Assembly (NCBI GenBank): GCA_021773635.1
Contig: JAJFJV010000043.1
Coordinates: forward strand, 1 to 34,063
DNA from: Gammaproteobacteria bacterium
GTDB taxonomy: Bacteria > Pseudomonadota > Gammaproteobacteria > HK1
Reading direction: 5' to 3'
DNA length: 34,063 nt
Shown: one piece after another, positions 1 through 34,063 of the stretch
Layout of the letters: the number at the start of each line of letters is the position of its first letter
Numbering within the stretch: the first letter of the stretch is position 1
Program-made: the position numbers and the translations under genes
The notes under the pieces: model-generated
The model's database searches: none
Seen by the model: the letters and a program-made list of their open reading frames with translations, nothing else
Told to the model about the DNA's origin: nothing

Positions 1-155
1 GAGACACTTGAACCTATCTCAATGCCTCTGGGAACATGTAGTTGGGATTGTTGTGTAGGCCCGCCTCGTAGCGGGAAACCTGATATTTCAAATACCGTTC
101 CCTCTTGAACCTCTGCGGTTCAAGCGACTAGGTACACAGCGGCTCAGGTGGGGAG
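1..155 (+). ncRNA. ssrS: 6S RNA (SsrS), 5' end cut off by window start
   Basis: 6S RNA binds sigma-70 RNA polymerase and down-regulates transcription in stationary phase. The sequence shows the expected layout. An apical helix is closed by GGGAAC (30-35) pairing with GTTCCC (97-102), with a GC hairpin at 60-75 at its tip. Then comes the typical hairpin of the 3' strand of the central bubble, CTTGAACC (104-111) with GGTTCAAG (117-124), followed by ACAGCGGC, part of the 3' closing strand. The 5' closing strand is not visible, so about 20-35 nt should lie before the window. Location directly upstream of ygfA is the standard gammaproteobacterial arrangement and strongly supports the call. The exact 3' end is uncertain (about 150-165). 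Confidence 0.8.
150..155 (+). promoter_or_regulatory. Shine-Dalgarno for ygfA inside the 6S RNA 3' strand
   Basis: GGGGAG lies 6 nt before a TTG at 162 and is the only good ribosome site for the ygfA frame. It falls at or very near the 3' end of 6S RNA, so the site would be paired in mature 6S but usable in a longer read-through transcript. The role is inferred from spacing only. Confidence 0.45.
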
Positions 156-161
156 TACCAC

Positions 162-779
162 TTGAACATATCTGAAGCTACTCGTTCCCAGAGTACCGTT
201 CCCCCTGTTGAACTACGCCGCAACATGCGGGCACGGCGGCGCGCCCTGCCTGACCGGAAGCGGGCACAGCTTACCCGCGACCTCATCCGCACCGTCGTCC
301 GCAGCCCGTTGCTTCGCCGCGCCAGGCACATTGCCGGCTATTTTCCCAATGATGGTGAAGTTGATCTGGCCCCCCTGTTCCCAGTACTTAAGGCCCACGG
401 CCGGCATCTTTATCTGCCCACGCTGATGGGCTCCCGCCTGTGCTTCCTGCCCTGCACCGGGGAAACGCCACTACTGCTCAACCGCTACGGGATTCCGGAA
501 CCCCGAGTATCACCCCGCCGGCAAATAGCCCCCCAGGCCTTAAATCTGGTCCTGCTGCCATTGGTTGCCTTCGATGCTCGCGGCAATCGCCTGGGGATGG
601 GTGGCGGCTATTATGACCGGAGCTTTGCCTTTCTTCGTCAGCGTCAGCACTGGTTCAAACCGACCCTCATCGGCGTCGCCTACAATTTTCAGCAGGTGGA
701 AGGGCTCGATGCGCGCTCGTGGGACGTTCCGCTGGATGGTGTGATTACTGAATCCGGCCTGCAGTGGTTTGCCCGGTAG
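162..779 (+). CDS. ygfA: 5-formyltetrahydrofolate cyclo-ligase
   Basis: Converts 5-formyl-THF to 5,10-methenyl-THF with ATP in cytosolic one-carbon metabolism. The 205-residue protein has the family signature GMGGGYYDR at residues 145-153, the FPNDGEVD substrate-loop region near 61-68, and an Arg-rich N-terminus. The TTG start at 162 is chosen because a GGGGAG ribosome site precedes it by 6 nt. The first ATG is at 225 (residue 22) and has no visible ribosome site, but a start there would still leave a near full-length enzyme. ygfA follows ssrS as in E. coli and is probably cotranscribed with it. The function is certain; the start is not. Confidence 0.92.
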   Translation: MNISEATRSQSTVPPVELRRNMRARRRALPDRKRAQLTRDLIRTVVRSPLLRRARHIAGYFPNDGEVDLAPLFPVLKAHGRHLYLPTLMGSRLCFLPCTGETPLLLNRYGIPEPRVSPRRQIAPQALNLVLLPLVAFDARGNRLGMGGGYYDRSFAFLRQRQHWFKPTLIGVAYNFQQVEGLDARSWDVPLDGVITESGLQWFAR

Positions 780-791
780 GATAGACCGTGT

Positions 792-808
792 CCGCCGTTC
801 AACGGCGG
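792..808. repeat. Short perfect GC hairpin after ygfA
   Basis: CCGCCGTT and AACGGCGG flank a single C, 13 bp after the ygfA stop. Neither strand has a T-run after the stem, so it is not a classic Rho-independent terminator. Together with the tandem repeat that follows, it makes this convergent gap structurally dense. It could be a REP-like unit or an RNA 3'-end stabiliser. Confidence 0.5.
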
Positions 809-865
809 TTAAAATCAGGGTATGCGGCGGCCGTGGACCGCCCTACGAGCCCGTATTCAGTGAGG

Positions 866-970
866 TTTCGCCGCCGCCCGTTCCAGACAGATGTACGGCA
901 TACACTACGTCCCTGTAGTTTCGCCGCATCCGTTCCAGACAGATGTACGGCATACACTACGTCCCTGTAG
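866..970. repeat. Two tandem copies of a 52-53 bp repeat between convergent genes
   Basis: Copy 1 is at 866-918 and copy 2 at 919-970. A 43-nt core is identical in both (878-920 and 930-972), and the shared TTTCGCCGC lead-in differs by one base in spacing. Each unit contains an ACTAC-GTCCCT-GTAGT hairpin and a weaker CCGT/ACGG hairpin. Copy 2 runs exactly into the ilvA stop codon (971-973). The arrangement resembles intergenic palindromic repeat families placed between convergent genes. There are no spacers, so it is not CRISPR. Confidence 0.85.
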
Positions 971-2485
<1,515 letters not shown>

Positions 2486-2526
2486 GATTGTTCTTCTCCA
2501 CAGCCAAACTCCTAACCAGAGGCGTA

Positions 2527-2532
2527 TATAAT
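2527..2532 (+). promoter_or_regulatory. Possible -10 box in the ilvA/rpiA divergent gap
   Basis: A perfect TATAAT sits 72 bp before the rpiA ATG. The overlapping TATTAT on the other strand (2528-2533) could serve ilvA, 43 bp before its start. I find no convincing -35 element at 17 bp for either direction, so this is a composition-based guess. Confidence 0.3.
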
Positions 2533-2604
2533 ACCCGCACCAATTACCCGTGCCATGGCCAAAATCCACCGGGAATCACGGCGCAGACCAACGAGGAACC
2601 ATCG

Positions 2605-3267
2605 ATGACTCTGGACGATCAGAAAAAGGCGGCGGCCGATGCCGCTATTGAGTATGTAGTGGACGACACCATCATCGGCGTCGGCACCGGCAGTACGGCC
2701 AATTACTTTATTGACGCCCTGGCGGCGATCAAACATCGCATCAAGGGCACCGCTGCGAGCTCCGAGGCCTCGGCGGCCCGGTTAAAATCCCACGGCATCC
2801 CGGTGCTGGATCTTAATGAAGTGGATGAAATCTCTGTCTACGTGGATGGTGCGGACGAATCCAATGCCCAACTACACCTGATCAAGGGCGGTGGCGGTGC
2901 ACTCACCCGGGAAAAAATCGTGCTCGCGGTGGCCAAAAAATTTGTCTGCGTCGCCGACGGCTCCAAGCTGGTGGACGTACTCGGCGACTTTCCGCTACCC
3001 GTCGAGGTAGTACCCATGGCACGTAGCTATGTCGCCCGGGAGCTGGTGAAACTGGGTGGCCGCCCGGCATTGCGAGAAGGCTTTATTACCGACAACGGGA
3101 ATATCATTCTCGATGTCCACAATCTTCGGATTATGGAAGCGGTTAAACTTGAAAGCGAACTCAATCAGATTGTGGGGGTCGTAACCAACGGCTTGTTTGC
3201 ACGACGACCCGCTGATGTCTTGCTACTGGGCACAGAACAGGGCGTCCGCACCATCGATCCTGCCTGA
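2605..3267 (+). CDS. rpiA: Ribose-5-phosphate isomerase A
   Basis: Interconverts ribose-5-phosphate and ribulose-5-phosphate in the non-oxidative pentose phosphate pathway. The 220-residue protein is collinear with E. coli RpiA (219). Visible signatures are VGTGSTA (26-32), the YVDGADE loop with D81 and D84, and [11 protein letters not shown] with K94 and the catalytic-base position E103. Start is the ATG with GAGG about 8 nt upstream; the frame is open 117 bp further upstream, but that stretch is promoter-like DNA with no family similarity. It lies head-to-head with ilvA. Confidence 0.97.
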
Positions 3268-3293
3268 TCGTGCACTTGTAATCAGGGGAAGGG

Positions 3294-3848
3294 ATGGCTG
3301 GAAACAAAGATAACGGCCTGTTAGTGGAAACATGGCGAGGAAAAGGCATAACTGCCCTCCTCGCCGTGCTGTTGTACACTCTCTATAGCCCGCCCGGCCA
3401 CGCCCAGTGGGAAGTCATTTATCCCTCCTCATCGACCAGGGCCTCTGGCCCAATTGCACAAATCACCAATAGTGCCGGCCATCGCGTGCAGGTGTATCGG
3501 CATGACAACAACCACGTCTACGCGATGTTCCGCATACAGGAACGATTTGACACCTTTCACAAAGGGGCCTGCCCCACCTACATGGTCGATGGCAAACTAT
3601 CCTCAGGTACAGACGTATCCCGTGTCAGCTGTGAACTAAAGGCCAGAGATGCCGTATTTGACCTGGGGGTGATAGCAACTCAGCGACTCAACTCCGGCGC
3701 TCTGCTGCAGTGGATGAACGGCTCCAAACTCACCTTCCGCTACCATTTACAGACGGTGGGTTACCGGGAAACACATTTCAGCCTGAAGTCATCAAGCCGG
3801 GCAGTCGCAACGGTCCTGGGGACCGGTGTACGTGTCGTCGCCGAGTAA
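3294..3848 (+). CDS. Small secreted protein of unknown function
   Basis: I do not recognise this 184-residue protein. It starts at an ATG preceded by a strong AGGGGAAGGG ribosome site, 26 bp after rpiA, so it may be cotranscribed with it. The N-terminus has a basic stretch, a hydrophobic core (ITALLAVLLYTLY) and a likely signal peptidase site after PGHA (residue 37), predicting export to the periplasm. The mature part holds only two cysteines (in KGACPTY and VSCELK), which could form one disulfide. It ends 10 bp from the convergent nudF stop. Composition and codon use look like the neighbours, so it is probably a real lineage-specific gene. Confidence 0.75.
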   Translation: MAGNKDNGLLVETWRGKGITALLAVLLYTLYSPPGHAQWEVIYPSSSTRASGPIAQITNSAGHRVQVYRHDNNHVYAMFRIQERFDTFHKGACPTYMVDGKLSSGTDVSRVSCELKARDAVFDLGVIATQRLNSGALLQWMNGSKLTFRYHLQTVGYRETHFSLKSSSRAVATVLGTGVRVVAE

Positions 3849-3858
3849 ACCCGCATCC

Positions 3859-4470
3859 TCACAACTCGCTGTCGACACCCCATTTCTTCCGTAGCATCTC
3901 CCGATGCAGGGCAAACCACTGCAGGGCAAGCATAGGCGTAGCGGAACTCGCCTTGCCGGCCTCCAACAGGGCCAGTGCCTCGCCCGTTGAATGGACGCTT
4001 ACCCGGATATCCTCACCTTCCTCGGGTAAGCCGTGGATGCCACTCGCATTCGAGGCATCCACCCGTGCGCAATAAAGATACATGCGCTCGGAGCAACCGC
4101 CGGGACTGAGATTAAAGTCGGCGATAAACTCAAGATCGAGAATTTCACAACCCGCCTCCTCCATCGCCTCGCGCCGAATCACGTCTTCCGGTTTTTCTCC
4201 GGGCTCAATGATGCCGGCAACGATTTCCAGCAACCACGGCCCGGTGGGGCTATCCAGCGCACCAATACGGAATTGCTCGATCAGCACCACCTCATCCCGA
4301 ACGGGATCATAGAGCAGGGCGGCAGCGGCATGCCCACGCTCAAAAACTTCACGGACGATATCCCTGCTCCAGCCCCCGGCGAACAACTCGTGGCGCAAAC
4401 GTATCCGCTCGAGGCAGAAAAAGCCCTGATACTTGACGCTCTGCTCCAATACTTCAAAACGATATTTCAT
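3859..4470 (-). CDS. nudF: ADP-ribose pyrophosphatase, Nudix family
   Basis: Hydrolyses ADP-ribose to AMP and ribose-5-phosphate in the cytosol. The 203-residue protein (E. coli NudF 209) carries a complete Nudix box from G86 to about 108, with G-x5-E-x7-REAMEEAG. The upstream strands VVLIEQFRIG and PWLLEIVAG are typical of the ADP-ribose subfamily. The start ATG overlaps the stop of the upstream SulP gene as ATGA (4467-4470) and has no strong ribosome site of its own, which implies translational coupling. The longer open frame upstream is in sulP coding sequence and is rejected. Confidence 0.9.
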   Translation of the reverse strand: MKYRFEVLEQSVKYQGFFCLERIRLRHELFAGGWSRDIVREVFERGHAAAALLYDPVRDEVVLIEQFRIGALDSPTGPWLLEIVAGIIEPGEKPEDVIRREAMEEAGCEILDLEFIADFNLSPGGCSERMYLYCARVDASNASGIHGLPEEGEDIRVSVHSTGEALALLEAGKASSATPMLALQWFALHREMLRKKWGVDSEL

Positions 4471-6287
4471 TTTCTTTTTGTCGCAACCTTTTTCTTGCTT
4501 CGCCTCTCGAGCGGCAACTCGGGTTCCTCGAATCTGGGCAGTCCCGCGCACTCCTCGAATACCCGCTTGGTGCAACGGGCACAAATATTCCGGTCCAGCT
4601 TTTCAAAGGCATGGTGAATGGCGCTCCCCTTGGTAGGAAACAAATTTTCCTCACCGATCTCACCCATGTAGCCGCCCTTCTCCAGAATCGCATGAGCGGT
4701 ATCCTTGACCTGATGAAAATATAAACCACCCCCCATCTGGCGTCGCTGCCGGGCCTCACGCGCCAGCAGTTCCGCGCCCGCCACATCCACAAAGTTGATG
4801 CTGCGCGCAAAGATCACCAAATGCTTCTGCTCGGGATTTCTCTTGGCGATAATACGTAGTCGCTCGGCCACGTAGCTGACCGCTCCAAAATAGATGGAAC
4901 CGTCGATACGCACCAGCTTGATCTGCGGGCATTCCCACAAACCCGGATCGGTAGTGAAATGTCGTGGTGGACCCGGGTCGGGCATACGCACCAGCACCCT
5001 GGGATGGGAGGTCTGGCGCAAAAAAACCACCATGGAAAGGAACACACCAAGAAGAATGGCAAATTCCAGTTGCAACAATACGGTGGCAAAAAAGGTAACC
5101 CAAAGCACCAGGGCCTCGGAACGACTGGCGCGTACGATGGTGTATATGCGTTTGAAATCGATAATGCCCCAGGCCACCAGAAACAATATCGCCGCCATGG
5201 CCGCATTGGGCAGGTAAGCCAGCAGCGGTGCAATGAGGATCACGATGACGATCAACAGGCCGCCGGCAAACATCGCTGCCAGCGGTGTCTTCGCACCCAC
5301 TTCGTAGTTCACCCCGCTACGATTAAAGGAGCCGGTCGCCACATAGGCGGAGAAGAAACTGCCCACGATATTGGACAGGCCCTGGCCGATGAACTCCTGA
5401 TTACCATCAATGTATTGCCCCGAACGAGCCGCGATAGAACGCGAGATCGAAACCGCCTCGGTGAGTGCAAACAGGGAGACCGCAAGGGCCACCGGAGCCA
5501 GCTGCTTAATGGCCGCCAGAGAAATATCCGGCGCGGACAGCGGCGGCAAAGTCCCGGGCACCGTTCCGAGGACCGAGATCAGGGGCCCCTGGCCCACATA
5601 GCCCAGATACCAATTCAGTGCGATGGCCACCACGCCGCCCACCAGCATCGCCACCACCATGTAGGGAAGCCGACGGTAAAAACGCTTTACCAGAATACCG
5701 CTGATCAGCGTTGCTCCCGCCGTTGCTACCGCAAAGGGATGAACTCCACTTTTGTGATCCCAAAAATAGAGCAGGGTCTCATGGAGAGCCAGATCAGGCG
5801 GAATATCCATGCCAAAAAAATGTTTTAGCTGATTGGTGACAATGAGGATGGCTGCGCCCGCGGTAAAGCCCACAATCACCGAATGGGAGATAAAATTGGT
5901 GAGCACCCCCAGGCGCGCGAGCCCCATAGCCAACTCGATAAAGCCAACCATCAGGGTCAGAATCAGGGCGTAACTGATGTATTCCACACTGCCCGGCACG
6001 GCCAGAGCGCTAAGGGCGGAAAAGAGCACAATGGAGGCAGCGGTGGTGGGCCCGGAAACGAGATGGTACGAGGAACCGAAAAGGGCACCGATGATAGCCG
6101 GAACCATTGCGGCGTAAAGACCATACTGCGGTGGCATACCGGCAATAGCCGCAAAGGCAACCCCCTGGGGTAGAACCACCACCGCCCCGGTCAGGCCAGC
6201 GAGAAAATCTGCACGCGCCGTGCGGCGGGTGACCAACGGCCACCACACCAGAAAGGGCAAATACTTTTTAGAAAGCCTGAGTTTCAT
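4467..6287 (-). CDS. SulP-family inorganic anion transporter with STAS domain
   Basis: Inner-membrane anion transporter (sulfate, bicarbonate or related anions) of the SLC26/SulP family. The 606-residue protein has many hydrophobic segments between about residues 30 and 425, including the family region LTGAVVVLPQGVAFAAIAGMPP near the N-terminus. A STAS domain follows at about 455-550. The short tail after it contains C569, C572 and C580 (CARCTKRVFEEC), unusual for the family and possibly metal- or redox-linked. Start is ATG at residue 34 of the open frame, beginning MKLRLSKKYLPF; the ribosome site is weak (AGGAA 13 nt upstream), so an upstream start cannot be excluded. Divergent from the DUF3179 gene. 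Substrate cannot be read from sequence. Confidence 0.92.
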   Translation of the reverse strand: MKLRLSKKYLPFLVWWPLVTRRTARADFLAGLTGAVVVLPQGVAFAAIAGMPPQYGLYAAMVPAIIGALFGSSYHLVSGPTTAASIVLFSALSALAVPGSVEYISYALILTLMVGFIELAMGLARLGVLTNFISHSVIVGFTAGAAILIVTNQLKHFFGMDIPPDLALHETLLYFWDHKSGVHPFAVATAGATLISGILVKRFYRRLPYMVVAMLVGGVVAIALNWYLGYVGQGPLISVLGTVPGTLPPLSAPDISLAAIKQLAPVALAVSLFALTEAVSISRSIAARSGQYIDGNQEFIGQGLSNIVGSFFSAYVATGSFNRSGVNYEVGAKTPLAAMFAGGLLIVIVILIAPLLAYLPNAAMAAILFLVAWGIIDFKRIYTIVRASRSEALVLWVTFFATVLLQLEFAILLGVFLSMVVFLRQTSHPRVLVRMPDPGPPRHFTTDPGLWECPQIKLVRIDGSIYFGAVSYVAERLRIIAKRNPEQKHLVIFARSINFVDVAGAELLAREARQRRQMGGGLYFHQVKDTAHAILEKGGYMGEIGEENLFPTKGSAIHHAFEKLDRNICARCTKRVFEECAGLPRFEEPELPLERRSKKKVATKRK

Positions 6288-6463
6288 CGCCTGGGCTGAT
6301 TCCTTGCCGCAGCCGGCGCCATTCGCAGCCGGAAATACGGACCATTCTTTCCCTTCCGAAACTAAAAGTATAGGGATGCAGGGCACAAGTCACAGATTTG
6401 CTGAACATTTCACCCGCTTGTGGAGTCATAGGCCCTGTGAACATAAAAACCTGGAGAGTCCGT

Positions 6464-7615
6464 ATGCACCCAATAGTCCTATATCGCCGTCACGGCAAAA
6501 TCCTTTATGCCCTTATCGGCACCGTCCTGCTGGGCGCCTGGCTGTTTGCCAATACGGCCCATGCCCAGTTCCTCGCCTCGGACCTGTGGCCGAACACCGA
6601 CTTCTCCAAAACCCTGGTGGACCTTTCGGAGATTCAATCCGGTGGACCACCCAAAGACGGTATCCCCGCCATCGACAAACCGCGCTTCGTCCCCGCCACC
6701 GAGGCAGACGCCTGGCTGGACAAACGAGAGCCGGTGATCGCGGTAAGCATCAATGGCAAAAACCGCGCCTACCCGCTACAAATCCTCATGTTCCACGAAA
6801 TCGTCAATGATGAACTCGGAGGCGTCCCCATCTCCGTCACCTTTTGTCCATTGTGCAACGCCTCCATCGTGTTCGACCGGCGCATGCAGGGACAAGTGCT
6901 GGACTTCGGCACCACCGGGAAGTTACGCAAAAGTGACCTGGTGATGTACGACCGTCAGACCGAAAGCTGGTGGCAACAACTCACCGGGCGCGCCATCGTC
7001 GGCAAAATGGCCGGAACCGTCCTGAACCGGGTGCCCGCGGTCATCGTCGCCTATGAAGACTTCCGTAGCCGCTTTCCCAAGGGAGAAATCCTTTCCCGCC
7101 GCACCGGTTATTTCCGTCAATACGGGCAAAACCCCTATCGCGGCTATGATCGCGTCGGTCAGCAACCATTTTTGTATCAGGACCCCGTCGATCCACGCCT
7201 GCCGGCAATGGAGCGGGTGCTGAATATCTCCAGCAAGGACGTACACAAGCTTTATCCCTACTCGGCCTTGCGAGCTACACCCATCGTGAACGACCAGGTC
7301 GCGGATATCCCGGTGGTGGTGTTCAGTCGTGCAGGCACCCTGTCGGTACTTGATGAGGGCAAGATCGGTGACTCCCGCACCATTCCATCCGCCGCCGCTT
7401 ACAGACGTAAACTCGACGGACAAACACTCGATTTTGAAATACGCGACGGCAAGATAGTGGATACCCGAACCAGGTCAAGCTGGGACCTCTTTGGCCGCGC
7501 TGTCGCGGGACCATTGGCGGGCAAACAACTGGAAAACATCGCCCAGGGCGTCCACTTCGCCTTCGCTTGGCTTGCCTTCCACCCCGACTCGTTAATCTAC
7601 AAGCCGGCACCTTAA
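6464..7615 (+). CDS. DUF3179 domain-containing exported protein
   Basis: The 383-residue protein matches DUF3179, a family without an established function. The hallmark TFCPLCNASIVFDR is present, with CPLC at residues 128-131, in the position where a redox or metal role has been suspected. A signal peptide is clear: hydrophobic LYALIGTVLLGAWLF and cleavage likely after TAHA (residue 34), so it acts outside the cytoplasm. The start ATG has GGAGA 6 nt upstream; an earlier ATG at 6398 lacks a ribosome site. It is followed 18 bp later by a TerB-like gene on the same strand, suggesting a two-gene operon. Confidence 0.9.
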   Translation: MHPIVLYRRHGKILYALIGTVLLGAWLFANTAHAQFLASDLWPNTDFSKTLVDLSEIQSGGPPKDGIPAIDKPRFVPATEADAWLDKREPVIAVSINGKNRAYPLQILMFHEIVNDELGGVPISVTFCPLCNASIVFDRRMQGQVLDFGTTGKLRKSDLVMYDRQTESWWQQLTGRAIVGKMAGTVLNRVPAVIVAYEDFRSRFPKGEILSRRTGYFRQYGQNPYRGYDRVGQQPFLYQDPVDPRLPAMERVLNISSKDVHKLYPYSALRATPIVNDQVADIPVVVFSRAGTLSVLDEGKIGDSRTIPSAAAYRRKLDGQTLDFEIRDGKIVDTRTRSSWDLFGRAVAGPLAGKQLENIAQGVHFAFAWLAFHPDSLIYKPAP

Positions 7616-7633
7616 TCAGGCTATCATGCGTGC

Positions 7634-8098
7634 ATGATTCAGAGCCTTCGAAATTATTTTAATATGCAAGTCTCGCGGCTGGGTCCGCGCAGTGCTCCGG
7701 TAGAGGCGGAACACACCTTGCGTCTTGCCGCCGCGGCCCTGTTGGTGGAGATGACACGGGCCGATTTCAGCGTCGATGAAACAGAACGGACAGCCGTACT
7801 CCAGGCACTGGAGAGTGCCTTCGAGCTCGACCCGGAAGAAACCCGAACGCTGTTTGAAATGGCCGAGCAGGAAGCCACGACCGCCACCTCACTGCACGAC
7901 TTCACCCGCGTTATCAACGAACGTTTCTCCGCGCATAAAAAACTGCATCTCATCGAGCTGCTCTGGCGGGTTGCCTACGCAGATGGCGTCATCGACAAAT
8001 ACGAGGATCACCTGGTACGCAAAGTCGCGGCCCTCATCTACGTTCCCCACGCCGACTTCGTCCGCGCCAAGCACGCCGCCGAGGCTCACGCAGGCTAA
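7634..8098 (+). CDS. TerB-like protein, tellurite-resistance TerB superfamily
   Basis: The 154-residue, mostly helical, acidic protein resembles stand-alone TerB-fold proteins of proteobacteria. The pattern is visible in two similar helical segments: AAAALLVEMTRADFSVDETER (about 32-52) and LIELLWRVAYADGVIDKYEDHLVRKVA (about 105-131). Each carries an Asp-rich turn (ADFSVDE, ADGVIDKYE), the probable divalent-cation site of the fold. No signal peptide, so cytosolic. The precise role is unknown; the name does not prove tellurite resistance. It is probably cotranscribed with the DUF3179 gene. Confidence 0.85.
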   Translation: MIQSLRNYFNMQVSRLGPRSAPVEAEHTLRLAAAALLVEMTRADFSVDETERTAVLQALESAFELDPEETRTLFEMAEQEATTATSLHDFTRVINERFSAHKKLHLIELLWRVAYADGVIDKYEDHLVRKVAALIYVPHADFVRAKHAAEAHAG

Positions 8099-8167
8099 AC
8101 AACATCGTCACGCTGGGTCCGGCCAGTAACCCAGACGGAACACCGTATCAGGTACGGGGCTAGCCAT

Positions 8168-8180
8168 ACGAAAATTTCGT
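8168..8180. repeat. Palindrome ACGAAA-A-TTTCGT
   Basis: A perfect 6+6 palindrome with one central base, in the non-coding gap after the TerB gene. It could be an operator, but no gene start lies close downstream. Palindromes of this size occur by chance. Confidence 0.3.
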
Positions 8181-8310
8181 GTAGGGATACACTTATGCCG
8201 CGAAGCACAGGGATGTGCGAGAGCGGCCCGGGATCCAGAGAACAACGGCGTAGCCAGGCAGACATCACCAAGACGACCGCGTACTTAGCGCCCTGCCCTC
8301 ACCCCCTGGA

Positions 8311-8330
8311 TTACCCGTTGCCACGGGTAA
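8311..8330. terminator. Candidate bidirectional terminator hairpin
   Basis: TTACCCG and CGGGTAA pair across a 6-nt loop, between the convergent TerB gene and the lipoprotein gene (stop 22 bp away). The plus strand has a short TTTT only 14 nt after the stem and the minus strand has none, so termination efficiency is doubtful. Confidence 0.35.
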
Positions 8331-8351
8331 TGACGGTGGCTTTTATCCGGC

Positions 8352-9968
8352 TTACTCCTGCTCGCGTACCCGCTCAAAGTAGCGCCCTATGAGCTCTGCC
8401 TCATCGAAGTGACGCCGTCCCACAAAGGCAGTGGCGTGATGCCCCCATTGGCGCATGGCCCCGGGCGACACGATTCCCATGGGCCAGAACAGCCAGCGTT
8501 CCCGACGTTCACTACCAGCCACCAGCGCATGGGGACCAAACAGACTGCGCTGCCCGCCGTCCGGCAAAGGCAGTGATCGCAATTCATCATAATCCCGCCA
8601 CTCGAAGCGCACGTCGGCCGATGGATCCGCTTCAAAATAGATCCGGCGCAGGTAATGAGTGCCAGCGGCGACACGGATAACCGCTCGCCCGGGAGGCGCG
8701 GCGGGCAATACCTGCGGTATCAACAATGCCTCTTCATGAACATCCGGGGCCAGCGGCCGCTGGCGCAACTGTGCAGTGGGAAAGAACATGTGGTAGCAGC
8801 CGCAAAGATGCATGCTGTCGTAGATGAGCGGTACGCCATGCCGATCCAGCGTCACCCGCCAGACTATACCGTCGAGATGGCCCCCCAGCAGGTCCAGAGG
8901 CCCGGTACGCGGGCGTGCCGGAAACCACACCATATAATTAAGCTGCAGCAACACCTCGCCTTCGAAACGGGTCTGGGAAACCAGGCGGAAAACTTCCGGT
9001 CGATCGGTATCCACTTGCGGCCGGTCGCCGGTAGCCCATACCGGCGTGCCAATACCATCGGCCTCGGACACGGTATCCACTTCCCACAAGGGCGCAAAGT
9101 GATTGAAAAGCTTCTCCCGTGCGATCGGCGACAGGTGATACATTCCCATCGGTCCGGAGCGCGCCTGGGTCAATAATTCCGCAAGCTCCTGAGATGGCAG
9201 GGTGGTAGGCAGTACGCGCCGCATCACTGACCAATCAAAAGCCGCCAACTTCCCAAAATCCTCTAGCGATAAGGAGGTCAGTTGTTCCGGAGGCCCGTAA
9301 CGCCGCCATTGTCCCCATGGCTTTGCCGCTACCGGCGCCGCAAAACCACGGGCCAGGTCGCGGTGCAGGGAGGCAACACCCGCCTTGAAAATGAGCGAGG
9401 TCAATGGATAGAGGCCGAAGGTCCGGCGCAGCAGGCTGTAATCATCGGGGACACGGGCGCGGGCGCGCAGGTGGCGGCGTTGTTCGGGATTCTCCAACTC
9501 AGCCGCTAGCAACTCGCCGCACTGGGCTGCATATGCCATCAGTTTCTCGCGGTCCATGGGTACGGGGTCAGGCAGATTCGTGATCTCGACACGGCGTCCC
9601 TGCTGGTCCAGCGCACGCAACGCAGCCACCCAAGCGGAAAATTTTTCCACCTCATCCACCTCGGGCACCATAGCGGCAAGGAAACGGTTAAGGCGTAGAT
9701 AGGGATAGACGGGAATAGGAGCTGCCTGCACGTCCATCACGCCGGCAGCGGCCACCCGCTTATCGATATTGAAAAACAAACGGGCGCACGAGGCGTATAC
9801 GTCATCAGTATCGAGAAAGCGCTGCGGTGGGTCGATACTCCGGGGCGTGGCACAGGCCGCCAACAGCAGGGCGAGCAGCGGTGCCAGCAAAACCCGCGGG
9901 AGGAAAAGCTCAGCTTGCGGGTGCCGGCTCCGTATGCAGACCGAGACTGGCGAACAGTTTCTGATCAT
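8352..9968 (-). CDS. Large predicted lipoprotein of unknown function
   Basis: I do not recognise a family. From the ATG at 9968 it is 538 residues, with a hydrophobic stretch [19 protein letters not shown] and a lipobox LAAC at C39, so it is probably an envelope lipoprotein. A TTG at 9890 gives a very short 12-residue leader, but neither start has a good ribosome site. The ATG lies inside the 3' end of bioB (59-bp overlap). The mature part is globular and rich in Arg, Trp and Tyr. Near the middle is a conserved-looking segment [20 protein letters not shown] followed by [10 protein letters not shown], where clustered His/Cys residues could bind metal. It has no obvious link to biotin synthesis beyond its position after bioB. 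Confidence 0.8.
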
Positions 9969-10899
9969 CGCTGGCCCCCTGATTGTCGGTGGTGAGCAGG
10001 CGATCACCGTAAAACACCGAGTTGGCACCGGCAAAGAAACACAGCGCCTGGGCCTCATCGGACAGTGCCTCGCGCCCGGCGGAGAGACGAAGGTGGGATT
10101 GCGGCATAAGAATGCGCGCCACCGCGATAGTGCGCACCAGTTCCAGCGGCTCTAGCGGCGGCGTATCGGCCAGCGGCGTACCCGGCACCGGCACCAGCAT
10201 GTTGACCGGCACGCTCTCCGGCGGCGGGTTCATATTGGCCAAGGTCTCCAGCATCCCGGCACGATCCTCACGGCCCTCGCCCATGCCGATAATGCCACCG
10301 GAACAGAGCTTGAGCCCCGCGCCGCGTGCCTTGCCCAGAGTATCAAGCCGGTCATCATAACTGCGCGTGCTGATCACCTCAGGATAATATTCCTCCGAGG
10401 TATCGATATTATGGTTGTAATAATCCAGCCCGGCCTCACGCAGCGCCTCCGCCTGCTCGGGCTTGAGCATGCCGAGGGTCATGCAGGTCTCGAGCCCGAG
10501 GGACTTCACCCGTTCAACCAGCGCCGCCACCTTTGGCACATCACGATCTTTAAGCTCGCGCCAGGCCGCACCCATGCAGAAACGGCTGGCCCCGGCATCC
10601 TTTGCCGCTTGCGCAGCCTGCTCTACCTCTTCCACCGGAGACAGCTTCTCTACTTGGAGTTTCGTGGTGTAAGACGCGCTCTGGCCACAATATTTGCAGT
10701 CCTCGGCACACCCACCGGTCTTGATAGACATCAGGGTGCTGAGCTGCAGGCCATTGGCGTCCCAATGCTGCCGATGCACGGTGTGGGCCCGGTGCAGCAG
10801 GTCGTTGAAGGACAGTGCATAGAGTTCGAGAATCGCCTCCCGGCTCCAGCCGGCTTCGGCGGGCGCGGAAGAAATTGTGGCGCGTTGGGTACTTTCCAT
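9910..10899 (-). CDS. bioB: Biotin synthase
   Basis: Radical SAM enzyme that inserts sulfur into dethiobiotin, the last step of biotin synthesis. The 329-residue protein has the SAM cluster motif CAEDCKYC with C64, C68 and C71. It also has the conserved RFCMGAAWR and [13 protein letters not shown] segments and SAGRE with the Arg that coordinates the auxiliary [2Fe-2S] cluster in characterised enzymes. Starts 32 bp downstream of bioD on the same strand, so very likely cotranscribed with it. Its 3' end may overlap the start of the lipoprotein gene. Confidence 0.98.
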
Positions 10900-10931
10900 C
10901 TGCTGACTACCAGTAAACTATGAACGGCCGC

Positions 10932-11588
10932 CTATTCTAGCGCATCCAGCGCCCGGCTGAGTTCCCCGGCGCACTGCGCTATTGAGCGTGGCGAAAGCGA
11001 TGCCAGCACCGGCACCTCGGCAATCACGGGCACCTTTCCATAACACTCGATAGCCTCACGATTCGCCATATCGCGGGCTCCATTCATCACCGCCCCGATA
11101 ATCTTCAGCCCACGCCGGCGCAAGGCCTCAATGGAAAGCAGCGTGTGATTGATGGTGCCGAGCCCGGAGCGCGCCACCAGCAACACCGGCAACCCAAGAC
11201 GCGCCATCAGGTCCACCATCAAGGATTCGTCATTCAGCGGCACCAGCGCCCCGCCCGCACCCTCCACCACCAGCGGTCGCTGGTCCACGGGCAAGTGGAA
11301 GTCCGGCAACTCGATACGCACCCCTTCACGCCGCGCCGCCTCATGCGGAGAACGCGGCGTCCGCAATTCATAGGCGGGTGGATGGATACGAAAGTCCGGC
11401 AAGCCCGTCATACGCTGCACCGCGGCACTATCGCCACCACCTTCCAGCCCCGCCTGCACCGGTTTCCAGTAGCTCCCGTCCAGAGCCAGGGTAAGTGCTG
11501 CTGAGATAACCGTCTTACCGATGCCAGTATCGGTGCCGGTGACAAAAAGTCCACCGGCGTAATGGATTGACGCGAGGGAATTTCTCAT
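10932..11588 (-). CDS. bioD: Dethiobiotin synthetase
   Basis: ATP-dependent carboxylation of 7,8-diaminopelargonic acid to dethiobiotin. The 218-residue protein has the P-loop GTDTGIGKT (18-26), the substrate-binding KPVQAG segment, and VEGAGGALVPL, all hallmark positions of BioD. Length fits the family (about 225). The ATG start has no clear ribosome site; other upstream starts run into stops. A 136-bp gap separates it from the protease gene, enough for its own promoter. It heads a probable bioD-bioB pair. Confidence 0.96.
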   Translation of the reverse strand: MRNSLASIHYAGGLFVTGTDTGIGKTVISAALTLALDGSYWKPVQAGLEGGGDSAAVQRMTGLPDFRIHPPAYELRTPRSPHEAARREGVRIELPDFHLPVDQRPLVVEGAGGALVPLNDESLMVDLMARLGLPVLLVARSGLGTINHTLLSIEALRRRGLKIIGAVMNGARDMANREAIECYGKVPVIAEVPVLASLSPRSIAQCAGELSRALDALE

Positions 11589-11724
11589 AAAATGCTTGAC
11601 TAGAATTCAGGAACCATCTGGCTCCTTGTACTCTAGAACATCCCTACTCAAACGAACATGTATGGGTGGTTAAAACTTAATCCCTCCGCCCCTTTGTTAG
11701 ACGAAAAGGCAAGCGCGAGTGTTA

Positions 11725-12249
11725 TTACTGTTGCTGGCGAAGGATCAGCGTACCGTCACGCTGGATAAGCTCCAGTTTGCGCAAAAAACTCATGCCTAAC
11801 AGTACCTCGTTGCCCTGCATGTAGGGATTGATGCCGGCACTGATATCGCGCAGTTTGATGGCTCCCAGTTCGACGCTGTCGAGGCGGGTGAGGTAGGTGG
11901 AGATCGTTCCATTGGCGGTTTGTGTGCGGGTGGCCGGGCCTTCTTTCAGGCCGATACGCCGGGCCAGGCTTTGGGGCACTGAAACGGTGGAGGCCCCGGT
12001 ATCGAGCAGGAACACAACCTCGTGGCCGTTTATGGCACCCTTCGCCAGATAGTGCCCCCGCCGGTTTTGCTGTAACCGGGTTTCTGCAGCGCCATTGCCC
12101 AAAGTACGACTGTTTAGGGCCTTGTTCGGATTGTGCTGCCAATCCAGCAGGTTGCTGAATAACAGACTCAGCAAGCCAAGCACACCGAGCCAGGTGAGCA
12201 CGATCATGGTGCCACCCAGGCGTTTTACTTGCTTCTCATCCGAGTCCAT
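11725..12249 (-). CDS. Membrane-anchored retropepsin-like aspartic protease
   Basis: The 174-residue protein has one N-terminal transmembrane segment (about 14-34, GTMIVLTWLGVLGLLSLLF) followed by a single retropepsin-type domain with the active-site motif FLLDTGAS (about 80-87) and the second conserved block VLLGMSFLRKLEL (about 149-161). This matches the clan AA aspartic protease family found in proteobacteria (the TIGR02281 type). Such proteins should act as dimers, since each gives one DTG. The domain is probably periplasmic. Substrate unknown. It sits between the cytochrome gene and bioD and has no evident link to biotin synthesis. Confidence 0.9.
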   Translation of the reverse strand: MDSDEKQVKRLGGTMIVLTWLGVLGLLSLLFSNLLDWQHNPNKALNSRTLGNGAAETRLQQNRRGHYLAKGAINGHEVVFLLDTGASTVSVPQSLARRIGLKEGPATRTQTANGTISTYLTRLDSVELGAIKLRDISAGINPYMQGNEVLLGMSFLRKLELIQRDGTLILRQQQ

Positions 12250-12321
12250 CGATGGTGCTGTGATATTTGGCTACTGCTCGCAAAAGATTTTAGTGGAAAT
12301 GTGCCGCATTTATAGCACGCC

Positions 12322-12358
12322 AATCACACTACAATGCTCTAAAGATCATGGTGTGATT
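12322..12358. repeat. 8-bp inverted repeat in the protease upstream region
   Basis: AATCACAC (12322-12329) and GTGTGATT (12351-12358) are perfect arms 21 nt apart, about 75-110 bp upstream of the protease start on the minus strand. This is operator-like spacing, but it could also be a weak hairpin. No regulator can be assigned. Confidence 0.35.
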
Positions 12359-12409
12359 TCTCGTCACCCCCCGACACCCCTATTGCTCAAGTCGGGGTCG
12401 AGTGGGCTC

Positions 12410-13804
12410 TTAACGCTGCCTAGGAAGCGTCTGGACGTAGGCCAGGATGTTCGTCAGGGTTTTCATCCCCAGGGCTCGCAGGGCCGGCATGGCCTCGTCA
12501 GGATGACCATTGATCATCTTGTGCAGTGCCTCCTGGGGATTTTTCCGGGTGGTCCGGCCCAGTGGCGAGATGGTGGTAACCAGGGTGCCATCAAGTCCGT
12601 GGCAAGAGGCACAAATGGTTGTGTAAAGCGCTTTGTCCTTGGTTCTGTCTCCCTTGGCCAATCCCGACATGTAGTCAATGTATTTATTCATATCAACCTG
12701 GCCGGCACTGACGAAATTTGCCAGATCATGGAAATCCTGCACCGAAAGGATGTTCCCATAGCGATGATTATCATCTTTGAGAATGGCAGTGATAGAACCA
12801 AGGTCGGAACCCGATCTGTTCTGGATGCCTTTGATACCGGTGAAATGTATCCCCGCGGAGAAAACGCCATCCCGCCCGAGGTAATCCCATCCGTGGCATT
12901 CCTTGCAACGCCAGTTGGTCAGCGGTTTTTTGGCAAATTTTTCGGTGATGGGATAAGCCGGGTGTCTCTTGTTTGGCGGGTAATCCGGACCGGCATTCGA
13001 TAGAAAGAATTCCCCGAGTTCCTTACGCCAGTTGTCATATAAACGGCCACCGCGAACGATGGAGGACATGATTTCACCATCGGGCAAGTTCTGGATATAG
13101 GCAAGGATATCGACCAATATCTGACGATCCAGAACCCGGAGAGCAGGCATTTTTTCCGCCGGATGACCATTGAGAATCTTGTGTAGCGCCTCCCAGGGAT
13201 TATCGCGGGCAATATCTCCAAGGGGGAGGATGGTCTGCAGTTTGTATCCGTCCCGGCCGTGGCATCCGGCGCAGATCGACTTGTAATAGTCCCGACGTTT
13301 CGAGATATCTCCCTTGGCCATTTTAGTTGCACGGTCGATATATTGATTCATATCAACCTGTCCCTTGCTCACAAAGTTGGCAATATCCCGGAAATCCTCA
13401 TCGACCATCAGTGGACCGTATGCGTGGGTGGCATCTTTGAGTACAGCAACAATTTTCTCGGGGTCCTTTCCCGCCATAGCCTGTATTCCCTTGATCCCGG
13501 TTGCGTGGTTACCTTTGCCATAAACACCCTCCCGGCCCCGGTAGTCCCAGCCATGGCACTCCTTGCACCGCCAGTTGGTTTTTGGATCTGCAGCGTAGGC
13601 CTTGTCAACCGGATAGGCCGGATGTGCCCGCGCGGGTGCGCGTTCCCGGGTTTCTTCATACCAGTTGTCATAGAGCCGTCCACCACGGGCGATGGATGAC
13701 TGCAACTCTCCCGCAAAAACCGGAGATGGCGTAATAACGACTACCCCAAATATGAGCACAACCAGGGCAGGAAACGATTTTGCAACATCCAGTAAAAAGT
13801 TCAT
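12410..13804 (-). CDS. Periplasmic tetraheme c-type cytochrome made of two duplicated diheme units
   Basis: The 464-residue protein has a signal peptide (hydrophobic FPALVVLIFGVVVI, cleavage likely after VFA, residue 31) and four CxxCH heme sites: CKECH at 80-84, CAGCH at 178-182, CKECH at 300-304 and CASCH at 398-402. The spacing is exactly 220 residues between equivalent sites, so the gene is a tandem duplication of a diheme module. Each module starts SSI-x-RGGRLYDNW and ends with a KMPALR/AMPALR Met, likely the axial ligand of its second heme (M219, M439). The second copy has nine extra residues before its first heme. Start at the ATG giving this signal peptide; an upstream start at 13867 would spoil it. 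Likely an electron carrier; partner enzymes are not nearby. Confidence 0.93.
   Translation of the reverse strand: MNFLLDVAKSFPALVVLIFGVVVITPSPVFAGELQSSIARGGRLYDNWYEETRERAPARAHPAYPVDKAYAADPKTNWRCKECHGWDYRGREGVYGKGNHATGIKGIQAMAGKDPEKIVAVLKDATHAYGPLMVDEDFRDIANFVSKGQVDMNQYIDRATKMAKGDISKRRDYYKSICAGCHGRDGYKLQTILPLGDIARDNPWEALHKILNGHPAEKMPALRVLDRQILVDILAYIQNLPDGEIMSSIVRGGRLYDNWRKELGEFFLSNAGPDYPPNKRHPAYPITEKFAKKPLTNWRCKECHGWDYLGRDGVFSAGIHFTGIKGIQNRSGSDLGSITAILKDDNHRYGNILSVQDFHDLANFVSAGQVDMNKYIDYMSGLAKGDRTKDKALYTTICASCHGLDGTLVTTISPLGRTTRKNPQEALHKMINGHPDEAMPALRALGMKTLTNILAYVQTLPRQR
12419..13699 (-). repeat. Internal duplication within the cytochrome gene
   Basis: The coding segments 13070-13699 and 12419-13066 encode two homologous diheme modules. 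The protein blocks GGRLYDNW, NWRCKECHGWDY, TGIKGIQ, GQVDMN and EALHK-x-x-NGHP recur in the same order. The DNA has diverged at third positions, so the duplication is old rather than an assembly artefact. Confidence 0.9.
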
Positions 13805-13917
13805 GACAGCAGAGCCCCGCCTGTTAACTTGAATACGGCCTGTTGTGACAAAAGCGATGAGCCTCACACAAAAAGTAGCCTAATACTCCGGAAGCCACAG
13901 CCTGCTGATCTATCTAG

Positions 13918-14562
13918 CTAAATAGCCGCCATAAACGCCCGGATGTGGGTCGCACACCATACGGGTGCACTGTTGGGCAGGAGGTGACCGTCTTCGCGCC
14001 AGTGGCAGCCACCCCGTGGGCAAGCGGCGAAGGCAGCCGTGGTCATAGCGGGAGAAACAATGGGGTCATTCCTTCCAGCCAGCACCAGCAGTGGAACGGA
14101 AAGACCTTGCAGGCGCTCCCGCTCATCCCACTGCAGCAGCCAGCTCAAGCCCTCTTTCAGGGTATTCCAATGGGGCGTTCCCGGCATTGCATGCTCTATT
14201 CCGCAACGCGCCTGAAAATCAGTGAGCACCTGCTCCGGTGCTTTGGCCATATCCCGCTGCATGGCACGTACCTGCCCCCGTGGCACCCCCTCGGGGAAAT
14301 CCTTGCTGGCGGTAAAACGCGGGAAGGCATTGATCCCCACCAGGCCGATGCATTGCTCCGGCAGGTGGCGCAACAACCAGGGAAAACCAAGGGAGTGGCC
14401 CACCGCCACTACTGGGCCATCTACAGCAGGGATTTCAGGCTCGCCGTAGAAGCCAAGATCCGCGGTTACAGAGGGATAGTTGCCCAGCTCTCGCCGTAGC
14501 GGCTCCCAGAAGTGCCGGTCGAAGGCCCAGCCGTGGACCAGTAACAAAGTGGGCCGGAACAA
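13918..14562 (-). CDS. bioH: Alpha/beta hydrolase, BioH-like pimeloyl-ACP methyl ester carboxylesterase
   Basis: BioH removes the methyl ester from pimeloyl-ACP methyl ester, ending synthesis of the biotin pimelate moiety. The 214-residue protein starts VHGWAFDRHFWEPL and has the nucleophile elbow GHSLG (S57), with D166 in GRNDP and H193 in DGHLL completing the triad. It is shorter than E. coli BioH (256), mainly in the lid region, but the fold landmarks are all present. It begins with TTG only 3 bp after the bioF stop, so it is translated from the same message. The bioF neighbour supports BioH over a generic esterase. Confidence 0.87.
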   Translation of the reverse strand: MFRPTLLLVHGWAFDRHFWEPLRRELGNYPSVTADLGFYGEPEIPAVDGPVVAVGHSLGFPWLLRHLPEQCIGLVGINAFPRFTASKDFPEGVPRGQVRAMQRDMAKAPEQVLTDFQARCGIEHAMPGTPHWNTLKEGLSWLLQWDERERLQGLSVPLLVLAGRNDPIVSPAMTTAAFAACPRGGCHWREDGHLLPNSAPVWCATHIRAFMAAI

Positions 14563-14565
14563 GTT

Positions 14566-15750
14566 TCAGCCCGCGTACCCGGCAAGTTCCGGAGCAAGAT
14601 CAATCAGATGTTGCAGATCTTCCGCGCTGTGATCCGCGGTAACGGCAAAGCGGATGCGACTGCTGCCAGGGGGAACGGTAGGAGGACGAATGGCAATGCC
14701 AAGGACGCCTTGTCTTTGCAGATATTCACTCGCGGCCTGCGCCCGGGTGCTGTCGCCGAGGATGACCGGCACGATATGGCTGGCGGAAGTTCCGGTATTG
14801 AGCCCAGCGGCTTGAAAGCCCCGGCGCAAGGTCTCGCCATTTTGGGCCAGACGCTCCCGCGCAGCACCCAGTTCCGGTACCAGATCCAGGGCTGCATCCA
14901 TGGCTCCCAGCACCCCGGGGGGCAATGCGGTGGAGTAAATGAAGCCGGCACAGCGATTGATCAAATAGGCCTTCATCTGCTCCGAACAAACCACATAGGC
15001 ACCAAAACCACCGAGGGCCTTGCTGAAGGTGCCCATGGCCAACTGGACCTTGCCCGGGACCGGTCCGGAGAGCCCCATGCCCCCTTCCCCCATCACCCCT
15101 GTGGCATGGGCCTCGTCCAGATAGAGGAAGGCATCGTAGCGCTTCGCCAGCTCCGCGATGGCCGGAATATCTGCGCAATCGCCATCCATGCTGAACACCG
15201 ACTCGGTGAGAATAAAGCGCTTGCCCGGCTTCGATTCGGTGCGTTTGAGCTGCGTCTCGAGATGGTCGAGATCATTGTGACGATAGCGACTGAGTCGCAC
15301 ATTACGGCCCTGACAACCGTCCACCATGCTGGCATGCATATGTTTATCCGCATATACCAGCGCCGGACCAGCGAGAAGTTCATGGTCAAATAGCGCCCGC
15401 ATTACCGCGGCATTTGCCTGAAAGCCGCTGTTCATGATGAGCGCCGCCTCCGCACCCTTTAGCCGGACCAGCTTCTTTTCCACATCGCGGTGCAGCGGCA
15501 GGGTCCCGGTTACCAGACGTGAGGCACCGGCGCCGGTTCCCCATCCGGTGGCCCACTCCAACGCCCGATCGATGAGTGCCGGATGATGGGAAAGCCCCAG
15601 ATAATCGTTGGAGGAGAAATTTAGCAGGCGCTTACCCTTCCAACGCACCCGCGTGCTGCCCATGGGCCGGGCCACCTCCAGACGACGCAGGCCCGCAGCC
15701 TGCTCACGTTTGCCGAGCCAGCGTTTCAGATCCTGTTCGAGATCACTCAT
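14566..15750 (-). CDS. bioF: 8-amino-7-oxononanoate synthase
   Basis: PLP enzyme that condenses pimeloyl-ACP and alanine. The 394-residue protein has the oxoamine synthase signatures FSSNDYLGL (45-53), LDEAHATGVMG with D212 and H215, and the PLP lysine K244 in GTFSKALGGFG. Start is the ATG of MSDLEQDLKRW, inside the 13-bp gap left by the upstream cinA-like stop; the earlier TTG at 15756 is less likely. It heads a bioF-bioH pair, tightly coupled (3 bp). bioC and bioA are not in the window. Confidence 0.97.
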   Translation of the reverse strand: MSDLEQDLKRWLGKREQAAGLRRLEVARPMGSTRVRWKGKRLLNFSSNDYLGLSHHPALIDRALEWATGWGTGAGASRLVTGTLPLHRDVEKKLVRLKGAEAALIMNSGFQANAAVMRALFDHELLAGPALVYADKHMHASMVDGCQGRNVRLSRYRHNDLDHLETQLKRTESKPGKRFILTESVFSMDGDCADIPAIAELAKRYDAFLYLDEAHATGVMGEGGMGLSGPVPGKVQLAMGTFSKALGGFGAYVVCSEQMKAYLINRCAGFIYSTALPPGVLGAMDAALDLVPELGAARERLAQNGETLRRGFQAAGLNTGTSASHIVPVILGDSTRAQAASEYLQRQGVLGIAIRPPTVPPGSSRIRFAVTADHSAEDLQHLIDLAPELAGYAG

Positions 15751-15763
15751 GGGCAACTGTCAA

Positions 15764-16564
15764 TCAGCAGCTCGCGTGCTTGCCTTCATCGTCCATCGGT
15801 TCAACGCCATGGTTACGCAGCATCTCGCGCACTTCGTCGGCGGCCACCTGAATGCTGCTTTCCTCCGGGTGCCGCAGCACCAGGCTAACCCCAGCCTTGC
15901 CAGCACGCACGAAGATGTAGCTGCCGATTTCCACCTCGGGATGGCGTTCCTGGATAGTGGTCAGATCCGCCGCCAATATGCTCTCGGTAATAAAGGCCGA
16001 GATGGCATGGGAGCGTACCGGCTTACCCCCGACCAACATGTGCTTGAAACTGTGGAATTTGGCCTGGAATATCCGTGGCACTCCCGCCATAACGAAGACA
16101 TTCTCGATACGAAAGCCGGGGGCCTTGCTCAAGGGATTTTCCAGCAGGGTTGCGCCCAAAGGAATTCTTGCCATGCGCAGGCGTGCCTCGTTGAGGTCCT
16201 CCTCGCGGTAATGCTGGAGAAGCATTTTTACCGCCTCGGAATTTTGCTCTACCTTGAGGTCGAAGGCGCTGGCGACGGAATCCGTGGTGATATCGTCGTG
16301 GGTGGGGCCGATGCCGCCACTGGTGAAGACGTAATCGTAGCGGGCACGGGTGGTGTTTACCGCGTCAACTATCGTCGCCTCGTCATCGGAGATGACCCTT
16401 GCCTCGGCAAGACGAATCCCCAGCTCGTTCAGCTCCCTGCCGAGAAAGGCCAGATTGGCGTCCTGAATCCGCCCGGAAAGCAGCTCATTCCCGATGAGAA
16501 TAAGGCAGGCGGTATAGAGCTTTTTCGTCTCGCCCGGTCCTGCCGCCCCGTTTCCTTCACTCAT
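15764..16564 (-). CDS. CinA-type molybdopterin-binding-domain protein, short form
   Basis: The 266-residue protein is the N-terminal (MoCF-binding) domain of the competence/damage-inducible CinA family, with ILIGNELLSG (22-31) and the signature GGIGPTHDD (83-91). It lacks the C-terminal nicotinamide-nucleotide amidohydrolase domain of full-length CinA, so deamidase activity is not predicted. Short forms are common in proteobacteria and their function is unsettled. The ATG has an AGGAGA site 8 nt upstream. It ends 13 bp before bioF and may share its message. A foldback element lies just upstream of its start. Confidence 0.9.
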   Translation of the reverse strand: MSEGNGAAGPGETKKLYTACLILIGNELLSGRIQDANLAFLGRELNELGIRLAEARVISDDEATIVDAVNTTRARYDYVFTSGGIGPTHDDITTDSVASAFDLKVEQNSEAVKMLLQHYREEDLNEARLRMARIPLGATLLENPLSKAPGFRIENVFVMAGVPRIFQAKFHSFKHMLVGGKPVRSHAISAFITESILAADLTTIQERHPEVEIGSYIFVRAGKAGVSLVLRHPEESSIQVAADEVREMLRNHGVEPMDDEGKHASC

Positions 16565-16587
16565 ATTTTCATCTCCTGTTACGTTGA

Positions 16588-16746
16588 GGAACCTCTGATC
16601 TATTCGTGAACTCGTATCTTGTGCCCAAAATGCTCATCTTTATCGTTACTGATCTTCGCAATAGCTAGCTATTACGTGCGATCAGCGCCTCAAAGCTGAG
16701 CATTTTGAATCGCAATCTACTTCGTCCAGAATAAATCAGAGGTTCC
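16588..16746. mobile_element. 159-bp palindromic foldback element (MITE-like)
   Basis: Perfect 12-nt terminal inverted repeats, GGAACCTCTGAT (16588-16599) and ATCAGAGGTTCC (16735-16746), bracket a sequence that is imperfectly palindromic throughout. Further matched arms are CAAAATGCTCA (16626-16636) with TGAGCATTTTG (16697-16707), and CTGATC with GATCAG. The exact centre is the perfect palindrome AATAGCTAGCTATT (16660-16673). There is no coding capacity. Flanks are TTGA on the left and TTAG on the right, not a clear target duplication. The GGAACCTCTGA ends resemble IS5-family termini as I remember them. It lies between lnt and the cinA-like start. Confidence 0.85.
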
Positions 16747-16801
16747 TTAGTTCTTCACCGCTCCGGACCGGCGCGAGTTTGGCATAAATAGTCAGTGTCT
16801 A

Positions 16802-18325
16802 TCACCCTTCACGGCGGTCCCGAAGCCGCCATCCCGTCGCCAGCAACGAGAGCCCTAGGGCGGCAATCAGGATCGGCGCATTGCCGATGCGCACATACGG
16901 CGTGGCCCCGGCCATGGGGATCAGGCTTGCCCGCAGCACGTGGAACTCAAACTGCGGGGAACGGGCCAGCACCTTGCCGGAGGGCGAGACTACGGCACTG
17001 ATACCGGTATTGGTGGCACGCAACAGATAACGACCACTCTCCAGTGCCCGCATGCGCGCCATTTGCAGATGTTGATGAGGCCCAATGGAGTTGCCAAACC
17101 AGGCATCGTTGCTGATGTTCACCAGAAAGGCCGCCGCCGGCAACGCCGAAAGGACATCACGGGCAAAGGCCACCTCATAACAGATGAGTATCGCCGCCTG
17201 CATCCCCGCAATCGCTAGCAGCGGCGGTTGATCCGGCCCCGAGCTGAAATCCGGTAGCGGTGCTCCGAGGCGCCGCAGAATGGGCCGTAAAAGATCGGCC
17301 ATGGGCAGAAACTCGCCGAAAGGCACGAGGTGGCGCTTGTAATAAAAATCCGTTCCCCCCCCCATCACGGTAGCGGCATTCAGGTTACGCTTACCCTCGC
17401 GCTGCCATACCGGCAAGCCGAGAAGAATTTCCGTATTCTGCGCCTGCATCTCCACCCCGAGACCGGCCAGAAAGTCTGCATAGCGATGAGCAAAGCCCGG
17501 AAGTGCGGTCTCCGGCCAAATAATCAGGCGGGCGTCACTGTTGGCACGGCTGGCGCCAACATAGCGCTCCAGGATCGGTGCCCGCATCTGTGGCAACCAC
17601 TTTTGCTGCTGGGGAATATTGCCCTGAACCAGGGCGACCGACAGTTCCGGAGCGCTGGCGTGGCTCCAGCGCATAGACTGCAAACCGGCGCCGCCACCCC
17701 ATAGCAGGATCACTAGTACCACCGGCAACAGGGGGGGCCGGCGACTAAGGCAAAGCAGCAACACCCCCGCCGTCAGCGCTATCATCCATCCCAGCCCAAA
17801 GACCCCCAGGACCGGTGCCCAGCCCGCCAACGGGGTATCGATCTGGCTATAGCCGAGCTGCAGCCAGCTAAAGCCGGTAAACAGATAACCCCGCAGCCAC
17901 TCCATCAGCACCCATGCCGCGGGCCACAGCACGAGCAGGCGAAGCGGCCGGGCAAGCGATGTGGAAAGTGTTCCCAGCAGCGCGCCGAGGAGCGCGGGAT
18001 AAAGCGCCATAATGGCCACAAAACCCGCAGTGAGCAGACTGGCAACCAACGGATCGACGGCACTAAAGGTGAAGCTGACCCGAATCCAGAAAACCCCACC
18101 GCCGAACAGGCCGAGACCAAACAGCCAGCCACGAAAGCCTGCACGCCGGGGAGTACACCCCTCCCAGCTATAGAACAACACTGCCGGAGCAAGTACGGCC
18201 AACAGGGGAAAATCGTAGGGCGCGAAGGCAAAGGGCAACAGCAGCCCGGCGACAAGGGCCAGGCCATCCCCCCATCCCCCGTGGCGAAGGTCAATATGGG
18301 GCGGCCAGCTTGCCTCAGCCGTCAT
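16802..18325 (-). CDS. lnt: Apolipoprotein N-acyltransferase
   Basis: Inner-membrane enzyme that adds the third acyl chain to the N-terminal cysteine of lipoproteins. The 507-residue protein has N-terminal membrane segments (about 20-210) and a periplasmic nitrilase-like domain with the catalytic triad E272 (WPETALP), K330 (YKRHLVPFGEF) and C382 (ICYEV), matching E. coli E267/K335/C387. A last hydrophobic segment lies near 485-500. The start overlaps the corC stop by 11 bp. Lnt is the natural partner of the two predicted lipoproteins in this window, as a general maturation enzyme. Confidence 0.97.
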   Translation of the reverse strand: MTAEASWPPHIDLRHGGWGDGLALVAGLLLPFAFAPYDFPLLAVLAPAVLFYSWEGCTPRRAGFRGWLFGLGLFGGGVFWIRVSFTFSAVDPLVASLLTAGFVAIMALYPALLGALLGTLSTSLARPLRLLVLWPAAWVLMEWLRGYLFTGFSWLQLGYSQIDTPLAGWAPVLGVFGLGWMIALTAGVLLLCLSRRPPLLPVVLVILLWGGGAGLQSMRWSHASAPELSVALVQGNIPQQQKWLPQMRAPILERYVGASRANSDARLIIWPETALPGFAHRYADFLAGLGVEMQAQNTEILLGLPVWQREGKRNLNAATVMGGGTDFYYKRHLVPFGEFLPMADLLRPILRRLGAPLPDFSSGPDQPPLLAIAGMQAAILICYEVAFARDVLSALPAAAFLVNISNDAWFGNSIGPHQHLQMARMRALESGRYLLRATNTGISAVVSPSGKVLARSPQFEFHVLRASLIPMAGATPYVRIGNAPILIAALGLSLLATGWRLRDRREG

Positions 18326-19184
18326 TCAACTCGCTGTCAGGCTCCGCATCCACGGACAGCACCCGGAGCAGGTGCAGACGGCGCTTGTCGCTACGCAGCA
18401 CCAGAAAATGCACACGCTCAAGCACCACCGTCTCGCCACGCTTGGGCAGGCGCCCAAAAGCATGCACCACCCGGCCGCCAATGGTATCGAAGTCCGCGTC
18501 GCTAAAGCGGGTGTGGAAGTGCTCGTTGAAGTCCTCAATGGGAGTGCGTGCCTTGACCGTATATTCACCATTGCTGTGGGCCAGAATAAGGCGTTCCTCA
18601 CCTACGTCGTGCTCGTCGTCGATCTCGCCCACGATCTGCTCGATGACATCCTCAATAGTCACCAGGCCCGCCACGCCGCCATACTCATCCACCACGATGG
18701 CCATGTGGTTACGGCTGGCGCGAAATTCCTGCAGCAGGACATTCAGGCGCTTGCTCTCGGGCACGAAGATCGCGGGACGAAGGGTGTCGCGCATGCTGAA
18801 TTTCTGCTCTCCGGAGCGAGCAAAATAGCCGAGTAAGTCCTTGGCCAGCAGGATACCTACCACCTCATCGCGATGCTCTCCGAGTACCGGAAAGCGGGAA
18901 TGCCCTGAGTCGATCACGGTGGTGACAAATTCCTCCGGCAAGGCATCGCGCTCTACCACGGTCATCTGCGGACGCGGGATCATAATGTCGCGCACCTGCA
19001 ATTCGGCCACCTGGAGCACCCCTTCCAGCATGCCCAGGGCATTGGCATCAAAGAGGTTGCGCTGTTCGGCATCCCGCAGCAATTCCACCAGTTGCTCACG
19101 ATCCTGCGGTTCGCTGGAAATAGCCTGTCCAAGACGATCCAGCCAGGAGGGTTTGGCGCTGCTACCGTTTTGTTCTGTATTCAT
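18315..19184 (-). CDS. corC: CorC/HlyC-family transporter-associated CBS protein
   Basis: The 289-residue soluble protein has a pair of CBS domains (about 65-190, with VRDIMIPRPQM at the front and DEYGGVAGLVTIEDV near the end of the pair) and a C-terminal CorC/HlyC domain (about 205-280, with DADFDTIGGRVVHAFGRLPKRGE). It matches E. coli YbeX/CorC, implicated in Mg2+/Co2+ efflux and, more recently, ribosome metabolism. It starts at an ATG overlapping the ybeY stop (ATGA, 19181-19184) and overlaps lnt at its end, so translation is coupled on both sides. Confidence 0.95.
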   Translation of the reverse strand: MNTEQNGSSAKPSWLDRLGQAISSEPQDREQLVELLRDAEQRNLFDANALGMLEGVLQVAELQVRDIMIPRPQMTVVERDALPEEFVTTVIDSGHSRFPVLGEHRDEVVGILLAKDLLGYFARSGEQKFSMRDTLRPAIFVPESKRLNVLLQEFRASRNHMAIVVDEYGGVAGLVTIEDVIEQIVGEIDDEHDVGEERLILAHSNGEYTVKARTPIEDFNEHFHTRFSDADFDTIGGRVVHAFGRLPKRGETVVLERVHFLVLRSDKRRLHLLRVLSVDAEPDSELNDG

Positions 19185-19657
19185 GATGCGTTTCGGTGAG
19201 TTTCCATTTCCTGGTAGGGGTCGGAAAAGCCGAGCCCGGCAAGAATTTCACGTTCGATAGATTCCATCTCATGGGCCTGTGCTTCCTCTTCATGAAGATA
19301 GCCAAGCAGATGCAGGATGCCATGTACCACCATATGCGCCCAGTGGGCCGCAAGCGCTTTGCCCTGCTGCTCGGCCTCGTGGGCCACCACCGGGGCACAG
19401 ATAACGATATCGCCGAGCAAGGCCAGCGGTGCCCCGGAGGGCAGCTCGGCCGGAAAGGACAGCACGTTGGTTGCCCCGGCACAGCCACGAAAGCGCTGGT
19501 TGAGCTCGGAGCTCTCGCCTTCCTCCACCAGGCGCAATGTCAACTCGGCCTCTGCCATGCGCCCATCAAGCGCCGCCGTGGCCCAGGCACGTAAATCCTC
19601 AGTGGATGGAACACCCGATATATCGCAGGCGCTTTGCACCTCAATGTGTGGCGTCAT
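19181..19657 (-). CDS. ybeY: Endoribonuclease YbeY
   Basis: Single-strand RNA endonuclease needed for 16S rRNA maturation and ribosome quality control. The 158-residue protein has the zinc site HGILHLLGYLH, with H112, H116 and H122, near the C-terminus. The usual Asp before the third His is Leu here (residue 121), a small departure from the common HGxLHLxGYDH pattern. Start is the ATG at 19657, with GGGAAG about 5-6 nt upstream; it overlaps the phoH stop by 17 bp. The longer open frame upstream is in phoH coding sequence. Confidence 0.95.
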   Translation of the reverse strand: MTPHIEVQSACDISGVPSTEDLRAWATAALDGRMAEAELTLRLVEEGESSELNQRFRGCAGATNVLSFPAELPSGAPLALLGDIVICAPVVAHEAEQQGKALAAHWAHMVVHGILHLLGYLHEEEAQAHEMESIEREILAGLGFSDPYQEMETHRNAS

Positions 19658-20657
19658 CTGGCTTCCCATTCTTGCGCGCCATGACCTGTTCATGGCTTTC
19701 ATAGGCGTCGAGAATCCGTGCGACCAAACGGTGACGCACCACATCCTTGGACTGGAAAAAGGTAAAGCTGATATCAGGCACGTCGCGGAGCACCTCGATA
19801 ACGTGGCGCAAGCCTGAATACTGGCCGCGCGGCAAGTCGATCTGGGTAATGTCTCCGGTAACCACCACGGTGGAGCCAAAGCCGGTGCGGGTGAGGAACA
19901 TTTTCATCTGCTCTACGGTGGTGTTCTGCGCCTCATCGAGGATGATGAAGGATTCATTGAGGGTACGCCCGCGCATATAGGCCAGCGGGGCGATCTCGAT
20001 AACATTGCGTTCCAGCAGCTTGGCCACCCGTTCGAAACCCATCATCTCGTAGAGCGCATCGTACAGTGGACGTAAATAGGGGTCGATTTTCTGGGCCAGG
20101 TCGCCGGGCAGAAAACCAAGACGCTCCCCGGCCTCCACCGCCGGGCGCACCAGCATGATACGCCGTACCTTTTCCGATTCGAGTGCCTCCACCGCGCTCG
20201 CCACCGCAAGGTAGGTTTTGCCCGTCCCGGCCAGGCCAACACCAAAGCTGATGTCGTTCTCACGGATATTCTGCAGATAACGGCTCTGGTTCAGCCCGCG
20301 GCCACGGATGATGCCGCGCCGGGTTCGCACGGTAGCCTCCTTGCGATCCTCCTCCGAGAGCTCACCCTCAAGCCCGGAGGTCTGCAGAAAAACATGAATG
20401 CGGCCACGGGTGAGTACCTCCTCGGCACTCACCTCATAGAGTTGGCGCAACAAATCGATGGCGATATGGGCCGGCTTTTTGTCGCCGAGGATACGAAAGT
20501 GGTTACCACGATTGTTGATTTCGACCCCGAGACGACGTTCCAGCTGACGTAAATGCTCATCGAAGGGGCCACACAGGTTAACCAGGCGCTTGTTATCCGC
20601 CGGTTCAAGGGTGATATCGCAGGTCTCGACGGGCCTGGCGGGTGGGGGCGTATTCAA
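19641..20657 (-). CDS. ybeZ: PhoH-family ATPase (YbeZ)
   Basis: ATP-binding protein of the PhoH family that works with YbeY in RNA metabolism. From the TTG at 20657 it has 338 residues, with [11 protein letters not shown] near the N-terminus, Walker A GLAGTGKT (141-148), the [19 protein letters not shown] block and the [11 protein letters not shown] Walker B block. TTG is chosen because it lies just after the miaB stop and gives an N-terminus of the same length as E. coli YbeZ. ATG starts at 20738 or 20726 would overlap miaB and are less likely. No good ribosome site is seen for any of them. Confidence 0.94.
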
Positions 20658-20670
20658 GGCTATGGGTGAC

Positions 20671-22008
20671 TCACGAAGGGCTGGAGGCGACGATTCGCCC
20701 GCGCAGGGAATGGGACAGGGCAGCATCGATATATACATCGACGAAGTGGCCCACGTATTTTTTATCGCCCGGGAAATTTACCACCCGATTGGTTTCGGTA
20801 CGCCCCCGAAGCACCTGCGGATCTTTCTTTGACGGCCCCTCCACCAGCACTTGCTGATGGGTGCCTGCCATGGCCTGACTCAGCACCTGGCTATGGCCCT
20901 CAAGACACTCATTGAGGCGGGCCAGGCGATGCTTCTTCTCATCCAGGGAGACATCATCGGGATAATCTGCCGCCGGTGTGCCCGGGCGCGGGCTGTAGAT
21001 GAAGCTATAGGCGCCATCGAAGGCCGCCGCCTTCACCAGCTCCAGGGTCTGTTGGAAATCTGCTTCTGTCTCCCCGGGAAAGCCGACGATAAGGTCACTG
21101 GAAATACTGATTCCCGGTCTGACAGCACGTAACGCACGGATCTTCTTCAGGTATTCTGCCACCCCGTGTCCCCGCTTCATGCGCTCAAGCACCGCGTTGC
21201 TGCCGGACTGCACTGGCAAATGGAGATGGCTCGCCAACTCGGGCACATCACGATAGGCCGCCACCAATTCATCAGAAAATTCTAACGGATGCGAGGTGGT
21301 GAAACGGATTCGATCGAGTCCTTCGATAGCCGCAGCATAGCGAATGAGGAGTGCGAGATCTGCAGTTCCCCCCTCGTGCATCGGCCCACGATAGGCGTTT
21401 ACATTCTGGCCGAGAAAGGTGATTTCCCGCACACCCTGTTCCGCAAGCTCCGCGGTTTCGGCCAGTACATCGTCGAAGGGGCGGCTGAACTCCTTGCCAC
21501 GGGTATAAGGCACCACGCAGAAGCTACAGTATTTGCTGCACCCTTCCATGATGGAAACGAAGGCCGTGGGACCGTCGGCACGGGGCTCTGGCAGGCAATC
21601 GAATTTCTCGATTTCCGGAAAGGAAACATCCACTTGCGGGGCCCTTGATTGCTCTATTTCCGCCAGCATATCCGGCACCCGGTGCAGGGTTTGGGGACCA
21701 TAGACCAGGTCCACGTAGGGTGCCCGTGCCTGGATCGCCTCACCTTCCTGGCTGGCAACACAACCACCCACGCCAATGACCAGTTCCGGACGTTTCTCCT
21801 TCAGGGCGCGCCAGCGACCAAGCTGGGAAAAAACCTTCTCTGCGGCCTTTTCGCGTACCGAGCAGGTATTGAGCAGCAGCACTTCTGCCTCGGCCTCATC
21901 CTGGGTCACTTCCAGCCCGCGGGATTCCGCCAACAATTGCGCCGTACGATCCGAATCGTAGACGTTCATCTGACACCCGAAGGTCTTGATATAGAGTTTA
22001 GCGGCCAC
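20671..22008 (-). CDS. miaB: tRNA-2-methylthio-N6-dimethylallyladenosine synthase
   Basis: Radical SAM methylthiotransferase that modifies A37 of certain tRNAs. The 445-residue protein has the auxiliary-cluster cysteines C12, C49 and C83 in the N-terminal UPF0004 domain, the SAM motif CSKYCSFC with C157, C161 and C164, and a C-terminal TRAM domain (about 375-440). Length matches the family (E. coli 474). Start is GTG at 22008. It heads the conserved miaB-ybeZ-ybeY-corC-lnt block. A structured region at 22124-22213 lies in its 5' leader. Confidence 0.97.
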
Positions 22009-22123
22009 GCACTAACGAACCGGTTGCGGGTATTTCACCGAAACAGCGATTCCATCACTAAAGAGATATGAAGAGCGGGTCAGAGAACCAACCCCGGGAC
22101 GGCGATTCTTGCGGGCAAATAAT

Positions 22124-22213
22124 AAAGGGTGCAACACGATAGCTGTTATGGGTTCCTTCTGTAATTGGCGCCCGTTGGGAGCGAGAATTAAGGGGCGCTA
22201 CGCTACACCCTTT
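22124..22213 (-). ncRNA. Candidate structured RNA or terminator hairpin upstream of miaB
   Basis: Read on the minus strand, positions 22213-22200 (AAAGGGUGUAGCGU) can pair with 22137-22124 (GUGUUGCACCCUUU) over 14 bp, including four G-U wobbles. The plus strand would have mismatches at those positions, so the structure favours a minus-strand transcript. An inner 6-bp stem, GCGCCC/GGGCGC, uses 22193-22198 and 22168-22173. A U-rich run (UUUAUUAUUU) ends the structure. It could terminate the preceding yrdA-like transcript, act in the miaB leader, or be a dispersed repeat. I do not recognise a known riboswitch. Confidence 0.4.
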
Positions 22214-22253
22214 GGGGCGCTATTTCCAGACGGGGCGCCCGCGAGTGGGTCGG

Positions 22254-22781
22254 TCAAGGGGCCTGGATCTTCAGGCCCTGGCGATAACGGCGAAGGTTCT
22301 CTACATAATGTTCCGCAGACCAGTGCAGACTTTCGATCTCTTCATCGGTGAGGCGCCGGATAACGCGCCCGGGGGTACCCACCACCAGAGAGCCATCGGG
22401 AATTTCCCTGCCTTCGGGAATCAGGCTGTTGGCACCGATGAGGCAATGCTTGCCGATCTTCGCCCGATTCAGCACCACCGCGTTGATACCGATGAGAGAG
22501 TAGTCATCAATGTCACAGCTGTGCAGCGATACCATATGCCCCACCGTGACACCGCGACCGATGGTTAGCGGCAGACCGGGATCGGTATGCAGCACGGAAC
22601 CATCCTGAATATTGCTGTCCGCCCCGACAACGATGGGCTCATTGTCACCACGCAGCACGGCATTGAACCAGACACTGACTCGATCCCCCAGGATCACACT
22701 GCCGATAACACTGGCATTGTCGGCCACATAGTGCTCGGAACCGCGCAACTCCACCTGTCTATCTTTCAGTTGATATAGCAA
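22254..22781 (-). CDS. yrdA: Gamma carbonic anhydrase-like left-handed beta-helix protein
   Basis: The 175-residue protein is a hexapeptide-repeat (left-handed beta-helix) trimer of the YrdA/CaiE type. The metal-binding histidines of the gamma carbonic anhydrase fold are present at H65 (GSVLHTD), H82 (TVGHMV) and H87 (SLHSC). Enzyme activity of YrdA-type proteins is often low or unproved. Start is TTG with AGGAA 7 nt upstream, a better site than any internal ATG. Next gene downstream on the strand is miaB after 245 bp. Confidence 0.93.
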
Positions 22782-22805
22782 TGATCTATTCCTGCGTAGT
22801 CGCTG

Positions 22806-23543
22806 TCACTTGCCTTTGGCATTCCCCGACCGCCGTTTTCTCGCCACCACCCGAAGACTGGCCTTGATCATCGGGTACGCAAACAACAGTTCAAGCCCGT
22901 ATTCGCCAAACAAACGCCGGATTACCGACTTGTTAAAATAGCAGGTATGTTCTGGCGGGGTTACAGCGGTCCAGTCAACAAACTTCCGAGGCACCCTGAA
23001 ATGACCCGCATTGGGCGTGGTGAGGTAGAGAATCCCCGCGGGTGACAACATCCGGCTGATGGCCTCCATAAACGGCCGCACGCTGGGGAGATGCTCTATG
23101 ACCTCCGAGCAGCAAATGATGTCAAACTGCCGGCCCGCGCCTGCAAATTCGGCCGCCGTAGCGGTGTGATATTCATTTTCCGGAAACATCTCTTCCGCAC
23201 AACTGACGGCCTCGCCGCTGAGATCGATGCCGGTACTCTCACAGCCGAGCCGACGCGCTGCCTCAACGGCAAAACCGGTGTTACAGCCAAGGTCCAGAAA
23301 CCGGGTTCCCGGAGCCAGACGCACGGGCAGCCAGAGCTTGCGCATGAAGCGAGCAATTTTTCGGCCCGAGTTAACCCTGTTTTTCCGGGTGCCATCGTAA
23401 CGTCGGTAAAAGGCATTCAGTTCATCTGTCCCTGGCATGGGATGGAGATAGGCAAAACCGCACCCGGTACAGCGAACCAGCGGATAGCCATTTTTCTCAC
23501 CAAGCGCCTGATAGCTTGAAGTGTTACAAATCTCACATGTCAT
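22806..23543 (-). CDS. Class I SAM-dependent methyltransferase with N-terminal zinc ribbon
   Basis: The 245-residue protein opens with a Cys4 zinc-ribbon pattern, C3-x2-C6 and C25-x2-C28, then a Rossmann methyltransferase domain with motif I FLDLGCNTGFAVEAA (about 83-97) and a later EVIEHLPSVRPFMEA block. This architecture is common in methyltransferases acting on sugars or polyketide-like substrates, often in polysaccharide clusters, but no such cluster is here. Substrate unknown. It ends 24 bp upstream of the yrdA start codon on the same strand, so the two may be cotranscribed. Confidence 0.88.
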   Translation of the reverse strand: MTCEICNTSSYQALGEKNGYPLVRCTGCGFAYLHPMPGTDELNAFYRRYDGTRKNRVNSGRKIARFMRKLWLPVRLAPGTRFLDLGCNTGFAVEAARRLGCESTGIDLSGEAVSCAEEMFPENEYHTATAAEFAGAGRQFDIICCSEVIEHLPSVRPFMEAISRMLSPAGILYLTTPNAGHFRVPRKFVDWTAVTPPEHTCYFNKSVIRRLFGEYGLELLFAYPMIKASLRVVARKRRSGNAKGK

Positions 23544-23704
23544 AACGATGAATCATCCTGGCTCGGAGTCCCCGGCTCCTGATCTTCCCCTACCCACACA
23601 ACACCCGGTATCACACAACCGGCCGCGATCAGTGAAGGGCTGCCGTGAGAAGCGAAACGCAGGCACGCAAGCCCGGATATCCCGGAGGGTTATTAACGGC
23701 GACT

Positions 23705-24130
23705 CTAATCCGTCTCCGTTTTCTCCCCGGCCCCTGAAGGAGCAACCTTTTTGCGGCTTACTTTCTTTTTTGCCGGCTTGCGGGCCGTACGCGGGCGACC
23801 CGTCGCCTTGGGCGTCTGAGTCTTGCCCCGGGAGCCATCGGTATCAGCAAGAGTCGGTGTATCCGGCCAGTCGGAAAAGGGAAACGGCCGCAGCTCCGTG
23901 TTGAAGCTCAGGTACAGCAACACCTGATACATAAAATGGCTTAGCTGAGCACCGAAGCGCAGCAAATTGGCATTGGTGCTGGCGCTCAGCAGAACGAATC
24001 CAAACTGAAGCACCACAACCGCCGCCACCAGAAATTTGGCCACCCCGTAGATCACCGCGAACAGCAGCATGTAGAGCAGGCGCACCCACACCTCGACGCG
24101 ACCGATGTTGTTCTTGAGTGTTTCAGACAT
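23705..24130 (-). CDS. DUF4389 membrane protein with basic C-terminal tail
   Basis: The 141-residue protein has two hydrophobic segments (about 15-35 and 36-50, continuous with LLYMLLFAVIYGVAKFLVAAVVVLQF) and a third near 66-76, matching the DUF4389 family. The family has no established function. After residue 95 comes a low-complexity tail rich in Lys, Arg, Ala, Pro and Thr, likely disordered and possibly nucleic-acid or membrane-surface binding. It is divergent from metF, 129 bp apart. Confidence 0.88.
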   Translation of the reverse strand: MSETLKNNIGRVEVWVRLLYMLLFAVIYGVAKFLVAAVVVLQFGFVLLSASTNANLLRFGAQLSHFMYQVLLYLSFNTELRPFPFSDWPDTPTLADTDGSRGKTQTPKATGRPRTARKPAKKKVSRKKVAPSGAGEKTETD

Positions 24131-24259
24131 TTGAGCCCTCCCCTCTATCGATTTAATGCGACATCATCGATCCCTACACGTCCCGGCGCAACTACCCCGG
24201 TGGTTGCCGGCAAGCATAGATTGCGCCGCGCCTTCAGCTGAGCAATACTTCGCCGCCTC

Positions 24260-25117
24260 ATGATTCCCATTAGCTTTGAATTTTTTCCGCCGCGTAGTGC
24301 CGATGCCGGCGCGCGACTGCGCCAGGCAGCCGACGTCCTGCACCAGCTGGGGCCACGCTTTTTCTCGGTGACCTACGGGGCCGATGGCTCCTCACGGGAC
24401 GCTACCCCTGAAACCGTGGCCCTGGTACGCGAGAGCACGGGAATCGATACCGCACCGCATATTTCCTGCATCCGTACCCCGGAGGCTGACCTTGCTGCAC
24501 TGCTCGATCACTACGCCGCCACGGGTGTCGGGCGCCTGGTGACTATTCGTGGCGACCTGCCGGAAGGCACGGAACCCGTGAGTGCGCTGCGTACCGGCGA
24601 GGATCTCGTGCGCTTCATCCGTGAGCGTCATGATGACCGTTTCGAGCTGCTGGTCGGGGCCTATCCGGAATGCCACCCTGAAGCGCCCCACCTCGGTGTA
24701 GACCTGGAACACTTCCGCACCAAGGTAGAAGCTGGCGCCGATGCCGCGGTAACCCAGTACTTCTACAACGCCGATGCCTACGCCGATTTTATGGACGGCT
24801 GTCAGCGGCTTAATATTGACATTCCCATCGTCGCCGGCATTATGCCAATTCATGACTTCACCCAGGTGCGGCGTTTTTCAAAACGTTGCGGCGCCGAGGT
24901 GCCACGCTGGCTGTGTGCACGTATGGATGGATTCAGCGATGACGATAGCCGGCGCGACTTTGCTGCCGATTTTGTCGCCACGCTCTGCCAGCGCCTGGAG
25001 GAGATGGGGGCGCCCGCCTTTCACTTCTATACCCTGAACCGCGCCGAACCCACCCTGGCCGTACTTGAGCGCTACGCGCCAAAACGCATTCCGCCGGGTA
25101 TCAGCGCCTCAAACTAG
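24260..25117 (+). CDS. metF: 5,10-methylenetetrahydrofolate reductase
   Basis: Flavoenzyme that makes 5-methyl-THF for methionine synthesis. The 285-residue protein starts ISFEFFPPRS, with the catalytic Glu position at E7, and contains VTYGADGSSRD and AGIMPIHDFTQVRRF, both typical of MetF. It is close in length to E. coli MetF (296). The ribosome site before the ATG is weak. Its stop TAG shares the tetranucleotide CTAG (25114-25117) with the stop of the convergent gene. No ahcY or metE/H nearby. Confidence 0.97.
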   Translation: MIPISFEFFPPRSADAGARLRQAADVLHQLGPRFFSVTYGADGSSRDATPETVALVRESTGIDTAPHISCIRTPEADLAALLDHYAATGVGRLVTIRGDLPEGTEPVSALRTGEDLVRFIRERHDDRFELLVGAYPECHPEAPHLGVDLEHFRTKVEAGADAAVTQYFYNADAYADFMDGCQRLNIDIPIVAGIMPIHDFTQVRRFSKRCGAEVPRWLCARMDGFSDDDSRRDFAADFVATLCQRLEEMGAPAFHFYTLNRAEPTLAVLERYAPKRIPPGISASN

Positions 25118-25956
25118 GGCTGCTCACGCCGGGGCAGTGAATAATCTGTCAGGCCGGGGCGAAAGGGAATGGAGAGCAACCCCATCAGCCGATTACAAAG
25201 GGCCGGCTCCGCCAGCCGGGCCAGGCCAATTTCCATTTCCGCGTGACCGGCCCTTGGTTGCGCCCGATAGGTCCCCATAAGCCGATCCCACCACGGCAGA
25301 TTAAAGCCAAAGTTACTATTGGCCTCATCGACTTCCTGGGAATGATGCACTCGGTGCATGTCCGGAGTGACCAGTAGCCAGCGCAGGTAACGATCGAGGG
25401 TGAGCGGTAGCCGCTGATTGCCGTGATTAAACATCGCGGTAAGGTTCAGCAGAACCTCGAAGATCAGCACGGCCACCGCCGGCGGGCCGAGCGCCAGCAC
25501 GACACCAAGCTTGATCACCATGGAAAGTAAAATCTCAATGGGATGAAAACGTGCGCCCGTGGTGACATCGAAATCCCGATCCGCATGGTGCATGCGGTGC
25601 AAGCGCCAGAGCAGGGGCACCGCATGAAACATCACGTGCTGGAGATAGATGGCGAAATCCAGCAGGGCGACGGAAATGGCTATTGCCAACCCCTGCGGCA
25701 AGGATAGAAAACCCAACAAGCCACCCCCCTGAGTCCCTACCAGGAGAGCAGTCCCCACGGCTGCGGTAGGAAAGAAGACCCGTATTACCAGCGTGTTAAG
25801 GACCACTATCCCGATATTTGCCGGCCAGCGATCGCGGCGAGCATAGCATCGCTTACGCCGGGGGAGGGCGGCCTCCCACAATGCGATTAGCGTAAAGCCC
25901 CCGGCAAAAAAGAGCAGACGAATCCAGACTTCATTTGCCAGCAATATCTCATCCAT
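25114..25956 (-). CDS. Fatty acid hydroxylase / sterol desaturase superfamily membrane protein
   Basis: The 280-residue integral membrane protein has the His-box arrangement of the superfamily: HVMFH, HRMHH, a later NHGN, and HRVHH, which hold a diiron site. About four hydrophobic segments precede and surround the boxes (for example IRLLFFAGGFTLIALW near the N-terminus). Substrate is unknown; bacterial members hydroxylate or desaturate diverse lipids. The ATG at 25956 has AGAGAG 5 nt upstream, better than the GTG two codons earlier. Convergent with metF. Confidence 0.9.
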   Translation of the reverse strand: MDEILLANEVWIRLLFFAGGFTLIALWEAALPRRKRCYARRDRWPANIGIVVLNTLVIRVFFPTAAVGTALLVGTQGGGLLGFLSLPQGLAIAISVALLDFAIYLQHVMFHAVPLLWRLHRMHHADRDFDVTTGARFHPIEILLSMVIKLGVVLALGPPAVAVLIFEVLLNLTAMFNHGNQRLPLTLDRYLRWLLVTPDMHRVHHSQEVDEANSNFGFNLPWWDRLMGTYRAQPRAGHAEMEIGLARLAEPALCNRLMGLLSIPFRPGLTDYSLPRREQP

Positions 25957-26079
25957 TTCCACTCTCTGTCATCAGACTCGCAGAGAGCCACCATAAAGCA
26001 GTGCGCACGGAAGTACAGTCTTCGCCTCGTGGGGCGAGCCATTCATTTTATAAACGAGCAGTTAGCCGGCTGTGAGCCA

Positions 26080-29004
26080 TTATCCAGGATTCAGGCCTTG
26101 TTCCGAGAGCATCTTTCCCAGGGCTGCGGATGGCAGCGGCTTGCCATAAAAATAGCCCTGCACATAGTCGCAATCATGCGACTTGAGGAAATCAATCTCC
26201 GCCTGGTGCTCGGCCCCTTCGGCAATAATTTTCAGCCCCAGCGCGTGTCCCATCTGAATAATGGCATCCACCAATACCGTATTACGACTGTTTTCACCCA
26301 GGCCGGCTATAAAGCTTCGATCGATTTTGAGGAAACGAACCGGCAGCTCTTGCAGATAGGCAAGAGATGAATAACCGCTACCAAAATCATCGATCGCAAT
26401 GTGGATACCCTCACCGTGCAAGGTTTCCAGCATAGACATGGTTTGATTGGTGCGGTTGATCATGATTTCTTCCGTCACCTCCAACAACAGCTTGTCCGAC
26501 GGCAGTCCGAAGTTTTCCAGGGTACTGGATACCTGCGCTGAAAAATCACTGTCCTCAAACTGGCGCGGCGATACATTGACGCTTACAAACAGGGACGCAC
26601 CCTGCTTGTGCCACTCGGCAGTCTTTGCACAGGCATCATGCAATACCTGCTGGCCGAGCGCGGATATCAAGCCGGTTTCCTCACACACACTGATAAATTC
26701 CACCGGTGGGACCAGTCCTCGCTCCGGATGCTGCCAACGAACCAAAGCTTCTATACCGGCTATCCGATTGCTGGCAAGTTCCATCACCGGCTGAAAGTAG
26801 GTGACAAATTCATCGCTACCAAGGGCGCGACGCAGATCCCGCTCCAGGCTCATACGCTGACTTACCCGGGTCTGCATCTCTTCGGCAAAAAATTGATAGC
26901 GATTTCGCCCAGCTTCCTTGGCCCGATACATCGCCATATCGGCATAGCGCAACAGGGTTTCCTCGTCCTGTGAATCTTCCGGACACAAGGTGATCCCAAT
27001 ACTGCTGGATATAAAGGACTCCTGCCCGTCCAGCGTGAATGCCTTGCGAAGTTCAAGTCGAATCTGTTCCGCAACTCGCCGAACCGCAGACGGGTTTTGC
27101 AGGCCCGACATAATCACGGTGAACTCATCGCCACCAAGCCGGCAAACCGTATCAGTTTCACGAACCGTGCTCAGCAAACGCTCCGCCACCAATTGCAACA
27201 GGCAGTCACCCGCGGCATGCCCAAGGGAGTCGTTAATATCCTTGAAATTGTCGAGGTCAATGAACAACAGAGCGACCGAATCTCCGCTACGCTGAGCACC
27301 AACGATGGCCTGTGTGAAACGCTCCTGGAAGAGTTGACGGTTGGGAAGTGCGGTCAGTGAATCATAGAGAGCCTGATGGCGAATCCGATCCGCATCCACC
27401 TTTCTCCGGGTAATGTCGGAAAAGAGGCCCACGTAGCCGGTTAATTCACCCTGAGCATCCTTGAGCGCAGTGATTGAAAGGGTTTCGGCATAGATTTTAC
27501 CGGCTTTGTTGCGATTCCAGAGGTCCCCGTTCCAGCGCCCGGTGGTCATCAGGGCATGCCACATGGACTGATAAAATGCCTTATCGTGACGCCCCGAGGC
27601 CAGCAGACTTGGATTCTTTCCTTGTACCTCCTGAAAGCTGTAGCCAGTAATTCTGGAAAAGGCCGGATTGACTGCGGTGATTAACCCGGACGTATCAGTA
27701 ATAACGATACCCTCGGAGGCGCTCTGAACCACGGCATTGCCAAGACGCAAACCTTTCTCTGCCTTTTTCCGGAAATCTATCTCCTGATTTAGCTCATCAC
27801 GTGAGGCGGTAAGCTCACGCAAACGCCTCGCCATCCGGTTAAAGGCCTGCGCCAACCTTCCCAACTCATCTCGACGCCTGCTTTCCACCCGGTAGGACAG
27901 ATCCCCACGGCCAAAGGCCTCGCTACCCCGCATCAGTTCACGTACCGGGCGGGAAATCGAGCGGGCTGCAAAGACCGCAAAAAGCAGTGACAGCAACAGC
28001 GCGCCCATGACACCCAAACGCAGCTGCTGTTCTAATCGCTTCACCGATGCAAAAACCGCCCCCTGATCCTCCTTGACCACCAAACCCCATCCCAGATTTG
28101 GCAGTGGACGCCATGCCGCGACTACAACCTTGCCACGGTAATCAGTACTGACCCCAATACCGCGCTCACCCCGAAACGCAGCTTGCATAGGTGGAGAGGA
28201 ATCCCTTACTTTCAGAGCAAGCTCAAGATTTGCCCCGACAGGATTGAGCAACAAAGCATGCCCCTCCCCTGCTATCGCGAGCAGGGCATCTCCCGTAGGA
28301 CCAAGTGTGGTTGATTTTTTGACCAGGGAGAACAAGGGGAGCAAATCCATCTCGAAGATAATCACCCCGATAACCTCGTTCTTACTACCGCGTAGGGAAA
28401 TACTGCCAATCAGACCTAAATGAGCTTCCTTCTCGCGATAAAGAAAAAAATCCTCGTAGCGCCGGCTTTTCCCAAGAAACTCACCTTCCCTCAGTGCGCC
28501 CTGGAAGGCCGTCGCATAGGCAAGTGGCAACGTGGCCTGTAGCAACCTTCCCTCATGACGGGAGGTACTGGCGTAGAGGATGTGCCCATCCTCCCCCACA
28601 AGAAAAATCTTACGGTAGACACGGCTTTTAAGCAGGGACTGCAGGTGAGTATCCAGTATGCCTCTGGCCTGTATGTAGGCCAGGTTTCCCGGATCAACAG
28701 TAATTTTTGGGAAAAGCGAAAATCCGGACCGCCCCAGCAAACCCTCGCTGACGGCGCGAAAATCCCGGAACGGCGCCCGAAAATAATTTTCGATCAGCAG
28801 ACTCTGGTGCTCGGCAACACGTTCCAGTGTGGCAACCCGCTCCCGAAGAATCTGCTCCTTCGAGTCCGAAAAGATCAGGCCGCCAACCAACAACATAGGT
28901 AACAGTGCAAATATCAGTGCACCGAGCAGGGTTTTCAGGAAGATGGACACCTGGTCGCTACCGACGAAGGCCCCGGGCTGAACCTGTCCGCAGGTGGACT
29001 TCAA
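26080..29004 (-). CDS. Membrane c-di-GMP signalling protein: Cache, HAMP, PAS, GGDEF, EAL
   Basis: 974 residues, in order: membrane segment (about 20-46), extracytoplasmic double-Cache-like sensor (about 47-328), second membrane segment (330-348), HAMP (about 349-400), PAS (about 420-535), GGDEF (about 545-705) and EAL (about 720-965). The cyclase site GGDEF is intact at 624-628 and the inhibitory site RxxD is present at R615-D618. The phosphodiesterase has EAL (752-754), LEVTEE, DDFGSG and LKIDRSF, so both activities are possible. The start is uncertain: this frame opens with TTG (29002-29004) on a T8 run, with no good ribosome site. GTG at 28950 is an alternative. A signal that sets the balance of the two activities is likely sensed outside the cytoplasm. 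Confidence 0.92.
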   Translation of the reverse strand: MKSTCGQVQPGAFVGSDQVSIFLKTLLGALIFALLPMLLVGGLIFSDSKEQILRERVATLERVAEHQSLLIENYFRAPFRDFRAVSEGLLGRSGFSLFPKITVDPGNLAYIQARGILDTHLQSLLKSRVYRKIFLVGEDGHILYASTSRHEGRLLQATLPLAYATAFQGALREGEFLGKSRRYEDFFLYREKEAHLGLIGSISLRGSKNEVIGVIIFEMDLLPLFSLVKKSTTLGPTGDALLAIAGEGHALLLNPVGANLELALKVRDSSPPMQAAFRGERGIGVSTDYRGKVVVAAWRPLPNLGWGLVVKEDQGAVFASVKRLEQQLRLGVMGALLLSLLFAVFAARSISRPVRELMRGSEAFGRGDLSYRVESRRRDELGRLAQAFNRMARRLRELTASRDELNQEIDFRKKAEKGLRLGNAVVQSASEGIVITDTSGLITAVNPAFSRITGYSFQEVQGKNPSLLASGRHDKAFYQSMWHALMTTGRWNGDLWNRNKAGKIYAETLSITALKDAQGELTGYVGLFSDITRRKVDADRIRHQALYDSLTALPNRQLFQERFTQAIVGAQRSGDSVALLFIDLDNFKDINDSLGHAAGDCLLQLVAERLLSTVRETDTVCRLGGDEFTVIMSGLQNPSAVRRVAEQIRLELRKAFTLDGQESFISSSIGITLCPEDSQDEETLLRYADMAMYRAKEAGRNRYQFFAEEMQTRVSQRMSLERDLRRALGSDEFVTYFQPVMELASNRIAGIEALVRWQHPERGLVPPVEFISVCEETGLISALGQQVLHDACAKTAEWHKQGASLFVSVNVSPRQFEDSDFSAQVSSTLENFGLPSDKLLLEVTEEIMINRTNQTMSMLETLHGEGIHIAIDDFGSGYSSLAYLQELPVRFLKIDRSFIAGLGENSRNTVLVDAIIQMGHALGLKIIAEGAEHQAEIDFLKSHDCDYVQGYFYGKPLPSAALGKMLSEQGLNPG

Positions 29005-29010
29005 AAAAAA
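29003..29010 (-). repeat. T8 homopolymer at the start of the GGDEF-EAL gene
   Basis: Eight T's on the coding strand run into the TTG used as start. In the neighbouring frame, an ATG at 29089 with GGGAG 6 nt upstream reads toward the same tract. Loss of one T would join that frame to the GGDEF-EAL frame and add about 28 residues. This could be slippage control, a sequencing error, or chance. Confidence 0.4.
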
Positions 29011-29222
29011 TGGGCGCGAATCCAGTCCCGGAGCAGGCTTTATCGCCTTCTGCTACGTCTTCCCCGGATTCCAACTTCAGCAAGAGCATCGACTTCTCCC
29101 GTGCCTCCTTCCCTATGAATCCCTGTCGGCAAGGGGGAGACAAACTTGAGAAAAGCCTTCTCTAACACAGGACCTCTGTAGCATAGTCCACACCTCATTT
29201 TTAAGGGGGATAAGGGAACCTC

Positions 29223-29495
29223 ATGGATATACGCGTACTGCTAACCGTTTTTGCCACCGTTTTTGTTGCTGAACTTGGCGACAAGACTCAACTGGCAACA
29301 ATTTTATTTGCCTCCGACCACGAGGTCAGCAAGTGGACTGTTTTTCTGGGCGCCTCACTGGCACTGATAGCAACCAGCGCGCTTGGCGTGGCCGTGGGAA
29401 GTACGGTATCGGAGTACCTTAGTGAGCGGCTGCTATCCATTGTCGCCGGCAGCGGATTTATCGCTATCGGGCTATGGACCCTGCTACGGGGCTAG
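29223..29495 (+). CDS. Single-repeat TMEM165/GDT1 (UPF0016) family membrane protein
   Basis: The 90-residue membrane protein has the signature ELGDKTQLAT at residues 17-26. Full-length members (about 190-320 residues) carry two such repeats; this one is half-size, as in many bacterial pairs that would assemble as dimers. Characterised relatives export Mn2+ or Ca2+. A GGGGGATAAGGGAA ribosome region precedes the ATG. The stop TAG is part of a CTAG shared with the convergent NSS gene. No second half-size gene is adjacent, so the partner may be itself or elsewhere. Confidence 0.9.
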   Translation: MDIRVLLTVFATVFVAELGDKTQLATILFASDHEVSKWTVFLGASLALIATSALGVAVGSTVSEYLSERLLSIVAGSGFIAIGLWTLLRG

Positions 29496-30853
29496 ACCAG
29501 ACCGATGGCATTGAGAAATACGATGGCAACCGCCAGGGGCGCTACAAAACTCGCCAGCACCCGCCAGATACGATAGGCAGGACCATCCCCCAAACCCAGT
29601 TCATCAAGACTTGCCTCCCGTGTCAGCAACCAGCCAGCAAATAGCGATATCAACAAGCCTCCCAGGGGCAGGAGAATGTTAGCCGTCAGATAGTCAAGAA
29701 GATCAAAGAAGGTCTTGCCAGCAAACAGGGGGCTGGACCACAGGTTGAACGACAATACCGTGCCGATGCCCAGCGCCCAGATTGCCACGCCACAGCCCAT
29801 GGTTGCTTTCAGACGACTCATGCCACGGCTTTCCACCAACCAGGTAACCGCCGGTTCGAGCAGAGAAATCGCCGAGGTCCAGGCGGCAAATACCAGCAAG
29901 ACAAAGAAGAGTGCCCCAAAAAACTGCCCGCCAGGCATATGGCCAAAGGCGAGCGGCAGAGACTGGAAGATCAGTCCCGGACCGGCCCCGGGCTCCAGAC
30001 CGTGGCTCATGACGATGGGAAAGATAGCGAGCCCTGCAAGCAGGGCAACCAGGGTATCCAGTGCCGCGATAAACAGGCTGGTACGCCCGATCGATACATG
30101 CTGATTCAGATAGGAGCCGTAGACCATGATCGCTCCCATACCCAAGCTCAGGGTAAAAAAGGCATGTCCCATCGCCACCAATATGCTATCGGCGGTTAAT
30201 TTAGAGAAATCCGGATTGAACAGAAAGGCCGCACCTTCAGCAAATTTCCCACTGTTGAGGGCATAACCCACAAGCAGCAACAGGATGACAAACAGAGCCG
30301 GCATCAGTACGCGTACCGCCTGCTCTAGTCCGGAGCGCACACCGCGAGCCACAACGAACATCGTCATGCCCATAAAAATGGTGTGCCAGGCAAGCAAGCG
30401 TTCCGGGTCGGAAACGAGCTCCGTAAAAAGCGCCCCGGCGCGGGCCGCCGTGACACCGGTGAATTCGCCACTGCCGACACGGAACACATAGGCCAGCGCC
30501 CATCCAGCGACAACACTGTAATAGGAAAGGATAAGAAAGCCCGAAAAGACCCCGCCCCAGCCCAGCCATTGCCAGTGGGGACTGCGACCGGATTCCGAGG
30601 CCAGGGTACGCATGGTGTTCACCGGGCTCTGACGCCCGCGCCGGCCCAGCAGGATTTCCGCCATCATGATGGGGATGCCGATGCTGGCAATACAGAGGAG
30701 ATACACGAGCACGAAGGCACCACCACCATTTTCACCGGCGATATAGGGAAACTTCCAGATATTGCCAAGCCCGACGGCCGAACCGGTCGCGGCCAGGATA
30801 AAGGCCCAGCGGGAAGACCACTGGCCGTGAATAGACTTGCGAGTATTGGTCAA
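29492..30853 (-). CDS. Sodium-dependent transporter, NSS (neurotransmitter:sodium symporter) family
   Basis: The 453-residue inner-membrane protein matches the bacterial NSS family (LeuT fold). The first membrane helix contains GSAVGLGNIWKFPYIAGENGGGAF, the ion/substrate unwound region, and TM6/TM8-type glycine-rich segments follow. About 11-12 hydrophobic segments can be counted. Start is TTG with AGGAGA 5 nt upstream, a clear ribosome site. Substrate (probably an amino acid) cannot be read off. Convergent with the GDT1-like gene, sharing CTAG for both stops. Confidence 0.94.
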   Translation of the reverse strand: MTNTRKSIHGQWSSRWAFILAATGSAVGLGNIWKFPYIAGENGGGAFVLVYLLCIASIGIPIMMAEILLGRRGRQSPVNTMRTLASESGRSPHWQWLGWGGVFSGFLILSYYSVVAGWALAYVFRVGSGEFTGVTAARAGALFTELVSDPERLLAWHTIFMGMTMFVVARGVRSGLEQAVRVLMPALFVILLLLVGYALNSGKFAEGAAFLFNPDFSKLTADSILVAMGHAFFTLSLGMGAIMVYGSYLNQHVSIGRTSLFIAALDTLVALLAGLAIFPIVMSHGLEPGAGPGLIFQSLPLAFGHMPGGQFFGALFFVLLVFAAWTSAISLLEPAVTWLVESRGMSRLKATMGCGVAIWALGIGTVLSFNLWSSPLFAGKTFFDLLDYLTANILLPLGGLLISLFAGWLLTREASLDELGLGDGPAYRIWRVLASFVAPLAVAIVFLNAIGLV

Positions 30854-30968
30854 TGCCGTCTCCTGAGGTACCTTGCCGCGCCATTCTGGAAGAAAGCTGC
30901 AGGTGTCTCAAGATCTGAAACGGGAAAAACCTAAAACCAATACGCAGGCAGTCTGCCCGCGTCCCAAC

Positions 30969-31949
30969 TTACGGCAGGCGCCAGCGCTGGGCAACTCCGT
31001 GTGCGGTCGCGCTAATGAATTCCCGTTCGCCCTCGGAAAAGGCAAGGGAAAGTACTATTGCCGCGCCGGGGCGCCAGCCATGATTCAACTTTGGTCGCCA
31101 GCGCTGCACCTTGAGACCGGTATCGATATCCCACAGGATAATGCCTTGCCCTGCATGGCCGGTCAGCAGACGTTGGTCTTTAGAGGAAAAAGCGGCTGCG
31201 GAAACACGTGCCCCACTGCTTGGCAAGGTGAAGCGGAGCTCGCCACTGCCAGTATCCCAAATCTGCGTCTCTCCCGGGACCTCGTTGGTTAGCGCCAGCG
31301 CACCACTGGGAGAAAGGGCGACATAACGCACCGGATGTGCATGCTGCCACAGGTGTAGCAGATCGCCATTTTCCAGACTCCAGAGCTTTACGATCCCGTC
31401 CTCCGAGCCGGTGAGCGCATAACGTCCATCACCCGAGAGTGCAACGGAGCTCACCCGCTCTCGATGACGGAATACCCAGCGAAACTGGCCCGTTCCCAAA
31501 TCCAGATACGTGGCAAGGTTGTCCTTAAAGCCAATAAGCGCATAGCGACCCCTGGCTGACACAGCGATGTCACGTATGGGCGGAAGAACCCAGAAACCAA
31601 GGTGCTTTCCCGTATCAATCTTCCACAGGGCAAGGGTCTCGCGCTCAGCGGTGAGAACGAATCGACCATCTTGGGAAAATTCACTATCGATAATTCCCCC
31701 ACCTTCCTCTCCGGTATGTTTGAGGGTGTGGAGAAGCCGGTTCTTCGAAACGTCCCAGAGTTTTGCGTAGCCATCCACAGAGGCTGCGATGGCATACCTC
31801 CCGTCGTGGGAAAGCGCCGCCGAATAGACTCCTTCCGGGGCATGCTCCCACGTAGCAACCGCCTGCTCCCCGAGCTCGCAACCCGCCAGCAAGAGGCTAA
31901 AGAACAATAGCGCTGCATACGCTACAGGATTAGCTTTGCTCAACAACAT
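30969..31949 (-). CDS. WD40-repeat lipoprotein
   Basis: The 326-residue protein begins with a lipoprotein signal (AALLFFSLLLAGC, lipobox LAGC at about C24) and continues as about seven WD40-type beta-propeller blades, seen as repeating GRYAL-, LWS- and -IWD/-LWDI- elements, for example DGYAKLWDVS and GIILWDIDTG. It should sit in the envelope as a scaffold. Its ATG lies inside the end of the ArsM-like gene (10-bp overlap) with GGCGGAGG immediately upstream; an in-frame TTG six bases later would give better spacing. The overlap implies coupled translation and a working link with the methyltransferase. Confidence 0.88.
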   Translation of the reverse strand: MLLSKANPVAYAALLFFSLLLAGCELGEQAVATWEHAPEGVYSAALSHDGRYAIAASVDGYAKLWDVSKNRLLHTLKHTGEEGGGIIDSEFSQDGRFVLTAERETLALWKIDTGKHLGFWVLPPIRDIAVSARGRYALIGFKDNLATYLDLGTGQFRWVFRHRERVSSVALSGDGRYALTGSEDGIVKLWSLENGDLLHLWQHAHPVRYVALSPSGALALTNEVPGETQIWDTGSGELRFTLPSSGARVSAAAFSSKDQRLLTGHAGQGIILWDIDTGLKVQRWRPKLNHGWRPGAAIVLSLAFSEGEREFISATAHGVAQRWRLP

Positions 31950-33028
31950 CCTCCGCCCGGGCTAGTGTCCGGCGGATCATTCACTTCGACACTTACACCG
32001 CTGCAACACTCACCGCCGCCAATATTCTCGTTGATAAACACAAAATCACTGGCCCTTGAATCGTTAATCAGGCGCTCCATACTCGCCCCACTCACGACAA
32101 CGCGTTCACCACGAGGATAATGATTTCCATCCTCATCACAGACCTCAGAATAGGGGCCACGATAAAGGACCGTACCGGGAGTACTGCGGCCCGGCTCGGA
32201 CGGCTTGGTGGCTACCAAAGTTACGGATCTGAATTCAATCCCTTCAACTACGCGCCAGGGCTCATCGTCCCATTTTTCATAGCTAACCCCGCGAAAACCG
32301 GCTGCCGCAAACACGTCCAGAAACTCCCGCTCCTGAAACGAACCGGAGATACAACCCGACCACAATTCTGCATCCTGCTGCATATGCTCGGGTACCGGTA
32401 CGTTACTAACGATGTCGGAAATGGCAACTCGGCCACCCGGACGCAACACCCGGAAAATTTCAGGCGCCAGGCGCGCCTTGAGGGCGCCGTCGACGAGGTT
32501 GAGCACGCAGTTTGAAAGCACCAAGTCCACGCTTTCATCCGCCAAAAGGGGAGCTTCGCGTTTTTGTTTTAGTTCAAAACTTTCCAGCCGTGCCAGACCC
32601 TGACTATCGCTAACCGGCTCCGCACGTAAATATGCATCAATAGCATCAAGGTTAAGCGCCAGGTCATCAATGCGGCCTTTGTGAAACTCCACCCGGTGAC
32701 CACCCAGTTTTTTTGCCATTTCTTTTTGATACTTGCGCGCCAGGGCAAGCATCTGGTCATTCATATCAACCCCGATGACCCGTCCCTGCTCGCCCACCAG
32801 CTGCGCAGCGATATAGCATATCTTGCCGCCACCGCTACCAAGATCCAGCACCACATCACCCTCCCGAACATAGGCAGACGGATCGCCACAGCCATAATCC
32901 TTCTCGATAATCTCCTGGGGCAACACCGCCAACGCCTCCCGGTCGTAGCTTACCGGACAGCACAGACTTTCCTCCCGGCTCTCAGCACCGGCGGAGTAGC
33001 GTTCCAGGACATTTACTCGTTGGCTCAT
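31940..33028 (-). CDS. ArsM-like SAM-dependent methyltransferase with Cys-rich C-terminus
   Basis: The 362-residue protein has a Rossmann methyltransferase core with motif I VLDLGSGGGKICYIAA (60-75). It carries cysteines where ArsM arsenite methyltransferases have theirs: C71, C174 in SNCVLNL and C226 in SGCISGS (CmArsM uses C72, C174 and C224). An extension of about 80 residues follows, with CC pairs at 341-342 and at the extreme C-terminus (361-362), plus C297 and C23-C24. These look like a metal(loid)-thiol relay. Start is ATG with GAGAGG about 7 nt upstream. No arsR, arsC or arsB is nearby, so the real substrate could be another metalloid or thiol. Confidence 0.85.
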   Translation of the reverse strand: MSQRVNVLERYSAGAESREESLCCPVSYDREALAVLPQEIIEKDYGCGDPSAYVREGDVVLDLGSGGGKICYIAAQLVGEQGRVIGVDMNDQMLALARKYQKEMAKKLGGHRVEFHKGRIDDLALNLDAIDAYLRAEPVSDSQGLARLESFELKQKREAPLLADESVDLVLSNCVLNLVDGALKARLAPEIFRVLRPGGRVAISDIVSNVPVPEHMQQDAELWSGCISGSFQEREFLDVFAAAGFRGVSYEKWDDEPWRVVEGIEFRSVTLVATKPSEPGRSTPGTVLYRGPYSEVCDEDGNHYPRGERVVVSGASMERLINDSRASDFVFINENIGGGECCSGVSVEVNDPPDTSPGGGCC

Positions 33029-33332
33029 CACCATACCCTCTCGTTATTAACTCGTTGAAGCGGCTGAGCCGTCTAAAGCCCTAAGCAGGGCATGATATAG
33101 CCAAACCATAGTCTACACGCTCATTTGCTGGTTGAGAGGCGAAACCAATCAAACCGTCTCACTCCCAAAACCCAGCTACATTCCACCTAAGCATCCGTTT
33201 GAGAGCCGTATTCCCGTGGAGTTCACTTCCATGACCGTATGAACAGCATTATCTCTATCACGCCCAAGTGCTTTATGCTTTGGGGGTGATTTCGCAATAC
33301 TCCATATCAACCATTTAATTCTTCGAGCCACC
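33029..33332. other. 304-bp non-coding gap between the ArsM-like and J-domain genes
   Basis: Divergent upstream region for both genes. I see no convincing promoter pair, riboswitch or tRNA. A 100-residue open frame on the minus strand overlaps the J-domain gene and is a shadow. A near-palindrome (TGGAGTTCACTTCCA) at about 33217-33231 is the only structured-looking spot. Confidence 0.5.
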
Positions 33333-33848
33333 GTGCCCCCACAAATACTTCTATTTTTGATCCTGGCCGTCCTGGCACTCGTTGTATGGTTGAAACGGCT
33401 CCCAGTCCAACAACGTAAGAGGGCACTATCAAGAGCTTTCATCATCATCGGCGTCGTACTGCTCATCATTGCCATTGCGACAGGGCGCTTACATTGGTTA
33501 TTTGCAGTGCTTGGTGGCGCATTCGCCCTGATACAACGATTGAGTGTTTTGGCCCGCTCCTACACATGGTTCAAAGCACAATCCTCCAACCCGGAAGAAG
33601 GTACCCGGGACACATCTGGTGGCGAAGGGGCGGATGAGATTGCTCGAGAAACTCCATCAGAAGTTATGGATAAGGCAGAAGCCTATGCCGTGCTCGGTCT
33701 GAAGCCAGGGGCCCGTGATGAGGAGATTACCGCGGCGTATCGCCGACTCATGCAACGAGTTCATCCTGACCGCGGCGGCTCCGGCCATTTAGCGGAAAAA
33801 ATAATACGGGCAAAAAAGATATTGCTCACCGAAAAGCCTGATCATTAG
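33333..33848 (+). CDS. Membrane-anchored J-domain protein
   Basis: The 171-residue protein has two N-terminal hydrophobic segments (about 4-20 and 36-50), then a short linker and a C-terminal J-domain (about 113-165) with the essential HPD in RVHPDRGGS. It lacks the Gly/Phe region and zinc centre of DnaJ, so it is a type III co-chaperone that would recruit Hsp70 to the membrane; the layout is like Pam18/Tim14-type proteins. Start is GTG; the ribosome site is weak. It converges on the rRNA operon terminator. Confidence 0.88.
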   Translation: MPPQILLFLILAVLALVVWLKRLPVQQRKRALSRAFIIIGVVLLIIAIATGRLHWLFAVLGGAFALIQRLSVLARSYTWFKAQSSNPEEGTRDTSGGEGADEIARETPSEVMDKAEAYAVLGLKPGARDEEITAAYRRLMQRVHPDRGGSGHLAEKIIRAKKILLTEKPDH

Positions 33849-33883
33849 ACGCTCTTTCAAGCCGCTGGAGACAAAAAAAGCAT

Positions 33884-33918
33884 AAAAAAACCCGCGAGCT
33901 CTAATAGAGCTCGCGGGT
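33884..33918 (-). terminator. Rho-independent terminator of the rRNA operon
   Basis: A 12-bp perfect stem, CCCGCGAGCTCT (33891-33902) with AGAGCTCGCGGG (33906-33917), and a 3-nt loop are followed on the minus strand by seven T's (33890-33884). It lies 9 bp past the 5S 3' end, so it ends the rRNA transcript. The plus strand has no T-run here, so it does not serve the J-domain gene. Confidence 0.95.
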
Positions 33919-33926
33919 CTGTATAA

Positions 33927-34046
33927 ATGCCTGGCAGTGTCCTACTTTCACATGGGGAAGCCCCACACTATCATCGGCGCTGAACAGTTTCACTTCCGAG
34001 TTCGAGATGGGATCGGGTGGTGCCAATTCGCAATGGCCACCAGGCA
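33927..34046 (-). rRNA. rrf: 5S ribosomal RNA
   Basis: On the minus strand the 120-nt sequence begins TGCCTGG and ends CTGCCAGGCAT, the closing stem of gammaproteobacterial 5S rRNA. Internal landmarks match E. coli: CCCATCTCGAACTCGGAAGTGAAAC, split across 33987-34010, and AGCGCCGATGATAGTGTGGGG. It marks the 3' end of an rRNA operon that continues beyond the right edge. A strong terminator follows. Confidence 0.97.
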
Positions 34047-34063
34047 AACCGTTGTGCAAACCC

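Follow-up and report, generated by a model that had tools for sequence, protein, structure and literature searches.

A tetraheme c-type cytochrome in a biotin gene region, assigned to the tandem branch of a diheme family linked to NapC/NirT genes

The tetraheme c-type cytochrome encoded among the biotin genes of a 34,063-nucleotide stretch of gammaproteobacterial DNA (the window, from genome G000) is assigned by profile, paralogue and tree analyses to the tandem branch of a widespread, unnamed, NapC-linked family of diheme and tandem-diheme proteins. We consider it reasonably probable that the protein is a periplasmic carrier of this tandem family, fed by a NapC/NirT-type enzyme and serving terminal enzymes, and that its gene is an accessory cassette placed near the biotin genes by chance. 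As a general kind, multiheme c cytochromes that have grown through duplication of modules are already known; among the matches listed in a search of open-licence papers, none named or described the tandem family, whose diheme and tandem genes are presumably now labelled only 'c-type cytochrome'.

Two diheme modules in one chain

The gene lies on the minus strand at 12410-13804, encodes 464 amino acids from the ATG plus a stop codon, and is the only window frame of at least 90 amino acids that contains a CxxCH motif. Its features and those of its immediate neighbour are as follows.

12410..13804, minus strand: tetraheme c-type cytochrome gene (open frame, four CxxCH, Cytochrome_CBB3 match, omega 0.157 against the orthologue in congeneric genome G002)
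13712..13804, minus strand: putative Sec signal peptide, residues ~1-31 (by eye: hydrophobic core, then PVFA/GEL, the slash marking the putative cleavage site)
13076..13708, minus strand: diheme module 1, residues 33-243 (heme motifs at 80-84 and 178-182; Met219 in KMPALR; conserved His127)
12413..13075, minus strand: diheme module 2, residues 244-464 (heme motifs at 300-304 and 398-402; Met439 in AMPALR; conserved His347)
12983..13009, minus strand: nine-residue insert of module 2, residues 266-274, before its first heme (from the module alignment)
13553..13567, minus strand: heme motif 1, CKECH (from the sequence)
13259..13273, minus strand: heme motif 2, CAGCH (from the sequence)
12893..12907, minus strand: heme motif 3, CKECH (from the sequence)
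12599..12613, minus strand: heme motif 4, CASCH (from the sequence)
11725..12249, minus strand: retropepsin-like aspartic protease gene, TIGR02281 family, between the cytochrome gene and bioD

The original prediction had described four CxxCH sites in two equally spaced pairs, and this arrangement was recovered, with motifs starting at residues 80, 178, 300 and 398, that is 98 residues apart within a pair and 220 between pairs. The repeats it listed are likewise all present: GGRLYDNW at residues 41 and 252, NWRCKECHGWDY twice, KMPALR/AMPALR, and the nine extra residues ahead of the first heme of module 2, an insert shared with the G002 orthologue and aligned with a gap in the six other modules of alignment A1 and in the 26 other proteins of alignment A2. 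Its wording 'exact duplication' applies to the heme spacing but not to the sequence, as the modules are identical at 122 of 211 aligned residues (58%). Only 59 of these 122 residues are encoded by the same codon and nucleotide identity is 60%, indicating that the two copies are old. The similarity itself is far beyond chance, the global alignment of module 1 with module 2 scoring 634, whereas 1000 shuffles averaged -69 (sd 16) and reached -6 at best. The conserved His position (His127/His347) is kept in all 155 modules compared and the Met position (Met219/Met439) in 153 of them; within a module, the former is probably the sixth ligand of heme 1 and the latter that of heme 2. The protein is apparently exported, and the region of the putative signal peptide combines an omega of 0.56 (residues 1-32, G000 versus G002) with AlphaFold2 pLDDT values below 50 (residues 1-27).

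Profile scores are consistent with the CxxCH motifs and downstream Met in placing the protein in the class I-type c cytochrome superfamily. Cytochrome_CBB3 (PF13442) reaches 71.6 bits against a cut-off of 27 (E 7.1e-20, over three stretches) and Cytochrom_C (PF00034) 41.9 bits against 21.3, both being generic cytochrome matches, and no NCBIfam model reaches its own cut-off on the protein. A whole-protein score of 24.8 bits for DUF1924 (PF09086; cut-off 22.5), centred around heme 1 of module 1, likely reflects generic heme-motif similarity; no single stretch of the match passes alone, and 34 of the 96 profile positions are covered. A phmmer search of the PDB with the window sequence returned no chain below E 0.017.

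The fold of the chain was predicted with AlphaFold2 from 27 sequences (mean pLDDT 85.1, pTM 0.79; four other models 67.6-75.5). By VIA-align, the resemblance to class I cytochromes c lies in the second heme domain of module 2, most rows covering residues 369-464 only. The best match is the c domain of the cd1 nitrite reductase NirS, with a Z of 8.8 (rmsd 2.5, 80 residues), a score to be read with caution, since unrelated models often reach Z values close to 8 as well.

A family of one to four modules and its gene company

The origin by duplication of a diheme module, another claim of the original prediction, is supported by a single-module diheme paralogue (L002) on another contig of the window's genome, where it adjoins a NapC/NirT-family gene. 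The tetraheme protein matches this paralogue at 53% identity (E 1.3e-81), independently of module profile A1, which scores 374 bits on module 1 and 346 on module 2, a match that is partly by construction because the window's two modules are among the seven module rows of A1. Our first search for relatives gave a match in eight of 55 genomes, the window's own included, one of them (G025) weak and involving an ordinary diheme cytochrome. When named genomes were scanned, at least 591 pattern matches were obtained, of which 570 were confirmed and the best 80 loci kept; by record titles nearly all of the best 80 of 570 are proteobacterial (Alpha-, Beta-, Gamma-), with one Stygiobacter. These best 80 loci hold 94 module genes, comprising 64 with one module (three cut by the locus end), 28 with two, one hexaheme gene with three (L024) and one octaheme gene with four (L025). 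A gene of at least two modules occurs in 29 of the best 80 of 570 loci, a share of tandem forms that is inflated because the loci are the best matches to the window's module 1 and some share a genome or stem from sister genomes (L022 and L050 are both G002, L064 is the congeneric G001, L055 is G012 of the same GTDB family, L048 and L096 are one genome, and L041 and L043 are one species).

Broader sampling gave a match in at least 19 of 369 Gammaproteobacteria genomes, the window's genus included, and in at least 14 of 385 genomes from the class of Azospirillum halopraeferens, both figures being lower bounds since at most 7-8 candidates were scored per genome. By open-frame length and domain counts, eight of the 19 encode a protein of at least two modules (G000, G002, G052, G068, G100, G117, G315 and G332), and three of the 14 have more than one module per frame (G383, the chosen centre, together with G447 and G738). 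Plasmid records contained no match to the family at E 1e-10. Widespread tetraheme homologues with no diheme relatives had been named in advance as evidence against the duplication, and half of this picture holds: the tetraheme form itself is common and old, but diheme relatives are widespread too. Within this distribution, a Rhodospirillales locus (L025:7206-13416) carries diheme, octaheme and tetraheme family genes close together.

Phylogenetic analysis separated tandem from single modules. In a quick tree of 155 modules, which leaves out L011 and module pieces of fewer than 120 profile positions, the modules of the close tandem proteins all fall in one 69-row group (SH-aLRT 82) whose only two one-module rows are both cut by contig ends. 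Of the 77 one-module rows, 65 make up a second group (support 95) and 10 lie outside both. In a careful tree, which drops 95 of the 155 rows, 46 tandem modules are split from 14 single modules with support 99/95. A divergent tandem group on long branches (L117, L118, L124 and L128, with one single, L008) stands apart in the quick tree, so that tandem forms probably arose at least twice. Two of its members, L124 (G315:C3) and L128 (G068:C90), are divergent multi-module proteins with up to four module matches in frames of more than 890 residues, and apparently represent an independent expansion.

The window's own two modules are separate in the quick tree and have no supported place inside the tandem clade in the 60-row tree, and the AU test does not reject them as sisters, a tree with the two together even scoring better (p 0.734). 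These results taken together support neither that the two are sisters nor that they are not, and a recent, lineage-specific duplication, which had been considered, is therefore not claimed.

The residue marker that precedes the heme-2 Met fits the tandem/single split. Single modules carry Q (NGQP) in 61 of 70 cases and H in two, both from L023, one of these being a cut member of the tandem group, whereas every one of the 60 modules from two-module proteins, and six of the seven from three- and four-module proteins, has NGHP. The last octaheme module of L025 is without both the marker His and the Met. The marker is mixed among 18 divergent modules that were treated separately (nine H, six Q).

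The commonest linked gene observed for the family is NapC/NirT. Linkage was counted by a profile built from four seeds, which may miss divergent NapC genes, and for genes with more than 1 kb of flank on both sides in the best 80 of 570 loci. A NapC/NirT gene lies directly 3' of 42 of 56 such one-module genes and beside 12 of 26 two-module genes (upstream in 10), leaving 14 of the 26 without one, and for this reason NapC adjacency is a tendency of the family rather than its definition. Several loci, for example L032, L037, L041, L043 and L096, have the order diheme-NapC-tetraheme. Among cultivable carriers, Sedimenticola hydrogenitrophicus shows this full order and Terasakiella pusilla shows NapC-tetraheme.

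Other company of the family bears on the direction of electron flow. An alternative in which the cytochrome works oxidatively, passing electrons from a periplasmic dehydrogenase such as flavocytochrome c to terminal oxidases or another conduit without NapC, draws on a flavocytochrome c sulfide dehydrogenase flavoprotein gene found in 12 loci; in 10 of the best 80 of 570 (L034, L036, L044, L053, L062, L063, L080, L081, L087 and L097) this gene immediately precedes the module gene or its NapC. It also draws on five two-module genes (L061, L068, L075, L078 and L085) that have a gene for a multiheme protein with a cytochrome b561-like part at most 0.6 kb downstream, and on the cytochrome c oxidase subunit I encoded in the window's genome. 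Because of this flavocytochrome c or b561 company of some relatives the electron flow could be reverse, but the prevalence of NapC/NirT among linked genes argues against that direction, as does the scan of window ORFs, in which no flavocytochrome and no b561 protein turned up, and we regard the oxidative alternative as rather unlikely.

In the reading that we prefer, carriage from NapC/NirT to terminal enzymes, the support for the NapC step is gene linkage. No NapC/NirT gene was found among the window ORFs scanned, and so we infer the NapC partner from the paralogue's locus and from relatives. Beside the hexaheme gene of L024 lie two NapC-family genes and genes for a molybdopterin oxidoreductase and its Fe-S and NrfD subunits, and G012 has the order diheme-NapC/NirT-cd1 nitrite reductase, at a single place represented by L005, L018 and L055. 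Among L001-L131, whose frames were searched with the G012 NirS, this diheme-NapC-nirS order occurs in G012 only. Cytochrome d1 domain matches are present in 17 of 26 genomes chosen for carrying the family. In the three genomes of the window's genus, no cd1 nitrite reductase was found at E 1e-30, the multicopper oxidases score under the NirK cut-off, and a search for molybdopterin enzymes gave 5, 6 and 8 matches. A region of the window's genome (G000:C9:7967-11033, L159) holds two such sub-cut-off multicopper oxidase matches with a two-CxxCH cytochrome frame nearby, and possibly encodes a nitrite reductase or other oxidase.

The biotin locus and the standing of the gene

The minus-strand order is bioF - bioH - tetraheme gene - retropepsin-like protease - bioD - bioB, so that the cytochrome gene does split bioFH from bioDB as originally described, in company with the protease gene. 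The further observation that no redox enzyme gene is nearby agrees with a Pfam scan of the 27 other window ORFs, which revealed no recognisable respiratory enzyme. A WD40-repeat protein (30969-31949, minus strand), encoded directly downstream of a methyltransferase gene, scores 26.8 bits for Cytochrom_D1 against a cut-off of 25.5, far below its own WD40 score and probably owing to its beta-propeller. Elsewhere in the window, a large ORF overlapping the end of bioB (8352-10058, minus strand) has a counterpart of 62% identity at the equivalent position in G001; no Pfam family over cut-off and no NCBIfam match was found for it.

Comparison with the two congeneric genomes suggests that the biotin setting is incidental. 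In G002 the corresponding site holds a tetraheme gene of 84% identity that is interrupted by a single in-frame stop (codon 49); this stop may reflect dispensability, decay or an assembly error. In G001 the gene is absent from the site: the retropepsin gene follows the bioH frame after 43 bases, and a 186-aa ORF lies between the retropepsin gene and bioD. A search of the whole G001 genome gave the diheme paralogue as the only match and no tetraheme gene. Furthermore, the GC content of the tetraheme gene (0.529) is the lowest of seven local genes, the six others ranging from 0.575 to 0.624. The absence in G001, the stop in G002 and the low GC make the biotin setting look incidental, and the simplest reading appears to be an accessory gene, perhaps acquired, whose position near the biotin genes is due to chance. 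Gain in G000/G002 and loss in G001 both fit the three genomes compared. A promoter and terminator scan gave a single promoter-like site, located on the opposite strand, and two terminator-like sites, counts that shuffled sequence matched.

The same three observations could be read as marking a passing, decaying gene that has no current role in the genus and is kept in the biotin region by chance. Against this, the gene is unbroken in the window, and comparison of G000 with G002 gives an omega of 0.157 for the whole gene (module 1, 0.154; module 2, 0.098), indicating constraint during most of the period since these lineages diverged. The whole-gene value is similar to those of the neighbouring retropepsin (0.121) and bioH (0.207) genes, a cinA-like gene being lower (0.036), and we judge a gene without current role to be quite improbable.

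Comparison with known systems and proposed role

The best whole-chain match of the predicted structure in the PDB was TsdBA (5lo9, Foldseek E 6.3e-8), which consists of two diheme units, as does the window cytochrome; the active-site heme of TsdA has a cysteine ligand. That the protein is an enzyme rather than a carrier, for example of the thiosulfate dehydrogenase type (TsdA/TsdBA), would accord with this match, with weak phmmer matches to TsdA chains (E 0.19) and with the sulfide dehydrogenase genes adjoining some relatives, but it is very unlikely given the poor superposition on TsdBA (TM 0.21, rmsd 13.4) and given that all eight cysteines of the protein lie within CxxCH, so that it cannot supply a TsdA-type cysteine heme ligand.

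Resemblances to other class I-type proteins are more remote. The CcoP subunit of cbb3 oxidase shows profile similarity over module 1 (chain 8smr_G, E 4.7e-9), but the NCBIfam score of the window cytochrome is 34.1 bits against a cut-off of 179.95, and its diheme modules stand in tandem without an oxidase. For cytochrome c4, which has two class I domains, the profile match is weak (E 0.0034) and spans a single heme domain. A chain of homologous multiheme modules in tandem, with one His-Met heme per module, is also the design of the Geobacter periplasmic 'nanowire' cytochrome GSU1996 (PMC10138318), whose four triheme domains resemble periplasmic triheme cytochromes. Unlike GSU1996, the window cytochrome has class I-type diheme modules with two CxxCH each, and Cytochrome_C7 (PF14522) gave no match to it at E up to 1.

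The closest functional parallels are diheme carriers that partner NapC-type enzymes. In Azospira suillum PS, according to PMC5845722, genetic evidence identifies NapO and PcrO as redundant diheme carriers from NapC/PcrQ to the nitrate and perchlorate reductases, and that source gives both as homologous to the ethylbenzene dehydrogenase gamma subunit. In Stutzerimonas, PMC13086519 presents soluble diheme NirB as the partner of the NapC/NirT-type quinol dehydrogenase in the NirT/NirB system. For Rhodocyclus, PMC8954225 states that NirB occurs without nitrite reductase genes and gives no sequence test. Like NirB, NapO and PcrO, the diheme c-type genes of the present family adjoin a gene for a NapC/NirT-type tetraheme quinol dehydrogenase. 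The EB_dh domain (PF09459) gave no match to the window cytochrome (E up to 1) or to its paralogue (E up to 0.001).

The diheme-NapC-NirS order in G012 had raised the suspicion that the diheme relatives are themselves NirB. This identification was rejected, since the domain fused to NirT next to nirS in L203, the one fusion scanned, is EB_dh (PF09459), and the module profile found nothing in the tails of four NirT fusions (best match 5.5 bits, in the NapC part). Nor did the module profile find anything at E 1e-4 in the frames of L138-L202. From the NirT fusions and the published NapO/PcrO homology, rather than from its own sequence, the P. stutzeri NirB would be of the EB_dh type. The window cytochrome may thus have a role like that of NirB, NapO and PcrO while apparently not belonging to their family.

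At many gammaproteobacterial nirS loci (L138-L202) the frame encoding NapC/NirT is long, contains a fifth CxxCH and seems to be a fusion of NirT with NirB. At one further nirS locus (L206:1818-4811, G100:C1), the NirT frame apparently carries two near-identical tandem NirB (EB_dh-like) domains; this frame holds a run of N, and the double domain is possibly an assembly artefact.

As a periplasmic carrier, the window cytochrome would operate as follows. A NapC/NirT-type quinol dehydrogenase, encoded elsewhere in the window's genome next to the diheme paralogue, would oxidise quinol; the tetraheme protein would take up the electrons in the periplasm, either directly or via the diheme paralogue, and would hand them to periplasmic terminal enzymes, with module number setting the reach or the electron capacity of the carrier.

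More tentatively, and as a proposal that we hold to be possible rather than probable, class I diheme modules of the NGHP type may have been multiplied to two, three and four to form periplasmic wires of graded length that work with NapC/NirT, constituting a partner family non-homologous to NirB/NapO/PcrO and exchangeable between nitrite, molybdenum-enzyme, sulfide and b561-linked chains. Several respiratory chains are fed by NapC/NirT enzymes, and those neighbouring diheme carriers with published data or an identified domain (NapO, PcrO and fused NirB) are of the EB_dh type. If the proposal is correct, a carrier family of one to four modules would allow the effect of module number on electron capacity and periplasmic reach to be asked directly, and would give a testable role to genes that bear such a generic label.
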